Shown here: in pieces, positions 1-64,000 of the stretch
Numbering within the stretch: position 1 is the stretch's first letter
Layout of the letters: each line of letters begins with the position of its first letter
Assembly (NCBI RefSeq): GCF_000247605.1
Contig: NC_016894.1
Span: 1,116,001-1,180,000, forward strand
Origin: Acetobacterium woodii DSM 1030
GTDB lineage: Bacteria > Bacillota > Clostridia > Eubacteriales > Eubacteriaceae
Direction: 5' to 3'
Length of the DNA: 64,000 bases
Made by a program: the position numbers and the translations under genes
The notes under the pieces: model-generated
What the model saw: only the letters and a program-made list of their open reading frames with translations
What the model was told of the DNA's origin: nothing
Database searches by the model: none

Positions 1-1
1 T

Positions 2-2281
2 GTTAATTCAACAGGAAAATATGAGAGACAAGTGGACCAATTAGTTGAAGAAGTACCCATTAAGGCATCCCGGGGCGATATTTACGATCGCAACAAAAAT
101 GTCTTAGCCAAAGATTCTTCGGCAACAGCCGTTAATGTCATCCCTTATGAGGTTGAAGACCCGGAACGATTGGCGAATACACTAAGCACCAAACTTGGTC
201 TGAAATACGAAGATGTTTTAACCAAAATTTCGGTCCTTGAAAATAATATTGTTGAGGTAAAAACAGGACTTAGTCAGGGGACAGCAGTGATTGTGCTGAG
301 TCATAATTTTGACGGCGTAAGCGTTGAAGACGGAACTTTGTATTTTGAACCAATTAAGATTAAAGATGCTGGGGCGGTTGCTTCAGCCATCGCAAAAGAT
401 TTAGATTATAATTATGAATCCCTCTACGAAAAAGCAACCCGTAAAGAAAATCAGGCGGTGCTTATTAAAGGCAAAGTGGATAATGCCCTAGCGCAGGAGA
501 TTAAAGAATCAGAGGCCATCAAAGATGCTGACGGTGATATTCAAAGTTATAATGGCATCGAATTGTTGGACGATTATCGCCGATATTATACAAATGGAAA
601 TTTTGCTTCATACATATTAGGTTTTACAGGGACTGATTATACCGGTTTATATGGGATCGAATCAACCTATGATAACGTCCTTCGGGGTGAGGATGGCGTA
701 GTCTATTTTCAGAAGGATGCTGATGGAAATCAGATCCCGTCGCAAACAAAAATTATTAAAGAACCTGTTCAAGGGAAGGATATTGTGTTAACAATTGACA
801 GCAATATCCAGTTGATGGCTGAAAAAGCGGTTAAAGAAGCGGCCGCAACCTGGCAGACCAAAAGTGTTACGGCAATTGTAATGGAAACAAAAACGGGTGA
901 GGTAGTAGCGATGGCGACCACCCCAGATTATAACCTTAATGATCCCTTTACATTAGATGCGAATTTTGCAGCTACGCACGCCGAAGATTTAGTTGGAAAA
1001 ACAGATCAGGAAAAATTGGCTGAAATGTATAAAAATCAGGCGGTCAGTTTTATTTACGAACCGGGTTCGACCTTTAAAGCACTGACCGGAGCAGCAGCTC
1101 TGGAAGAAGGCGCGGTGACACCGGAAACGATTGTTTATTGCTCCGGTTCAATTCAGATTGGCGATGCGGTTATTAACTGCGCAACCGGACCACATGGTTA
1201 TGAAACGGTATCTGATGCCATCGCCCATTCCTGTAATCCTGGTCTGGTTCAGGTTATTGAAGCTTTAGATCCCGATGTTTTTTATCAGTATGTTTATAAT
1301 TTTGGGTTAGGGGCCCGAACTGGTATCGAACTGGATGGCGAAGAATCCGGAATTATCAACCGTTTACCAACGGCCAATGGGGGAATAAATGAAGTTGATT
1401 ATGCGACCTTTTCGTTTGGTCAGGGATTGGCAGTGACACCAATTCAAATGATCAGTGCCCTTAATTGTGTTGTTAACAATGGTTATTATGAAAAACCAAC
1501 CATCATTTCAACAATCACAAAAGGGGCTGATGCAGAATCCCCAAAACAAATTATTTCAACCGAAACATCGGCCGCCATGCGCGAAATCATGCGTAAGGTA
1601 GTTGGTTATGATTCTGATATGACGGCGCTTTCAGAAGGATACAGCATTGGCGGAAAAACCGGAACGGCGGAGAAATTTATTGATGGTGAATACTCCAACA
1701 CCAAATATGTGACCTCTTTTTATTGCTTTTCACCGGTTGAAGATCCGAAATATTCAGTTTATGTTGTTTTGGATGAACCGAAGGCAGGCGCTTATGGTAG
1801 CACCAGTGCGGCACCAACGGCGATTAGTTTAATGGAACAAACCCTTAATTATAATTCAGCAGACGTCAACTTAAATGAAGCTGCGGCTGAAGAAATTCAA
1901 AAGGGAACCATTGTGGTTCCAGATCTTGTGGGACAGAATATTGATTTTGCAATCAGTATCCTTAAAGAAAAAGGCATAAAATATTCCATTGATCCGGCGA
2001 CAACAGGTACCACGGTGGTTAGTCAAAGTGTCCCAACCAATTCAGTGTATGATCCCAACAGTGAGCTTGTTCTTGGCGTGGGGGACTCGACCGGTGAGAC
2101 CGCCGGAACCGTTATTGTGCCAGATCTAAGTGGATTATCGATTCAAAGTGCCAACGAAATTTTAACTGGATTGGGATTGAATCTGAAAATTACAGGTAAT
2201 GGTTTTGCATCAAGTCAAACACCGGCAGCAACAACCGTTGTGGAAAAGGGCAGTGACGTCAGTGTAACATTTACCCCATAG
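2..2281 (+). CDS. Class B penicillin-binding protein with PASTA domains (SpoVD/PBP2x-like), 5' partial
   Basis: This is a peptidoglycan D,D-transpeptidase that cross-links wall peptides at the outer face of the membrane. The frame is open to the left edge of the window, so the cytoplasmic and membrane N-terminus is missing; a GTG at 32 is internal. Counting from that GTG, the catalytic motifs are STFK at about 346-349, SCN at 400-402 and KTG at 542-544. Two C-terminal PASTA repeats follow, beginning near VVPDLVG and VIVPDLSG. It heads the cell wall cluster and murF follows, with murE absent from between them. Whether it is the vegetative division enzyme or a SpoVD-type paralogue cannot be settled here; division is favoured by the ftsW and ftsQ neighbours. 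Confidence 0.93.
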   Translation, partial: VNSTGKYERQVDQLVEEVPIKASRGDIYDRNKNVLAKDSSATAVNVIPYEVEDPERLANTLSTKLGLKYEDVLTKISVLENNIVEVKTGLSQGTAVIVLSHNFDGVSVEDGTLYFEPIKIKDAGAVASAIAKDLDYNYESLYEKATRKENQAVLIKGKVDNALAQEIKESEAIKDADGDIQSYNGIELLDDYRRYYTNGNFASYILGFTGTDYTGLYGIESTYDNVLRGEDGVVYFQKDADGNQIPSQTKIIKEPVQGKDIVLTIDSNIQLMAEKAVKEAAATWQTKSVTAIVMETKTGEVVAMATTPDYNLNDPFTLDANFAATHAEDLVGKTDQEKLAEMYKNQAVSFIYEPGSTFKALTGAAALEEGAVTPETIVYCSGSIQIGDAVINCATGPHGYETVSDAIAHSCNPGLVQVIEALDPDVFYQYVYNFGLGARTGIELDGEESGIINRLPTANGGINEVDYATFSFGQGLAVTPIQMISALNCVVNNGYYEKPTIISTITKGADAESPKQIISTETSAAMREIMRKVVGYDSDMTALSEGYSIGGKTGTAEKFIDGEYSNTKYVTSFYCFSPVEDPKYSVYVVLDEPKAGAYGSTSAAPTAISLMEQTLNYNSADVNLNEAAAEEIQKGTIVVPDLVGQNIDFAISILKEKGIKYSIDPATTGTTVVSQSVPTNSVYDPNSELVLGVGDSTGETAGTVIVPDLSGLSIQSANEILTGLGLNLKITGNGFASSQTPAATTVVEKGSDVSVTFTP

Positions 2282-2292
2282 TAAAAGAAAAG

Positions 2293-2323
2293 AAAAGCGA
2301 GGGGGAAATCCTTGCTTTTCTTT
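2293..2323 (+). terminator. Intrinsic terminator after the PBP gene
   Basis: A stem of AAAAGCGAGG with CCTTGCTTTT (one G-U pair) closes a short loop and runs into a T-rich stretch. It separates the PBP gene from murF. A possible -10 TATAAT lies just after it at 2339-2344, but the -35 is poor. Confidence 0.6.
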
Positions 2324-2433
2324 ATGTAAAAAGTTTGATATAATGTCTTGGTCTTTTTGGACAAATAATTAGTTTCAAAATATTGAATGATATTTGAAGC
2401 AAAATAAAGAGAAAGTTCAGGTGGGATTTTTAG

Positions 2434-3807
2434 ATGGAAAGTATCAGTATTGATGAAATACTTCAAATCACCCAGGGAAAATTAATTCAGGGAACGCGGG
2501 AGCTGTTCGTTAATCATGTTACCATTGACAGTCGGAAATTAGAGGGTGAGGCATTATTTGTCCCTATTATTGGAGAAAATAATAATGGTCATGATTATAT
2601 CAATCAGTTTTTTTTAAACGGTGGAAAAGTTTGTTTAAGCCAGGAACAAAAACGCGTTATTCCTGAAGGAATGACCGTTATTGCCGTCAACTCGACGCTG
2701 GAAGCCTTAAAAGCGCTGGCGGGTTTCAATCGGCATCGTTACAATATTCCAGTGGTGGCGATTACGGGCAGCAGTGGTAAGACGACAACTAAAGATTTGG
2801 TTGCGGCAGTGCTTAGTCAAAAATATAATACTTTAAAAACAGAAGGAAATTTTAACAACGAATACGGTATTCCGCAAACCTTGTTAAACCTGGGACCGGA
2901 CCATCAGCTTGCGGTCATTGAAATGGGCATGGATCACCTTGGCGATATTTCAAAATCGATACAAATTGTCGAGCCTGATATTAGCATCATTACCAATGTT
3001 GGATTAAGTCATATTGAACGGTTAAAAACGCAGGAGAATATTTATTTAGCAAAAAAAGAAATATTGCAGACGTTAAAAAATGACGGGATTGCTTATGTTA
3101 ATGGGGACGATCATTTTTTAAAGAAAATTCAGTCCGAAACCAATAACTATCAAGTCAGAACATTTGGGATTGAGGGTCAACATACGGTTAAAGCGATTGA
3201 TTATCATTCCAGTCATAATGGTCTGGAAATTCAGGTCGGGTGGGAGAACCGAAACGAGTTATATACTTTTAATTATCCCGGGAAACATAATGTTTATAAT
3301 TGTCTGGTCGCGATTGGCTTGGGGTATTTTTATGGAATGACTCAGGCCGAAATTCAAGCGGGTCTGAATGCTTTTGTTCCCAGCGGCAATCGAATGGATA
3401 TTTTTATTACCGGAACAGTAAAGGTTATTAATGATTCCTATAATGCTAATCCTGATGCGATGAGAGCATCGATTGATGTCATGGAAGTGCTGGGACATGA
3501 ATATCAGCGCAAGATTGCCATTTTGGGAGACATGCTGGAAATGGGCGAATATGGGCCGCCGGCGCATTATGAAATTGGTAATTATGCCAGCGGAAAAGTT
3601 GATGTGCTAATTGGAGTCGGAAATTTAGGCAAAGAAATTTGTCGCGGATTTGGTAATGCCGGTGAAGTTTTTGAGGTTTCAGACGCGCAGGCAGCAGGTG
3701 AATGCCTTGAAAAAATTATCGCCCCGAACGATATCATCTTGATCAAAGCATCCCGAGGCATGGGTTTGGAAAAAGTCATTGATTTTATAAAGGCAGGCAT
3801 TGAATAA
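2434..3807 (+). CDS. murF: UDP-N-acetylmuramoyl-tripeptide--D-alanyl-D-alanine ligase
   Basis: MurF adds D-Ala-D-Ala to the UDP-MurNAc tripeptide in the cytoplasm, the last soluble step of precursor synthesis. The 457-residue length fits the family. The Mur ligase ATP loop GSSGKTTTKD lies near residue 112, followed by the central domain (EGNFNNEYGIPQTL, EMGMDHLGDI) and the C-terminal domain with NDSYNANPDAM. A weak Shine-Dalgarno AGGTGGG precedes the ATG. The stop codon shares one base with the mraY start, which implies translational coupling. Confidence 0.96.
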   Translation: MESISIDEILQITQGKLIQGTRELFVNHVTIDSRKLEGEALFVPIIGENNNGHDYINQFFLNGGKVCLSQEQKRVIPEGMTVIAVNSTLEALKALAGFNRHRYNIPVVAITGSSGKTTTKDLVAAVLSQKYNTLKTEGNFNNEYGIPQTLLNLGPDHQLAVIEMGMDHLGDISKSIQIVEPDISIITNVGLSHIERLKTQENIYLAKKEILQTLKNDGIAYVNGDDHFLKKIQSETNNYQVRTFGIEGQHTVKAIDYHSSHNGLEIQVGWENRNELYTFNYPGKHNVYNCLVAIGLGYFYGMTQAEIQAGLNAFVPSGNRMDIFITGTVKVINDSYNANPDAMRASIDVMEVLGHEYQRKIAILGDMLEMGEYGPPAHYEIGNYASGKVDVLIGVGNLGKEICRGFGNAGEVFEVSDAQAAGECLEKIIAPNDIILIKASRGMGLEKVIDFIKAGIE

Positions 3808-4781
3808 TGGAAATGACGATGTTAAGAGCTGGGCTTTTGAGCTTGCTAATTTCTTTTGTTGTTGTTTATTGGGTAACACCACACTTTATTCCAATGCTTA
3901 ACCGCTTGAAATTTGGACAGGCCATCAGAGAAGAAGGTCCTCAGAGTCATCTGGAAAAATCGGGAACACCAACTATGGGTGGATTGATAATCCAACTCGG
4001 GATCCTCGTAGCGTTTGTGATTTTGTCGGGACTCATAGGAGCTTGGGATTTTTTTCCAATTCTGGTAATGCTCTATTTTGGTGGCGTGGGTTTCATTGAT
4101 GACTATATTAAGGTTGCCAAAAAACATAATCTCGGGCTAAGAGCCTGGCAGAAAATTGTGCTACAATGTATTGGTGCGTTAGTTATTACCTTGTATGCTT
4201 ATTATTCGCCAGCGATTGGCTCAGAATTAATTGTACCTTTTATCGGTCAAACGGTGGATTTTGGAATTTGGTACGTGCCATTTACATTGATTGCGATTGT
4301 TGCGATTGTCAATGCGGTCAATCTGACGGATGGACTCGATGGTTTGGCGTCCGGAGTAACCGGAATTGTCGCGATTTTCTTTTTTGTTGGGTCTCTGACT
4401 TTACCGGTAGCCAGTACAACGATCTTTATTGGGGCTGTTATTGGCGGATGTTTGGGCTTTTTAAGGCATAATTCGAATCCCGCTGATATCTTTATGGGTG
4501 ATACCGGATCGATGGCGTTAGGCGGAGCGGTTGTTATTATGGCGATTATCACCCGGTTGCAGATTTTTCTGCTGATTGCGGGGGCTTTGTTTGTTATTGA
4601 AGCATTATCAGTTGTCATTCAAGTGGGATACTTTAAGGCCACTAAAGGGAAACGATTTTTTAAAATGGCTCCGATCCATCATCATTTTGAATTGTCCGGT
4701 TGGAGTGAAACCCGAGTTGTCACGGTATTTTGGGTAGCGACGACGATTTTTGTTACGATTGCATTTATTTGTTTAGGATAG
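3807..4781 (+). CDS. mraY: Phospho-N-acetylmuramoyl-pentapeptide-transferase
   Basis: MraY transfers phospho-MurNAc-pentapeptide to undecaprenyl phosphate to make lipid I in the membrane. The 324-residue polytopic protein has the diagnostic motifs NLTDGLDGLA near residue 171, FMGDTGSMALGG near 229 and the histidine motif PIHHHFE near 289. About ten hydrophobic segments are visible. Its ATG overlaps the murF stop by one base, and murD follows after 13 bases, so it sits in the middle of the operon. Confidence 0.97.
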   Translation: MEMTMLRAGLLSLLISFVVVYWVTPHFIPMLNRLKFGQAIREEGPQSHLEKSGTPTMGGLIIQLGILVAFVILSGLIGAWDFFPILVMLYFGGVGFIDDYIKVAKKHNLGLRAWQKIVLQCIGALVITLYAYYSPAIGSELIVPFIGQTVDFGIWYVPFTLIAIVAIVNAVNLTDGLDGLASGVTGIVAIFFFVGSLTLPVASTTIFIGAVIGGCLGFLRHNSNPADIFMGDTGSMALGGAVVIMAIITRLQIFLLIAGALFVIEALSVVIQVGYFKATKGKRFFKMAPIHHHFELSGWSETRVVTVFWVATTIFVTIAFICLG

Positions 4782-4794
4782 GAGAAAGCGCATT

Positions 4795-6156
4795 ATGAGA
4801 AAAACGACTTTAGTGATTGGGGCCGCCAGAAGTGGGGTAGCGGTAAGTGAATTATTATTAAAACGCGGAGAAACGGTTGTCTTAACCGATACCCGGGCAT
4901 CCGGCATTGTCCACAAAGAGTTTCCCCAAATATTAGAATATGAAAAATACGCTCAATTTGAATCAATCTTTGGAATTCAGCCGAGTCCGGAGATTCTTAA
5001 TAGTATTGATGAGGTCGTTGTGAGTCCGGGTGTGCCATTAATTATTCCCATTATCCAAGCGGCCTATCAACAGGGTATTCCTGTCATTGGAGAGGTTGAA
5101 GCGGCCTATCGATTGACAAGAACACCTTTTATTGCGATTACCGGAACAAATGGAAAAACAACAACAACGACTTTATTAGGCGAAATATTTAAAGCCTCAG
5201 GAAGAGGCACTTATGTAGTTGGAAATATTGGTGATCCAATTACTAATTATGTCAGAGCGGCAAAAGATATTGAAGTGTTTGTCACTGAAATCAGCAGTTT
5301 TCAGTTGGAAACCATCGATACCTTTCGGCCCAGAGCGGCGGCTATTTTAAATTTAACACCTGACCATTTGGATCGTCATTTAACGATGGAAAATTATGTC
5401 AAAGCCAAAGGACGGATTTTTGAAAATCAGACGAATGAGGATTTACTGGTTTTAAATGGTGATGATCCATTAGTATGTCAGTTGGCCGAAAAAGCCGTTT
5501 CCCAAAAAGCTTTTTTTAGTTATCAAAAGAAGGTAGCCTATGGGGCATGGTGTTTAAATGGAGAAATCTATATCAATGATCGAAAGAACGTCATTTTTGT
5601 TTGTCGCGAAGATGAGCTTGGCATAATTGGCCCGCATAATACTATGAATGCCCTGGTAGCGTTGACCCTGGCTTATTTATCTGGCGTTGAATTGGACGTT
5701 ATTATCCGGGTCCTTAAATCCTTTAGCGGGGTTGAGCATCGGCTGGAAATGGTTGGCTGTTTTTCCGGCGTTACTTATATTAATGATTCCAAAGGGACTA
5801 ATACCAATGCTACTATTACAGCGCTCAATGCGGTTAAAGAACCCATTATTTTATTAGCTGGCGGGTATGACAAAAAAGAAGATTATTCAGAACTGATGGA
5901 GTTAGTGGCTAAACGCGTCAAACGGCTTATCGTTTTGGGAGTGACTGCAGATGATCTGATTAAAGCCGCCAATGCCAAAGGTTTTACGGCCATCACTAAA
6001 GTGGAAACCTACGAAGAAGCGGTTAGCTGTGCCAAAGCTGAAGCGGTGCCGGGCGATACGGTGTTATTATCACCAGCTTGCGCAAGTTGGGATATGTTTG
6101 ACAATTATGAAATCCGTGGACGCGTTTTTAAAAAGTTGGTAACTGAAAATCAATAA
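4795..6156 (+). CDS. murD: UDP-N-acetylmuramoyl-L-alanine--D-glutamate ligase
   Basis: MurD adds D-glutamate to UDP-MurNAc-L-Ala in the cytoplasm. The 453-residue protein begins with a Rossmann-like uracil-binding domain (VIGAARSGVAVSELL), has the ATP loop GTNGKTTTTTL near residue 117, the central motif NLTPDHLDRH, and a C-terminal domain with LLSPACASWDMF. A GGAGAAAG ribosome-binding site precedes the ATG. The gene lies between mraY and ftsW in the conserved order. Confidence 0.97.
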   Translation: MRKTTLVIGAARSGVAVSELLLKRGETVVLTDTRASGIVHKEFPQILEYEKYAQFESIFGIQPSPEILNSIDEVVVSPGVPLIIPIIQAAYQQGIPVIGEVEAAYRLTRTPFIAITGTNGKTTTTTLLGEIFKASGRGTYVVGNIGDPITNYVRAAKDIEVFVTEISSFQLETIDTFRPRAAAILNLTPDHLDRHLTMENYVKAKGRIFENQTNEDLLVLNGDDPLVCQLAEKAVSQKAFFSYQKKVAYGAWCLNGEIYINDRKNVIFVCREDELGIIGPHNTMNALVALTLAYLSGVELDVIIRVLKSFSGVEHRLEMVGCFSGVTYINDSKGTNTNATITALNAVKEPIILLAGGYDKKEDYSELMELVAKRVKRLIVLGVTADDLIKAANAKGFTAITKVETYEEAVSCAKAEAVPGDTVLLSPACASWDMFDNYEIRGRVFKKLVTENQ

Positions 6157-6174
6157 GAAACAGAGGAACATGTC

Positions 6175-7290
6175 ATGAAAACAGGAAAAATAGATCGGCC
6201 CTTTTTAGTCGCACTGCTGTTGCTGGCTGGAATCGGAGTCATCATGGTTTTTAGTGCGAGTATGTATTCATCAACGATCAGTGGCGAAAAGGGTTATGCT
6301 TTATTTTTAAAGCAGCTTGTATTTGTCATTTTGGGCGTCATTGTTATGGGCGTTATGAGTAAGATTGATTATCGGGTCTATAAAAAATACTATCTGCTGG
6401 GCATCGTGATTTCTATTTTTCTATTAGCTATCGTCTTAATCCCGGGAATTGGGTTAAAAGTAAATGATGCCAGACGTTGGATTGATTTAAAAGTGACGAC
6501 CTTTCAACCATCAGAATTTGCGAAAGTAGCGGTGATCCTTTATTTTAGTACCATCATTTCCAGAAAGCCGGATATTATTAAGGAAAATATGCCATTTTTA
6601 TTAAATTGTATGCTTCCGCTGGGGATTATTTGCGGGATTACAGCAATTGAACCCTCTTTAAGTGCCGCTATGGCGATCGCTTTAGGAGCTGGCGGGGTAC
6701 TTTATTTCGGTGGCATAAAATTTAAATTGTTTTATCCTTATCTCGGGTTTGCTTTTTTGGCAGTGGTGGGTTTAATGATTGCCGAACCTTGGCGATTAGA
6801 CCGCTTTAATGTTTTTTTAGGTAAAGGCGGTTATGATTATCAAATATCACAATCTTTATTGGCGATTGGGACTGGCGGTATTTTTGGACGCGGTTTAGGT
6901 AACGGGAAACAAAAATACTTGTTTTTGCCAGAGTTACAGAATGATTTTATCTTTGCCAATATTGCCGAAGAATTTGGTTTTATCGGATGTCTGCTGGTTT
7001 TGGGAATCTTTGCCTTTGTCATCTGGCGGGGTTTGAAGATTGCTCAAAAAGCGCCTGATACCTTCGCTTATTTGTACACCAGCAGTGTTATGCTGCTGCT
7101 GGCATTTCAAGTTTTGGTTAATATCGGGGTTGCCTCGGCCATTATTCCAGTAACGGGAATGGCACTTCCTTTTGTTAGCGCTGGGGGGTCATCAATGGTT
7201 ATCCTGTTCGCGATGATGGGACCGATTCTAAATATTTCCAGAAATGTCGATCTTAGTAAAAAATTAGATCTGAATAAGAAAAGAATGTGA
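6175..7290 (+). CDS. ftsW: SEDS-family peptidoglycan polymerase (FtsW/SpoVE)
   Basis: This SEDS-family glycosyltransferase polymerises lipid II at the septum together with a class B PBP. The 371-residue protein has about ten membrane segments. It carries family motifs such as KVNDARRWIDL, QPSEFAKVAVILYFS and the C-terminal PFVSAGGSSM. Position between murD and murG matches both ftsW and spoVE in Firmicutes. Since sporulation genes are absent nearby, FtsW is the simpler name, but SpoVE or RodA-type assignment cannot be excluded from sequence alone. Confidence 0.92.
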   Translation: MKTGKIDRPFLVALLLLAGIGVIMVFSASMYSSTISGEKGYALFLKQLVFVILGVIVMGVMSKIDYRVYKKYYLLGIVISIFLLAIVLIPGIGLKVNDARRWIDLKVTTFQPSEFAKVAVILYFSTIISRKPDIIKENMPFLLNCMLPLGIICGITAIEPSLSAAMAIALGAGGVLYFGGIKFKLFYPYLGFAFLAVVGLMIAEPWRLDRFNVFLGKGGYDYQISQSLLAIGTGGIFGRGLGNGKQKYLFLPELQNDFIFANIAEEFGFIGCLLVLGIFAFVIWRGLKIAQKAPDTFAYLYTSSVMLLLAFQVLVNIGVASAIIPVTGMALPFVSAGGSSMVILFAMMGPILNISRNVDLSKKLDLNKKRM

Positions 7291-7298
7291 GGTAGTCT

Positions 7299-8402
7299 GT
7301 GAAAGTACTTATTGCAGCTGGTGGCACCGGAGGTCATATATACCCGGGTTTGGCAATTGCTGAAAAAATAACAGCAAAAAATCCCGGCGTTGAGATTATC
7401 TTTATTGGATCTAAGGTGGGGATGGAAAAAAACATTATTCCCCAATACGGTTATCCGATTGAATATATTCGCGTCCGCGGATTTGAACGGAAAGCATCGT
7501 TAGAAACGTTGGCGGCGATTAAAGGGATTTTTGATGGACTTAGCGATGCAAAAAAAATAATTAAGAAACTGCAACCGGATTTAGTTATTGGAACAGGGGG
7601 GTTTACGGCTGGTCCGTTACTTTTAATTGCCAGTCGGCGAAAGATAAAAACACTGATCCATGAGCAAAATGCTTATCCGGGAAAAACCAATCTGATGTTG
7701 GGAAAACGAGTGGATCGAGTTGCAATCAGTTTTGAAGAAGCGAGAAAATATTTTCCCGCAGCGAAAACTTTTCTCGCTGGCAATCCGGTAGGATCGGAAT
7801 ATCAACAGATTGATCGCAACCAATTAAGAAAAAAGTTGAATCTTTCGGATACACAAAAAATGGTACTGATTATGGGTGGTAGTCAGGGGGCCGGTTCGAT
7901 TAATCAAAGTGCCTTGTCCCTGATTAAGCTTTACCAAACAAGAAAAGATCGGGTGATTTACCACTTAACCGGGAAAGATCAATATGCAAGCATAAAAAAT
8001 GAAGTGGAAAACATGTCGGTTTCATCGTTAAATAATATTTTTATAGAAGCCTATAGTAATGAGGTTTACAAACTTCTAGGCGCTGCTGACCTTGTTATTA
8101 GTCGTTCGGGAGCAATGTCGGTAGCCGAAATTCAGGCGGTCGGGGTGCCCTCGGTACTGGTGCCTTATCCGATGGCGGCCGGCAATCATCAGGAATTTAA
8201 TGCCCGGGTGATTACCGATGCCGGGGGCGGGATATTGATAAAAGACCAGGATCTTACCGGAGCACGTTTAATTCAAATCGCCGATTCATTGCTGGATAAT
8301 GAAGAAAAGCTTCAGACGATGGCTCAAATTACTAAGCAATTAAGCATTAGCAATGCTGGAGATCGGATTTGTGATGAAATAAATAAATTGATGGAGAATT
8401 AA
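7299..8402 (+). CDS. murG: UDP-GlcNAc:lipid I N-acetylglucosaminyltransferase
   Basis: MurG converts lipid I to lipid II at the inner face of the membrane. The 367-residue GT-B protein starts with the glycine-rich GGTGGHIYPGLAIAE loop, continues with GTGGFTAGPLL and HEQNAYPG, and has the C-terminal donor-site motif GGSQGAGSINQ and SRSGAMSVAEI. It starts with GTG at 7299 behind GAGGTAG. The stop shares one base with the ftsQ start. Confidence 0.96.
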   Translation: MKVLIAAGGTGGHIYPGLAIAEKITAKNPGVEIIFIGSKVGMEKNIIPQYGYPIEYIRVRGFERKASLETLAAIKGIFDGLSDAKKIIKKLQPDLVIGTGGFTAGPLLLIASRRKIKTLIHEQNAYPGKTNLMLGKRVDRVAISFEEARKYFPAAKTFLAGNPVGSEYQQIDRNQLRKKLNLSDTQKMVLIMGGSQGAGSINQSALSLIKLYQTRKDRVIYHLTGKDQYASIKNEVENMSVSSLNNIFIEAYSNEVYKLLGAADLVISRSGAMSVAEIQAVGVPSVLVPYPMAAGNHQEFNARVITDAGGGILIKDQDLTGARLIQIADSLLDNEEKLQTMAQITKQLSISNAGDRICDEINKLMEN

Positions 8403-9247
8403 TGAAACGATCAAAGCAAAAGAAGCCTAGAGAAAAAGCCAATATAAATACTCAACCCCAAAAATTGACAAAACAGGAAATACGTGAGCAACGACGGCGG
8501 CAACGAAAAATCAATAAGCGAAAACGAATTGTCAAACGGCTTACAGTCTTTCTGATTATTATTGGCGTAATTGGCATAATTAGCTTTGGTGCATATGAAG
8601 CCGTTAATTTAGGGGTGTTTAATGTGACTGAGATTGAGGTAGTTGGCAATGAAATCATTGATGCTCAGACGGTTATTGACGCATCCGGAATTAATGTTGG
8701 TGAGAGTATTTTTTTGGTTGATGTTAATCAGGCGAATTACAATATTCACGCCTTGCTGAATTTAAATGATCTCGAAATTTCAAAAATTATGCCAAATAAG
8801 ATTCTTATTCGTATGGTGGAATCGACGCCGATTTGCGCCGTTAATTACGACAATAAGGTATATTATCTCACCGAAGACAAAAAACTGATTGAAGACGGCG
8901 AATACTTAAGAAAAACAGATATCCCGCTGGTCTTTGGGAGTGATCAAGTTACGGTCTCAGAAATAGGCAAAGAAGTTGTTGTTGAGCCATATTGGCGTTT
9001 TGATACGGTTATGAACATCCTGATCGATTTAAAAGCCGATAATAATTTAAACAAGATCTCAGAAGTACGGATGACTGATGTCAATACCTATGAAATTGTC
9101 TCGAAAAATGGGACCGTTTTTGTCCTTTGGGACTATGGCAACTATTCTGATAATAAAGCTTATATCCAGAGTAATCTGGATAAAAATACCAGCAATATGA
9201 TTATAAACTTAGCGGCTGGAACAAAACCGGTTATCAAACCGCGATAA
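8402..9247 (+). CDS. ftsQ: Cell division protein FtsQ/DivIB
   Basis: This bitopic divisome protein acts with FtsB/FtsL. A very basic cytoplasmic tail of about 45 residues is followed by one membrane segment (residues about 46-68) and a POTRA domain starting FNVTEIEVVGNEIID, then the FtsQ beta domain. At 281 residues the length is normal. The ATG overlaps the murG stop. murC, often found between murG and ftsQ, is not present here. The assignment rests on the POTRA pattern and the locus. Confidence 0.9.
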   Translation: MKRSKQKKPREKANINTQPQKLTKQEIREQRRRQRKINKRKRIVKRLTVFLIIIGVIGIISFGAYEAVNLGVFNVTEIEVVGNEIIDAQTVIDASGINVGESIFLVDVNQANYNIHALLNLNDLEISKIMPNKILIRMVESTPICAVNYDNKVYYLTEDKKLIEDGEYLRKTDIPLVFGSDQVTVSEIGKEVVVEPYWRFDTVMNILIDLKADNNLNKISEVRMTDVNTYEIVSKNGTVFVLWDYGNYSDNKAYIQSNLDKNTSNMIINLAAGTKPVIKPR

Positions 9248-9302
9248 CGAAAAGCGGGAATTTTAAGATGATGGTCTGAAGATTGGATCACTTAATAAAA
9301 TT

Positions 9303-9366
9303 TTGACGGTTATTTTACTTAATTTATTATTCAATAGTTGAAAAAATTGTAAATAAAGGTTAATAT
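9303..9366 (+). promoter_or_regulatory. Two tandem sigma-A-type promoters upstream of ftsZ
   Basis: P1 reads TTGACG (9303-9308), 16 bp, TATTAT (9325-9330). P2 reads TTGAAA (9338-9343), 17 bp, TAATAT (9361-9366). Both lie in the 269-bp gap between ftsQ and ftsZ and give ftsZ a leader of about 140-185 bases. This would let ftsZ be transcribed independently of the upstream wall genes. The hexamers are seen directly; promoter activity is inferred. Confidence 0.65.
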
Positions 9367-9516
9367 AAGAGGGTGAATATTTCTTTTCTCATAAGTTGTT
9401 GAAAGAAGTGTTATTAGAGATGGAAAAACACCTGAAAAAAATGAGTCGTTCAGGAAAATGATACAAAAGATTTCGATATACAACGAGAAAGCTGTTTAGT
9501 TAGAGGAGGAAAAAAA

Positions 9517-10569
9517 GTGTTTGAATTAGATGGAAATTATGATAATTTCGCAAAAATTCGTGTAATAGGTGTTGGTGGTGGTGGAAATAACGCCATTAAT
9601 CGGATGATTGAAGCTGGAATGAAGGGCGTTGATTTTATTGCTGTTAATACAGATAAACAAGCGCTTGCTTTAGCTTTGTCTGAAAAGAAACTTCAAATTG
9701 GCGAAAAAATCACTCAAGGACTTGGATCAGGTGGTAATCCTGAGATTGGTCAAAAGGCAGCAGAAGAAAGCAAAGATGCCATTGCGGATATGATAAAAGA
9801 CACTGACCTTTTGTTTTTAACAGCTGGTATGGGTGGCGGAACCGGATCTGGGGCAGCTCCTATTATTGCGAAAATTGCTAAAGACATGGATATCTTAACC
9901 ATTGGCGTTGTTACAAAACCTTTTTCTTTTGAAGGTCGAGTGCGGATGCGAAATGCTCAGATCGCCAGTGAGTTTTTACAGGAAAATGTCGATTCATTGG
10001 TGACGATCCCGAATGATCGACTGTTAAGAATGGCAGATAAATCTACCTCGCTTAAGGATGCTTTCAGACTTGCCGATGACGTATTGTTGCAGGGGGTTAA
10101 AAGTATATCAGATCTAATTGCAATGCCGGGACTAATTAGTCTTGACTTTGCTGATGTTAAAACCATTATGAAAGATACCGGGTTGGCCCATATGGGTGTT
10201 GGTCGAGCAAGTGGCGATAACCGTGCTGAAGAAGCCGCCAAACAGGCGATTCTCAGTCCCTTACTGGAAACTCAGATTGATGGCGCTACCGGTGTTCTGC
10301 TTAACATTACTGCTGGTGAAGATTTATCATTGTTTGAAGTCGATAAAGCAGCAAGTATTGCCCGAGAAGCATCTGATCCCGATGCCAACGTTATTTTTGG
10401 AGCCACGATTGATGAATCACTTGGCGATGAAATTAAAATCACCGTCATTGCAACTGGATTCTTGTCCGGTGGCGAAAAAGAAAAGAAAGCGGTTATTAAA
10501 AAAGTTGTCAAAAGTGCAAATACTTCGGTTGGCGAGTTTTCAATTCCCGATTTTCTAACCCAAGATTAA
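9517..10569 (+). CDS. ftsZ: Cell division GTPase FtsZ
   Basis: FtsZ is the tubulin homologue that polymerises into the Z-ring. The 350-residue protein has the nucleotide-binding start [17 protein letters not shown], the tubulin signature [10 protein letters not shown] near residue 108, and the T7 loop region near DFADVKTIM. The C-terminus is short and ends PDFLTQD, giving little disordered linker before the partner-binding tail. The GTG start is preceded by a strong GAGGAGG. nrdR follows after six bases; neither ftsA nor spoIIGA/sigE/sigG is adjacent. Confidence 0.98.
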
Positions 10570-10575
10570 TTAACG

Positions 10576-11058
10576 ATGAAATGTCCATATTGTGCATTTG
10601 ATGATAGTCGAGTGGTGGATTCACGGCCATCCGAAGAGGGAACCATGATCCGCAGACGGCGGGAATGTAACCAATGCAATAAGCGTTTCACGACTTATGA
10701 GCGGGTTGAAAACATTCCGCTGATTGTTGTAAAAAAAGGCGGTCAACGGACCGCTTTTGATAAAAACAAAATATTCAATGGAATGATCAAAGCTTGTGAA
10801 AAGCGACCAGTGCCAATTGATTCGATTAAAACTGTGGTTGATGACCTCGAAAGACATTTATATCAAAGTGAAATGAAGGAAGTGCCGTCTTCGCTGATTG
10901 GAGAACAAGTCATGTCGGCATTAAAAAGCATGGATCAGGTCGCTTACGTTCGTTTTGCTTCGGTTTATCGAGAATTCAAGGATGTGGCATCATTTATGGA
11001 AGAATTGGAGCAATTGATTTCGGAAAAGCAAACCGAGGGCTTATATGAAACAGTTTGA
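10576..11058 (+). CDS. nrdR: Transcriptional repressor NrdR
   Basis: NrdR is the ATP/dATP-sensing repressor of ribonucleotide reductase genes. The 160-residue length is typical. An N-terminal zinc ribbon (CPYC at 3-6 and CNQC near 31-34) is followed by RFTTYERVE and the ATP-cone domain. It lies six bases after ftsZ, probably in the same transcript, and its 3' end overlaps the NUDIX gene by 14 bases. Confidence 0.96.
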   Translation: MKCPYCAFDDSRVVDSRPSEEGTMIRRRRECNQCNKRFTTYERVENIPLIVVKKGGQRTAFDKNKIFNGMIKACEKRPVPIDSIKTVVDDLERHLYQSEMKEVPSSLIGEQVMSALKSMDQVAYVRFASVYREFKDVASFMEELEQLISEKQTEGLYETV

Positions 11059-11593
11059 AAAAACCATTAATAGTAAAATGATATATGATGGTCGGATTGT
11101 TAAACTTCGAGTTGATGAGGTGGAACTTCCCGATGGGAGTTATTCTAAACGGGAAGTTATTTCTCACCAAGGCGCCGTAGGTGTTTTGTGTATCAAAGAT
11201 GGGCAGATGATTTTTGTCAAACAATATCGGATTGCCAGTCAGCAGCTATTAACCGAAATTCCAGCCGGCATTCTTGAAAGCGGAGAAGATCCTGAAAAGG
11301 CTGCTATAAGGGAATGTCAGGAAGAAATTGGATTTCGGCCGCTTAATCTTTTTAAGTTGGGCGACTTTATTCCGACACCTGGATACTGTTCGGAGAGAAT
11401 AACTTTATTTTGTGCCACCGAATTTATCTGGGACCCATTAGAGGAAGACCCCAATGAATTTATCAAAGTTGTTAAGATTCCACTAAAAACAGTTCGCGCA
11501 CTTTTTATCAATGGACACTTTATTGATGGGAAAACCGTGGCTGCTTTGGGCTATTATTTTAGTATTGCAGCGAGAGAGTACTTTGTCGAATAA
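11045..11593 (+). CDS. NUDIX hydrolase (ADP-ribose pyrophosphatase-like)
   Basis: The protein probably hydrolyses ADP-ribose or a related nucleoside diphosphate sugar. The 182-residue sequence contains the Nudix box pattern G-E-D-P-E-K-A-A-I-R-E-C-Q-E-E-I-G, about residues 79-95, after the ADPRase-type EIPAGILE. The start overlaps the end of nrdR by 14 bases, suggesting coupling. The YqkG/NudF-type subfamily is likely, but substrate cannot be fixed from sequence. Confidence 0.9.
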   Translation: MKQFEKTINSKMIYDGRIVKLRVDEVELPDGSYSKREVISHQGAVGVLCIKDGQMIFVKQYRIASQQLLTEIPAGILESGEDPEKAAIRECQEEIGFRPLNLFKLGDFIPTPGYCSERITLFCATEFIWDPLEEDPNEFIKVVKIPLKTVRALFINGHFIDGKTVAALGYYFSIAAREYFVE

Positions 11594-11610
11594 AAAATAA
11601 TGTTCACTTG

Positions 11611-11664
11611 AATAGATGGTTTATTTTAATGCAAAGCATTCAAATAAATCATCTATTTTGTGTT
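11611..11664 (+). terminator. Long near-perfect intrinsic terminator
   Basis: A 22-bp stem starts AATAGATG, closes on ATGC-AAA-GCAT and returns as CATCTATT, followed by TTGTGTTT. Only one mismatch and one G-U pair are seen. It ends the ftsZ-nrdR-NUDIX unit. Confidence 0.75.
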
Positions 11665-11704
11665 TGCGTTAGACGAGATGATCGATTCAATTAAGGAGAA
11701 ATTA

Positions 11705-11812
11705 ATGAAAAATAAATATCGTTTTGAATCCCCCGAAGATAGCCGTACAATTGGCCGTTTGAAAAAACGAAAGTTGCCCAATGAGATGAAAGGACGGTTG
11801 AACCATGTTTAA
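11705..11812 (+). CDS. Unrecognised 35-residue basic protein
   Basis: A short open frame starts with ATG six bases after a strong AAGGAG ribosome-binding site and ends TAA, overlapping the next gene by eight bases. The peptide begins MKNKYRFESPEDSRTI and is rich in Lys/Arg. It has no membrane segment or cysteine. The good ribosome-binding site and the stop/start overlap suggest that it is translated and coupled to the site-2 protease gene. No family is recognised, and it could be only a leader peptide. Confidence 0.5.
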   Translation: MKNKYRFESPEDSRTIGRLKKRKLPNEMKGRLNHV

Positions 11813-12467
11813 TTTTATGCCAGACTATTTTAATCTTACGCCAGAGTATTTTTATGGTTTGCTCTTGAGTTTGCCGGGAATTCTGATCGCTATCAGTTTT
11901 CACGAAATGGCTCATGGTTTTGCCGCCGATGCAATGGGAGATCCGACGCCTAAAAATGCCGGACGGTTAACCTTAAATCCCTTAAAACACATCGACCCAT
12001 TAGGCTTTATATCGATGCTTTTATTCCGTTTTGGCTGGGCGAAACCAGTACCGGTTAATCCTGGCAATTTCAAAGATCGTAAAAAAGGGATGATCGTGGT
12101 AGCCTTATCCGGGGTGCTCACGAATTTGCTTTTAGCTTTTTTGGGGATGGCTGCTTATTTGGCTGTCGTTCCATTAAATAACGAGATCTTGATGACGGTG
12201 TTGAAATATATTTATGTTTATAACATTATGTTTGCGGTATTTAATATTATCCCGATTCCACCGTTGGATGGGTCGCAGATACTGGTGTTATTTTTGCCGC
12301 CCAAAGCACTGATGACCTATTACAAATATCAGCGATATGGAATGATTTTAATTTTTGTGCTGGCTTTTACCGGATTACTGGGATTTATAATCTATCCGGC
12401 GATCGATGCTATCATAAGTTTGTTTTCGACAATTTTATTACCAATTTTTAACTTAATCTGGTCTTAG
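11805..12467 (+). CDS. Site-2 protease family membrane metallopeptidase (M50)
   Basis: This is an intramembrane zinc metalloprotease of the YwhC-like group of M50 proteins. The 220-residue protein has HEMAH in the first half (zinc ligands and catalytic Glu), a following LNPLKHIDPLGF motif, and NIIPIPPLDGSQIL that supplies the third ligand Asp. Five or six membrane segments are visible. It lies directly upstream of scpA, a common arrangement in Firmicutes. Its substrate is unknown. Confidence 0.9.
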   Translation: MFNFMPDYFNLTPEYFYGLLLSLPGILIAISFHEMAHGFAADAMGDPTPKNAGRLTLNPLKHIDPLGFISMLLFRFGWAKPVPVNPGNFKDRKKGMIVVALSGVLTNLLLAFLGMAAYLAVVPLNNEILMTVLKYIYVYNIMFAVFNIIPIPPLDGSQILVLFLPPKALMTYYKYQRYGMILIFVLAFTGLLGFIIYPAIDAIISLFSTILLPIFNLIWS

Positions 12468-12469
12468 TT

Positions 12470-13204
12470 ATGGCATATGCAGTTAGCTTGGAGACGTTTG
12501 AAGGCCCCTTAGATTTATTAATCAGTTTGATCTTAAAAAATAAAATTGATATTTGTGATATTCCCATCGCCACCATAACAAACCAGTATTTGTTACAAAT
12601 TAAAACGTGGCAGGATATGGATATGGATGTGGCCAGTGAATTTATCGTCATGGCGGCCAGACTACTGGAAATAAAAGCAAAAGCATTGTTGCCTAAAAAT
12701 GAAGAAGAGAAAGAAGATGCCGAAGAGCTGCAAGCAAAATTAGTGCGACAATTAGTGGAATATAAGATTTTTAAAGAGATTAGTCGCTATTTTCAATCCC
12801 GGGAACAAGCGGAATTGTGTGTTATTTATCGCGATCCCGAATATATTCCACAAAACTTGGAAGAGACACCATTGGTTATTGACCCATATTCATTGGAACA
12901 ATGTTTCAAGCAACTGTTATTTCAAAAAGAGAGCGAAACGGAGATTGTTCAAGTACCACAGAAGATCATCCGGGAACTTTTCAGTATTGAGGAAAAAATC
13001 GCGGAAATCCTTGATAAACTGGTGCAAGCCGGTGCAGCTGGGGTAAGTTTTTCAGAACTGCTCCATCCTGATATCTCCCGAGAAGAAGTGGTGGTAACGT
13101 TATTGTCGCTACTGGAAATGGTTAAAACCAACGGCTTACGGCTACTTCAAAATCGAGTGTTTATTGATTTTTGGATTCAAAGGGAGGAGGATGACAATGA
13201 ATAG
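12470..13204 (+). CDS. scpA: Segregation and condensation protein A
   Basis: ScpA is the kleisin subunit that bridges the Smc ATPase heads with ScpB in chromosome segregation. The 244-residue protein has the kleisin N-terminus FEGPLDLLISLILKNKIDI and the winged-helix C-terminus near VSFSELLHPD. It starts two bases after the protease gene and overlaps the scpB region at its end. Confidence 0.95.
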   Translation: MAYAVSLETFEGPLDLLISLILKNKIDICDIPIATITNQYLLQIKTWQDMDMDVASEFIVMAARLLEIKAKALLPKNEEEKEDAEELQAKLVRQLVEYKIFKEISRYFQSREQAELCVIYRDPEYIPQNLEETPLVIDPYSLEQCFKQLLFQKESETEIVQVPQKIIRELFSIEEKIAEILDKLVQAGAAGVSFSELLHPDISREEVVVTLLSLLEMVKTNGLRLLQNRVFIDFWIQREEDDNE

Positions 13205-13844
13205 TGATGAATTGGCCGGGATCATTGAAGGCATTCTTTTTGGCGCGGGAGAGGTCGTTTCGATCACGGAACTCTGCAAATGTTTAGAAAAATCACGATC
13301 TGAAGTACAGTTTGCCTTGGAAATATTAAAACAGGATTATCAATCGAGCGCCAGAGGCATTCGACTTGTTCAGGTGAAAGATGCCTATCAGCTTTCGACA
13401 AAACCGGATTATTATGGTTATATCAAAGAAATAACAAAACATCAGGAAAAGACCGGTTTATCGCGAGCGGCGTTGGAAACTTTGGCAATTATTGCTTATC
13501 GCCAGCCGGTTACCCGACTGAGCGTTGATGAACTAAGAGGTGTAAGCTCAAGCAGTGCTATTCAAAGATTATTGGATCGTGGTTTAATTTGCGACGGCGG
13601 ACGACTGGAAGCACCCGGTCGACCAATTCTTTATAAAACGACCAATGTGTTTTTAAAAACCATGGGTTTTACAAGCCTCAAAGAAATTCCCGAATTTGAA
13701 GTATTTTCACAAGGAAAACAGGAAAGTTTTGACTTGCAAAAACTTGATGGTGAACAAGTTAAAGACATGTCATCAAGTGAATTGCTATCAACGATGTTGG
13801 AAAATACCATTGGTGACGCAAAGATTTTAGAGGTAACATCGTGA
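13197..13844 (+). CDS. scpB: Segregation and condensation protein B
   Basis: ScpB binds ScpA in the Smc complex through two winged helices. The first frame-open ATG is at 13164, but the GGGAGGAGG at 13182-13190 points to 13197 (the ATG at 13191 has no spacing), giving 215 residues beginning MNSDELAGIIEGILFG. The family motif RAALETLAIIAYRQPVTR is present. The start lies inside the last codons of scpA, and the stop overlaps the rluB GTG. Confidence 0.94.
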   Translation: MNSDELAGIIEGILFGAGEVVSITELCKCLEKSRSEVQFALEILKQDYQSSARGIRLVQVKDAYQLSTKPDYYGYIKEITKHQEKTGLSRAALETLAIIAYRQPVTRLSVDELRGVSSSSAIQRLLDRGLICDGGRLEAPGRPILYKTTNVFLKTMGFTSLKEIPEFEVFSQGKQESFDLQKLDGEQVKDMSSSELLSTMLENTIGDAKILEVTS

Positions 13845-14578
13845 GAATTCAGAAATTTATGGCTGAATGTGGTATTGCGTCGCGTCGAAAATCGGAAAAA
13901 ATGATTGCAAAAGGTTTGGTTCAGGTAAATGGAGTACTAATTAAAGAACCCGGTTTTCCGATTGATCCGGAACAAGATGAAATTATTGTTGCCGGGGAAA
14001 AGATAACCAGAAACTCCAAAATATATATTATGATTAATAAGCCCAAAGGTGCCCTATCAACATCCGAGGATACCCACGGACGACAACGGGTATTGGATCT
14101 GGTTCCGATTAAAGAACGGCTGTACACCGTGGGGCGATTGGACATGGACACCGAAGGATTGCTGTTGTTGACAAATGATGGCGATTTGACCTTTTATTTG
14201 ACGCATCCCAAACATGAATTTGAAAAAGTTTATGTCGGTTTGGTTAAGGGTTGCCCGGATCAAAAGAGTATCGATCTGTTTAAGCGGGGAATGGCGATTG
14301 AAGATTATCGGACAGCTCCGGCAGATATCAAAATAATGGCCAGAAATCGTGATACCAGTCGTTTGGAAATGCGGATTCATGAAGGTAAAAAAAGACAAAT
14401 CCGCAAAATGTGTGCGGCGATGGGGTGTCCGATTATTGATTTAAAACGGGTAGCGATCGGGAAATTGACACTGGGCGGCTTAAATCCCGGTGAATGGCGG
14501 TATTTAACAAGTGATGAAATTAAGTATTTAAAAGGAGATAGCGGTAATGGTGAAAATAGGATTCCCAAGAGAGTTTAG
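13841..14578 (+). CDS. rluB: 23S rRNA pseudouridine synthase (RluB family)
   Basis: The enzyme makes pseudouridine in large-subunit rRNA. An N-terminal S4 domain (RIQKFMAECGIASRRKSEKMI) precedes the catalytic domain with GRLDMDTEGLLLLTNDG, whose Asp near residue 100 is catalytic. The 245-residue length is normal. It uses a GTG overlapping the scpB TGA, and its 3' end overlaps the next gene by 32 bases. RluB is inferred from the scpB neighbourhood. Confidence 0.93.
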   Translation: MRIQKFMAECGIASRRKSEKMIAKGLVQVNGVLIKEPGFPIDPEQDEIIVAGEKITRNSKIYIMINKPKGALSTSEDTHGRQRVLDLVPIKERLYTVGRLDMDTEGLLLLTNDGDLTFYLTHPKHEFEKVYVGLVKGCPDQKSIDLFKRGMAIEDYRTAPADIKIMARNRDTSRLEMRIHEGKKRQIRKMCAAMGCPIIDLKRVAIGKLTLGGLNPGEWRYLTSDEIKYLKGDSGNGENRIPKRV

Positions 14579-14945
14579 TCAAATTAGAGCATTGTTTCCG
14601 GAAAAAGAAAAAGAACGGGACTTGTATATTGTGGCAGAAGACACCGTCAGTTCAGAAATATTAGGTGTTGTTCGTTTTTTTTATGGCGCAGAAAAGGTTG
14701 ATATTTATGAAATCATAATGACGAGCGAGGGTGAACCGGCGATGGCTATTTTTGACGGGATGATCCGAACACTGTTATTTAAAATGGCAGAAGAGGGCTG
14801 TGTTACGTTAGCGGTTCATAAAACTTCGGCAGAATTTGCAGAATACTTTATAAAACACGGGTTTCAAGACGAGCATGGGGTACTGAGCCATCATGATTTT
14901 CCGGGGGAATTTTTTAAACCATGTGCAGGTTGCAGTGACAAATAG
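14547..14945 (+). CDS. Small GNAT-like protein of unknown function
   Basis: The 132-residue protein starts with ATG behind AAAGGAG and overlaps the rluB end. It has mixed alpha/beta character with a GVVRFFYG strand and a late KTSAEFAEYFIKHGFQDE segment that resembles the C-terminal half of acetyltransferases. A CAGC motif lies near the C-terminus. I do not recognise a specific family, and catalytic motifs for acetyl-CoA binding are not obvious. Coupling to rluB and the methyltransferase suggests an RNA-modification context. Confidence 0.6.
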   Translation: MVKIGFPREFSQIRALFPEKEKERDLYIVAEDTVSSEILGVVRFFYGAEKVDIYEIIMTSEGEPAMAIFDGMIRTLLFKMAEEGCVTLAVHKTSAEFAEYFIKHGFQDEHGVLSHHDFPGEFFKPCAGCSDK

Positions 14946-15516
14946 ATTATTGCGCGTTACCCAATTGGCTTGGGATTTTCTAAGACCGGTTATTAATCCC
15001 GGCGATATCGTTGTTGATGCAACGGCGGGAACAGGACAGGATTCTTTATTTTTGCTACAATGCGTGGGCTCAACTGGCCGGGTGTTTTCTTTTGATGTTC
15101 AAGCGGCAGCGATACAACAAACAAAAAAGATGATCGAAGATAGTGGCTGCTCAGGAAAGATAACTTTCGTTCAGAAAAGTCATGCCTTGATTGTAGAGGT
15201 GTTAAAGCAAGAAAACATTCAGCTGTGCACGGTCAAAGCGGTCATGTTTAATCTTGGTTATTTTCCGGGGGGCGACCAGAAGCTTGTTACCAATGTTGAA
15301 ACGACCTTGAAAGCACTGAGTGGCGCGTTAGCATTATTGGCACCGGGAGGAATGATCACGGTCTGTTTATATTCTGGGCATCCGGGAGGATTAGCAGAAT
15401 CAGAAGCAGTGATTAAATGGGCAGAGACACTTGAAAAACCATTTATGGCACATCATTTCCGAACCCTCAATCGAAAATTGCCGCCCACATTAGTTTTGAT
15501 CCAAAGAACGAGGTAG
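14935..15516 (+). CDS. mnmM: YtqB/MnmM-like tRNA methyltransferase
   Basis: This SAM-dependent methyltransferase matches the YtqB family, of which the Bacillus member methylates the wobble uridine side chain in tRNA. The motif I sequence is DATAGTGQDSLFL, with FNLGYFPGGDQ and the later ITVCLYSGHPGG. The GTG at 14935 gives MTNRLLRVTQLAWDFL and 193 residues, the usual family length; the longer frame from 14893 lies inside the previous gene. The assignment to MnmM rather than another rRNA methylase rests on family resemblance. Confidence 0.8.
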   Translation: MTNRLLRVTQLAWDFLRPVINPGDIVVDATAGTGQDSLFLLQCVGSTGRVFSFDVQAAAIQQTKKMIEDSGCSGKITFVQKSHALIVEVLKQENIQLCTVKAVMFNLGYFPGGDQKLVTNVETTLKALSGALALLAPGGMITVCLYSGHPGGLAESEAVIKWAETLEKPFMAHHFRTLNRKLPPTLVLIQRTR

Positions 15517-15521
15517 GAGCA

Positions 15522-16424
15522 TTGAAAGAAGTTGCGAACAATAAAGAAAGCAGAGATATTTTTTCGGTAATTAAGAAAAAATATGCCAAATTGAGCAAAT
15601 CACATAAATTAATTGCCGACTATATGATTAGTCATTATGAATGTGTCTCTGAAATGTCAGCAGTGACAGTGGCAAAAAATGTTGGCGTCAGCGAAGCAAC
15701 AGTGGTTCGTTTTTCGGTAACATTGGGATACGAAGGATATCCAGAGTTTCGCCGGGCGTTAAAAAATGAAATTAATAGCAAGCTTACGACGATTGAACGG
15801 ATTGACATGACATTGAGAAACGAAGAAAAAGAAAAGGCCCTTCAAGAAACCGTTCATAATGTCTTAAAATCCGATCTTTCCAATATCAATACAACCTTTG
15901 AAGAATTTGATTATGATATCTTCAAATCGTGTATTGATTTGATTTTAGGAGCGCGAAAAGTTGTCATCATTGGGTTTCGCACGACTACGTTATTAACTGA
16001 ACATTTGGGATATTATCTCAATCTTATTCTGGATAATGTGAGGGTTGTTAATTACGGCGTTTCGGATATTTATGAACATTTGATCCGGATTAATGAAGAA
16101 GATGTGGTTATTGCGATCAGTTTTCCGCGTTATGCCCAAAAAACCTATGAGGCGGTTGAATTTTTGAAAAATAAAGGGGTAAAAATTATTACGATTTCGG
16201 ATAATGAAAACGCCCCCATCAATGTCTTTACTGAATATCGGTTGATCGCTAAAAGTGATGTTTACTCATTTGTGGATTCGTTGGTAGCACCGCTATCTTT
16301 AATTAACGCCCTCGTGATTTCGGTGGGGTTAAGAAATATTGGCAAAACCAAAGAAACGTTTAATGAACTTGAAGAAATATGGCGTGAGCATTATATTTAC
16401 ACAGGCGATGAATTAAAAAAATAG
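15522..16424 (+). CDS. MurR/RpiR family transcriptional regulator
   Basis: This is a sugar-phosphate-responsive DNA-binding regulator. An N-terminal helix-turn-helix (VSEATVVRFSVTLGYEGYPEFR, about residues 50-71) is followed by a SIS domain (residues about 125-270; VVIIGFRTTTLL and AISFPRYAQKT). The TTG start follows GAGGTAGGAG. No sugar catabolic genes lie next to it, so its ligand is unknown. It is only six bases after the methyltransferase gene. Confidence 0.9.
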   Translation: MKEVANNKESRDIFSVIKKKYAKLSKSHKLIADYMISHYECVSEMSAVTVAKNVGVSEATVVRFSVTLGYEGYPEFRRALKNEINSKLTTIERIDMTLRNEEKEKALQETVHNVLKSDLSNINTTFEEFDYDIFKSCIDLILGARKVVIIGFRTTTLLTEHLGYYLNLILDNVRVVNYGVSDIYEHLIRINEEDVVIAISFPRYAQKTYEAVEFLKNKGVKIITISDNENAPINVFTEYRLIAKSDVYSFVDSLVAPLSLINALVISVGLRNIGKTKETFNELEEIWREHYIYTGDELKK

Positions 16425-16449
16425 TTCATGAAAGGACAAAAACTAATAA

Positions 16450-17685
16450 ATGAGTCGAATAGCAGTAATTGGAGGCGGACCTGGCGGGATGATGGCGGCA
16501 GTAGCAGCTGGAGAAAATGGTCATCAGGTTGATTTATACGAGCGTAATGAGAAATTAGGAAAAAAGCTTTATATCACTGGTAAAGGACGTTGCAATCTCA
16601 CGAATGCAATCGAGATTGGCGACTATTTTGATAATATCGTCCATAATCATCGTTTTATGTATAGTGCCCTGTATTCCTTCACAAATACCGATTTTATGGC
16701 TTTTATGGAGAATCATGGGGTAGCGCTTAAAACCGAGCGGGGAGAACGGGTTTTTCCGGTTTCTGACAAGTCCAGTGATGTCATCAATGCCTTTAAAGCA
16801 GCCTTGGAGCGTAGTCGATGTCAGGTGTTTCTGAATGCCAAAATAGCAGATCTAGTAATTGAAAAGTTTGCGATAAAAGGAATCGTAATGGAGAATGGCG
16901 AAGTCAAAAACTACGACAGTGTTATTCTGGCGACTGGCGGAAAGAGTTATGCATCCACTGGTTCCGATGGTAACTTTTTTAAAGTGCTAAAAAATGGCGG
17001 CCATGAGATCAGTAATCTGGCGCCGGGATTGGTGCCGATCAATACCAAAGCAGACTGGCCCCGGGAGCTTCAGGGATTGGCCCTTAAAAATGTAGCATTA
17101 ACACTTTATAAACAAAGCCACAAAGGACAAAAGAAAATTACCTCACGATTAGGAGAAATGTTATTTACTCATTTTGGAATTTCGGGACCGCTGGTGTTGT
17201 CATTAAGTTCTTATATGACCGGTGATATTAAAGATTATAATCTAAAGCTCGATTTAAAGCCGGCATTGAGTATGGAACAAATGGATAATCGCATCCAACG
17301 TGATTTTCTAAAATATCAAAACAAAGATTTCAGGAACGCACTGGGTGATTTGTTGCCAGCCAAAATGATTCCGGTGATGGTTAAACTTTCCGGGATTGAG
17401 CCAGAAACAAAGATTAATCAGATTACCAAAGAACAACGAAAAAAACTGGTTGAATGTTTTAAAGAATTACCCATTGAGATTGCCAGTCTACGTGATTTTT
17501 CGGAAGCGATTATTACCGTCGGTGGGGTGAATACAAAGCAAATTGATCCGGCAACGATGGCCTCAAAAATAATCGACAAATTATATATTGTGGGGGAAAT
17601 GTTGGATGTTGATGCGTTAACCGGCGGTTTTAATATCCAAATTGCGGTTTCAACCGGTTGGTTGGCGGGAAAATCCGTTATCTAA
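16450..17685 (+). CDS. BaiN/HI0933-family FAD-dependent oxidoreductase
   Basis: This flavoprotein has an N-terminal dinucleotide-binding fold GGGPGGMMAA and the family signature KLYITGKGRCNLTN. A second motif, VILATGGKSYASTGSDG, and the C-terminal FNIQIAVSTGWLAG agree with the family. The 411-residue length is typical. BaiN-type proteins have been linked to bile acid dehydroxylation in gut clostridia, but most members are uncharacterised and nothing here specifies a substrate. An untranslated stretch of about 165 bp follows before cmk. Confidence 0.88.
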   Translation: MSRIAVIGGGPGGMMAAVAAGENGHQVDLYERNEKLGKKLYITGKGRCNLTNAIEIGDYFDNIVHNHRFMYSALYSFTNTDFMAFMENHGVALKTERGERVFPVSDKSSDVINAFKAALERSRCQVFLNAKIADLVIEKFAIKGIVMENGEVKNYDSVILATGGKSYASTGSDGNFFKVLKNGGHEISNLAPGLVPINTKADWPRELQGLALKNVALTLYKQSHKGQKKITSRLGEMLFTHFGISGPLVLSLSSYMTGDIKDYNLKLDLKPALSMEQMDNRIQRDFLKYQNKDFRNALGDLLPAKMIPVMVKLSGIEPETKINQITKEQRKKLVECFKELPIEIASLRDFSEAIITVGGVNTKQIDPATMASKIIDKLYIVGEMLDVDALTGGFNIQIAVSTGWLAGKSVI

Positions 17686-17850
17686 AGGTTACTGGCACTA
17701 AGCGGTAGTGAGGAAGCAAATAACCAGTGTGTTGCGGCTATGTTTTGGTAGTCGCGGTAACGGTTTAACAAGGTCTTGGTAAGGGCAGAAGAGGGGAGGC
17801 GGCGGTTCGATTTTTTTTGCACTTATCAATATGAAAATGAGGAGAATAAC

Positions 17851-18504
17851 ATGCAAATTGCCATTGATGGCCCTGCCGGAGCAGGGAAAAGTACCATAGC
17901 TAAAAAAATAGCTAAAACTTATGATATGACGTATCTTGATACCGGTGCGATGTATCGGTGTATTGCCCATTGTGTTTTAGATCAGATCGGTGATCAATTT
18001 GACAATGAGGCCGAGATTATCAGAATTGCCCAAGAAACGGTGATCCAATTTAAAGGAGACCTGGTTTTTTGTAATAATAAAGATGTCACCAAAGAAATAC
18101 GCACACCACTGGTTTCGTTACATACCTCCGATATCGCCAAAATAAAAGCAGTTCGCGATTTGATGGTGAGGCAGCAACGTGACTATGCCAAAGATCATGC
18201 GGTGGTTATGGATGGCCGAGACATTGGGTCGGTGGTACTGCCGGAGGCTGAACTTAAGTTTTTTCTGGATGCGGATATCCTTGAAAGAGCCAAACGTCGA
18301 AAAAAAGAACTTGACGCTAAGGGCAATGACAAAGCTTTGGAAGAAATAAAAAAAGACATCGAAAACCGGGATATGAATGATCGAAATCGGACCGAAGGTC
18401 CGCTGATACAGGTTGCTGAGGCTATAGTTATTGATACAACCGGCAAGAGTATTGATGATGTGTATGATGAAATAATAAAGCATATCAATGAGGCGCTCGG
18501 ATGA
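17851..18504 (+). CDS. cmk: Cytidylate kinase
   Basis: Cmk phosphorylates CMP and dCMP. The P-loop DGPAGAGKSTIAKKIA opens the protein and MDGRDIGSVVLP lies in the middle. An upstream ATG at 17776 is in frame, but the AGGAG just before ATG 17851 and the family N-terminus MQIAIDGPAG fix the start, giving 217 residues. The stop overlaps plsC by four bases, beginning a cmk-plsC-ispH/rpsA operon that is common in Clostridia. Confidence 0.96.
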   Translation: MQIAIDGPAGAGKSTIAKKIAKTYDMTYLDTGAMYRCIAHCVLDQIGDQFDNEAEIIRIAQETVIQFKGDLVFCNNKDVTKEIRTPLVSLHTSDIAKIKAVRDLMVRQQRDYAKDHAVVMDGRDIGSVVLPEAELKFFLDADILERAKRRKKELDAKGNDKALEEIKKDIENRDMNDRNRTEGPLIQVAEAIVIDTTGKSIDDVYDEIIKHINEALG

Positions 18505-19082
18505 TTTACAAAATTGGCCGTTTTATAGCGTATCTAATCAGCTTAGTGCTTTATCGAGTCACCGTCATCGGTAAGGAAAATATTCCTGAAACGGGGGGAG
18601 CACTTCTTTGTCCGAATCATATCAGTAACATTGATCCAGTGGTGGTAGCTTTTGCGACTTCCCGGGAAATTCATTATATGGCTAAAGCAGAACTATTTAA
18701 AAATATAATCTTGAATTGGTTTTTTAAAAAGGTCAAGGCCTTTCCGGTTAATCGTGAAAAAGTTTCGGTTGAAACCGTTAAGACAGCCTTGCGCGTGCTA
18801 AAAGATGGTGAAATTTTGGGAATCTTCCCGGAAGGACGTCGCGTCAAACAAGACGAACACGTTCAACCAGCCAGTGGTTTTATTGTTTTTGCAGTTAAGA
18901 CCAAAACCCCAATTGTTCCAGTACGGATAAAAGGAAAATATAGTTTTAGAAGTAAGATCGAAGTCATTATTGGTAAACCCATTTATCTGGAAGAGTATTA
19001 CGGCAAAAAATTATCAGAAGAAGAATTGCGGCGGTTGAGTGAAACAATTATGAATACAGTGTATACACTGGAAACCACTTGA
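18501..19082 (+). CDS. plsC: 1-acyl-sn-glycerol-3-phosphate acyltransferase
   Basis: PlsC makes phosphatidic acid from lysophosphatidic acid at the membrane. The acyltransferase block I variant NHISNIDP and block III FPEGRR are present, with a hydrophobic N-terminus of about 20 residues. The 193-residue length is normal. ATGA overlap with cmk shows translational coupling. Confidence 0.93.
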   Translation: MIYKIGRFIAYLISLVLYRVTVIGKENIPETGGALLCPNHISNIDPVVVAFATSREIHYMAKAELFKNIILNWFFKKVKAFPVNREKVSVETVKTALRVLKDGEILGIFPEGRRVKQDEHVQPASGFIVFAVKTKTPIVPVRIKGKYSFRSKIEVIIGKPIYLEEYYGKKLSEEELRRLSETIMNTVYTLETT

Positions 19083-19089
19083 GGTTAGC

Positions 19090-21351
19090 ATGAAAATAGA
19101 AATTGCCGATAAATCAGGTTATTGCTTTGGCATTGAAAATGCCATGAAAATGGTTCAGGATACAATTGCATCCGGTCAAAAAAAGATTTATTCATTAGGT
19201 CCGATTAGCCATAATACCCAGGAAACCTGTCGTCTGGCAGATCAGGGGATTGTCATCATTGATGATGATGAAGTCGAAAAAATTGAGACTGGCTGCATCA
19301 TTCTGCGTTCACATGGGGTTGGCAAAAAAATTATTGAAACGATCAACAAAAAAGGACTTTTAATAATTAATGCGACTTGCCCCTTTGTCCGAGCGGTTCA
19401 GAAAAAAGTGGAAACACATTATCGGGAAGGCTTTCAGATTGTCATCGTTGGAAATAAGGAACATCCGGAAGTGATTGGCGCAAATGGTTGGTGCGATGAT
19501 AAAGCTTTAATTATTAATGATATAAATCAGTTGGAAAATATTGAAAGATATGATAGAATATGTATCGTGGCTCAGACCACCATTATCGAATTCAAATTTA
19601 ATGCTATTTGTGAAGCGATACGGTCGAGAGTCAATGAAGTAGTTATATTTAATACTATTTGCAGTGCCACCGCTGAACGACAAGCAGCGGCGGCAAAAAC
19701 TGCAAAAGTAGTAGAATATATGATCGTAATCGGTGGATACCACAGTTCGAATACTCAAAAACTGGTGGATATCTGCAAATCCCATTGCGAAAAAACTTGT
19801 CACATAGAAACCATCCGTGATTTAGATCTCGCTGAAGTAAGCAAGTACCAAAAAATTGGTATTACGGCAGGGGCGTCAACACCGGACTGGATCGTTAAGG
19901 AGGTATTGGAAGGTATGGAAGAGCAAAACAAAATTGCTGAGGAAAATGTAGTCGTAGAAGTAGCGGCTGAAGAAGAACCAACTGTAGTAGTTGAAGAAGT
20001 GGTGGATACCGCTGAAAAAGACGAATATGATGATGCTAATTTCGATTTCGCAGCAGAAATTGAAGAATCATTAAAAACTATTCGTCGGGGTGCTGAAATC
20101 GAAGGTGAAGTGATTCACATTGCCGAAGATGAAGTGATCTTAAATATCGGCTACAAAGCAGATGGAATTATCAAAAAGAATGACTTTACATGGAGAAGCG
20201 ATGAGGTATTATCTGAACTTGTACAATTGGGCGACAAGGTTTGGTGTATCGTAACTGATTTAAATGAAGGTTCCGGAAATGTGAAACTTTCAAAAATTAA
20301 ATATGATAACCGCCTTGTACAAAAACGGTTAAGTGATGCCTTTGAAAATAAAACAGTTTTAGAAGGAACCGTCAAAGATATTTCGGGAAATGGCTTAATT
20401 GTCGATATTGGATTCACCGATATTTATATGCCAGCTTCACAATATCATGTCCGTTATGTAAAAGATTTGAACACGCTGATCGGCGAAAAAGTAAAGGGTA
20501 TTATCATTGATTATAACCCCAAACGTCGACGTGCGATTCTTTCACAAAAAATTATTCTTGAAAAAGATATGAAGGAACGTCGTGAACAAATTAGAGAAAT
20601 GAAGGAAAAACGTTTTGAAGAATTAAACGTTGATGATGTTGTAAAGGGTGTTGTTAAAACCATTACTAACTTTGGAATCTTTGTTGATCTTGATGGAATT
20701 GATGGTTTTGTTCATCGTTCAGACTTAACTTGGGAAAAAATTAATGAGCCGAAAGATATTGTCGAAAAAGGCCAGGAAATTGAAGCTAAAGTTATTGCTA
20801 AAAATGAAGAAGACAAAAAAATCAAATTAAGCGTAAAAGCTTTAATGGATCGTCCATGGGATGATTTTATTGCTAAATATAATGTGGATGATGAAGTTGA
20901 AGTAACAATTACTAATATTTTAGATTTTGGTGCTTTTGCGCAAATCATTCCTGGCGTTGAAGGTTTGATTCACGTTTCAGAAATTAGTTATAATCGAGTT
21001 GAATCCGTTGCCGCAGTTTTAAACACAGGTGATGTTTTAACTGTAAAAATCATTGGGATTAATCCTGAAAAAGAAAAAATCAGCTTAAGTAAAAAAGCGA
21101 CCGAAGAAGCACCGGCTCGTCCTGCTCCAACACCAAGAAGCAGTAATAGCGGCAGCAATACGGGCTCGGGAGACCGCGAAAAAAACAATAATTATGGTGG
21201 CGGTGATCGCAGCCGTAAACCACAACAAAATCGCAATAACAGTAATAACAATCGCAATAAAACCGTTTATGAAGAAACCGCGAACGTTACCCTTGGAGAT
21301 TCTTTTGGTAATTTATTCGATGGTCTTTTCGGAGATAATGAAGAAGAATAA
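19090..21351 (+). CDS. ispH-rpsA: Fusion of HMBPP reductase (IspH) with ribosomal protein S1
   Basis: Residues 1-280 are IspH, the [4Fe-4S] enzyme that makes IPP and DMAPP. The three cluster cysteines lie in SGYCFGIENAM, NATCPFVRAVQKK and FNTICSATAERQ. An acidic linker (about 285-335) leads to four S1 RNA-binding repeats (about 345-670), as in ribosomal protein S1, and then a Ser/Asn/Gly/Arg-rich tail. The fusion is known in Clostridia, where it links isoprenoid synthesis to translation. The downstream terminator is strong. It could be cleaved or act as one chain; the sequence does not say. Confidence 0.96.
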   Translation: MKIEIADKSGYCFGIENAMKMVQDTIASGQKKIYSLGPISHNTQETCRLADQGIVIIDDDEVEKIETGCIILRSHGVGKKIIETINKKGLLIINATCPFVRAVQKKVETHYREGFQIVIVGNKEHPEVIGANGWCDDKALIINDINQLENIERYDRICIVAQTTIIEFKFNAICEAIRSRVNEVVIFNTICSATAERQAAAAKTAKVVEYMIVIGGYHSSNTQKLVDICKSHCEKTCHIETIRDLDLAEVSKYQKIGITAGASTPDWIVKEVLEGMEEQNKIAEENVVVEVAAEEEPTVVVEEVVDTAEKDEYDDANFDFAAEIEESLKTIRRGAEIEGEVIHIAEDEVILNIGYKADGIIKKNDFTWRSDEVLSELVQLGDKVWCIVTDLNEGSGNVKLSKIKYDNRLVQKRLSDAFENKTVLEGTVKDISGNGLIVDIGFTDIYMPASQYHVRYVKDLNTLIGEKVKGIIIDYNPKRRRAILSQKIILEKDMKERREQIREMKEKRFEELNVDDVVKGVVKTITNFGIFVDLDGIDGFVHRSDLTWEKINEPKDIVEKGQEIEAKVIAKNEEDKKIKLSVKALMDRPWDDFIAKYNVDDEVEVTITNILDFGAFAQIIPGVEGLIHVSEISYNRVESVAAVLNTGDVLTVKIIGINPEKEKISLSKKATEEAPARPAPTPRSSNSGSNTGSGDREKNNNYGGGDRSRKPQQNRNNSNNNRNKTVYEETANVTLGDSFGNLFDGLFGDNEEE

Positions 21352-21380
21352 AAATAGTTGATAGTCAAAAAGCCCAATCA

Positions 21381-21419
21381 AAGCCCAATCTTTGGAATTC
21401 CAAAGATTGGGCTTTTTTT
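21381..21419 (+). terminator. Strong intrinsic terminator after ispH-rpsA
   Basis: A perfect 15-bp stem (AAGCCCAATCTTTGG and its complement) closes an AATT loop and is followed by a T-run. The 11-mer AAAGCCCAATC is tandemly repeated at its left edge (21369-21390). Confidence 0.95.
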
Positions 21420-21445
21420 AAATTAAAATAAATTTAAAAAAACTA

Positions 21446-21473
21446 TTGAAAAAAATAAAATTAATGCTATAAT
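21446..21473 (+). promoter_or_regulatory. Promoter of the rrf2-nifS-nifU unit
   Basis: TTGAAA (21446-21451), 16 bp, TATAAT (21468-21473). Between it and the start codon ATCCAAG occurs twice (about 21482-21488 and 21507-21513), a possible operator for the Rrf2 regulator; that role is inference. Confidence 0.7.
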
Positions 21474-21526
21474 ATACATTAAATCCAAGTGGAATACTGG
21501 GAAATAATCCAAGGGAGGTTAAACAT

Positions 21527-21934
21527 TTGAGACTTTCAACAAAAGGAAGATATGGTGTCCTTGCCATGGTGGAACTGGCGCTTCAATACGGTAAAGGCCC
21601 AGTTTCAATTAAAGAAATTGCCGAAAAGCAGAATTTTTCAGATTCATATATGGAGCAACTTTTTTCTGCATTAAAAAATGCCGGACTTGTAAAAAGTTTA
21701 AGAGGCGCTCGCGGTGGGTATATATTAGCTAAAGATCCTGATAAAATTATGGTTGGCGAAATTATCAGAGCATTGGAAGGTCCAATCGAATTTGCCGAAT
21801 GTATTGATGGTGGCGGCAATATGACGTGTATCAAATCACCGGAATGTGTAACAAGAGGTCTTTGGAAAGAAATTAGCGATAGTATCAGTAATGTTATCGA
21901 TAATCGATCTTTACAGGATTTATTAAATAAATAA
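21527..21934 (+). CDS. Rrf2/IscR-family transcriptional regulator
   Basis: This 135-residue regulator has the Rrf2 winged helix (MRLSTKGRYGVLAMVELAL, residues 1-19) and three cysteines (FAECIDGG, MTCIKSPEC) placed like the [2Fe-2S] ligands of IscR. The TTG start has a strong GGGAGG. It precedes nifS and nifU, so it most likely senses Fe-S status and controls this operon. A CymR-type role in cysteine metabolism is an alternative. Confidence 0.92.
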   Translation: MRLSTKGRYGVLAMVELALQYGKGPVSIKEIAEKQNFSDSYMEQLFSALKNAGLVKSLRGARGGYILAKDPDKIMVGEIIRALEGPIEFAECIDGGGNMTCIKSPECVTRGLWKEISDSISNVIDNRSLQDLLNK

Positions 21935-21949
21935 TGAAAGAGGTATCCT

Positions 21950-23158
21950 ATGAAAAGAATATATTTAGACCATGCGGCTACAACGCCGGTTGATCCGGCC
22001 GTTGTGGAAACAATGCTTCCCTTTTTTACTGAAAACTTTGGCAATCCCTCTTCAGTATATTCAGAAGGCCGGGCTGCTAAAAAAAGTATTGAAGCGGCAC
22101 GTTTGCAAGTGGCTCAGGCAATTAATGCCGATCCGCGCGAAATCTATTTTACCGGCAGTGGATCGGAAGCTGATAACTGGGCGATAAAAGGGATTGCGAT
22201 GAAAAACAAATCAAAAGGCAATCACATTATTACCTCGACGATTGAACATCACGCCGTGCTTCACACTTGTGAATATCTTGAAAAACAGGGCTTTGAGGTA
22301 ACTTATTTACCGGTCGATAAAGACGGCTTGATTTCGCTGGAAGATTTAAAAAATGCGATCAGAAAAGAGACGATTTTAGTAAGCATTATGTTTGCCAACA
22401 ATGAAATCGGGACAATCGAACCGATTAAAGAAATTGGTGAAATTGTTAAGGAAAAAGGGATTATTTTTCATACCGATGCGGTTCAGGCATTAGGCAATAT
22501 TCCGGTCGATGTGAAGGACTTGAATGTTGACTTACTTTCAATATCAGCACATAAAATCTATGGCCCTAAAGGAATCGGCGCATTATACATTAGAAAAGGT
22601 GTTCCGATCGACAATTTAATTCATGGCGGTGCTCAAGAACGTAAAAAACGGGCCGGAACAGAAAACACGGCTGAAATTATTGCTTTTGGAAAAGCCGCAG
22701 AAATGGCGAATGATCATTTAGAAACGAATGCAAATCATATGAAAACTTTGCGAGACCGCTTGATTAAGGGGATCATGGATAATATCCCGCAGGTTCGTTT
22801 GAATGGACATCCGGAAAAAAGATTGCCGGGAAATGCGAATTTTTGCTTTGATTACATTGAGGGAGAGTCCATTCTCTTAAGTTTAGATATTATCGGAATC
22901 GCCGGTTCAAGTGGTTCAGCGTGTACTTCGGGCTCCCTAGATCCATCCCACGTCTTGCTGGCGATTGGTTTGCCGGCTGGGGTTGCTCATGGTTCATTAA
23001 GGCTTACCATTGGAAAAAATACTACCACCGAAGACATCGATTATGTTGTCGAAAATCTCATTCAAATTATTGAACGATTAAGAAAAATGTCACCGATTAA
23101 TGCCGATTGTCCAATTGATGATGCTGTTTTTGAAAAAGCGGCGCATCACCAACATTAA
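21950..23158 (+). CDS. nifS: Cysteine desulfurase NifS
   Basis: NifS is a PLP enzyme that takes sulfur from cysteine and hands it to the scaffold protein. The PLP lysine lies in SISAHKIYGPKG, and the catalytic Cys loop reads GSSGSACTSGSLDPSHVL. The N-terminus RIYLDHAATTPVDP is typical. The 402-residue protein sits 15 bases after rrf2 and upstream of nifU. Confidence 0.96.
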   Translation: MKRIYLDHAATTPVDPAVVETMLPFFTENFGNPSSVYSEGRAAKKSIEAARLQVAQAINADPREIYFTGSGSEADNWAIKGIAMKNKSKGNHIITSTIEHHAVLHTCEYLEKQGFEVTYLPVDKDGLISLEDLKNAIRKETILVSIMFANNEIGTIEPIKEIGEIVKEKGIIFHTDAVQALGNIPVDVKDLNVDLLSISAHKIYGPKGIGALYIRKGVPIDNLIHGGAQERKKRAGTENTAEIIAFGKAAEMANDHLETNANHMKTLRDRLIKGIMDNIPQVRLNGHPEKRLPGNANFCFDYIEGESILLSLDIIGIAGSSGSACTSGSLDPSHVLLAIGLPAGVAHGSLRLTIGKNTTTEDIDYVVENLIQIIERLRKMSPINADCPIDDAVFEKAAHHQH

Positions 23159-23273
23159 AAAGATGAACTAAAAGCAATAACTTCAAAAGGTCATTGAGTA
23201 ATTTAAAGAAATAAAAATAAGCTCACTGAAAATGCGGGCGAAACTATCATTAAAATATTAAGGAGAAAATGAG

Positions 23274-23648
23274 ATGGAATATACAGATGTAGTAATGGAA
23301 AATTTTACTTGTCCTAAACATGTTGGAGAACTTGAAGACGCAAATGGGATCGGCCAAGTTGGTAGTCCCGCTTGTGGTGACATTATGAAAATTTTCTTAA
23401 AAATAAATGATGATGGTGTTATCGAAGATGCATCATTTAAAACTTTTGGCTGTGGGGCAGCAGTTGCAAGCAGTAGCATGGCAACCGATATGATCATTGG
23501 AAAAACGATTGAAGAGGCCGGCAAATTTAAAAATTCGGATGTTGTTGATGCCCTTGGCGGTTTACCCTCGGAAAAAATTCATTGCTCGGTTTTAGCAGCT
23601 GAGGCAATTCAGGCGGCAATCGCCGATTATCAAAATAATAAAGCATAA
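23274..23648 (+). CDS. nifU: Iron-sulfur cluster assembly scaffold NifU/IscU
   Basis: The 124-residue scaffold assembles clusters from NifS-derived sulfur. The three ligand cysteines are in VGSPACGDIMK, FKTFGCGAAVASSS and EKIHCSVLAAEAI. A fourth Cys lies in the N-terminal ENFTCPKHVG. It has a good AAGGAG and lies 115 bases after nifS, followed by a terminator. Confidence 0.95.
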   Translation: MEYTDVVMENFTCPKHVGELEDANGIGQVGSPACGDIMKIFLKINDDGVIEDASFKTFGCGAAVASSSMATDMIIGKTIEEAGKFKNSDVVDALGGLPSEKIHCSVLAAEAIQAAIADYQNNKA

Positions 23649-23663
23649 AATCCAACTGATCAA

Positions 23664-23700
23664 GGCGTCGTTTCTATTAATTAGAGACGGCGTCTTTCTT
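23664..23700 (+). terminator. Intrinsic terminator after nifU
   Basis: A 13-bp stem of GGCGTCGTTTCTA with TAGAGACGGCGTC (three G-U pairs) is followed by TTTCTTT. Confidence 0.85.
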
Positions 23701-23799
23701 TAGGTAAATAAGCAGGATGAAAAAAACGAAAAACGACGTTGCTATCGAAAAAATAATAGTGTAAGATAAGCAGAAGACGAAAATCGAAAGGGTTCCAAA

Positions 23800-24327
23800 A
23801 TGAAAGCAAATATTCTACTCAACGTTGCCGTTGTTTCTCAAAAAAATGGCCGGCGACACGGATTAGTAAAAAGCCTGGTTGTAGTAAACCATGTTGTACA
23901 GTATCTTGTAATTAGTACTGGTGGGTTATTTAGCAAGGCCCAAATTTTTAAACCTGAAAATATTATTGATGTAAATTATAAACGATTAATCATTGCCAGT
24001 GAAAAAGATATCATCAAGATCGAAGGAAAAAAAGTAAAAACCTATCTGGAAGAGGCCTTTCCATTGATGGACTACCCGGTTGTTGATAAAAACGGAGAAG
24101 CGTTTGGTCATATTGTTAATGCCACCATTGAAGATGGATCGTTTATTATATCTGAATACGAAATTTCAAGAAGTTTTTTTGATGACATCGATCATGGTTT
24201 TGCAATTATTCCTGCAGCGGAGCTGGATTACCGAGATCAAGTGCTTCATTATCAAAAAGAAATGTTTGATTTGAGATTTGAAAAACAAGGAACCGGTATT
24301 GCTAATAAATTATTGGGGGCAAAATAA
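23800..24327 (+). CDS. PRC-barrel domain protein
   Basis: The 175-residue protein appears to contain two PRC-barrel-like halves, one near residues 5-80 (LVKSLVVVNHVVQYLVISTGGLF) and one near 90-145 (DYPVVDKNGEAFGHIVNATIED). PRC barrels are small beta-barrels found in ribosome maturation and photosynthetic proteins. The role of this one is unknown. The next gene begins at the very base after its stop, so the two are probably co-translated. Confidence 0.8.
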   Translation: MKANILLNVAVVSQKNGRRHGLVKSLVVVNHVVQYLVISTGGLFSKAQIFKPENIIDVNYKRLIIASEKDIIKIEGKKVKTYLEEAFPLMDYPVVDKNGEAFGHIVNATIEDGSFIISEYEISRSFFDDIDHGFAIIPAAELDYRDQVLHYQKEMFDLRFEKQGTGIANKLLGAK

Positions 24328-25401
24328 GTGGAAGATTCAACAAATAAAAAAAGACTTTTAATTCTCAATCTTGTTATTGTGGTCTTGATCGGGGCCCTTT
24401 GTTTGTTTATCTGGCCAACGCTGGCGGGAATGTTTACGCCGTTTTTAGTGGCGATTGTGCTGGCTTATTTAATTAACCCATTAGTTGGCATCTTTGAAAA
24501 AAAAGGTTTGAGTCGAGTGGTTTCGGTTATTGTCGTTTTTATCGCATTATTAGGGATTGTGGTTGGAGCATTTATGAGCTTCGTGCCTAGTCTTATTACG
24601 AGTATTGCGACGATGATAACGAGCCTTCCAAGCATTATTACGCAAATGCAGGCATACATTACCGATTTATCTGAGTATCTATCAAATTTCACGAATTATA
24701 ATATTTCACAATATTTTAACATCGAACAGATCTTGGGAAATGTCCTTCAAGGTTTTGCTGCGGCACTACAGGGAATCAGTAATGCTTTATTGCAAAATAG
24801 CAGTCAGCTAATGAATATCATTATCGTTCCGTTGGTAACTATTTTTTTGTTGATTGACAAGGAATTTTTCATTGCGGGGATAATGTATCTGGTGCCGTTG
24901 AAATATCGCAATAATATGCTTAAAATGTGTTGCGACATCGATCTGGTCATCGGTGGTTTTATTAAAGGACAAGGATTAATTTCACTGCTTGTAGGGATTG
25001 CAACCGGTATCGGGGCCTTTATGTTAGGACTTCCTTATGCCAGTATCATTGGCGTGGTGGCAGGGATCACAACGATGGTGCCCTATTTTGGACCAGTCGT
25101 TGGAACGATTGTGATTATGTTAATGGTGTTATTCACCAACCCCATGGTAATGCTTCCGATGTTGATCGTCATTGGTGCAGTTCAGGTAATCTGCGGAAAT
25201 TTTATTGCTCCAGCTCTGATGTCGGGTAATGTGGGACTCCATCCGGTTTTTATAATTTTCTCAATTTTCTTTTTTGGCGCGATGTTTGGTGGGATTGGAA
25301 TGATTATGGCGGTACCGATCGCAGCAACCATTAAAGTAGTGGCAGGATACATGATTTCCATATTTGCGTCAAAGGATAATATCGAACTAAAAAAGGATTG
25401 A
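24328..25401 (+). CDS. AI-2E family transporter (permease PerM type)
   Basis: This 357-residue polytopic protein has about eight membrane segments and the family C-terminal block PYFGPVVGTIVIM and ALMSGNVGLHPVFIIFSIFFFGAMFGGIGMI. Members export or transport diverse solutes, including ions; the name does not prove AI-2 transport. The GTG start immediately follows the preceding stop. Its stop codon overlaps the -35 hexamer of the alaS promoter. Confidence 0.9.
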   Translation: MEDSTNKKRLLILNLVIVVLIGALCLFIWPTLAGMFTPFLVAIVLAYLINPLVGIFEKKGLSRVVSVIVVFIALLGIVVGAFMSFVPSLITSIATMITSLPSIITQMQAYITDLSEYLSNFTNYNISQYFNIEQILGNVLQGFAAALQGISNALLQNSSQLMNIIIVPLVTIFLLIDKEFFIAGIMYLVPLKYRNNMLKMCCDIDLVIGGFIKGQGLISLLVGIATGIGAFMLGLPYASIIGVVAGITTMVPYFGPVVGTIVIMLMVLFTNPMVMLPMLIVIGAVQVICGNFIAPALMSGNVGLHPVFIIFSIFFFGAMFGGIGMIMAVPIAATIKVVAGYMISIFASKDNIELKKD

Positions 25402-25426
25402 CATTTAAATATAGAATTAATATAAT
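25398..25426 (+). promoter_or_regulatory. Consensus promoter of the alaS T-box leader
   Basis: TTGACA (25398-25403), 17 bp, TATAAT (25421-25426): a perfect sigma-A consensus. The -35 overlaps the stop codon of the AI-2E transporter gene. Confidence 0.9.
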
Positions 25427-25433
25427 CATCTTC

Positions 25434-25691
25434 ATAGGTTAATATTAAAATGCATTGAGAACGAAGACTCTAAATAGTCAGTCCAGAGAAAGCGACATTG
25501 CTGAAAGTCGCTTATAATCATTTTGGAGTTGCCGCGTTTGAGCAGCTGGGAAAAGGTTTGAATAAATCGTTCGATTAGTATTTTCAGCCGGGAAATCGTT
25601 ATTGATTAAGAGAGTTGCCGACGATATTGCAACTAATTTGGGTGGTACCGCGGTTTAAACTGTCCCTTGCATATTTGCATGGGATTTTTTT
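25434..25691 (+). promoter_or_regulatory. T-box riboswitch upstream of alaS (alanine specifier)
   Basis: The leader binds uncharged tRNA-Ala and allows read-through into alaS when charging fails. The conserved T-box core (AATTTGGGTGGTACCGCG) lies at 25635-25652. It is followed by a terminator hairpin at 25663-25684 (TCCCTTGCA with TGCATGGGA, one mismatch) and a T-run. Stem I occupies roughly 25460-25560. The likely specifier is GCC at 25531-25533 within GAGTTGCCGCG, which encodes Ala and matches the downstream gene. The specifier position is my reading; the T-box itself is secure. Confidence 0.93.
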
Positions 25692-25797
25692 GTTTAACTA
25701 ATTAAAAAAGTTGTTACAAATCGACAGTAAAGCCACGACTGTTTGACGTTTATGAGTTTCGCAATTGCTTAAAAAAGATAAATAATAAGGAGAAAAA

Positions 25798-28437
25798 ATG
25801 AAACCATTAGGATTAAATGAAATCAGAGAAAAATACTTAGCATTTTTTGAGGAAAAAGGACATTTGCGATTAAATAGCTTTCCATTGGTACCAATTAATG
25901 ACAAAAGTCTATTATTGATCAATTCGGGGATGGCACCGTTAAAACCATATTTTACCGGAGATGAAATTCCGCCGCGCAATCGTATCACAACCTGTCAGAA
26001 GTGTATTCGAACTCCGGATATCGAAAATGTTGGCAAAACAGCCCGACATGGTACTTTTTTTGAAATGTTGGGAAATTTTTCCTTTGGCGATTATTTTAAA
26101 AAAGAAGCGATTCCCTGGGCCTGGGAATTTTGTACCAAAGTGATGGAAATACCGGAAGAAAAGATCTGGATTACCATTTATTTGGATGATGATGAGGCCT
26201 TTAAAATATGGCATGAAGATGTCGGCATCCCCAAAGAAAAAATTGTCCGTCTGGGTAAAGAGGATAATTTCTGGGAACATGGGTTAGGACCTTGTGGACC
26301 TTGTTCCGAACTTTATTTTGATCGCGGCGAAGAATATGGTTGTGACAGTCCTACCTGTGGGGTCGGCTGTGACTGTGACCGTTATGTCGAATTCTGGAAT
26401 CTGGTCTTCACCCAATTTGACAAAGATGAAGCAGGCAACTATAATCCCTTGCCAAAACCGAACATTGATACCGGGATGGGACTGGAACGGCTGGCAGTTA
26501 TTATGCAGGAAGTCGGAACGATCTTTGAAATTGACACCGTTGAACATGTGCTAAATTATATCAGTCAAAAAGCCGGTGTAAAATATGGCGATGATCCTGT
26601 TAATGACATCTCTATTCGAGTGGTTACCGATCATATTCGCAGTGTTACCTTTATGATTGCCGATGGTGTTATGCCGGGCAATGAAGGCCGTGGTTATGTC
26701 TTAAGACGATTGCTGCGACGGGCGATTCGACATGGAAAACTTTTAGGAATTAAAGATTTATTTCTTTATGATGTTGCTAAAGAAGCCATTTGTGTCTCTG
26801 AAGATGCTTATCCGGAACTGAAAGAAAAACAGGCATTTATTCAAAAACTGATTCGGATTGAAGAAGAACGATTTAAAGAAACCATCGATCAGGGGTTAGT
26901 CATTCTTAATAAAGAAATTGATAAAATTATCGAAATGAAAGAAACGGTTTTTCCGGGCCAGAGTGCTTTTAAACTTTATGATACCTATGGATTTCCGTTT
27001 GATTTAACCAAAGAGATTATTGAAGAACGCGGACTTCATGTATATCAGAGTGAGTTTGAAAAAGAAATGCAAATTCAACGCGAACGGGCCCGACAGGATC
27101 GGCTTAACAGTGATTTAGCGGTCTGGGCTGATGATCCGTTTAATCCCTTAGGTCCGGATGCGGTTGATACCTTTGTGGGTTATGATAATCTTGAAACCGA
27201 AGGCACAATTATCGGTCTTTATGTGAATGAAAGCCTTGTTGATGAAGCAAAGGTTGGTGATAAGGTACTCATACTTTTAGATCAGACCTCGTTTTACGCA
27301 GAAAGCGGGGGACAGACCGGCGATCATGGCATTATCTCTAAAGGTGATGGATGTATCGAAGTGAATGATTGTAAAAAAGGCAGTCTGAGTCGTCATATCC
27401 ACTCGGGGATTGTTAAATCAGGGATATTTAAAGTTGGCGAAACGGTTATCACCGAAGTGAATAAAGAACGCCGGGATGCTGTCCAACGGAATCATACATC
27501 AACCCATTTATTGCAAAAAGCCCTCAAACAAGTTTTAGGGGATCATGTTGAACAGGCTGGTTCTTTTGTTTCGCCAGAACGTTTGCGTTTTGACTTTAAC
27601 CATTTTCAGGCGATGACCCGCGAAGAAAAACGACAAGTTGAAGATATTGTGAATAAGGCCATTTTGGAAGCTTATGATGTCACTATTTTTGAAACCAATA
27701 TTGACAAAGCAAAAGCATTAGGAGCGACAGCTTTGTTTGGCGAGAAATACGGAGAAATTGTTCGCGTCGTAAAAGTCGGAGATTTCAGTACCGAGCTTTG
27801 TGGTGGTTGTCACATCAGTAATTCAGCGAAAGTTGGTTTGTTTAAAATTATCAGCGAAGGTGGTGTTGCGGCTGGAGTTCGCCGAATTGAAGCCGCTACC
27901 GGTTTTAATGCCTGGCACCTTGTTGAAAAAATGGATGATACCCTTGTTGATGCTGCCAACTTGATAAAAACAAATCCCGATCATTTAATTGAAAAAGTAA
28001 CCGAGCTGACAGAACTTAATAAAGAAAAAGAACGAACTATTTCAGAACTAAAACAGAAATTTGCGGGAAATGCCATTCTCGATATTCATCAAAAAATGAC
28101 CATTGTTAATGGGGTTCAAGTAACGGTTGCAGCGGTTGAAAAAATGCCAATGGAAGAACTGCGGACAATCGGTGATATGCTAAAAGATCGAATGGGTTCG
28201 GGGATCGTTTTGCTGGGAAGTGTCATTGATAGCAAGGTTAATTTTATTGCAACAGCAACTCCGGATATTGTCAAGCGCGGTTTCCATGCCGGAAAAGTTA
28301 TTAAAGAAGTGGCGACGATAGCCGGCGGAGGGGGCGGTGGACGTCCAGATATGGCGCAAGCTGGAGGAAAACTACCTGAAAAATTGACAGAAGCCCTGTC
28401 AAAGGGAGCGGACTGCATTCGTGAACAGTTGAATTAA
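25798..28437 (+). CDS. alaS: Alanyl-tRNA synthetase
   Basis: AlaS charges tRNA-Ala and edits mischarged Ser/Gly. The 879-residue protein has the class II catalytic core (MLGNFSFGDYFKKEAI), the tRNA-recognition and editing domain with HTSTHLLQKAL and CGGCHISNS, and a C-terminal DHHA1 domain with the Gly-rich GGGGGGRPDMAQAGG. It is controlled by the T-box in front. ireB and ruvX follow, as in many Firmicutes. Confidence 0.98.
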   Translation: MKPLGLNEIREKYLAFFEEKGHLRLNSFPLVPINDKSLLLINSGMAPLKPYFTGDEIPPRNRITTCQKCIRTPDIENVGKTARHGTFFEMLGNFSFGDYFKKEAIPWAWEFCTKVMEIPEEKIWITIYLDDDEAFKIWHEDVGIPKEKIVRLGKEDNFWEHGLGPCGPCSELYFDRGEEYGCDSPTCGVGCDCDRYVEFWNLVFTQFDKDEAGNYNPLPKPNIDTGMGLERLAVIMQEVGTIFEIDTVEHVLNYISQKAGVKYGDDPVNDISIRVVTDHIRSVTFMIADGVMPGNEGRGYVLRRLLRRAIRHGKLLGIKDLFLYDVAKEAICVSEDAYPELKEKQAFIQKLIRIEEERFKETIDQGLVILNKEIDKIIEMKETVFPGQSAFKLYDTYGFPFDLTKEIIEERGLHVYQSEFEKEMQIQRERARQDRLNSDLAVWADDPFNPLGPDAVDTFVGYDNLETEGTIIGLYVNESLVDEAKVGDKVLILLDQTSFYAESGGQTGDHGIISKGDGCIEVNDCKKGSLSRHIHSGIVKSGIFKVGETVITEVNKERRDAVQRNHTSTHLLQKALKQVLGDHVEQAGSFVSPERLRFDFNHFQAMTREEKRQVEDIVNKAILEAYDVTIFETNIDKAKALGATALFGEKYGEIVRVVKVGDFSTELCGGCHISNSAKVGLFKIISEGGVAAGVRRIEAATGFNAWHLVEKMDDTLVDAANLIKTNPDHLIEKVTELTELNKEKERTISELKQKFAGNAILDIHQKMTIVNGVQVTVAAVEKMPMEELRTIGDMLKDRMGSGIVLLGSVIDSKVNFIATATPDIVKRGFHAGKVIKEVATIAGGGGGGRPDMAQAGGKLPEKLTEALSKGADCIREQLN

Positions 28438-28471
28438 TTTATTAAGAAAAAGAAAATTTGTTTCATTTGAC

Positions 28472-28500
28472 TTGTCTTTTCTTTGGCTTTGGGTTAAAAT
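28472..28500 (+). promoter_or_regulatory. Possible promoter of ireB
   Basis: TTGTCT (28472-28477), 17 bp, TAAAAT (28495-28500), in the 91-bp gap between alaS and ireB. The match is moderate. Confidence 0.5.
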
Positions 28501-28528
28501 GATATAAATTGAATGTGAAGGAGGTCAG

Positions 28529-28801
28529 ATGACAATGGGAGAAAATACGGTGATTGATCGAGGAACCATTATGTTTGAGGTCGATAGCGAAAAGTCTCAG
28601 AAGATCGACGAAGTGATGCGAAATGTACATAAGGCTCTAGTTGAAAAAGGGTATAACCCCGTCAATCAGATTGTAGGTTATGTCATGTCAGGAGATCCGA
28701 CCTATATCACAAGTCACAGGGAAGCGCGAAATGCGATACAAAAAATTGAGCGAGATGAGTTACTCGAAGAACTTGTAAGACGTTACTTAAAGAGTATTTA
28801 G
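28529..28801 (+). CDS. ireB: IreB family regulatory phosphoprotein (UPF0297)
   Basis: The 90-residue protein matches the IreB/YrzL family, known in Enterococcus as a target of the PASTA kinase IreK and a regulator of cephalosporin resistance. Conserved stretches are [34 protein letters not shown] and [23 protein letters not shown] lies just before the ATG at 28529; the ATG six bases later is an alternative. The alaS-ireB-ruvX-DUF1292 order is conserved in Firmicutes, here with a reductase inserted. Confidence 0.93.
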
Positions 28802-28816
28802 TAGGCTGATAAATTG

Positions 28817-28853
28817 GGGCTGTCTCAACTGAGGCAGTCCTATTTTATTTTTG
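28817..28853 (+). terminator. Intrinsic terminator after ireB
   Basis: Stem GGGCTGTCTC with GAGGCAGTCC (two G-U pairs), loop AACT, followed by TATTTTATTTTT. Confidence 0.85.
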
Positions 28854-28864
28854 ACAAACAAAAA

Positions 28865-28892
28865 TTGAGTGAAACAGGATCATGTTTATAAT
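28865..28892 (+). promoter_or_regulatory. Possible promoter of the aldo/keto reductase gene
   Basis: TTGAGT (28865-28870), 16 bp, TATAAT (28887-28892). The leader to the gene is about 180 bases, in which I see no clear structure. Confidence 0.5.
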
Positions 28893-29080
28893 AAGCTGAT
28901 GACAGATGACGTCGCCAGTTAAGTGACTAATTCATTTTGAATTTACAGAGTATTGTCTTTACGTGGTGTGACTTGGATAGCAGGTTCTGACAATAACAAG
29001 CGGCTTGAAATTTAGGATGGTTTGATGCCAGTGCCGATAATTACGTAAAGATGATCTTTAATGTTAGGAAACCAGATAAA

Positions 29081-30025
29081 ATGAAAATTAATCCATTGGG
29101 CAATACTGGCATAAAAGTATCCCGGATGTGCTTTGGCAGTTTAACCATTGGCCCTCTCCAGAAAAACAAAACCCTTTCGGAAAGTCGCGAAATCATCGCT
29201 TGTGCCCTGGAACAAGGCGTGAATTTTTTTGATACCGCCGACCTTTATAACAATTACGATCACCTTAAGCAAGCCATACAAATGCAAAAGGATGTTGTGA
29301 TTGCGACCAAATCTTATGACTACACAGCGACGGGCGTGATAAAAAGTTTGAATCGGGCATTAACAGAATTGGACAGAGATTATGTCGATCTTTATTTGCT
29401 TCACGAACAGGAAAGTCAAAAAACGATTGAGGGTCATTGGGAAGCCATTGAGGAACTGATCAAACAAAAGAAAATGGGTAAAGTGCGAGCAATTGGGATC
29501 TCTACCCATCGGATCGAAGGCGTTTATGGGGCGAATTTATTTTCGGAACTGGATATCATTCATCCGCTGATCAATTTGACCGGGATTGGGATTGAAGATG
29601 GGACAGCAGCAGAAATGGTAACAGCGATTCATGCGGCTAAGAAAAAAGGCAAGGGCATTTATGGCATGAAACCATTGGGTGGCGGGAATCTTCTTTCACA
29701 AAAAAAAGCGAGCTTCGATTATATTTTGGGTTTGCAAGACTTGGATGCCATTGCGATTGGCGTTCAGTCGGTTGATGAAGTACGATACAACGTTAAAAAA
29801 TTTAACCATGAGTCAATACCAGAAACGCTCGAGTCAGCTGTTTCCAGCGCTCCCAAAACGCTGCACATCAGTGATTGGTGTAGTGGTTGCGGAGCGTGTG
29901 TTAAACGATGTAATCAGGACGCGTTGGCATTAGTTGAAGGAAAAGCCAGAGTAGATCAAAATAAATGTGTGCTTTGCTGTTATTGCAGTTCAGCCTGTCA
30001 GGACTTTTGTATCAAAGTGATTTAA
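29081..30025 (+). CDS. Aldo/keto reductase with C-terminal 2[4Fe-4S] ferredoxin domain
   Basis: An aldo/keto reductase barrel (residues about 1-255; NPLGNTGIKVSRM, FDTADLYNNYD, KSYDYT, DLYLLHEQ) is joined to a ferredoxin-like tail with CSGCGACVKRC and CVLCCYCSSAC, each a [4Fe-4S] binding pattern. Such proteins are common in anaerobes, and electrons may pass between NAD(P)H and ferredoxin, but the substrate is unknown. The ATG at 29081 matches the family N-terminus; an upstream ATG at 29051 would add ten residues. The gene interrupts the usual ireB-ruvX adjacency. Confidence 0.88.
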   Translation: MKINPLGNTGIKVSRMCFGSLTIGPLQKNKTLSESREIIACALEQGVNFFDTADLYNNYDHLKQAIQMQKDVVIATKSYDYTATGVIKSLNRALTELDRDYVDLYLLHEQESQKTIEGHWEAIEELIKQKKMGKVRAIGISTHRIEGVYGANLFSELDIIHPLINLTGIGIEDGTAAEMVTAIHAAKKKGKGIYGMKPLGGGNLLSQKKASFDYILGLQDLDAIAIGVQSVDEVRYNVKKFNHESIPETLESAVSSAPKTLHISDWCSGCGACVKRCNQDALALVEGKARVDQNKCVLCCYCSSACQDFCIKVI

Positions 30026-30055
30026 TGCAACCATAACAAATAGATGGGATAATGA

Positions 30056-30472
30056 ATGGAAAGAATTTTAGGAATCGATGTTGGTGACAAATGGATTGGG
30101 GTTGCGGTGACGGACCCTTTACAAATTACGGCACAGGGAGTTATGACGCTTAAACGAAAAACACGCGATGATGACTTGCAAGCGTTTCGGGATCTTATTG
30201 AGAAATATGAGATCAAAAAAGTAGTGGCCGGATTGCCACTGAATATGAATGGTTCGGAATCTGCTCAGACCCGAAAAACCGTGAACTTCTGTCAGTTTAT
30301 CAAGAAAAGGTTGAATGTTGAAATTATCTATATCGATGAACGATTAACCTCAGCCTGGTCTGAAAAAATACTGATTGAAGGTAATGTTTCTCGGGAAAAC
30401 CGAAAAGAATATATTGATATGCTGGCAGCACAAATTATTTTACAATCTTATATGGATCGGGCTGTAAAGTAA
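30056..30472 (+). CDS. ruvX: RuvX/YqgF-family Holliday junction resolvase homologue
   Basis: The 138-residue RNase H-fold protein has LGIDVGDKWIGVAVTDP, GLPLNMNGS and IDERLTS motifs with the catalytic acidic residues. The family functions in pre-16S rRNA end processing and possibly in recombination. It lies between the reductase and the DUF1292 gene. Confidence 0.94.
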   Translation: MERILGIDVGDKWIGVAVTDPLQITAQGVMTLKRKTRDDDLQAFRDLIEKYEIKKVVAGLPLNMNGSESAQTRKTVNFCQFIKKRLNVEIIYIDERLTSAWSEKILIEGNVSRENRKEYIDMLAAQIILQSYMDRAVK

Positions 30473-30560
30473 AAAGTCATGAATAATGAATTCTTTAAGC
30501 ATAAAAAGGTATAATTTAAAGATTATGAGCGGAAAAAATATAATTGAAAGAGAAGTTGAT

Positions 30561-30845
30561 ATGGAAGAAAAAATAATGTTAGTTGATGACACCGGAGTTG
30601 AAAGAGAATTTGAATTAGTTGTTAGTTTTGATATTGAAGATAAAACCTATGTGTTATTATCAGAAAATGAAGAAAGTGATGATGTATTCCCATTTGTCGT
30701 AACCGAAGATGAAGAAGGCGAAGTATTAATGCCGGTTGAAGATGAAGCTGAGTTTGAACTTGTGGCAGCAGCTTATGATGAAATCATGGATGCCGAAGAT
30801 TATGAAGATGAAGAAGATGCTGATGAGGAAGACGAAACTGAATAA
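30561..30845 (+). CDS. DUF1292 family protein (YrzB-like)
   Basis: The very acidic 94-residue protein has EREFELVVSFDIEDKTYVLLS and VMPVEDEAEFELVAAAYDEIM-type sequence typical of DUF1292. Upstream in-frame ATGs exist at 30486 and 30525, but a TATAAT at 30510-30515 and the family N-terminus (MEEKIMLVDDTG) favour the ATG at 30561. Function is unknown; it is conserved next to ruvX in Firmicutes. A Glu/Asp-rich tail ends the protein. Confidence 0.88.
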   Translation: MEEKIMLVDDTGVEREFELVVSFDIEDKTYVLLSENEESDDVFPFVVTEDEEGEVLMPVEDEAEFELVAAAYDEIMDAEDYEDEEDADEEDETE

Positions 30846-30895
30846 TTAACAGCTGTTTTTAGTCGATCCATTGCTTACAAAAGTACTCAGCAATG

Positions 30896-30955
30896 AAAAC
30901 AAGCTACCGCTCATGTGTCCAACATCGGATGCATGAGGGCACTGCTTGTTTTTGA
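30896..30955 (+). terminator. Bulged intrinsic terminator after the DUF1292 gene
   Basis: Outer arms AAAACAAGC and GCTTGTTTT enclose an inner stem CTCATG/CATGAG with a six-base loop, followed by a T-run. Confidence 0.7.
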
Positions 30956-30975
30956 ATGCTGGGGTAACTGACACG

Positions 30976-31275
30976 AAATCCGGAACCCGATCGGAACGAG
31001 GCAGCAAATATCTGGGCGAATTAACAAATGCTCACCAGACAAGTGCTCACCAGAAAGATTATCAGGCTGGTGTTATTTTTGGTGCGCAACAGAACAGCTG
31101 CGAAATCGTTTAAATCAAAAAAATAGATCCAAAATGTACACGTTTATTGGATCAATGTCATAGTCTGGGAATAGAGGTCCGTGCGCTTTCCTGTGATATT
31201 GATGGAGTAAACATAGAAATAATTAGGGAGTTACCAGTAACTATTTTATCAGAAGATGCAAAAAAAGAGGTGTAA
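30976..31275 (+). pseudogene. Decayed C-terminal remnant of sfsA
   Basis: The gap between the DUF1292 and fur-like genes translates, in one frame, to a sequence matching the C-terminal half of SfsA (sugar fermentation stimulation protein, a nucleic-acid-binding nuclease-like family). It begins near TRSERGSKYLGELTNA, continues YQAGVIFGAQQ, meets an in-frame TAA at 31111-31113, and resumes IDPKCTRLLDQCHSLGIEV, then RALSCDI and ELPVTIL before a TAA at 31273. The N-terminal half is absent; a terminator occupies that place. It is a pseudogene by both truncation and a nonsense codon. Confidence 0.72.
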
Positions 31276-31280
31276 CAACC

Positions 31281-31739
31281 ATGGCTAATGAAAAACAAAT
31301 TGTGGATGCACTCAGAAAAAGAGGAAACAAAATAACCCCTCAACGTCTGCTTACGATTAAGGTTTTAATGACCTTAGACCAGCACCACTTTAGTGTTGAA
31401 GAATTATTCCAGGCGGTTAAACTGCAAAATACGGATGTGGGAATGTCAACCATTTATCGAACGGTGCAAATATTAGAAGAAATGGGATTCATTACCAAAC
31501 GTAACTTTGATGATGGCTTTGCTCGGTACGAACTTTGCGAGCGGGATGAAAAACACTGGCATCATCACCTGATTTGTTTAAAATGCGGAAAGGTCATCGA
31601 AATGCAAGGCGATTTTCTTGAAGCTCTCGAAAAAGAAATAGAAGAAAAGAAAGATTTTATTATAATCAATCACGAACTTAAAGTGTACGGATACTGTTCG
31701 GATTGTTATGCAATAATGAAAGGAGACAAATTTGACTGA
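31281..31739 (+). CDS. Fur family transcriptional regulator (PerR/Zur type)
   Basis: The 152-residue metalloregulator has a winged-helix N-terminal half (ITPQRLLTIKVL, VGMSTIYRTVQILEEMGF) and the C-terminal metal domain with HWHHHLICLKC and YCSDC, giving a structural zinc site of two CxxC pairs. Which metal or peroxide it senses cannot be told. Its stop overlaps the RNase J start by eight bases. Confidence 0.93.
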   Translation: MANEKQIVDALRKRGNKITPQRLLTIKVLMTLDQHHFSVEELFQAVKLQNTDVGMSTIYRTVQILEEMGFITKRNFDDGFARYELCERDEKHWHHHLICLKCGKVIEMQGDFLEALEKEIEEKKDFIIINHELKVYGYCSDCYAIMKGDKFD

Positions 31740-33471
31740 AAACAAAAACATAATAGCATCGGGGAGCCAACGACTAGAAGGACGTTCAAGACCGAAAAGA
31801 AAACCTCAGGTTCAGCGTAACAAAGACAAACTGAGATTAATCCCACTAGGAGGGCTAGGCGAAATCGGTAAAAATCTAACCGTGTTCGAATACAAGGAGG
31901 ATATCATCCTTGTCGACTGTGGTCTGAAATTTCCTGATGACGCCATGTTCGGAATTGATATCGTCTTGCCGGATTTCAATTATATTCTGGAAAACCAGGA
32001 AAAGGTAAAAGGCGTTGTCATTACGCATGGTCATGAAGATCATATCGGGGGGCTGGTTTACTTATTAAAGAAAATTGATATTCCTATCTATGCAACTAAA
32101 TTTACGATGGGACTTATCGATAAAAAGCTTAAGGAGCACGGCCTGTTAACCAAAACGACCAGAATAATTGTTAAACCCAAAGATCGAATTGATATCGGCG
32201 GATTTAATGTTGAGTTCATTCGAGTTAATCACAGCATCGCAGATGCTGTCGGGCTTTGCATAAAATGTGCAGCAGCGACTGTTGTTCATACGGGCGATTT
32301 TAAAATCGACTATCATCCAATTGGCGGTGAAATAATCGACTTGCAGCGATTTGCTAAAATTGGATCGCAGGGTGTTGACCTGCTGATGTCGGACAGTACC
32401 AACGTCGAAAGTGCTGGATTCACCCCATCTGAAAGTACTGTCGGACCAACTTTGTATAACTTATTCAGAGGTGCTAAGGGCCGGATTATTGTGACGACTT
32501 TTGCTTCAAACGTTCATCGTTTGCAACAGGTGATTGACGCGGCCGTTGAATATAAACGCAAAGTGATCATTTGTGGACGCAGTATGGAAAACGTCAGTGA
32601 AGTGGCGATGGATCTCGGTTATCTGAAAGTACCGGTTAACGTCTTAGTTCAATTAAAAGACATTAAAAATTATAAAGATAAAGAATTAGTGATTATTACG
32701 ACCGGAAGCCAGGGAGAACCCATGGCTGCATTAGGAAGAATGGCATTGGGTGAGCATCGTCATCTGACTATTAAAAAAGAAGATATGGTTATTATTTCAG
32801 CATCGCCAGTACCAGGTAATGAAAAAATGGTATCCGAAGTTATTAATAAATTAGTCGAACTTGGTTCTGATGTTATTTATGGGCGGTTTGCGGAAATTCA
32901 CGTTTCCGGACATGCCAAACAAGAAGAATTAAAGCTGATGATTACCCTTGTTAAACCAAAACATTTTCTTCCCGTTCATGGAGAAAGTCGGATGCTGATG
33001 CAGCATGCCGAGTTGGCCGTTAATGTTGGGATGAATAAGGAGCGAACGTTTATTGCTGAAAATGGTAATATTTTAGAAATCGATAAACGAAGTGTTCAAA
33101 TTGTTGGCAAAACTCAGGCCGAACCGATATTAGTTGACGGTTTAGGAGTTGGGGATATTGGCAACATTGTTTTAAATGATCGCAAGCGATTATCTGAAGA
33201 CGGTCTTTTTATCGTCGTCTGTACAATGCATAAAGGTAAAGCGATTTCCGGGCCGGATATTATTTCACGTGGGTTTGTTTACGTGCGCGAATCGGAAGAG
33301 TTAATTAACAATGCACGAGAAGAAGTCAAGAAAGCCTTGATATCTTGTGAAGAAAAAGGTATTATTGATTGGAATTCAATAAAGAATGTTATTCGTGAAA
33401 GCTTATTTAAATATTTATATGAAAAAACCCAAAGAAAACCAATGATACTACCCATTTTGATGGAAGTATAA
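31732..33471 (+). CDS. rnj: Ribonuclease J
   Basis: RNase J is a metallo-beta-lactamase/beta-CASP nuclease with 5'-3' exo- and endonuclease activity in RNA decay. It has the metal motif HGHEDHIGGL, then HTGDFKID, the beta-CASP motifs and HVSGHAKQEELKLMI. The 579-residue length is a little longer than usual through a basic N-terminal extension (about 35 residues). The TTG start follows AAAGGAG and lies inside the end of the Fur gene. Confidence 0.95.
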   Translation: MTENKNIIASGSQRLEGRSRPKRKPQVQRNKDKLRLIPLGGLGEIGKNLTVFEYKEDIILVDCGLKFPDDAMFGIDIVLPDFNYILENQEKVKGVVITHGHEDHIGGLVYLLKKIDIPIYATKFTMGLIDKKLKEHGLLTKTTRIIVKPKDRIDIGGFNVEFIRVNHSIADAVGLCIKCAAATVVHTGDFKIDYHPIGGEIIDLQRFAKIGSQGVDLLMSDSTNVESAGFTPSESTVGPTLYNLFRGAKGRIIVTTFASNVHRLQQVIDAAVEYKRKVIICGRSMENVSEVAMDLGYLKVPVNVLVQLKDIKNYKDKELVIITTGSQGEPMAALGRMALGEHRHLTIKKEDMVIISASPVPGNEKMVSEVINKLVELGSDVIYGRFAEIHVSGHAKQEELKLMITLVKPKHFLPVHGESRMLMQHAELAVNVGMNKERTFIAENGNILEIDKRSVQIVGKTQAEPILVDGLGVGDIGNIVLNDRKRLSEDGLFIVVCTMHKGKAISGPDIISRGFVYVRESEELINNAREEVKKALISCEEKGIIDWNSIKNVIRESLFKYLYEKTQRKPMILPILMEV

Positions 33472-33495
33472 ATTTCAAAAAAGTAGGAGTCAAAA

Positions 33496-33861
33496 ATGAA
33501 TGTATATGATGAAGCCAATAATTTGGCAAAAGCGCTGAAAGAGTCAATCGAATATAAAAACTTTTTAGCGGCGAAAGAAAAACTGGAACAAGAACCAGAA
33601 AAATTTGAAATGGCCAAAGATTATATGCGTCGGCAAATGGAAATCCAATCATTTCAAATGTTGGGAAATGAGCTAACGGAAGAACAAATTAGCACCTATA
33701 ATGCTCTGGCAAATACGATTATGGAAATTCCTGAGATTGCTGAATTTTTTCAGGCTCAAATGTATTTTTCAGTTATTTTTCAGGATATCACAGATATAAT
33801 GGCTAAAGCCGTTGATTTGAATTTGGGACTTTTTGGCTCAGAAGAAGACTGCGACGCTTAA
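33496..33861 (+). CDS. YlbF/YmcA family regulator
   Basis: The 121-residue mostly helical protein matches the YlbF/YmcA family (DUF964), with NVYDEANNLAKALKES and a C-terminal helical dimer region. In Bacillus, family members form the Y-complex that steers RNase Y. Placement right after RNase J fits a role in RNA turnover. A terminator follows. Confidence 0.85.
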   Translation: MNVYDEANNLAKALKESIEYKNFLAAKEKLEQEPEKFEMAKDYMRRQMEIQSFQMLGNELTEEQISTYNALANTIMEIPEIAEFFQAQMYFSVIFQDITDIMAKAVDLNLGLFGSEEDCDA

Positions 33862-33885
33862 GGGCTCATTTTATAATAATGGCAA

Positions 33886-33931
33886 AAGAATATAGGTACC
33901 CACCTAAATAGCGGACCTATATTCTTTTTTT
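33886..33931 (+). terminator. Intrinsic terminator after the YlbF gene
   Basis: A perfect 12-bp stem AAGAATATAGGT/ACCTATATTCTT with a T-run. Confidence 0.85.
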
Positions 33932-33955
33932 AAAATTTGTGAAAGAAGGTGAACT

Positions 33956-35029
33956 ATGGGCGAAAAACGGAGAAAGCCACCACAAAAAAAACGAGGGAAA
34001 TTTATTGCAATTATTGTTTTATTAATAATTATTTTTGGTTCAACAGGTATATTTGGCTTTAATTATTTTATTGGAAAAATGTTGGAGCCGGTTGGCCAAG
34101 GCGATACGGTAAACGTCGAGATCGAAGATGGGGCGGTAATTAGCGACGTTGCGGAGCTGTTAGCGAAAAATAATCTAATAAGGGATGTTTTTGCCTTTGA
34201 GCTTTTAGCTAAAAAAGAAAATGTTGCTAATCAGATCCAATCTGGATATTATGCATTTAATCCAGCTGAATCAGCCCAACAGATTTTAGATCGTCTCGTG
34301 TCAGGGGATGTGGCAGATGCTTCAGTCACGATTCCAGAAGGCCGAAACATATCTGAATTTGCCCAAATTTTGGAAGATCAAAATATTTGTGATGCCGATG
34401 CATTTATCGAAGAAACAAAAAAAGTATCAGTGTATCAAAAAGAGTATCCGATTCTCAGTAGTATCCCTTTGGAGCAAAAAGATGGTGTGAGTCGCAGTTT
34501 AGAGGGCTACTTATATCCCGACACCTATCGGTTTTCACCCAATACGGAGCCGTCTGAAGTGGTCAAAGCGATGTTGGATCGATTTGTTGAAGTTTACGAT
34601 AAAGACTACTTAGCGAGAACAAAGGAAATGAACAAAACAGTTGATGAAATTGTGATTATGGCATCGATTGTTGAATTAGAAACGAAGTTAGTCGAAGATA
34701 AGGCGAATGCCGCAAGTGTTTTTTATAACCGCATTGCGGATGGAATGCCACTTCAATCCGATATTACCGTGGATTATGCCAGAGGTGAAAAAACAGCCGT
34801 TTTAACAACCGCAGAAACACAATATGAATCACCGTATAATACATATCTTCACACCGGATTGCCTTTTGGTCCGATTTGTTCTTTTGGGGAAACTTCCTTA
34901 GAGGCTGCTTTATATCCGGCCAACACAAATTATTTATATTTTGTGGCAGACATGGAGACCGGAAAAATTCATTTTAATGAAACGTATGAAGAGCACCTTG
35001 CTGATGTAAAAACATATATGGGAAATTAA
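33956..35029 (+). CDS. mltG: Endolytic transglycosylase MltG
   Basis: MltG cleaves nascent glycan strands at the membrane. A basic cytoplasmic tail and one membrane segment (residues about 18-40) precede a LysM-like region and the YceG catalytic domain. The active Glu lies in the MASIVELET motif, and SVFYNRIADGMPLQSD is typical. The 357-residue length fits. It is followed by trmR and trhP-like genes, the same order as yrrL-yrrM-yrrN/O of Bacillus. Confidence 0.93.
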   Translation: MGEKRRKPPQKKRGKFIAIIVLLIIIFGSTGIFGFNYFIGKMLEPVGQGDTVNVEIEDGAVISDVAELLAKNNLIRDVFAFELLAKKENVANQIQSGYYAFNPAESAQQILDRLVSGDVADASVTIPEGRNISEFAQILEDQNICDADAFIEETKKVSVYQKEYPILSSIPLEQKDGVSRSLEGYLYPDTYRFSPNTEPSEVVKAMLDRFVEVYDKDYLARTKEMNKTVDEIVIMASIVELETKLVEDKANAASVFYNRIADGMPLQSDITVDYARGEKTAVLTTAETQYESPYNTYLHTGLPFGPICSFGETSLEAALYPANTNYLYFVADMETGKIHFNETYEEHLADVKTYMGN

Positions 35030-35111
35030 TTAAACAAGTTTAATCCGAAGGTAATTCTCTGGACGCTTGTTCTATTGGAAAAATTAAAATAAAACGAATG
35101 AAGGCAAAATT

Positions 35112-35759
35112 GTGAGTGAGATTGTACAAGATTACATTGAAAATTATATTAGAGGGTTAATTCCCGAAAATGAACCGCGAATCGAAAAATTTAGAAATCA
35201 GGCCTTAAAAGACGAGATCCCGATTATTCATAAAGAGGTTCAAAAACACATTGAATTGTTGATCTGCTCCCATAAAATTCAGTCTATTCTGGAGGTTGGT
35301 ACAGCAGTAGGGTTTTCAGCTTCGGTGTTTGCGCTGGCGATGGGCCCGCAGGGGCAGGTTGACACGATCGAACGAAATCTCAAAATGGTGGTGCAAGCTG
35401 ATGAGAATATTACCGACCTTGGTTTGAAAAATCAGATTAATCTGATAATTGGTGACGCGCAGGAAAACCTGACCAAACTTGATAAAAGTTATGATATGAT
35501 TTTTTTAGATGGTGCGAAGGGTCATTATATTCATTTGCTTGATGACTGTTTGCGATGCTTAAAACCAGGCGGATTGCTCATTTCGGATAATGTCTTGTAT
35601 AAAGGAATGATCGCGACAAATGAGCTGGTTATTCGTCGAAAAATAACCATTGTTAAACGGATGCGGGCTTACTTAGAGACGATCGCCAATCATCCCCAAT
35701 TGCTGACGAGTATTTTGCCGTTAGGCGATGGACTGGCAATCAGTTGGAAAAAAGATTAA
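35112..35759 (+). CDS. trmR: O-methyltransferase, TrmR-like (tRNA 5-hydroxyuridine)
   Basis: The 215-residue SAM methyltransferase of the catechol-O-methyltransferase type has motif I ILEVGTAVGFSASVFAL and the metal-site motif DMIFLDGAKGHY. In Bacillus the neighbour YrrM (TrmR) methylates 5-hydroxyuridine at tRNA position 34, using the hydroxyl installed by the TrhP pathway. A TrhP-like protein is encoded next here, which supports the same role. GTG start; RBS is weak. Confidence 0.85.
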   Translation: MSEIVQDYIENYIRGLIPENEPRIEKFRNQALKDEIPIIHKEVQKHIELLICSHKIQSILEVGTAVGFSASVFALAMGPQGQVDTIERNLKMVVQADENITDLGLKNQINLIIGDAQENLTKLDKSYDMIFLDGAKGHYIHLLDDCLRCLKPGGLLISDNVLYKGMIATNELVIRRKITIVKRMRAYLETIANHPQLLTSILPLGDGLAISWKKD

Positions 35760-35866
35760 TGCTTAAATCGGTAGCGGCTTAAAATATCGAAACGATTGAA
35801 AACAGTAAGCACTGATGTGTTTAGGCAAAACAAGGGTATTATGTAAATTAATCAAAAAAACAGTCT

Positions 35867-35900
35867 TTAATGCCCGATAGTTTACGCTATCGGGCATTAA
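35867..35900 (+). repeat. Perfect 14-bp hairpin between trmR and trhP-like genes
   Basis: TTAATGCCCGATAG and its exact complement flank a six-base loop. No T-run follows on the plus strand, so it is not a standard terminator. It may be a transcript-processing or mRNA-stability element. Confidence 0.6.
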
Positions 35901-35927
35901 TGTATCGATAAAGAACGGAGAAATAAG

Positions 35928-37151
35928 ATGAAAAAACCGGAACTATTAGCACCGGCGGGAAATTTCGAAAAATTAAAATATGCCTTGCATTATGGTGCCG
36001 ATGCGGTATATTGTGCCGGCGAGCGATTTGGATTACGGGCCAAGGCTGACAATTTTAGTCAGGAAACACTTTCGGAAGCGGTTGCGTATGTCCATGAACG
36101 GAATAAGAAAATATATGTGACATTAAATATTATTGCCCATAATGCCGATTTAGAAGGCTTGCCAGAATATGTAGAAGAACTGCAAGAATTGGGAATTGAC
36201 GGCGTTATCGTCGCAGATCCCGGGGTTTTTTCCGTCGTTCGTGAAGTTGCCCCGGAGTTAAAAATATCAGTCAGCACCCAGGCCAATAATACCAATTGGC
36301 GAAGCGTCGCATTTTGGCATGCTCAAGGAGCTAAACGAATTGTTTTGGCTCGGGAACTGGGTCTAAAAGAGATTCAGGAAATTCGTGAAAAAGTTGCTCC
36401 GGAAATGGAAATTGAAACTTTTGTTCATGGGGCGATGTGCATTTCCTATTCGGGTCGGTGTTTATTAAGTCATTATATGACGGGAAGAAATTCGAATCAG
36501 GGCGATTGTGCCCATCCTTGTCGCTGGAAATATCATCTCATTGAAGAAACCCGCCCAGATGAAGCTTTTTCCATTGAAGAAGATGAAACGGGATCGTTTA
36601 TTTTTAACTCAAAGGATTTATGTCTGATCAATGAAATACCACAATTGATGATCGCGGGTGTAAACAGCTTCAAAATCGAAGGCCGGATGAAAAGCCTTTA
36701 TTATGTGGCGACGGTTGTTTCGGCATATCGCAGTGCCATCGACTACTGTTGTGCCAACCCGACCGTTACGCACTTGGAAGATGGTTATTATGAGGAACTT
36801 ACCAAAGTGAGCCATCGCAATTATACGAAAGGTTTTTTCAATGGTAAAACAACGGCCGCTGATCAAAATTATGGTACCAGCAGCTACACTCGAAATTACG
36901 ATTTTGTTGGTTTAGTATTAGCCTATGATGAGCAAACACGGATGGCCTTGATTGAACAACGAAATAAGGTGTCAATTGGTGATGAAATTGAAATTATGAT
37001 TCCGGGAAAAGGCTTTTTCAAGCAAAAAATAGAAGCTATGACGGATCAATCCGGGAAAGCTATTGAGTCGACACCACATCCCAAAATGCAATATTATTTA
37101 TTGATGAAGGAACCAGTTAAACCGATGGATTTGTTAAGAAAAAAAGATTAA
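35928..37151 (+). CDS. U32 family protein, TrhP-like tRNA hydroxylation enzyme
   Basis: The 407-residue protein is classed as peptidase U32 but most resembles the TrhP/YegQ group, which makes 5-hydroxyuridine in tRNA using prephenate. Family motifs are LLAPAGNFEKLKYALHYGADAVYCAG and the Cys-containing MCISYSGRCLLSHYMTGRNSNQG-type region, with DCAHPCRW (Fe-S ligand cysteines). It sits downstream of trmR, so together they likely build mo5U or cmo5U-type wobble bases. Confidence 0.87.
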   Translation: MKKPELLAPAGNFEKLKYALHYGADAVYCAGERFGLRAKADNFSQETLSEAVAYVHERNKKIYVTLNIIAHNADLEGLPEYVEELQELGIDGVIVADPGVFSVVREVAPELKISVSTQANNTNWRSVAFWHAQGAKRIVLARELGLKEIQEIREKVAPEMEIETFVHGAMCISYSGRCLLSHYMTGRNSNQGDCAHPCRWKYHLIEETRPDEAFSIEEDETGSFIFNSKDLCLINEIPQLMIAGVNSFKIEGRMKSLYYVATVVSAYRSAIDYCCANPTVTHLEDGYYEELTKVSHRNYTKGFFNGKTTAADQNYGTSSYTRNYDFVGLVLAYDEQTRMALIEQRNKVSIGDEIEIMIPGKGFFKQKIEAMTDQSGKAIESTPHPKMQYYLLMKEPVKPMDLLRKKD

Positions 37152-37204
37152 AAAGTAGACGTTCGTTTACATACCATAATTACCTGAATCTACCTTAAAT
37201 AGCA

Positions 37205-37233
37205 TTGACAGGAAAATTATAAAGTGCTATAAT
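37205..37233 (+). promoter_or_regulatory. Consensus promoter of the antiporter gene
   Basis: TTGACA (37205-37210), 17 bp, TATAAT (37228-37233), a perfect sigma-A consensus about 180 bases ahead of the coding start. Confidence 0.9.
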
Positions 37234-37239
37234 TTGGAA

Positions 37240-37356
37240 AGTTTCACAATAGTGTACTAGGGTAACATCAATGATGATGGTTGCCTTCATAAAGTTATTT
37301 TTTTGAAAGTATCAATGATGATAGCAGATGATATCTATTTGTTATCATTATTTTTT
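37240..37356 (+). promoter_or_regulatory. Structured leader upstream of the antiporter, possible attenuator
   Basis: Two hairpins lie between the promoter and the coding start. The first pairs GGTAACATC (37261-37269) with GATGGTTGCC (37276-37285), with a T-run at 37297-37304. The second spans 37314-37349 and is followed by T6 (37351-37356). The 12-mer ATCAATGATGAT occurs in both (37267-37278 and 37311-37322), so alternative pairing is possible. This resembles a riboswitch or attenuator, but I cannot match it to a named class. Confidence 0.45.
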
Positions 37357-37409
37357 ATATAATAAAATAAATTTATTTATGAAAGATTAGAAAAATATAA
37401 GGAGAAGAA

Positions 37410-38780
37410 ATGTATAATTTTGATCAGTTACTTATCCTGTTCAGTGCGCTGCTTTTTCTGGTGGTTTTGTTCAGTTTTATTAACGAAAAAACGCTCAAGC
37501 TCCCCTATGAAATTGGGTTAGTTGTTTTTGGCTTTATTTTTGTTGCTATTTATATTGTTGGTCGAAACTTGAATATTATTTATATTCCAGCGGAGTTTTC
37601 AGAACTATACCGAGAATTTGATTTCACTGATTTTTTATTCAAGGGTATTTTATGTTTTATGTTGTTTAGTGGAGCGTCACGGATTAAATTTGGCGATTTT
37701 AAGGCGGATAAGTTTATGATTGGAAGCATGGCAGTTGTGGGAACGTTGGTTTCAACAGTTGTTTATGGTCTGCTTTTCTTTGGCTTGGGTTATTTAATCC
37801 ATGTCAATATTTCATTATTGGAAGCGTGTATATTAGGCGCAATTGTCGCACCGACAGATCCAATTTCGGCAATGAGTATCCTGGCAAAAGCCGGTTTGCC
37901 GAAACGAATTGGTTTAATTATTGAAGGTGAAGCCTTATTTAATGACGGTGTAGCGGTAGCTATTTTCGCGACGCTATTAAGTGCTTTAAAACTGTCCTCA
38001 GATAGTGTTTCCGTGCTGAGTTTTCTGGGTGGTTTAACATCGGAAATTTTAGGGGCGGTAACCGTCGGCTTTGCCATTTCATTTCTTTTGTTTGAAGTAT
38101 TTAAACGCTCAAATGATAATTTTATAAAAATATTTACCAGTATTCTAACCGTTATGTTGGCTTATCTGGTCTGTGAGTATCTTGGTTTTTCCGGACCGAT
38201 TGCGGCAGTAATTTGTGGTCTCTATTATGCCTCAGGGATTGCCCGTCATGATGAAAAAAATAGTGCTTGCATTTCTGAAGAACTACTTAATCTTTTTTAT
38301 TCCTTTTGGTCAGTCGTCGATAACCTCTTAAATGGAATGCTATTTTTATTAGTAGGCGTATTATTCCTCAATATTAAAAATATTAATACCTTGTCTGTCG
38401 GGATGATGATCATCATTGGAATAGGCTCTGTTGTATTTAATACCATTGCCAGAATGTCGGGAGTTTGGGTATCATTGTTATTTAATAAAAATCCGCCTGA
38501 AGGTAAAGGCATGAAAAATCCCCGATTTATTACCTTTATGACTTGGGCTGGTTTAAAAGGCGGTCTTTGTTTAGCCTTAATTATGGGCACGAGCAACTCG
38601 TTGGCAACACCTACCTATAACTTGTCTTTGGTGGCAACCTATGCCATTGTATTATTCACCACCGTGGTACAGGGATTAACGGTGGGTAAAGGTTATATCA
38701 TGCTTAGTAAAAAAAGTAGCGATTATAATGCGGGACAACGTCAGAAAAACGTCAAAATTGCCGGTAACACCGCCAAATAA
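37410..38780 (+). CDS. Cation:proton antiporter, CPA1 family
   Basis: The 456-residue membrane protein has about twelve hydrophobic segments and the CPA1 core motifs GAIVAPTDPISAM and IEGEALFNDGVAVAIF, with the acidic residues that carry cations. It probably exchanges Na+ or K+ for protons. It is preceded by a consensus promoter and structured leader, suggesting control by an ion, pH or osmotic signal. RBS is AAGGAG. Confidence 0.9.
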   Translation: MYNFDQLLILFSALLFLVVLFSFINEKTLKLPYEIGLVVFGFIFVAIYIVGRNLNIIYIPAEFSELYREFDFTDFLFKGILCFMLFSGASRIKFGDFKADKFMIGSMAVVGTLVSTVVYGLLFFGLGYLIHVNISLLEACILGAIVAPTDPISAMSILAKAGLPKRIGLIIEGEALFNDGVAVAIFATLLSALKLSSDSVSVLSFLGGLTSEILGAVTVGFAISFLLFEVFKRSNDNFIKIFTSILTVMLAYLVCEYLGFSGPIAAVICGLYYASGIARHDEKNSACISEELLNLFYSFWSVVDNLLNGMLFLLVGVLFLNIKNINTLSVGMMIIIGIGSVVFNTIARMSGVWVSLLFNKNPPEGKGMKNPRFITFMTWAGLKGGLCLALIMGTSNSLATPTYNLSLVATYAIVLFTTVVQGLTVGKGYIMLSKKSSDYNAGQRQKNVKIAGNTAK

Positions 38781-38813
38781 ATTGATGGCTAGTAATATTT
38801 GATGATCCTCCAC

Positions 38814-38842
38814 TTGTGAGTTATGCTAAACAGGCGTATAAT
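38814..38842 (+). promoter_or_regulatory. Promoter of the deoxyribosyltransferase-like gene
   Basis: TTGTGA (38814-38819), 17 bp, TATAAT (38837-38842). Confidence 0.65.
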
Positions 38843-38893
38843 AAAAAAATGCTCAAAGATCTAATTTAACAAAACGAGATATGTGGAGGAATC

Positions 38894-39295
38894 ATGAGAA
38901 TATATATTGCTGCTTCTTGGAAGCATCAGCATGCGGTAGAAATGCTGACGGATTTATTAGAAACCCGGGGACACACGATTTTGTCCTGGATCCGGGAAGG
39001 GCGGCCGGAAGAAGCTTTTTTGTCACAGAAAGAACTGACCCATTTTATTGAATCACCAGAAGGACAACGAGTTTTTGATTTTTGTATTTCATCGGTCACC
39101 AGTGCCGATTTAATCATTTATATCGGGCCATCCGGCTGCGATGCCTGGGCGGAAATTGGAGCCGCGTATGGTTCGAAAATTCCCGTTTTCGGACTACTTG
39201 CCAAAGCCGAACAAGTTGGTCTGATGCGTCATATGATCAAGAACTGGTATAGTTCGATAGCTGAGCTATTGACAGCAGTCGATGGGATCAATTAA
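38894..39295 (+). CDS. Nucleoside 2-deoxyribosyltransferase-like protein
   Basis: The 133-residue protein has the N-terminal IYIAASWKHQHAVEML and a later ADLIIYIGPSGCDAWAEIGAAYGSKIPVFGLL, which match the nucleoside 2-deoxyribosyltransferase fold (Glu in AEIGAA would be the nucleophile). It may cleave or transfer deoxyribosyl groups. The family includes members with other roles. It has its own promoter and terminator. Confidence 0.75.
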   Translation: MRIYIAASWKHQHAVEMLTDLLETRGHTILSWIREGRPEEAFLSQKELTHFIESPEGQRVFDFCISSVTSADLIIYIGPSGCDAWAEIGAAYGSKIPVFGLLAKAEQVGLMRHMIKNWYSSIAELLTAVDGIN

Positions 39296-39320
39296 AAAAT
39301 AGAATAAGAGTTTTAAATTG

Positions 39321-39369
39321 CAGCAGTCACGAAGAACCCTTACCGGCGTTTTCAGGCTGCTGTTTTTTT
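39321..39369 (+). terminator. Intrinsic terminator before the agr-like operon
   Basis: Arms CAGCAG and CTGCTG enclose a long loop and are followed by T7. It marks the boundary of the accessory island. Confidence 0.6.
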
Positions 39370-39401
39370 ACGGAGTGTTCTAATTCGTTTATTCGTGTCG
39401 C

Positions 39402-39430
39402 TGGACAGTTGTTTTATTTTCAGGTAAAAT
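39402..39430 (+). promoter_or_regulatory. Promoter of the LytTR regulator gene
   Basis: TGGACA (39402-39407), 17 bp, TAAAAT (39425-39430). Its -10 overlaps an upstream in-frame ATG at 39429, so translation must begin at 39459. Confidence 0.7.
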
Positions 39431-39458
39431 GATTTTATTATCGAATAAGAGGTGTTTT

Positions 39459-40184
39459 ATGTTTAGAATAGCGATATGTGATGATGAATATGCATTTTGC
39501 TCACAGATGGAAACGATTATTTTGGAAAACCAAAATGTTTTCACTGAAGAACTTGAGATTAATGTGTTTTATTCGGGAGAAAGACTGGCAAGCTTTATTC
39601 AAAACGAACATGATTTTGATTTGATTTTTCTGGATATTGAAATGGAAGGGCTAAATGGTCTTGAATTGGGGCGTAAAATTCGCGAGGAAATGGATAATCA
39701 AACCATCCAGATTGTTTATGTGTCGGGGCAGAAGCGGTATTATAAGGATCTTTTTGATGTGCGACCGATGCATTTTCTATCAAAACCGCTTGAAACAGAT
39801 AAGTTGATTAAGGATATCAAACTTGCAATGAAACTAAATGGGTGCTTTAGTGGTGTTTTCAGTTATCAAAAAGCCGGTCAAATGCATAAGCTTCCGATCA
39901 AAGACATTATTTACTTTCAAAGCGTCAATCGGGAAATTAAGATTGTCACAACAACAGGGACAAAATTGTTTTATGGAAAATTGCGGGAGGTAAAGGCTCA
40001 GGTTGAAGGGCATCATTTTATGCAGATCCATAAATCTTATCTGGTTAATTACGAACATGTGAGTACATTTAAATACGATCAAACCAAAATGTCAAATGCT
40101 GACTGTTTGCCAATCAGCCAAGCAAAAAGAAAAGCAATCCGGGCATTGCAGATGCGTTATGAGGTCGAAAGGATGGAAGGATGA
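39459..40184 (+). CDS. AgrA-like LytTR response regulator
   Basis: The 241-residue regulator has an N-terminal receiver domain (IAICDDEYAFCSQM; phospho-acceptor Asp in LIFLDIEMEGLNG) and a C-terminal LytTR DNA-binding domain (QMHKLPIKDIIYFQS, MQIHKSYLVNYEHVSTF). LytTR regulators bind spaced repeats upstream of weak -35 boxes. It overlaps the kinase gene by four bases. Start chosen at ATG 39459 behind GAGGTG, because the longer ATG at 39429 lies in the promoter. It is a plausible regulator of the four promoter modules in this island. Confidence 0.92.
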   Translation: MFRIAICDDEYAFCSQMETIILENQNVFTEELEINVFYSGERLASFIQNEHDFDLIFLDIEMEGLNGLELGRKIREEMDNQTIQIVYVSGQKRYYKDLFDVRPMHFLSKPLETDKLIKDIKLAMKLNGCFSGVFSYQKAGQMHKLPIKDIIYFQSVNREIKIVTTTGTKLFYGKLREVKAQVEGHHFMQIHKSYLVNYEHVSTFKYDQTKMSNADCLPISQAKRKAIRALQMRYEVERMEG

Positions 40185-41475
40185 ATCTAAATTCCTACCA
40201 AGTAGTCTATCTGATCGCTAATATTTTCGGGACATATATTTTATATAAATTTATGCATGTATTTTTTGAGCAGAAAGAAGCGAATCATAAGATAGAATTG
40301 TTATCTTTTGGGGGTTATTATATCGTTATTGCGCTCGTGTATCTAATTATTAATATCCCAGTTGTTACGATGGTCTGTAATATGTTTGCTTATTTGGGGT
40401 TGTCATTTAACTATCGAGCAGACATAAAAAGGCGGCTTCTATCAGTATTTTTGATTTATTTAATTTTGATGTGTATTGAATTGATCGTTGCGTTGTTTTC
40501 AGGTTATTTTAATTTCGCTATGATGGTAACAAACAATTATTCGTCAGAATATGGACTGATTGCAGTTCAAATCATGTTATATTTGGTCGTTCGAGTCCTT
40601 AATAATTATAAAAATATCAAACTGGGAGAAACAATCCCGCTGGCCAATTGGATCGCGATTATTTTAATTCCGATTGCATCCTTGTGTATCATCTTAATTT
40701 TTTTTCAAGCAAAGGGACTTTCCCGAGAACAGGTTCTTATTGGCGTGGTACTGGTATTACTCGTTAATTTCACAACTTTTTATTTATATGATGTCATTTC
40801 AGCTTCGATGGTTGATAAAATGGATAAGCGATTGCTTGGGCAGCAAAATAAATACTATCAAAAACAATTTGAATTAATGGAGTCATCATTACAAACAACA
40901 AAGGCAATGCGGCATGACATGCGAAATCATTTATCAGTGATATATGCGTTGGTTGAAAAAGGAGAAACAGCAGCAGCGCTCAAACATTTATCAAAGATGT
41001 CAGAAATTTATGATCGCAAGAAACACTATGCTTGCACCGAAAATATCGATATTGACAGTATTCTGAATTTTAAAATTCGCGAAGCTGAACAGCTCGCGAA
41101 GCTGAACAGCAAAATATAAAAATCGTGCTTGATCTAAGGATTCCGGAAAAAATGAGTATTTCATCATTTGATTTAGCAATCGTTTTGGGAAATTTACTGG
41201 ATAACGCAATTGAGGCCGTTGCTGAGTTGGAAAAAGATCGGCAGATAAAAATCAAAATGAACTATGACAAAGGCCGTTTTATTATTCTGGTGGAAAATCA
41301 TTACCAAGGGCAGCGTTTAAAAATCGGAGATCAATATCTCACAACACATAAAGAAAAAAGCGAACATGGTCTAGGTCTGGAAAATATAAAAAAAGTGTTA
41401 GAAAAATACAACGGGACGATGCAAATTGAAGATACGGAAACTATTTTTTCAGTTCGACTCCTGATGTTTATATAA
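40181..41475 (+). pseudogene. AgrC-like sensor histidine kinase, frame broken by a 17-bp duplication
   Basis: The N-terminal part (to 41119) has about six membrane segments and the AgrC-type His motif MRHDMRNHLSVIY. The C-terminal GHKL ATPase (ILGNLLDNAIEA-type VLGNLLDNAIEAV, then EHGLGLENIKKVLEKY) is in another frame, from about 41112. The break is an exact tandem duplication of 17 bases at 41077-41110. Removing one copy gives one frame of 425 residues with a natural join (KIREAEQQNIKIVLDLRIP). The kinase should be inactive as written, unless slippage or frameshifting restores it. It is coupled to the LytTR regulator. Confidence 0.9.
41077..41110 (+). repeat. 17-bp perfect tandem duplication inside the kinase gene
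   Basis: TCGCGAAGCTGAACAGC occurs twice head to tail (41077-41093 and 41094-41110). It shifts the frame of the histidine kinase by two bases. Loss of one copy by slippage would restore the gene. Confidence 0.97.
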
Positions 41476-41483
41476 AATGCTTT

Positions 41484-41520
41484 ACGAGCAAACTTTGTCA
41501 AGAAGAATGCTCGTTTTTTA
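41484..41520 (+). terminator. Terminator after the kinase; copy 1 of a repeated block
   Basis: Arms ACGAGCA and TGCTCGT are followed by TTTTTTATTTT. Nearly the same hairpin and flanks recur at 46480-46516, each directly ahead of a promoter module. Confidence 0.85.
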
Positions 41521-41536
41521 TTTTGTAAGAAAAAAT

Positions 41537-41605
41537 CTTAGTTCACTACAAAAATATATATCAATTTCAACAAAGATTCGCACAAATAGAAATACATGTT
41601 ATATT
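41537..41605 (+). promoter_or_regulatory. Repeated promoter module, copy A
   Basis: A 39-bp element (41537-41575) with half-sites CTTAGTTCA on the plus strand and CTTTGTTGA on the minus strand is followed by a weak -35 (TTCGCA, 41577-41582), 17 bp, and -10 TATATT (41600-41605). The dyad is one base from the -35, a layout expected for an activator. It drives the four-TM protein gene at 41644. Confidence 0.8.
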
Positions 41606-41643
41606 TAGTCAATAAAAGAAAAAAGGGAATGTGTGAGGAAGAA

Positions 41644-42006
41644 ATGAAACGATCTATAACAACAAAAATTATTGGTTGTTTTTATATTTGTGGAGCTGTA
41701 GTGATACTGTTTTCAATAGGAGTTAATCAAGATGTAAACATTAATGAAAGGGTTGGGTTATCGTTTTTACCAGAATTATATGTGAGAATATTTATTTCCA
41801 TATTCTGGATAGTAATGTCTTATGGATACCTAAATTTAAAAAAATGGGGGTATTGGATAATGCTTATATATTCAATTTATATAACAGTTGTAAGTATAAA
41901 TCTGGCTTTTACATATCAAAATCAAAATCAAATATTTATAGGAAATATAATGTTGTCATCAATTATTATAATCTATACGTTTGATGAACGATTGTCTTTT
42001 GGATAG
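41644..42006 (+). CDS. Unrecognised membrane protein with four hydrophobic segments
   Basis: The 120-residue protein has four hydrophobic stretches and begins MKRSITTKIIGCFYICG. A longer ATG at 41596 is ruled out because it overlaps the -10 of the promoter module; GAGGAAG precedes the ATG at 41644. No family is recognised. The TAG stop is followed, in the same frame, by an AgrD-like core, which suggests that this gene replaced the front of an agrD gene. It may be an immunity or transport accessory. Confidence 0.6.
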   Translation: MKRSITTKIIGCFYICGAVVILFSIGVNQDVNINERVGLSFLPELYVRIFISIFWIVMSYGYLNLKKWGYWIMLIYSIYITVVSINLAFTYQNQNQIFIGNIMLSSIIIIYTFDERLSFG

Positions 42007-42084
42007 GCTTGTGTGTTCTTTTTCTATCAGGCTAAACTGCCGAAAGGTGCAGAAAGACTCAAAAAGTTCGAATGGGAAGCGTAA
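42007..42084 (+). pseudogene. AgrD-like signal peptide core lacking its N-terminus
   Basis: After the TAG of the preceding gene the same frame reads ACVFFFYQAKLPKGAERL, then KKFEWEA and TAA. This matches the C-terminal part of cyclic lactone autoinducer precursors: a Cys, a hydrophobic run, Gln, and Lys-Leu-Pro. There is no start codon or leader helix, so it is a remnant. It retains the Cys that would form the thiolactone. Compare the second copy at 43184, where this position is Gly. Confidence 0.65.
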
Positions 42085-42137
42085 TGACAGAGAGAATCAC
42101 AGATATCCTTATTAGCAAATTGTGGATTAATGGGTAA
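42084..42137 (+). pseudogene. AgrB-like N-terminal stub, copy 1
   Basis: The ATG overlaps the stop of the AgrD-like core. The 17-residue product begins MTERITDILIS and stops early. It is nearly the same as the stub at 43339 (MTERIADILIN) and fits the start of an AgrB peptidase, which often follows or precedes agrD. The rest of the gene is absent. The AgrB identity is inference. Confidence 0.4.
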
Positions 42138-42254
42138 AATCAAAAACAATATTAAAGATAAACTTTATTAAAAAATCAAAATAATGATGACAGGCATCGA
42201 TCTTTTGAATACGTTATGAATTTTAAGAATATAAATATGAAGTGAGGGCTTAAA

Positions 42255-43073
42255 TTGACAGAGCTGCTAAAAAATATGAAGTATCGGTATCTGATTCTGG
42301 GGGTTATTTTTACATTGGCGTTAAGTTTGACTCTCTTTACCTTGATGGGGTTAGAAAGTCCATATATTACGTCGTTTGCCGGAATCTTATCATTATATTT
42401 CTTTCCCGTCGGCTGGATGTTTTATCATTTTAGAAAACACCATCTGTCGCTATGGGAATGGCTGCAACGGATAAAATTTAAAATTAGCGAAACGATTGCT
42501 ACAGCAATATTTCCGGAATTACTTGGGATGGGGATCCTAATGTTGATTACCCTTGGACTTACCTTTGTTTTGCCCACGGGGGGATTCAACGAACTGTCTG
42601 AGACCTCCGCCACCAACTGGGGGCTTAATTTTGTATCCGCTGTTGTCTTGGCACCAATCTGTGAAGAGCTGATTTTCAGAGGATTTATCTTTAACAAGAT
42701 GCTGACACGATTTTCACCGGTCAAGGCAGTCATTGCATCATCGGTAATTTTCGGGGCGATGCATCTGACTACTGGGATCAGCCCGACCCTCGTTGGTATG
42801 GTACTGTGTGTGATCTTTATGAAATACGGAAGTCTCCTTCCGTGTATTACCATCCATAGCCTGCATAATTTGGTAGTGGAGCTGCTTAAGTATTTTTCAT
42901 CACTTAGCACCGATTCATCAATTGAAATAAAACCTGCGGATATGCCGCCGTTATTAATTATGTCAGGCATTTTTGTTACTATTGGATTGGTCTGGTTGGT
43001 GCTTTTCTTTCGAAAAAACTGGCATTATGCCGCTGAGTTTATGCAACGATCCCGCGGTGATAACCAATCATAA
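42255..43073 (+). CDS. CPBP family intramembrane metalloprotease
   Basis: The 272-residue polytopic protein has the CPBP (Abi/CAAX) motifs CEELIFRGFIF (EExxxR), FGAMHL (FxxxH) and a late HSLHN. Members process prenylated or peptide substrates and often act in bacteriocin maturation or immunity. The TTG start lies behind GAGGG. Its position between two degenerate agrD units suggests a link to peptide signalling; that is inference. Confidence 0.85.
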   Translation: MTELLKNMKYRYLILGVIFTLALSLTLFTLMGLESPYITSFAGILSLYFFPVGWMFYHFRKHHLSLWEWLQRIKFKISETIATAIFPELLGMGILMLITLGLTFVLPTGGFNELSETSATNWGLNFVSAVVLAPICEELIFRGFIFNKMLTRFSPVKAVIASSVIFGAMHLTTGISPTLVGMVLCVIFMKYGSLLPCITIHSLHNLVVELLKYFSSLSTDSSIEIKPADMPPLLIMSGIFVTIGLVWLVLFFRKNWHYAAEFMQRSRGDNQS

Positions 43074-43081
43074 GAAAAGAT

Positions 43082-43150
43082 CTTAGTTCACTACAAAAAA
43101 ATATATTAATTTCAACAAAGACTCGCACAAATGGAAATACATGCTATATT
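43082..43150 (+). promoter_or_regulatory. Repeated promoter module, copy B
   Basis: The 39-bp dyad (43082-43120) has the same half-sites, a poor -35 (CTCGCA, 43122-43127), 17 bp, and -10 TATATT (43145-43150). It drives the AgrD-like gene 34 bases further on, with AGGGGG and a TTG start. Confidence 0.8.
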
Positions 43151-43183
43151 TAGATCAACAAAAGAAAAAAAGGGGGATGTATT

Positions 43184-43330
43184 TTGAAAAATCTATCATT
43201 AAAATGGTATCGGGTTATTGCAGATATGGCGTTGATGGTAACAACGTTAAACGTTAATACGGCTGGTGTGTACTTCTTCCATCAACCCAAACTGCCGGAG
43301 GTTGGAGAAAAATTTAAAAAGTTCAAATGA
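43184..43330 (+). CDS. AgrD-like cyclic peptide precursor, cyclisation Cys replaced by Gly
   Basis: The 48-residue frame begins MKNLSLKWYRVIADMALMV, an amphipathic leader, and ends with NVNTAGVYFFHQPKLP and a Lys-rich tail. The HQPKLP motif and length match AgrD precursors, where the residue at Gly27 here is normally a Cys that forms the thiolactone. GGT could arise from TGT by one base change. The start is TTG at 43184, seven bases after AGGGGG. It could be a silent allele, or a peptide processed without a thiolactone. Confidence 0.65.
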   Translation: MKNLSLKWYRVIADMALMVTTLNVNTAGVYFFHQPKLPEVGEKFKKFK

Positions 43331-43338
43331 GAAGCTTT

Positions 43339-43410
43339 ATGACGGAAAGAATTGCTGATATCTTAATAAACAATGAAATTATCATTAAGGATTGGAGAAA
43401 CAATAATTGA
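43339..43410 (+). pseudogene. AgrB-like N-terminal stub, copy 2
   Basis: The frame beginning MTERIADILINNEIIIKD stops after 23 residues and overlaps the start of the disrupted membrane gene. It resembles the stub at 42084. The rest of an AgrB is missing, so the cognate processing peptidase is not in this window. Confidence 0.4.
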
Positions 43411-43527
43411 CGAATTACAAATCAATTATAAAAATTGCTATAACACCTTATCTTATCTTAGGATTTGTTATATTGAGGGATTATTTTATAAAATATCAGG
43501 CAGCTAATCTGGATTGTCAACACTTTT

Positions 43528-44322
43528 TTAGACAGATTTTTTGTAGGCTAATTTTCGATAGGCATCTGGTGTGAGATACCCCAATGACGAGTGTATTCGA
43601 ATGTTGTTGTACCAGTTGACATAATCAGAAAGCATGAGCTTTAAATAATCCAATCTGTCAAATGCGTATTGGTTAGCGAATTCTGTCTTGAAGACTTTAA
43701 AAGCGCTTTCAGCAACAGCATTGTCATAAGGGCAGCCTTTGTTGCTCAAGGAACGTTTGATATTAAAGGTTTCAATAACACCGTCAATCACATTATTTTT
43801 AAATTCACTTCCCCGGTCAGTATGGAAAATTGAAATCTGATCCAACCGGTATCTGATCCTGGCAAAAGCTTCATAAACCAGCTGTGCGGTTTTGTTTGGC
43901 CCGGCGCTGTATCCGATAATTTCCCGATTGTAAAGATCAACGATCAGGCAAACATAGTTCCATTTTCCACCAACCCGAACATAAGTCAGATCACTGACCG
44001 CCACTTCCAGTGGTGCCCGTCCATTAAATTCCCGGTTCACTTCATTGGGGACTGGATCCTGATTAACTGGTTGTTTATGGACTTTGTATTGGGCGACGGT
44101 ATAATTCGAAACGAGCCCATTCTCCCGCATAATGCGACCAATCCGTCTTCGGGAAGCAACAATCCCTTTGACTTCAAGTTGATGTTTGATTTTGCGGGTT
44201 CCGTAATTCTTGCGGCTCATTTTGAAAATTTCAATCACATCCGCGATAATCGGATCGACTCCATTCGTCTTTTTTGAAATGTAGTAATAGGTACTTTTGG
44301 GGATATTCAGGACTCTGCACAT
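43528..44322 (-). CDS. IS3-family transposase OrfB
   Basis: OrfB has the DDE integrase core: VAVSDLTYVRV (first Asp), FHTDRGSEFKN (second Asp) and VAESAFKVFKTE (Glu). An N-terminal HTH_21 region precedes it. It is normally made as an OrfAB fusion by a -1 frameshift near the end of orfA (44364-44400). The reading frame stays open upstream of the ATG into orfA (VIRANQDRYSVSAMCR), which fits that mechanism. Confidence 0.93.
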   Translation of the reverse strand: MCRVLNIPKSTYYYISKKTNGVDPIIADVIEIFKMSRKNYGTRKIKHQLEVKGIVASRRRIGRIMRENGLVSNYTVAQYKVHKQPVNQDPVPNEVNREFNGRAPLEVAVSDLTYVRVGGKWNYVCLIVDLYNREIIGYSAGPNKTAQLVYEAFARIRYRLDQISIFHTDRGSEFKNNVIDGVIETFNIKRSLSNKGCPYDNAVAESAFKVFKTEFANQYAFDRLDYLKLMLSDYVNWYNNIRIHSSLGYLTPDAYRKLAYKKSV

Positions 44323-44363
44323 TGCTGATACCGAGTAGCGGTCTTGATTGGCTCGAATAACGT

Positions 44364-44648
44364 CTACTTTCGTCCTACGATCAGCGCTGCCTGCTTTAAA
44401 ATGTCGTTTTCCATTAATAAACGTTGGTTTTCTTTTCTCAAGCGGATCAGTTCATTTTCTTCATCAGTGCGGTTGTCATTTTCTTTGAACGAGCCTGAAG
44501 ACTGATGTTGTTTGATCCATTTATCAAGTGACGATGCTGTTAAATCATATTCTTTAACAATTTCACTTCGGGGTTTTCCGTTAAGGTACAACTGCACCAT
44601 CTGGTTTTTGAATTCATCGGTAAAACTTCGTCTTGCTCTTTTGGTCAT
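44364..44648 (-). CDS. IS3-family transposase OrfA
   Basis: The 94-residue helix-turn-helix protein starts MTKRARRSFTDEFKNQMVQ and ends with a leucine-zipper-like RKENQRLLMENDILKQAALI. It binds the IS ends. The stop overlaps the start region of orfB in another frame. AAGGAG lies upstream of the ATG on the minus strand. Confidence 0.92.
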   Translation of the reverse strand: MTKRARRSFTDEFKNQMVQLYLNGKPRSEIVKEYDLTASSLDKWIKQHQSSGSFKENDNRTDEENELIRLRKENQRLLMENDILKQAALIVGRK

Positions 44649-45097
44649 TTGGCAGGTCTCCTTTATTTATTGTTTTTATTTTACCTGCCCACAATTTTAT
44701 TGTTCAGTTTATTGTAACCTATCCAATCTTCAGATAGGATTATTATGGGTTAGAGTTTTATTTGACTTATTTCTTTACATATCAACAGGAATATTACTTG
44801 CAAGTTTATATGAAACCTATATAAAAATTCGTTTACTAAGAATAACAAAGGTTATTTTGTTATGTAATGTTATAATGTTGATTCTGTTTTATGGTGTAAG
44901 TTATTTTGGAGTTCTGTATTTTGCTAACATTAAAGAATTTTTTGCTTTCAATTTTATTTTGATGGGTTACTACGTTTATTTAATGATTTATAATTTAAAA
45001 AAAGGAGAAAGTTAATGAAAGTATGTTCTAAGATCAATAAATAGCATGATTGAGAACTTGATTTAAAAGACAGTATACAATTTGCGACAAGGTAGAA

Positions 45098-45146
45098 AAG
45101 TCTACCAGATTAATGAAAAATAAAATTAATCTGGTAGGGCTTTTAT
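45098..45146 (+). terminator. Intrinsic terminator after the disrupted membrane gene
   Basis: A stem of about 17 bp (CTACCAGATTAAT with its complement) is followed by CTTTTATTATT. Confidence 0.8.
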
Positions 45147-45257
45147 TATTGCAAGACAACGAAAATTCACGAAAGAGCGAAAATAATTAGTCCGATAACT
45201 TCTGGTAAACTATCAATCAGAGAAAACGCGAGATGGTCAATTTATGTTAGAAATCTA

Positions 45258-45608
45258 TTGGTTGACATTCTTCAGGTAATGCTGGAAATCAAACTGGAAG
45301 ATGATCACGGTTATTTTAGGAATGACTATGCAATAAAAAAACTGACAATAGTCAACAAGAAAACCGCTACTTCATCCATGTGGGGAAGCCTGACCATTGA
45401 TATTTCAAAAGATCACAATGGCGAATTCGAACAACAGGTGGTGAAGAAACATCAGACCGATATTTTAATTATTGAGAACTTCAACAGACAGCTCAGAAAA
45501 GTGACAAAGTCAAAATCAATTTTTCTGATAGATGATGCGTTCTTTAAAATGATCAACTTTCAAGACTTATATTCTGGCAGGAGTTTGAGCAATTCAAGAA
45601 GGGCATGA
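45258..45608 (+). pseudogene. IS256-family (Mutator-type) transposase fragment
   Basis: The frame reads QVMLEIKLEDDHGYF and GSLTIDISKDHNGEFE, then QQVVKKHQTDI, which follows the N-terminal part of IS256 transposases (a LEaELdehLGY and IPRDRNGEFEPQ pattern). The catalytic DDE domain is absent and conserved residues are degraded. It is a remnant of about 115 residues. The rest of the 45147-45766 gap shows no other gene. Confidence 0.7.
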
Positions 45609-45766
45609 AATCTTTCTTTGTAGTGATAACGTTGTTTCAACTGACTGACAATTATCATAATTTTGTTTATATTGTGAAGATCACAAATGATGTGGGGGAT
45701 TGATTGTGATAACAACGGAGCCAGGAAGTCTAACTATAAAATGCATTGAATTAGGGGTGTTATGAA

Positions 45767-46366
45767 ATGACAAAGGACATGACATGGGTAGTATTAAAAG
45801 TGACTATTAGTGTGTTAATCATAGGTTTATTAAATTATTACATAATATCAGGAGCAAATTTAAGTATGCAGATCGGGTTTGTTCTTTTGGGAGTATTAAT
45901 CATTCTAAACATCTTTTTTAATCAATCAAAAAAAAGAATCGAGAAAATTCTGTATACCTTATGTGCGGTGCTTTTGATGCTGATAGGTGCACGTTCGTAT
46001 GTAATGGATAGTTTCGAGCCATATTTAGATCGGGCGACAGATATTACCTATGAAATTCGAACATCTTTAAAAAATGCGAATGGAGATTTTTCGGATATGG
46101 TAATTGCTACAGGACAACATGGTTGGAATCGATTATATCTTCTTCCACCTCGTACCGATATAAATAAGTTTTTAAAAAAGAATAATCTTACATGGCAAGG
46201 TGACAAAAAAGAAAATATAAAATATCAGGATGATACAGCACTTTTGATATTTACGCTTGGTTATAAAGTTAGCTGCTATGCTGAAATTAAAAGCGAAGAT
46301 AGTATAGTAGATTTTTCTGAAGTCACTCAAGTTAATAATGTCACTAATTCATTTAGTGATGACTAG
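45767..46366 (+). CDS. Unrecognised membrane-anchored protein
   Basis: The 199-residue protein has three hydrophobic segments in the first 90 residues (LKVTISVLIIGLLNYYIISG, IGFVLLGVLIILNIFF, ILYTLCAVLLMLIG) and then a soluble domain of about 110 residues, probably outside the cell. No family is recognised. GGGGTG precedes the start. It lies between IS remnants and promoter module C, so it belongs to the lineage-specific island. Confidence 0.6.
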   Translation: MTKDMTWVVLKVTISVLIIGLLNYYIISGANLSMQIGFVLLGVLIILNIFFNQSKKRIEKILYTLCAVLLMLIGARSYVMDSFEPYLDRATDITYEIRTSLKNANGDFSDMVIATGQHGWNRLYLLPPRTDINKFLKKNNLTWQGDKKENIKYQDDTALLIFTLGYKVSCYAEIKSEDSIVDFSEVTQVNNVTNSFSDD

Positions 46367-46479
46367 ATTGTGCGGAAAAACAACTCTTTACAATCGCCCT
46401 ATTGCAATTTAAATATGGAAATCTGGACGTTTTACCTGATGCAGGGCGTTGTATCGATGCATTGTCTATGAAATGATTT

Positions 46480-46516
46480 ACGAGCAAACTTTGTCTGGAA
46501 GAATGCTCGTTTTTTA
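46480..46516 (+). terminator. Terminator, copy 2 of a repeated block
   Basis: Arms ACGAGCA/TGCTCGT with TTTTTTATTTT, nearly identical to 41484-41520, including the flanks TTTACGAGCAAACTTTGTC. It directly precedes promoter module C. Confidence 0.8.
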
Positions 46517-46532
46517 TTTTGCAAGAAAAAAT

Positions 46533-46601
46533 CTTAGTTTACTACAAAAAAATATATCAATTTCAACAAAGACTCGCACAAATAAAATTTTATGGTATTC
46601 T
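46533..46601 (+). promoter_or_regulatory. Repeated promoter module, copy C
   Basis: The 39-bp dyad (46533-46571; left half CTTAGTTTA) precedes -35 CTCGCA (46573-46578), 17 bp, and TATTCT (46596-46601). The distance from the dyad to the -10 is the same as in the other copies. It drives the small-protein genes at 46713 and 46856. Confidence 0.75.
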
Positions 46602-46712
46602 ATTTTCGAGTCGGTAAATGTTATCCCATAAATTCAAGTACTTAGTTGTAGCTCAAATAAAGTACGAGTACATTTAGGTGTACGCCTATATAATAATAAG
46701 TGAGGGATGCTA

Positions 46713-46829
46713 ATGGGCAAAAAATGGAAACAAATACGGCGTATTAGTATGGAATTATTATTGACATTTGGAATTGTGATAATGATAATAACACAAGTAA
46801 CCGAACGAAATAATTTAATTGAACTGTAA
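46713..46829 (+). CDS. Unrecognised 38-residue single-span membrane peptide
   Basis: A frame from ATG at 46713, seven bases after GAGGG, encodes a basic start (MGKKWKQIRRIS) and one hydrophobic segment (MELLLTFGIVIMIITQV). It has no Cys or Gln-Pro, so it does not look like AgrD. It lies 27 bases ahead of the next membrane protein gene, downstream of module C. It may be a small toxin, leader or transport accessory. Confidence 0.45.
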   Translation: MGKKWKQIRRISMELLLTFGIVIMIITQVTERNNLIEL

Positions 46830-46855
46830 CTATTTGAAATATTTCGGGGGAAAAC

Positions 46856-47152
46856 ATGAAAAAATTATTAGAAAGCCATAAGGTAAAATTGCTTATTCTG
46901 GCAACGGTAATTTCTTTGCTCGTAGGGGTGTTCACAATAAGAGCGGGAGATTTTGAACACGTTTTTTATTTCGGATTTCCTGGGGCATTTATTACGCTAC
47001 ATCAGTATAACTCTGCATTCCCTGCTGGCGTGGGAATTAATCCAGTACAATTTTTAGGAAATGTAGGCGTAATCTGGCTAATGCTGTTTTGTTTGTCTAA
47101 AGCATTTCGAAAGTTGGCGTTGATGGTACAAAAAAAGAAAGATGACGTTTGA
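46856..47152 (+). CDS. Unrecognised small membrane protein
   Basis: The 98-residue protein has a hydrophobic N-terminal segment (VKLLILATVISLLVGVF) and a second near the C-terminus (FLGNVGVIWLMLFCLS) with a basic tail. The ATG follows CGGGGG. No family is recognised. It is the second gene after promoter module C. Confidence 0.55.
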   Translation: MKKLLESHKVKLLILATVISLLVGVFTIRAGDFEHVFYFGFPGAFITLHQYNSAFPAGVGINPVQFLGNVGVIWLMLFCLSKAFRKLALMVQKKKDDV

Positions 47153-47189
47153 TTCTAACAATTGGTTGATTTTAAAAAAAGTGAATAGC

Positions 47190-47339
47190 AGGTGCTTTTC
47201 GGGTAACAAAAAACTTAAGCACCTATATTAGCTAAGGGGGATCTTAAATATCAAGGGAAATGATATATCTATTGCTTCCAACATCTTAATGTATTTTAAA
47301 TAATTCGGAAGGGGTTCACCCTTCTGAACTCGTTTTTAT
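47190..47339 (+). other. Two hairpins in the leader ahead of the ABC permease gene
   Basis: AGGTGCTT (47190-47197) pairs with AAGCACCT (47217-47224), and GAAGGG (47308-47313) pairs with CCCTTC (47319-47324) followed by TGAACTCGTTTTTATTT. The second resembles a terminator or attenuator just ahead of the start at 47359. Confidence 0.4.
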
Positions 47340-47358
47340 TTAGATTAATGGAGAAATC

Positions 47359-49188
47359 ATGTTATTAAAAATATTATTTAAGAATTTTCGGAGTAGTTTA
47401 AAAGACTATTTGCTATTTTTCATTCATCAGAGTCTCATGGTCGTTATTTTTTTTGTGATGACATTTTTTTTTCGAATTGCCGTTAAGGTGAGCGAGATGG
47501 ATCATGTTAGTTCCCTCGCTTCTTTTATTTATGTTGCCGTTGTAATTGTATTAATCATTACACTGGTATCAACCAATATGAACTTACGAAATTATCTGAT
47601 GATTCGGAATAAAGATTATCATTTTTTAGCGATCTTGGGGATTCGACCGCAAATGCTCTATTTACTCTTATGTGTTGAATTTGCAATGGGAAGTCTGCTG
47701 GCGATTCTGGTTGGACTTCTGGGCGGAAGCTTTTGCGTGCTGGGAATTGCGGATTTACTTGGTAAAGCAGGTTTTCAAAATGATAGTTTACTAGTATCAA
47801 TTTGGAATTACCTTAATAGCAGTTTTATTTTTATTGTGATAATCGGGATCTGTATGGCTAGTAACCGTAGATATTTTAGACGTTCGGGCAATAAAGCAAA
47901 CTATGAAAGCCCAATAGAATGGGAATCATACAAGGCTTATGATTTGAACTTCTTGTTAATCGGATGTCTGATGATCATTGGGATTCTAGTTAGCTTGTGG
48001 TTTTATTACAGTGTGCTTAATAGTCTCATTTCGATGATGCTTCTGGTAGGGAGTGCTTGTTTAATTGTTTTTTCAGGCAGTCGGTTTTTTTTCAAAAAAA
48101 TGAGAAAAAACAAAAATCTGTATTACAAAAATTTATTAACCTTTAATCGCATGATGTATAAATTTAACAAGAATAAAAAACTCTTGTTTACAATATTCAG
48201 TTTGAATTTTCTGATATTTTATTTAATGGGGAGTATCACCGCATCATATGGAACTTTAATCAACGCTGATGATCAAGAAAGCTATCCTTATGATATTATC
48301 GCAATATCAGAACTTAAGATGGATGAGAATGTCATTAATGAATCTGGGATAACAGCGTTTGAGACGATCCCAATCCTGCCAGTATATGACTCAAATGACA
48401 ATAGAGAGCCTCATTATTGGGGAATATCACTTAATAGCTATTACAAATTAACGGGTAAAGAGGAAGCACTGGCGGGAAACGAGATTATTTTAATATCACA
48501 GCAAGAGGGTGCTCAAAATAGTGCGACAACCGCAATGAAACGGGCCTTAACGATAGCGGGGAGTAGCAGCAATTATCAGATCCAGAAGTATTTTCAAGAA
48601 ATAATCTTCGGCAAAATATCAAATAAGAATTTAAACAATATCATTGTTTTTAGTGATGAAGAATTTCAACAGAAATATTTTAATGCCAATAATGAAACAA
48701 CACTCTTTCTCGGGGAAATCCCGATAAATTTTGACAAAGCAGCATTTGACCAGCGTGATTTATTGGCGATGGTGTATAAACAAGATCTGTTGCAACAAAT
48801 TAAAAACGAAAATCAAATGATGTTCCTCATTTTTGCTTTATTAGGTTTGACCATGATGCTTCAATTGGGCAGTTCACTTTATTTTCGCTTTTTTACCGAT
48901 AAGAATCAGTTTTTAGCGGATACAAGATGTTTAAAGCAGCTTGGAATGACCGACAAAGAAGTAAAAAAAATATATACAAAAGAGACCACGATGTTGATAT
49001 TTTTGCCGATTGTGACTTCATTTTTATGGAGTGGGTTTTTCTTTTGTGCTGAAATGAAATTTCAAAATGTCGATTTTGTAGAAAACAGTGGTTTGTTTAT
49101 GGCTTTTGGAATTGGCTATTTTCTGATTGAATTGACATTTTATAAAATCTTAGAAAGGCAGCTTGTTTCGCATGTGAGTTGTGGTTGA
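47359..49188 (+). CDS. FtsX-like ABC transporter permease (BceB-like)
   Basis: The 609-residue membrane protein has about ten hydrophobic segments and a large extracytoplasmic domain (about residues 300-470) between them, as in BceB-type permeases for peptide antibiotic resistance. The ATPase gene follows. A dedicated BceRS two-component system is not adjacent. FtsX family membership is clear; peptide antibiotic specificity is inference. Confidence 0.8.
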   Translation: MLLKILFKNFRSSLKDYLLFFIHQSLMVVIFFVMTFFFRIAVKVSEMDHVSSLASFIYVAVVIVLIITLVSTNMNLRNYLMIRNKDYHFLAILGIRPQMLYLLLCVEFAMGSLLAILVGLLGGSFCVLGIADLLGKAGFQNDSLLVSIWNYLNSSFIFIVIIGICMASNRRYFRRSGNKANYESPIEWESYKAYDLNFLLIGCLMIIGILVSLWFYYSVLNSLISMMLLVGSACLIVFSGSRFFFKKMRKNKNLYYKNLLTFNRMMYKFNKNKKLLFTIFSLNFLIFYLMGSITASYGTLINADDQESYPYDIIAISELKMDENVINESGITAFETIPILPVYDSNDNREPHYWGISLNSYYKLTGKEEALAGNEIILISQQEGAQNSATTAMKRALTIAGSSSNYQIQKYFQEIIFGKISNKNLNNIIVFSDEEFQQKYFNANNETTLFLGEIPINFDKAAFDQRDLLAMVYKQDLLQQIKNENQMMFLIFALLGLTMMLQLGSSLYFRFFTDKNQFLADTRCLKQLGMTDKEVKKIYTKETTMLIFLPIVTSFLWSGFFFCAEMKFQNVDFVENSGLFMAFGIGYFLIELTFYKILERQLVSHVSCG

Positions 49189-49193
49189 GAAAA

Positions 49194-49946
49194 ATGGATA
49201 TTTTGCAAATATGTAATCTAAAAAAAACATACCGAAAAAAAATATCAAAAACGAATGTGGTCGAAACGATGGCAATTGATAAGATCGATTTTAGGATTGA
49301 AAGTGGCTCCTTTATTAGTATTATGGGAAAATCGGGTTGCGGAAAAACAACGTTATTAAAATTGATTGGTGGTCTGGATACGCCAACCGAGGGCGAAATA
49401 CTATACAAAGGCCAACCATTGGCGGAATTAAGTCATGATCAGCTGGCTCAGTATCGTCGGGAACAAATTGGATTTGTTTTTCAGGACTATAATTTGATGG
49501 ATAGTCTGACCATAAAAGAAAATATAATGCTGCCGATGTTATTGGATAATAAAAAACTTAAAGAAATCGAAAAAAGTGTGATTTGTTTTACACAGCGCTT
49601 TGGCATCAGAAAACATCTGAATAAATACCCGGGGGAATTATCGGGAGGTGAACAGCAACGGGTTTCCATTTGTCGCGCTTTATCAAATAATCCAAAATTG
49701 ATTTTGGCTGATGAACCGACCGGGAATCTGGACTCGAAATCATCAAAAGAGGTGGTTACGTGTTTAAAAGAACTGAATCAGGAATTGCGAAAAACGGTCA
49801 TTTTAGTAACCCATGATCCCTACATTGCCAGTTTTGCGGATGAGGTGCTTTTATTAAAAGATGGTAAAATTGAAAGAAGACTTGTTAAGTACATGGAAAA
49901 AGATCAGTTTTTTAAAATTTTGATTGAACATCTTAATGTATATTAA
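49194..49946 (+). CDS. ABC transporter ATP-binding protein (BceA-like)
   Basis: The 250-residue ATPase has Walker A GKSGCGKTTLLK, signature LSGGEQQRVSICRAL and Walker B LILADEPTGNLD, the sequence style of the MacB/LolD/BceA group that pairs with FtsX-like permeases. The ATG at 49194 lies five bases after the permease stop; an in-frame TTG at 49179 would overlap the permease. Together they form an exporter or sensing transporter, possibly for the peptides of this island. Confidence 0.87.
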   Translation: MDILQICNLKKTYRKKISKTNVVETMAIDKIDFRIESGSFISIMGKSGCGKTTLLKLIGGLDTPTEGEILYKGQPLAELSHDQLAQYRREQIGFVFQDYNLMDSLTIKENIMLPMLLDNKKLKEIEKSVICFTQRFGIRKHLNKYPGELSGGEQQRVSICRALSNNPKLILADEPTGNLDSKSSKEVVTCLKELNQELRKTVILVTHDPYIASFADEVLLLKDGKIERRLVKYMEKDQFFKILIEHLNVY

Positions 49947-50018
49947 ATGATAAGGTCGCATAATTTAAGTCCCAAGCGGTATGATTAACACGGTTAAAGA
50001 TAGCTTAATTGTGAAATG

Positions 50019-50041
50019 CAAAAAAGAGCCTAAACGGCTCT
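50019..50041 (-). terminator. Terminator of the minus-strand regulator gene
   Basis: On the minus strand AGAGCC-loop-GGCTCT is followed by a T-run, about 70 bases after the response regulator stop. Confidence 0.75.
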
Positions 50042-50113
50042 CTGGTAGGGTTTATGGTGTGTCATGGGCGGGGCCTACTATTTTACAATGATATTTTTAC
50101 GGAGACTGTTGGT

Positions 50114-50506
50114 TTACACGAGTCCATTATTTTTTAGGGTCGTGGTGATAATTTCTTTCATTGCATTTTTACCAGTATTTTTATGAATGAAATTGGAAGC
50201 GCCCAGTTCCAAACATTCTTTGATCAAGAGCGTGTCATCAACTGAAGAGACAATGATGATAATAAACTCAGGATTTAAATCCAGCAATAAATCCAGCAAA
50301 TCTTTGCCGGAACGACCGGGCATATTAATGTCCAAAAAGATAACATCGGGGGAAGTTCTTTCGAGCATGGTTAGTGATTCGTACATGGAATCACCGTTTT
50401 CATATTCCGCTAATACAGAAAGCCCCATTTCATCGCAGATACCTGACATGATTTTTCTAATTAGACTGCTGTCATCGGCAATGTAACATGCAATTTGATT
50501 ATTCAT
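50114..50506 (-). CDS. Single-domain response regulator (CheY-like)
   Basis: The 130-residue protein is a receiver domain only. It has the acidic pair in IADDSS, phospho-acceptor Asp in VIFLDINMPGRSG, and the Lys in NFIHKNTGK. No output domain is present. AAAAAGGAG lies nine bases before the chosen ATG. It is downstream of the channel gene on the same strand, about 18 bases apart, so the pair is probably co-transcribed. Its kinase is unknown. Confidence 0.88.
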   Translation of the reverse strand: MNNQIACYIADDSSLIRKIMSGICDEMGLSVLAEYENGDSMYESLTMLERTSPDVIFLDINMPGRSGKDLLDLLLDLNPEFIIIIVSSVDDTLLIKECLELGASNFIHKNTGKNAMKEIITTTLKNNGLV

Positions 50507-50523
50507 TTTGTGCAACTCCTTTT

Positions 50524-51738
50524 TTATATATGATCTTTCGGATTGGTTACGTGAGCGTTTTGTTCGGGATTACAGTTACAGTCGGATGTTTCTCTGGCCG
50601 GAGCGACAGGAAATTCCCCTTGAAACAAAATTCCGATTCGAACAAGAAAGGCGCCAAGTAAAATGTAGCCCATTAAAGATTCCAGTAATATCACAATATG
50701 TCCTAAATAAGAGTAGGGAAAGGCATTGATTTCGCCAAAACCCAGTCCGGTCATGACAATCACTGAAAAGTACAAAGAACGGATAAATATTAATAAATGA
50801 TTGGTTGAAGTATTTAAAATTAAGTCGTTAGTGAGATGTGGACCAAATGCATATAAAGTTGCATAAATTAAAGTTGTTGCTAAAAAAACGATTAATAATC
50901 GGATGGTGGATGAGCCGTAATCAGTAATCCACCAGAAAAATTTGACGATTAAATCAATAATATAGGTCCCGATTCCTTTGAATAAATCTAAGAAATGCAA
51001 CAGTGGATTTTGTTTAAATAATTTAAAATAAGCGACAATGTTGATTTTTTTATCGTGATACCATTTTTCCCACCAGATTCTTCGAATATTACAGTGAAAA
51101 CTGGATAATAAAACCGGTTCAATTCGACAGCTGTCGAGACCGACACCAGTAAAATTTGTTTTTTTGTCATAGTAGCAATCCCAAAATATTGTTGCGCCAT
51201 CGACAGAAATGGCTGTAAAATCAGCTTGTTGAAGTTGTACTTTTTTTATACTACTGCCACTGAAATCTGAATAAGAAAATGACGAACCATATAAACAAGT
51301 ATCATAAAAGGAAACAGATTTATATATAGCGTTGTCTGATTTGCAGTGTTTCATTGAACTTTGATGAATTCGGCTGTTTGAAAAATCGGCATATCGAAGA
51401 TCACATGAAATGAAATTGCAGGTTACATAGTTGCCCTGGAGAAGGGGTGACTGAACCAGACTACATTCATTAAACGATGCGCCGAAAGCTTGAACCTTTT
51501 CTAACTGACAAAAATCAAGAATACAATTTATGAAAATAGATTCAGAAAAATTTGCCTCGATAAATGAAATGCCTTTAAGATTAAATCCAGTGAGTTCCAA
51601 TTTTGATAAATCACAATGGTCAAAATTAATGGCAAGTTTTCTATTTTTTTTGCGAAAAGAATTCCACTCCTGAGACTTCTTGTCAATCACACAATCTTTA
51701 AAATAGGGAAAGATTTCCAAGCCATCATTATTTTCCAT
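50524..51738 (-). CDS. Pentapeptide-repeat protein fused to a 2-TM potassium channel
   Basis: Residues about 40-195 form degenerate pentapeptide repeats with the A/S-x-F-x-x periodicity (GSSFSYSDFSGSS, LQQADFTAIS). A C-terminal ion-channel module has two membrane segments and the pore filter TGLGFGE (about residue 340), with F replacing the usual Y. AAGGAGG precedes ATG 51738, giving 404 residues. It is a K+ channel candidate gated or anchored through the repeat solenoid, and it is encoded with a receiver protein. Confidence 0.82.
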   Translation of the reverse strand: MENNDGLEIFPYFKDCVIDKKSQEWNSFRKKNRKLAINFDHCDLSKLELTGFNLKGISFIEANFSESIFINCILDFCQLEKVQAFGASFNECSLVQSPLLQGNYVTCNFISCDLRYADFSNSRIHQSSMKHCKSDNAIYKSVSFYDTCLYGSSFSYSDFSGSSIKKVQLQQADFTAISVDGATIFWDCYYDKKTNFTGVGLDSCRIEPVLLSSFHCNIRRIWWEKWYHDKKINIVAYFKLFKQNPLLHFLDLFKGIGTYIIDLIVKFFWWITDYGSSTIRLLIVFLATTLIYATLYAFGPHLTNDLILNTSTNHLLIFIRSLYFSVIVMTGLGFGEINAFPYSYLGHIVILLESLMGYILLGAFLVRIGILFQGEFPVAPARETSDCNCNPEQNAHVTNPKDHI

Positions 51739-51874
51739 ATTGTCCTCCTTGATATTTTCACGCAATCTTTATTCTCGAAAATTGGCTACGTTTTCAATTA
51801 GGTTATTTAACAGCAATTTTATCATATCTGGGCTCCAAAAGCAAAAGACATCGGGATCGGGAATAAGAAAAAAT

Positions 51875-51943
51875 CTTAGTTCACTACAAAAAAATATATA
51901 AATTTCAACAAAGATGCGGATGAACAAAAAAATATGATAGAAT
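51875..51943 (+). promoter_or_regulatory. Repeated promoter module, copy D
   Basis: The 39-bp dyad (51875-51913; left half CTTAGTTCA) is followed by a poor -35 region (TGCGGA, 51915-51920), 17 bp, and -10 TAGAAT (51938-51943). The remainder of the 51739-52272 gap holds only short frames: a peptide frame at 51987-52079 and a 21-codon basic frame near 52190. The first intact gene downstream is at 52273. Confidence 0.7.
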
Positions 51944-51986
51944 TAGATCAATAGGAAGATTAATTTTAATTAAAAGGCAAGAATAA

Positions 51987-52079
51987 ATGAAGAAGAAGTA
52001 GGTGCTTATATCAATTATATTTTTATTGGGAGTCATATTCTACTTTATAATATCGACACTTTATTCTTTGTATATTTAA
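51987..52079 (+). pseudogene. Possible broken small membrane peptide gene after module D
   Basis: ATG AAG AAG AAG is followed by TAG, then the same frame continues from a GTG at 52002 as a 25-residue hydrophobic segment (LISIIFLLGVIFYFIISTL). It may be a nonsense-mutated peptide gene, or a real peptide starting at the GTG. Evidence is weak. Confidence 0.25.
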
Positions 52080-52272
52080 ATTTATTAATAGGTAATTGTG
52101 AAATAAAAAAGAGTTAGCGGACGAGAATTCGACGATAAGAAACAGATCGAATTCATGAAATCGGAAGAGAATGGAACAACAAAACAATGAAAATGTTGAA
52201 GAAATGGCGTAAAAATAAAAGCTGGGCAAAGAAGATAAAAAGTCCAACCAGGCAAAGTGGTTGGTTATAAAA

Positions 52273-52713
52273 ATGAAAGAAAAGTTGGTTAAAGTCAGTT
52301 TAATGATTGGTTATTTATTGTTTTTTTTGTTGATGGATTTTTGGTTTGAATCCATCCGAGAAAGTTTCAATACAGCAGTACTGCGGGGTGGAAGTTTTGA
52401 TTCCAGTCGTTATATATTGATGATGCTTATGGTGTTTTTTAAATGGTTTGTTCTCGGATTATTACTACATTTTTTGAGTGGTAAGAAAAAGCTGGCGTTT
52501 AGCTTTGACATCGTTTGTTTTATCGTTGCAATTGCGATAGCGGTAGTGTTTTTCCTCATAATTTTTCATGTCATTAATCCCATATCAACGATTTATGGAA
52601 ACGTAACAACGGGGCGTCAATTGATTTATCTTATTCCGATTTTTTCTGGATTTTTTATGTTTGAAGGATTATTTTTGAGAAATGATAATAAAAACGAAAG
52701 TGAAAAAATATAA
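52273..52713 (+). CDS. Unrecognised membrane protein, paralogue of the next gene
   Basis: The 146-residue protein has four hydrophobic segments and a C-terminus LIYLIPIFSGFFMFEGLFLRN similar in place and pattern to the following protein (ALYLIPTIAGFYLAKGLL). The ATG at 52273 is used; an in-frame TTG lies at 52261. No family is recognised. It is downstream of module D. Confidence 0.55.
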   Translation: MKEKLVKVSLMIGYLLFFLLMDFWFESIRESFNTAVLRGGSFDSSRYILMMLMVFFKWFVLGLLLHFLSGKKKLAFSFDIVCFIVAIAIAVVFFLIIFHVINPISTIYGNVTTGRQLIYLIPIFSGFFMFEGLFLRNDNKNESEKI

Positions 52714-52817
52714 AATTCAAAGGTTGGAATTTTACAGGACCTTTATTTATTTAAATCTTAGAGCTTGTTTTTTAGGAATGAGTTAAAAGAAAATAAGCAA
52801 AAAGGAAGGTGTTTATT

Positions 52818-53258
52818 TTGCGAATATTTAAAAAAATTTACCCATACCTTGTCATACCGTTAGTGTTGGGCTACGTTATTTTAATCTTCAATATGAAAAA
52901 TCTGGTAAAATATGGAGCTTACGATTCAAACTTAAATTCGACCCTACCGTTTTTTTTAGGTGATTTAGGTTTAGTATATACGGTGACGTTACCGCTAATT
53001 AACATTATATTTGGTATTCTTATTGAATTGCTGTGTCGAAAAGCAGGGGCGCTAAGAATCAAAATACAGCGATCCTACCTGATCATCGGGCTGTTCTTTA
53101 CGTTTTTTTATTATCTACTTTATACACCGGTAGCTGTTTTTTTTAGACTGTTCCGTTTTTTAATATCTGATGCACCAGCCTTATATCTCATCCCAACCAT
53201 TGCCGGGTTTTATTTAGCAAAAGGCTTGCTTGCGTCTAAAGAAAGTGAGAATAGCTGA
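52818..53258 (+). CDS. Unrecognised membrane protein, second paralogue
   Basis: The 146-residue protein has four hydrophobic segments and ends YLIPTIAGFYLAKGLLASKE. AAGGAAGG lies nine bases before a TTG at 52818; a GTG at 52809 is alternative. Equal length and shared C-terminal pattern suggest that it and the previous gene arose by duplication. Function unknown. Confidence 0.55.
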   Translation: MRIFKKIYPYLVIPLVLGYVILIFNMKNLVKYGAYDSNLNSTLPFFLGDLGLVYTVTLPLINIIFGILIELLCRKAGALRIKIQRSYLIIGLFFTFFYYLLYTPVAVFFRLFRFLISDAPALYLIPTIAGFYLAKGLLASKESENS

Positions 53259-53410
53259 CTTGGATTAATGGATAAAAAAACTGTTAGTCTAACAGGATTG
53301 CAACTAAGCGCTAAAGCTTTGGCATTTGCCGGGGCTTTTTTTGTTTGGTCTATACAAAAAAAAGCGACTGTGGGATAATAAACAAAACAGATATGAGTGA
53401 GGACACACAA

Positions 53411-54628
53411 ATGAGAATAATGCATACAGCCGATTGGCATTTAGGAAAAAATATCGAAGGTCACAGCCGGATGGATGAGCAATCATCTTTTCTGGCGGAC
53501 TTTGTTAAAATAACCGCAGAACAAAACATTGATCTGGTCATCATTGCCGGAGATATTTATGATAGTTATAACCCACCGGCCAGAGCCGAAGAGTTGTTTT
53601 ATGAAACGCTTAAGCAATTATCGGATGGCGGTAAAAGATTAATCTTAGTGATTGCCGGTAATCACGATAATCCCCAACGACTGGAAGCGCCGGGGCCACT
53701 GGCTAGAGATCATGGGATTTTAATGGCCGGGGTGCCGAAAACGATCATTCCAACTGGCGCTTACGGGCACCATCGAGTGGTAGAGTCGGGTGAAGGTTAT
53801 GTGGAGATTGAAATAAATGGCGAACGGGCCGTGATTCTGTTGCTGCCTTATCCCAGCGAAAAAAGATTAAACGAAGTATTATATGATTTAACGACTGACG
53901 AAGAACAAAATCAAAAGTCCTATAGCGATCGGATTCATGCCTATTTTTTAGAACTGGAGTCACATTTTAGAGCCGATACCATCAATCTGGTGACCACTCA
54001 TATTTTTGCAATGGGCAGTGAAGAATCTGGATCAGAGCGAAGTATTCAGCTTGGCGGCACTTATATCGTCGATGGCAATTGCTTTCCCCAAAAGGCCCAT
54101 TACATCGCCCTCGGCCATATCCATAAACCCCAGGTTATTCCCGGCACCGATGGTCGCGGGCGTTATGCCGGATCACCGATTCATTTCAACCGCCGGGAAA
54201 TTGCTTATCAAAAAAAATGTATCGTGGTTGAAATTGTTGTTGAAGCGGGAAAGACGGTTAAAAATGAGGTCAGCGAAATGCCGCTTCAAGTATATAAACC
54301 GATTGAAGTTTGGCGGTGTGCGAATGTTGATGAAGCGATTGCCAAATGTGAAGAAAATGCCGAGCGATCCTGTTGGGTTTATCTGGAAATTGAGACGGAT
54401 CATTATATTCGCGAAGATGAAATCAAAAAAATGAAGGTTTATAAAGATGATATTTTAGAGGTTATCCCCAAACTGACGGTACTGGAAACCGAGGCCAGCC
54501 TGGAATCCCTGACCGAAAAATCTTTTGGCGAGGTATTTAAAGAATTTTATCGCCGCGAAAGAGGAACCGAAGCCGACGATGAGGTGATGGAATTACTACT
54601 GTCGCTGGTTCTTAAGGAGGAAAAATAA
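53411..54628 (+). CDS. sbcD: Exonuclease SbcCD subunit D
   Basis: SbcD is the Mre11-like nuclease of the SbcCD complex, which cuts hairpins and DNA ends. Phosphodiesterase motifs are HTADWHLGK, AGDIYDSYNPP, AGNHDNPQRLE and LGHIHKPQ. ATG 53411 follows GAGG and the family N-terminus MRIMHTADWH; the open frame extends to 53345 but is not needed. The 405-residue protein overlaps sbcC by one base. Confidence 0.96.
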   Translation: MRIMHTADWHLGKNIEGHSRMDEQSSFLADFVKITAEQNIDLVIIAGDIYDSYNPPARAEELFYETLKQLSDGGKRLILVIAGNHDNPQRLEAPGPLARDHGILMAGVPKTIIPTGAYGHHRVVESGEGYVEIEINGERAVILLLPYPSEKRLNEVLYDLTTDEEQNQKSYSDRIHAYFLELESHFRADTINLVTTHIFAMGSEESGSERSIQLGGTYIVDGNCFPQKAHYIALGHIHKPQVIPGTDGRGRYAGSPIHFNRREIAYQKKCIVVEIVVEAGKTVKNEVSEMPLQVYKPIEVWRCANVDEAIAKCEENAERSCWVYLEIETDHYIREDEIKKMKVYKDDILEVIPKLTVLETEASLESLTEKSFGEVFKEFYRRERGTEADDEVMELLLSLVLKEEK

Positions 54629-57600
54629 TGAGACCGATACGACTTAAAATTAAAGGCATCAATAGCTTTCAGCAAGAACAGATCATTGATTTTGAAACCT
54701 TGACGCAGGCCGGTATGTTTGGGATTTTCGGCCCGACTGGCAGTGGTAAATCGACGATTCTGGATGGGATCACATTGGCACTTTATGGAAAGTTGTCCCG
54801 AAACAGCAGTAATTATATCAATGTTAACGAAGAAAAAGGCAGTGTGGTTTATGAGTTTATCATCGCCGGGGCAAAAGAAAAAAAATATCAGGTGAGCCGG
54901 GAGTTTAAGCGTAACAAAAATGACGGGATCAACCAGGGGAAATGTCAACTATTGGAATTACGACCTGAAGGGGAGCTGGTATTGGCCGATAAAACGACCG
55001 AAGTGACCAATGCCTGCGAGGAAATTATTGGTCTGGGTTTAACGGATTTTACCCGAACAGTGGTGTTGCCGCAGGGGAAATTCAGTGATTTTTTAAAGTT
55101 GGAAGGAAAACCGCGACGTGATATGCTGGAGCGCTTGTTTAATCTAGCTAAATATGGCGATGATTTGATGAATCGTCTGAAATCAGAAAAATTAAAAGAA
55201 ACCGAAAAGCTTAATCAAGTGGTCGGCAGCATGATGACCTATGACGCGGTAACCCCGGAAGTGCTGGCTGAAAAAAAAGACAGTTATCAAAAAAATCATA
55301 ACCAACTTAAACTCAATCGGGATCAATATGAAAGCTTAAATATCCAATTAGCAGAAGCAAAAACGCTGATCGGTTGGCTGGCAGAATTAAAAACTGCGAA
55401 GGAAGAAGCGCAAAAGCTGGAAACGAAAGAAGCCGAAATCACAGTTAAGGAAAATCAGGTGGCGCTTGGAAAAAAAGCTTTAGAACTATTGCCTTTTTTA
55501 GAAACCTTTGAAACCCTCGAAAACGAAATTAAAGCGAGCCAGGCCAGTTTTGATGATAGTCAAGAAGAATTAGAGAAACTTGTGGCTGAAAAAGAAGACT
55601 ATGAGAAAAGCTTTAATCAAACAGACGATTACAAAACCGAGAATCTTTTTAAGTTTCAGAGCAAGCTGGAAAAGGTTGAAGACGCAATCCAATGGAAAGA
55701 ATCACAGTTGATACTGGAGCAGGAGATTCATGAGCAAAATAAAAAAATGGATCAACTGAATCATCAGAAAATCGGTCTTGAAAATGAGAAAACACGTTTG
55801 CTTCAGGAAATTGACAAAGAAAAAAAACAAATTGAAGGGGAACAACGGGAGGAAAAGAAGTGTCGTGTGGAAGCGGATTATCGGGAAAAAATTAACCGTG
55901 GTGTTTTTTTAACCGCCGAAATCGGGCGTCTGAAAAATGAGATTGAAAGCGATGCAAAACGTTGGGAGAAAAACCAGGTTATTATAACGACGCTTCTTGA
56001 AGAAGAACAGGAACTTGATGCACAAAAACATCAAAAGGAAAGCGACCAGTCAGCCAGTGATTTAAAGTTGGCAGCCCATAAAAACGCTAAACCGGCAGCT
56101 TGGGATGAAATTCGTCAGGAAAAAGATAAGCTTATCCAGATGAAAAATATTTTTCTTAAGCAACAGGAAATCAAAGAAAGTTTAGCAGTTGTGGGGGAGC
56201 AGCTTGATCACCAGCTACAGTCAATTGAAAGCAAGCAATATTCGGAAACGATTTTAAAAGAAAAGATGGCAGCAGTAAAAAAAGAACTGCTTCTGTTGGA
56301 AAACAAAAGTATGGGGAGACACCTGCGAGAACAATTAAAAGCCGGAGAACCCTGCCCGGTTTGTGGCTCGACCGAGCATCCGCAGGTTAATCGTCCCGTT
56401 GACTCCGATGATGAAATCAAAGCGGAGGTTATGAATAAGGCTTTTCGGCAGCAGGAAAAGGAATTAACTGAACTGACCGCCGAAATTGCGCGGTTAAGCG
56501 GAAGTTTTAGTACATTGGTCGAGAATCAAAAGAATCTAAAAAGCGAATTAGCGAAGTTGGGCGAACCTGTTCGAGCGGAACAGTCGGAGGCACTGGAAAA
56601 GAACAATGACGAGTTAAGCCAGAAGCTGGAAACTTGGGAAATTGAACTGAAAAATCAGGAAATAAAAAATCAAGAGTTAAAAAATGATTGTTTGAAGCTG
56701 GCTGGTGAGCTCAAAGAAAAAACAGCGACAAAAGAAGCGATCTGCTTGCAGAATCAAGAGTTGGAGGAACTCAAGAAAAATAAAGAGTCGTCATTTAATA
56801 CTCTAACAGCAGAAATTACCGCCCTGAGAAGCAAACTTAAGGTTGTCAAAGTTTTTGATTTTAACGCAACCAGTGAAACCATTAAAAAGATGGATCAACG
56901 CCGAGGCGAATTGGTGGCTAAGCTGGAAAAGCTGGAAGAAGGATTAAGTACATATTTGCAGCAACGGGAAAAATTGAATGAGACTATCAATGGGCTGAAT
57001 CGTCAGATTCAGGAGTGCTTATTTCTGATTGGGGAAAAGGCCCGACAATTTCAAGAGAAAAAAACGGCTATCGAAGAAAAGGTGGGAAAAGATTACGGCT
57101 TAAAAGAGTTGGAGGATCTTAAAAATAAGTTTATCGCAAATATAAAATGGATTGAAAACGCCTGGCAGACGGCTAAAAAGAAGTTGGAAGTGATCCGCAC
57201 GAACCATGGGAAGGTTCAAGAAGTGATGACCACTAAAAAAGCGAACCTGCAAACCCTGAAAAGCCAATTTACAAGCACCGAAACGGCGCTAAAAAAGCAA
57301 CTGGAAAAACTGGGATTTGACGACCTGATAACCGCTAAAAAGGCTTGCATTGCCGATGACGTTCTTAAACGTCTGGAAATTGAAATTGATGAATTCTATC
57401 AGAAGCGGTCAAAAATAAATGCCAAACGGGAAGATTTAAACCAGAAAATTGCTGGCCGAGAGATGCATGAAGCGGAGTATGAACAGTTACGTATCGCTCA
57501 TCAAGCATTAGCAGAAAGGATTGAACAGCAACAGAATTTGGACATCAGATTAAAAGCCAGCATTGAAGATCTGGAAAAACGTTTGGCCGAACTGGCTCAG

Positions 57601-58140
57601 TATTTAGCGCAAAAAGAAAAACTGGATCATCGCTTAGCCCTGATTGCGGATTTGGAAAAGCTGTTTTCGGGCAAACGATTTGTCGAATTTGTGGCGGTTT
57701 CCCGGCTTAAATATATTTCTCTGGAAGCCTCCAAACGACTGACCGATATCAGTAACGGGAATTATGGGCTCGAAGCCGATGATGAAGGTAAATTTATTAT
57801 CCGTGATTATAAAAATGGTGGGGCTTCTCGGGACGCGTCAACCCTTTCTGGCGGCGAAACCTTTCTAGCGTCGTTATCACTGGCGTTGGCACTTTCGGCC
57901 GAAATACAATTAAAGGGACGGGCGCCGTTGGAATTTTTCTTTTTAGATGAAGGGTTTGGTTCCCTTCACGAAGATGCGCTCGATGTTGTGATGAATTCGA
58001 TTGAACGACTGCATAATGACAAACTGAAAGTGGGAATTATTAGTCACGTTGAATCAATTAAAAACCGGATGCCGGTTAAACTTTTAATTACTCCGGGCGA
58101 ATCCGGAGCCGGCGGCAGCCGAGTACGGATAGAACGATAG
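54628..58140 (+). CDS. sbcC: Exonuclease SbcCD subunit C (Rad50-like ATPase)
   Basis: SbcC is the SMC-like ATPase partner of SbcD. The N-terminal Walker A is GPTGSGKSTILDGITLALYG. Long coiled coils flank a zinc-hook CPVCG near residue 576. The C-terminal half has the signature LSGGETFLASLSLALALS and Walker B FFLDEGFGSLHEDAL. The 1170-residue length is normal for the family. Confidence 0.97.
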   Translation: MRPIRLKIKGINSFQQEQIIDFETLTQAGMFGIFGPTGSGKSTILDGITLALYGKLSRNSSNYINVNEEKGSVVYEFIIAGAKEKKYQVSREFKRNKNDGINQGKCQLLELRPEGELVLADKTTEVTNACEEIIGLGLTDFTRTVVLPQGKFSDFLKLEGKPRRDMLERLFNLAKYGDDLMNRLKSEKLKETEKLNQVVGSMMTYDAVTPEVLAEKKDSYQKNHNQLKLNRDQYESLNIQLAEAKTLIGWLAELKTAKEEAQKLETKEAEITVKENQVALGKKALELLPFLETFETLENEIKASQASFDDSQEELEKLVAEKEDYEKSFNQTDDYKTENLFKFQSKLEKVEDAIQWKESQLILEQEIHEQNKKMDQLNHQKIGLENEKTRLLQEIDKEKKQIEGEQREEKKCRVEADYREKINRGVFLTAEIGRLKNEIESDAKRWEKNQVIITTLLEEEQELDAQKHQKESDQSASDLKLAAHKNAKPAAWDEIRQEKDKLIQMKNIFLKQQEIKESLAVVGEQLDHQLQSIESKQYSETILKEKMAAVKKELLLLENKSMGRHLREQLKAGEPCPVCGSTEHPQVNRPVDSDDEIKAEVMNKAFRQQEKELTELTAEIARLSGSFSTLVENQKNLKSELAKLGEPVRAEQSEALEKNNDELSQKLETWEIELKNQEIKNQELKNDCLKLAGELKEKTATKEAICLQNQELEELKKNKESSFNTLTAEITALRSKLKVVKVFDFNATSETIKKMDQRRGELVAKLEKLEEGLSTYLQQREKLNETINGLNRQIQECLFLIGEKARQFQEKKTAIEEKVGKDYGLKELEDLKNKFIANIKWIENAWQTAKKKLEVIRTNHGKVQEVMTTKKANLQTLKSQFTSTETALKKQLEKLGFDDLITAKKACIADDVLKRLEIEIDEFYQKRSKINAKREDLNQKIAGREMHEAEYEQLRIAHQALAERIEQQQNLDIRLKASIEDLEKRLAELAQYLAQKEKLDHRLALIADLEKLFSGKRFVEFVAVSRLKYISLEASKRLTDISNGNYGLEADDEGKFIIRDYKNGGASRDASTLSGGETFLASLSLALALSAEIQLKGRAPLEFFFLDEGFGSLHEDALDVVMNSIERLHNDKLKVGIISHVESIKNRMPVKLLITPGESGAGGSRVRIER

Positions 58141-58160
58141 CAGAGGACAACAGCAGGAAA

Positions 58161-58841
58161 ATGATAAACGATTATCAGATAAAATATACGCAACGCAAAA
58201 CAATGGGATTGTATATTACTAAAAATGCAAAAATAGAGGTGCGGGCACCAATCGGCACGCCTGAAAAAAGGATTGAGCGCTTTGTTAAGGATCATCAGAG
58301 CTGGATTAACACTCATCTTGGAACGGTTATACGCCAGGTAGAAGAACGCGATCATTTTGAATTAAGATTTGGCGATAAGCTTCTATTTTTAGGTTGTGAA
58401 TTTCCGTTAGTTGCGGTTGAAAAACCGGCCTTTGGCTTTGATGGGGAACGTTTTTACGCCTATCAACAGCTCTTGGCCGAGGAACTAAAGCGCAATCAGG
58501 TGGGACTCTACCGAAGTCTGGCAAAAAAAATATTAGCCGAGATGGTCGCTGAGTTGGCAACACACATGGGTTTAAAACCTCGCGCGGTCAAAATCAATGG
58601 CGCTAAAAAGCGTTGGGGTTCGTGTTCAAGTGCCGGAAATCTCAATTTTTCCTGGTATTTGGTGATGGCGGAAGAAAGTACCATTCGTTATGTGGTGGTG
58701 CACGAACTGGCTCATTTGGTTGAAATGAACCATTCTCCGAGTTTCTGGCGAATTGTCGAACAGGTATTACCTAATTACAAAACGGAGCAGGTCAAGTTAA
58801 AAGGACTTCAGGAAAAATTAAGTGTCCAGAATTGGGAATAG
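58161..58841 (+). CDS. YgjP-like zinc metallopeptidase (DUF45)
   Basis: The 226-residue protein has the zinc-binding HELAHLVEMNHSPSFW near residue 191 and the KRWGSCSSAGNLNFSWYLV motif of YgjP-like metallopeptidases. The cellular substrate is unknown. It follows sbcC by 20 bases and may share its transcript. A terminator follows. Confidence 0.88.
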   Translation: MINDYQIKYTQRKTMGLYITKNAKIEVRAPIGTPEKRIERFVKDHQSWINTHLGTVIRQVEERDHFELRFGDKLLFLGCEFPLVAVEKPAFGFDGERFYAYQQLLAEELKRNQVGLYRSLAKKILAEMVAELATHMGLKPRAVKINGAKKRWGSCSSAGNLNFSWYLVMAEESTIRYVVVHELAHLVEMNHSPSFWRIVEQVLPNYKTEQVKLKGLQEKLSVQNWE

Positions 58842-58876
58842 TTTTCGGGACGGAGATATTAGTTTGAAAGTTTATG

Positions 58877-58903
58877 GCGAGAGCTACTCTCGCTTATTTT
58901 TTT
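58877..58903 (+). terminator. Intrinsic terminator after the metallopeptidase gene
   Basis: GCGAGAG/CTCTCGC with a three-base loop and TTATTTTTTT. Confidence 0.9.
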
Positions 58904-58913
58904 GCAAAAAAAC

Positions 58914-58942
58914 TTGACAGATAAGACAAAGATGATTATAGT
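58914..58942 (+). promoter_or_regulatory. Promoter of the GntR-ABC operon
   Basis: TTGACA (58914-58919), 17 bp, TATAGT (58937-58942), directly against the palindromic operator. Confidence 0.85.
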
Positions 58943-58962
58943 GTATATATAGTATATATACA
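58942..58962 (+). promoter_or_regulatory. Perfect palindromic operator for the GntR regulator
   Basis: TGTATATATA, a central G, and its exact complement TATATATACA form a 21-bp palindrome that starts at the last base of the -10 and covers the expected transcription start. Binding by the GntR protein encoded just downstream would repress the operon. The palindrome is seen; binding is inferred. Confidence 0.8.
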
Positions 58963-58989
58963 ATAAGACGAAGGAAATGAGGTGATCCG

Positions 58990-59364
58990 TTGAATATTAT
59001 TATCAGCAATTCAAGTGATAAACCCATTTATGAACAAATTACCAAACAGATTAAGAAAATGATCATCAGTGGTGAGTTAAGTCCCGGCGAATCATTACCG
59101 AGTATGCGCTTTTTGGCCAAAGAGCTACGTATTAGTGTGATCACCACCAAACGGGCTTATTCGGATCTGGAACGTGATGGATTTATTGAAACGGTTACCG
59201 GCAAGGGCAGTTTTGTGGCTAAACAAAATCTATCGTTTATTCGGGAAGAGCAATTAAGACTGACCGAAGAGTTTTTGCAGAAAGCGGTCGATGTAGCTAA
59301 AAGCAGTAATATTTCATGGGAAGAACTCGAAGACATGCTGAAAATTTTGTACAAAGGAGAATAA
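58990..59364 (+). CDS. GntR family regulator (YtrA subfamily)
   Basis: The 124-residue protein has a winged-helix GntR domain (KPIYEQITKQIKKMIISGEL, LPSMRFLAKELRISVITTKRAY) and a short C-terminal helical tail, the layout of the YtrA subfamily that controls neighbouring ABC transporters. The TTG start follows GAGGTGA. It lies two bases from the ABC ATPase gene and behind its own operator, so it likely represses this operon. Confidence 0.93.
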   Translation: MNIIISNSSDKPIYEQITKQIKKMIISGELSPGESLPSMRFLAKELRISVITTKRAYSDLERDGFIETVTGKGSFVAKQNLSFIREEQLRLTEEFLQKAVDVAKSSNISWEELEDMLKILYKGE

Positions 59365-59366
59365 CG

Positions 59367-60233
59367 ATGATAAACGTTAGTAATGCAATCGAAATAGAGA
59401 ATTTAAATAAAAAATTTAAAGGTTTTGAATTAAAAAATGTTAGTTTTAATGTCCCTAAAGGGTGCATTGTTGGATTTGTTGGGGAAAATGGGGCTGGGAA
59501 AACGACCACCTTAAAAGCAATTCTTAATCTGATCAATCGTGATAGTGGGACGATTAAAATTATGGGCATGGATACGATCAAAGAAGAAAAAAAGATCAAA
59601 GAAAATATTGGCGTGGTTTTTGATGGCTGTAATTTTCATGACAATTTAAAAACTGGCGATATTTCAAAAATGATGGCGTGTATCTATAAAAATTGGAATA
59701 AAGAACGGTATGACCAATATCTGAAAAAATTTAAACTTCCAAATGATAAAGCCATAAAAGAATTTTCACGCGGGATGAAAATGAAACTGCAAATTGCGGC
59801 GGCTTTATCCCATGAGCCCAAGGTTCTTATTTTGGATGAAGCAACGAGTGGACTTGATCCGGTGATAAGGGAAGAAATACTGGATGTGTTTATGGAGTTT
59901 ATTCAGGACGAGGAACATGCAATTCTTATTTCATCGCATATCACCAGCGATCTGGATAAAATTGCTGATTATCTGGTATTTATCCACCAGGGTGAAATTT
60001 TACTTAATGAAGAAAAAGAGACGATGTTGTCAAGAATGGGGATTCTAAAATGTGGCGAAGAAGATTTTAGAAGGCTTGACCAGGACGACTACATTCGATA
60101 TCGTAAAAATCATTTTAGCTTTGAGATCTTAGTTAATGATAAACAGAGTATCAAGAAAAAATTTCCAGATGCGATTGTTGATCGGGCAACCATCGAAGAA
60201 ATTATGTTATTTTATGTAAAAGGAGAAAAATAA
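59367..60233 (+). CDS. ABC transporter ATP-binding protein (YtrB-like)
   Basis: The 288-residue ATPase has Walker A GENGAGKTTTLK, signature FSRGMKMKLQIAAALS and Walker B VLILDEATSGLD, and a C-terminal extension of about 80 residues. ATG 59367 follows AAAGGAG; the open frame to 59316 lies within the GntR gene. It forms an exporter with the following permease(s), controlled by the GntR gene in front. Confidence 0.92.
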   Translation: MINVSNAIEIENLNKKFKGFELKNVSFNVPKGCIVGFVGENGAGKTTTLKAILNLINRDSGTIKIMGMDTIKEEKKIKENIGVVFDGCNFHDNLKTGDISKMMACIYKNWNKERYDQYLKKFKLPNDKAIKEFSRGMKMKLQIAAALSHEPKVLILDEATSGLDPVIREEILDVFMEFIQDEEHAILISSHITSDLDKIADYLVFIHQGEILLNEEKETMLSRMGILKCGEEDFRRLDQDDYIRYRKNHFSFEILVNDKQSIKKKFPDAIVDRATIEEIMLFYVKGEK

Positions 60234-60853
60234 TGAAAGGATTAATATTAAAAGATATACTTAACTTAAAAGGATCATTTAAGACATTGGGAATTATGCT
60301 TATTTTCTTTTCGGTTGTTTTCATTTCTCAAGGAAATGGTTTTGTTTTTGGAATTGTTATTTTTATGTTTGCCATGATGGTCATTACTACTATGAGTTAT
60401 GATGATCTGGCAAAATGGGATATATATGCATTGACGATGCCAATAACCCGTAAAGAAATGGTGCTTAGTAAATATCTGGTGATGGGAATTTTGAATAGTA
60501 TTGGTATTGTTATCGCTTTGATTGTTGGGGTTCTTGGAAACCTTGAGTTGGGAGAGCCAATTGGCGGTGAACTGCTGGTGATCGTTGGGGCAATATCGCT
60601 CATTGCTGTTATTATTAGTAGTGTAGTAATTCCCTTGATTTATAAGTTTGGCGCTGAAAAAGCTCGGTTGATGCTGATCCTCTGTGCATTGGCTCCCACG
60701 GCTATACTTCTGTTAATTGAGCAGATGGGTATCCCGCTACCAAGTATTGATAATACCTGGATTTATGGGGTGTTATTGATTGCTTTTACGGTAGTAGTTT
60801 TGGTTATTTCAATTAATGCTTCAATCAAGATTTATCAAAAAAAAGAGTTTTAA
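60233..60853 (+). CDS. ABC-2 type transporter permease, copy 1
   Basis: The 206-residue protein has six hydrophobic segments and begins MKGLILKDILNLKGSFKTL. MTYDDLAKWD-type MSYDDLAKWDIYALTMPITRKEMVLSKYLV is the shared ABC-2 permease sequence. Its start overlaps the ATPase stop. The following gene is a close paralogue of equal length. Confidence 0.87.
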   Translation: MKGLILKDILNLKGSFKTLGIMLIFFSVVFISQGNGFVFGIVIFMFAMMVITTMSYDDLAKWDIYALTMPITRKEMVLSKYLVMGILNSIGIVIALIVGVLGNLELGEPIGGELLVIVGAISLIAVIISSVVIPLIYKFGAEKARLMLILCALAPTAILLLIEQMGIPLPSIDNTWIYGVLLIAFTVVVLVISINASIKIYQKKEF

Positions 60854-60961
60854 CTTTGAGATATTGGTTAATATCAAAAGGATCGTTCAAGAAAATATCC
60901 GAATGCTGTTAAGGGAGAGTAACCTTAGAAAATATGTTGTTAATATTAAGAGGAGAAAATA

Positions 60962-61582
60962 ATGAAGGGTTTAATCTTAAAGGATCTGATCAATTTAAAG
61001 GGTTTACTCAAATTTCAAGGGATCACAATTCTCGTTTTTGCGCTGATGTTTATTTTAATGGGAAATAGTTTTTTTTTAGGTATGATTATTTTGATGTTTG
61101 CAACGATGGTGATTACCACCATCAGTTATGATGAGGTTGATAAGTGGGATATGTATGCATTGACGATGCCGGTAACGCGGCAAGAAATGGTCGTTAGTAA
61201 ATATTTGGTAATGATCATCGTAAATAGTCTAGGGGGTATGTTTGCTCTGATTGTTGGATTTATTGGAGCTGTAATTATGAGACAAACCTTTTTCACAGAG
61301 ATAGCTGCGATGATCGGGTTTATTTATATTATCACTTATAACCTTGGTTCGACGATGATTCCTCTGATTTATAAGTTTGAAACAGAAAAAGCCCGATTGA
61401 TGTTAATGTTTTGCGCTTTGATTCCTACGGCTTTGATTTTTTATATCGCCCAGATGGATATTTCGCTACCAGGGATCGATAATGCCTGGGTTTATGTGGG
61501 GTTATTGATTGGTCTTACGGTAGTCGGTTTGATTATTTCGATTAATGCTTCACTTAAAATTTATCAGAAAAAAGAATTTTAA
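60962..61582 (+). CDS. ABC-2 type transporter permease, copy 2
   Basis: This 206-residue paralogue begins MKGLILKDLINLKGLLKFQ and shares the block WDMYALTMPVTRQEMVVSKYLVM and the terminal ISINASLKIYQKKEF with copy 1. The two may form a heterodimeric permease with the single ATPase. It lies 108 bases after copy 1 with its own AGAGGAG. Confidence 0.86.
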   Translation: MKGLILKDLINLKGLLKFQGITILVFALMFILMGNSFFLGMIILMFATMVITTISYDEVDKWDMYALTMPVTRQEMVVSKYLVMIIVNSLGGMFALIVGFIGAVIMRQTFFTEIAAMIGFIYIITYNLGSTMIPLIYKFETEKARLMLMFCALIPTALIFYIAQMDISLPGIDNAWVYVGLLIGLTVVGLIISINASLKIYQKKEF

Positions 61583-61625
61583 ACAGTAAAAAAGATCTGA
61601 ACAAATTGTCCGGACCTCAAAAGAC

Positions 61626-61692
61626 AAAGATACCCGTGCCGACGATCTTGGGTGATTGCCAGCACGGGTTTGGGTTATCTTTATCTTTTTTT
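61626..61692. terminator. Terminator between convergent genes
   Basis: Stem ACCCGTGC (61632-61639) with GCACGGGT (61662-61669), outer AAAGATA/TATCTTT arms and a T7 run on the plus strand. It may also serve the minus-strand gene. Confidence 0.7.
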
Positions 61693-61724
61693 CTAAAGAT
61701 GATTTATCTTAAACCGCTTAACAA

Positions 61725-62588
61725 TTAGTCTTCTAGCCGTTCCTGCAAATTGCCTTCAAAAGCATTAATCCCGATTCGATCAAGAACTGCTGAGATCCGT
61801 TCACCATCGGTTCCCAACTCCATATAGGTTTCCAGAATTTTTTCGATCAGATTGGGAATTTCTTCGACTGCATACAAGTCGGTTAAGCGGTCGCCAAAAC
61901 GGTATCCGCGACCCATGCGGCCCCCTAAATAGACGGCAATTCCACGAACTTCTTCAGTTGCAGCTCCGGTCGTGCAAACTTGAGCGCATTTCCCGCAATT
62001 GACACATTTTTGTTCATCCCAAACGAGTTTTTTATTGACCATCGTCAGTGCTTTCGCACGACACCCCTTCAGACATTTTCCACAATCAACGCAGGCATCC
62101 CAGTCGAATTGAACATAGGCCTGTCCGACCAGACCAATATCGTTGGTATTGGCTTTGGCGCAATTATTAGGGCAGCCGACAAAGGTGATTTTGGTTTTGG
62201 AATGGAGATCCCGGCCAAAAAACTGGTCATGACAGAGTCCGCACAGTTTTTGAGTATCGTAAAGTCCATGTTGGCAAACGGTACCTTTGCAGGCTACCAA
62301 TGGCCGGATTTTTTTACCGGTCCCGCCATGCGTCAACCCATTGGCATTAAGGGCCGATTTAACCGCTTCGATATCCTCGTAGTGAATCCAGGGAATTTCA
62401 ATTGCCAGTCTGGTGGTTTCGCCTAAATAACCTCGGCCGAATTTTTCGGCGATCGTTGCTAAAGCTTGAAGTTCGGCAGAGGTGAAATTTCCGGCCCGGC
62501 TCAAAACCCGGATGGAAAAATAACCGTCCTGCTGTTGTGCTAAAATGCCCTGGGCTTTTAATGCTGCTATTTCGTTTTGTGTGATCAC
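61725..62588 (-). CDS. Siroheme/ferredoxin protein resembling sulfite reductase subunit AsrC
   Basis: The 287-residue protein has an N-terminal nitrite/sulfite reductase ferredoxin-like half (residues 1-85), a coupled siroheme-[4Fe-4S] ligand set (ACKGTVCQHG and VGCPNNCAKA), and two inserted [4Fe-4S] ferredoxin motifs (CVDCGKCLKGC, CVNCGKCAQVC). This is the AsrC architecture of anaerobic sulfite reductase. AsrA and AsrB are not next to it, so it may accept electrons directly from ferredoxin or act on another substrate. Confidence 0.83.
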   Translation of the reverse strand: MITQNEIAALKAQGILAQQQDGYFSIRVLSRAGNFTSAELQALATIAEKFGRGYLGETTRLAIEIPWIHYEDIEAVKSALNANGLTHGGTGKKIRPLVACKGTVCQHGLYDTQKLCGLCHDQFFGRDLHSKTKITFVGCPNNCAKANTNDIGLVGQAYVQFDWDACVDCGKCLKGCRAKALTMVNKKLVWDEQKCVNCGKCAQVCTTGAATEEVRGIAVYLGGRMGRGYRFGDRLTDLYAVEEIPNLIEKILETYMELGTDGERISAVLDRIGINAFEGNLQERLED

Positions 62589-62797
62589 GAGATTACCTGC
62601 TTTCGTATAATGGGTATGAGAAAATGGTTAAGAATAGGTATGGTTATTGAAGTAATAACGACCAAATTTTTTAGAATACCCAATTAAGTATTTTATATAT
62701 TGTATGCTTTGTTTCTAAAAACAATATTAAATTTTATCCGCAAATAAAGCAAGATTGTGTTAAAATAAACTAAACTTTAGAGAAAAAGGAGTAGCGA

Positions 62798-63520
62798 ATG
62801 TTAAAAATTGAACAGGTGTCGAAAACTTATGGAGATAAAAATGAAAAAGCAGTTGATAATATAAGCTTTGAGGTGCATCCCGGTGAAATATTTGGTTTTG
62901 TGGGGCCAAATGGAGCCGGAAAAACAACGACGATTAAAATGATTGTCAACCTCCTGGCCCCGAATACGGGAAAAATAATCATCAATGGAATTGACAATCA
63001 GGAAAATATCCTGGAAGCAAAAAAGCAGTTTAGTTATGTACCGGATAATCCGGAATTATTTGAAAAAATTAAGGGTATTGAATATCTTAAATTTATTGCG
63101 GATGTTTATCAAATTCCGACTGCGGACAGACAAGCTAACATTGAAAAGTTTTTGGATATTTTTGAAATAAAAGATGCCGTCAATGACCCGATAGGATCTT
63201 ATTCTCATGGGATGAAGCAGAAATTGGCATTGGTTGGGGCACTGATCCATGATCCGCAAGTTTTTATTCTGGATGAACCAATGGTCGGTTTAGATCCCAA
63301 GGCTTCTTTTGAACTTAAAAAAATTATGAGAGAACATTGTGATCGCGGACGATCGGTGTTTTTTTCCACCCATGTTCTGGATGTTGCCGAGAAAATTTGC
63401 GACCGGATTGCGATTATTAAAAAAGGGAAGCTCATTGAAGTCGGAACAATGACAGAAATTCGCGAAAAAGCCGGCAGTCAGGAATCACTCGAAAATATTT
63501 TCCTAGAGTTAACAGAATAA
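62798..63520 (+). CDS. ABC transporter ATP-binding protein
   Basis: The 240-residue ATPase has Walker A GPNGAGKTTTIK, signature YSHGMKQKLALVGALI and Walker B VFILDEPMVGLD, of the ABC-2 exporter type. AAAGGAG precedes the ATG. Its stop shares a base with the start of the next permease gene. The substrate is unknown. Confidence 0.92.
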   Translation: MLKIEQVSKTYGDKNEKAVDNISFEVHPGEIFGFVGPNGAGKTTTIKMIVNLLAPNTGKIIINGIDNQENILEAKKQFSYVPDNPELFEKIKGIEYLKFIADVYQIPTADRQANIEKFLDIFEIKDAVNDPIGSYSHGMKQKLALVGALIHDPQVFILDEPMVGLDPKASFELKKIMREHCDRGRSVFFSTHVLDVAEKICDRIAIIKKGKLIEVGTMTEIREKAGSQESLENIFLELTE

Positions 63521-64000
63521 TGAAAGATATTATTAATTTAACGAAGTTATTTATCAATGAGTCGGTGGGGTTTTCGCAATTTTTCTATAATCGCAAATAT
63601 AATAAAAAAGAGTTTTATAAACAGTTATTTACGATGATTATTGTTCCGGTGGCGTTAATTCCGGCATTTTTTATGTACATCTCGCTGATGGTAGCCACTT
63701 ATATTGGTTTGGGGATGGTCAATCAGACATCGGTTTTTTTAAGTATCGGCTATATTATGGCAACCGTTCTGATTATCATTTTTGGGATAATGTATATTTT
63801 TTCTGAATTTTATTTTTCAAATAACATTGAAGAATTGATTCCATTACCGATTAGCCCCCGAAAATTGATTATCTCAAAGTTTTTTAGCATCATGGTATTT
63901 GAATATATCTTTACCGCTTTTATCTTTGTTCCGGTTTTGATTATTTATGGTGTTGGCGAAGGTATGGGATTTGTTTATGTTATTTTGTCTTTACTGGTGT
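63520..64000 (+). CDS. ABC-2 transporter permease, 3' partial
   Basis: The frame begins MKDIINLTKLFINESVGFS at an ATG overlapping the ATPase stop, stays open to the window end (about 160 codons) and contains several hydrophobic segments, including IIVPVALIPAFFMYISLMV and ILIPLPISPRK-like EELIPLPISPRKLIISKFF, which is typical of the cytosolic coupling region of these permeases. The C-terminus is outside the window. Confidence 0.8.
   Translation, partial: MKDIINLTKLFINESVGFSQFFYNRKYNKKEFYKQLFTMIIVPVALIPAFFMYISLMVATYIGLGMVNQTSVFLSIGYIMATVLIIIFGIMYIFSEFYFSNNIEELIPLPISPRKLIISKFFSIMVFEYIFTAFIFVPVLIIYGVGEGMGFVYVILSLLV

Follow-up and report, generated by a model that had tools for sequence, protein, structure and literature searches.

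The window, a 64,000-nucleotide stretch of the Acetobacterium woodii DSM 1030 chromosome, contains an agr quorum-sensing locus with an AgrA-like response regulator, an AgrC-like sensor kinase, an IS3-family insertion, and two copies of agrD, of which one lacks the ring-forming Cys and the other the leader, with agrB complete beside neither (Table 1). In sister genomes, the genes follow the order AgrA-like LytTR response regulator, AgrC-like GHKL kinase, promoter, agrD, agrB, and most of these operons are complete; response regulator, kinase, agrD and agrB are all complete in the corresponding locus of A. bakii, A. tundrae, A. dehalogenans and one Acetobacterium metagenome-assembled genome (MAG). 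The same four components, a precursor, AgrB, a GHKL kinase and a LytTR regulator, make up the AgrBDCA system of Staphylococcus aureus (PMC5789755), although the order here is regulator, kinase, D, B, and the window lacks the thiolactone Cys, AgrB and an intact kinase.

Table 1. Features of the agr locus in the window, with positions counted from the first nucleotide of the window.
Feature	Position	Strand	Evidence and state
AgrA-like LytTR response regulator	39429..40184	+	PF00072 and PF04397; frame open
AgrC-like sensor kinase	40181..41475	+	frameshifted; 17-bp tandem duplication near 41079-41110
Promoter module of agrD copy 1	41525..41613	+	agrD codons 1-26 replaced by unrelated ORF 41596-42006
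agrD copy 1 remnant and agrB start	42006..42118	+	ACVFFFYQAKLPKGAERLKKFE.., Cys kept, leader lost; agrB MTERITDILIS.., soon stop
Promoter-like module of agrD copy 2	43070..43158	+	conserved upstream of agrD in all sister loci
agrD copy 2	43184..43330	+	48-aa AgrD homologue, C28G; TIGR04223 31.1 bits and orthologue alignment
agrB copy 2 remnant	43327..43385	+	first ~20 codons; remainder gone in 836-bp deletion, junction 43385/43387 relative to L040
Membrane-protein gene, behind agrB in sisters	43407..45015	+	split by IS3; homologous segments 43387-43510 and 44725-45031
IS3-family insertion	43511..44729	-	transposase ORFs 43528-44322 and 44364-44648 (rve and HTH_Tnp_1); AATCT at both ends

The second agrD copy begins with a TTG start codon, with GGGGGATG before it, and runs for 48 codons to a TGA stop (MKNLSLKWYRVIADMALMVTTLNVNTAGVYFFHQPKLPEVGEKFKKFK). 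A preliminary description made from the DNA alone took this frame for an AgrD-like precursor in which Gly replaces the ring-forming Cys, and proposed comparison with AgrD profiles and with orthologues; both comparisons agree with that assignment. Model TIGR04223, whose curated cut-off is 19 bits, matches the translation at 31.1 bits (E value 1.8e-7); the match comes from NCBIfam alone, as a Pfam search of the 48-residue ORF returned nothing. Full-length orthologues occur in six other Acetobacterium genomes, with 70-81% identity and no internal gaps; the named relatives in the genus are A. bakii, A. dehalogenans, A. tundrae and A. wieringae. AgrD proteins of A. bakii, A. dehalogenans and A. tundrae, likewise assigned to TIGR04223, share with the window sequence its start, its leader, an NTA motif before the ring and a tail of the form QPKLPEG..EK.KKFK, together with the upstream promoter module and the synteny of the locus. 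Unrelated tails in the orthologues had been named in advance as grounds for rejecting the homology, but the tail proves to be conserved: both the leader and the C-terminal recognition tail of the window sequence (QPKLPE..EKFKKFK) align with the orthologues.

At residue 28 the window sequence has Gly, encoded by GGT, where all sister orthologues have Cys, encoded by TGT or TGC. Cys occupies this column in 29 of 29 relatives from the genus, the family and more distant Clostridia, and neither Gly nor Ser is found there in any of the 29; the set leaves out L015, which looked like a chance match, and L064, which gave no clean reading. The leader has two other changes, C8W and A14D, and the tail has two, G40V and A41G. 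Of these, C8W, G40V and A41G are private to the window and fall where the other six sequences do not vary, while D14 lies in the leader helix at a position where the sisters show A, V or I. Overall, the window sequence departs from the rest at four columns that are invariant in the other six, compared with one or two such departures for every other sequence. The layout of leader, core and tail in the preliminary description holds for the leader and the tail, but the core had probably been drawn too long. Judged from the size of AIP rings, the ring segment would span just G-V-Y-F-F, which leaves HQPKLPEV.. outside the core, as part of the C-terminal recognition tail. The reading frame remains uninterrupted, behind a conserved promoter and a good ribosome site.

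Sister Acetobacterium loci combine the ring Cys with an intact adjacent agrB, whereas the window combines Gly with a mere stub of agrB. Homology to the sister locus L040 ends at 43385 and resumes at 43387 with DNA lying 836 bp further on (L040 9659 to 10496), and agrB and the spacer behind it have therefore been deleted; the junction is clean, and about 20 codons of the adjacent maturation enzyme are left. The gene that follows agrB in the sisters is also disrupted, in this case by the IS3-family element. In the AgrC-like kinase, a 17-bp tandem duplication leads to a frameshift and a premature stop in what is an intact 425-residue frame in the sisters, leaving the window without an intact receptor kinase.

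The first agrD-agrB copy sits directly behind the kinase and is reduced to 113 bp, across which it shows 89% DNA identity to agrD-agrB of A. dehalogenans. The ORF that took the place of its first 26 codons has membrane-protein character; no Pfam model matches it above cut-off, and the fetched sister loci contain no relative. The repeated promoter module that the preliminary description placed upstream of the second copy is present there, as one of four occurrences of an 89-bp sequence in the genome, a single chromosome of 4,044,777 bp, all of them within the window. The module precedes agrD in every sister locus. By eye, it comprises a pair of TTAGTT/TTAATT-like elements, spaced by about 23 bp, together with an extended -10 element (TGnTAtATT). 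Control of the module by the AgrA-like regulator is plausible, and the conserved promoter of agrD copy 2 may be active still. Because module copies 1 and 3 also share DNA lying behind the kinase gene (family D2), the repetition of the module is best read as a result of duplication of agr cassettes; a duplicated cassette is seen in A. dehalogenans too.

The Gly-bearing ORF is thus, with high probability, a decaying agrD relic within an inactivated agr quorum-sensing locus of Acetobacterium. It is a descendant of AgrD that lacks what defines a functional AgrD, with neither Cys nor Ser available to form the ring. With agrB deleted next door and a frameshift in the kinase, the locus represents ordinary quorum-sensing decay rather than the source of a new kind of signal. 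The preliminary description had offered two possibilities, a dead peptide or one that processing turns into a signal, either linear or cyclised in another way. The TIGR04223 match, the conserved tail, Cys in the sisters, an agrB of about 20 codons, the frameshifted kinase, the IS3 element and the truncated other agrD all favor the first, while no evidence was found for the second, and the maturation enzyme it would call for is absent.

Ser-type (lactone) variants of AgrD exist, such as FsrD and the AgrD of S. intermedius. There too the ring Cys is substituted, but the substituting Ser is a nucleophile and AgrB is kept, whereas the Gly in the window provides no nucleophile, its side chain being incapable of lactone or thiolactone formation. 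In the ancestral state that we infer, AgrB would have cut AgrD behind a ring segment of five residues and the thiol of the Cys would have closed the thiolactone, yielding a cyclic peptide able to activate the AgrC-like kinase and the AgrA-like regulator, the latter probably acting on the promoter of the module. In the present state, with no nucleophile at Gly, the cognate AgrB gone and the kinase frameshifted, the peptide, if it is transcribed and translated at all, should stay an uncut, membrane-bound precursor and then be degraded.

It is very unlikely, in our estimate, that the Gly peptide is instead released in linear form, or otherwise processed, to act as a signal or inhibitor after cleavage either by a distant AgrB (G000:C1:662637) or by a CPBP-family intramembrane protease encoded immediately upstream of agrD (42255-43073). 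An open frame behind a conserved promoter is compatible with such a role, and a link between CPBP proteases and peptide pheromone systems exists in some bacteria. This CPBP gene, however, scores 19.7 bits against the MroQ equivalog model NF046050, for which the cut-off is 270 bits, and of the sister loci fetched, that of A. tundrae alone has it, about 6 kb away from agrD. As for AgrB, no complete enzyme that might serve the window AgrD is encoded in the window, and the genome has one elsewhere, its sole complete AgrB, at G000:C1 662637-663197, about 0.5 Mb away. That enzyme is divergent, with 25% identity over 148 residues to the sister AgrB of the window locus, and it sits beside an AgrD of its own. 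The second AgrBD locus (G000:C1:662637-663411) likewise pairs AgrB with a TIGR04223 AgrD, but there AgrB is complete, Cys is present in AgrD (STSACFLFVNQPEEP), the order is B then D, and the tail is different; the two AgrD proteins are 29% identical over their alignment. In S. aureus, AgrB processing is group specific, and both Cys and the C-terminal tail are reported to be required for AIP formation (PMC5789755). The frameshifted receptor kinase and the lack of any Gly-bearing sequence among the 29 relatives argue further against an alternatively processed signal.

Slightly more doubtful still is a role in which, after loss of the circuit, the Gly AgrD has been retained as a membrane or secreted peptide that is uncyclised but has an activity of its own, expressed from the surviving agr promoter, for example as an amphipathic leader peptide or an AIP competitor. 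Least credible is that the Gly codon reflects a mistake in the sequencing or assembly of an otherwise ordinary agrD: GGT is one base away from a Cys codon and the locus is known from one genome assembly, but C8W, A14D, G40V, A41G and an 836-bp deletion with a clean junction are no single-base miscalls, and, contrary to the preliminary description, a correction to TGT would not restore an ordinary AgrD, because there would be neither maturation enzyme nor receptor and the locus would be inactive even with Cys.

Substitution patterns were compared as well. Over the 48 codons of agrD, pairwise dN/dS is 0.16-0.25 between the window and its sisters and 0.08-0.23 among the sisters. In the kinase past the frameshift, private amino-acid changes and silent changes number 14 and 4 in the window, against 12 and 11 in the sisters together (Fisher p = 0.11), an excess of private amino-acid changes that is suggestive only. 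Both measures fall short of significance because the gene is so short, and relaxed selection on the window agrD is not statistically shown; the case for decay rests on structural lesions, not on substitution rates.

Lesions are found elsewhere in the group. In genome G002, homology in agrB stops after about 71 residues. In A. wieringae (L039:4520-4720), a short tandem duplication at the start of agrD breaks the frame, with agrB intact and the kinase partial. In genome G011, a second agrD copy has lost part of its leader. Damage to the agr locus is therefore recurrent in this group. The agrD lesion of A. wieringae, in a sister species, is independent of that in the window. Loss of agr function is familiar from S. 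aureus, where collapse of repeats by slippage is reported for reversible agr mutants. The 17-bp repeat in the window kinase could in principle collapse in the same manner; agrB is deleted regardless.

Literature on agr in A. woodii and on AgrD in Acetobacterium yielded nothing on this locus. What appeared to be a new type of AgrD signal resolves to a degenerate agrD copy within an agr locus that is itself broken, and this strain of A. woodii is probably without the agr circuit that several sister acetogens have kept. The probable absence of the circuit bears on studies of quorum sensing in acetogens; for Clostridium autoethanogenum, an influence of agr on the Wood-Ljungdahl pathway has been reported (PMC8748961).

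Some further observations concern neighboring sequences and database labels. An agr locus on a contig labelled as an Ignavibacteriae MAG (L072) encodes the identical AgrD to an Acetobacterium MAG (L010/L073); the contig is probably mis-binned. Module copy 4, at 51863-51951, has no AgrD-like ORF behind it. Module copy 3 lies within 46467-46830, accompanied by post-kinase DNA, and is followed by a 40-residue ORF (MGKKWKQIRRISMELLLTFGIVIMIITQ..) that matches no family; its homologue in G002 (L035:19319-19435) is 79% identical.
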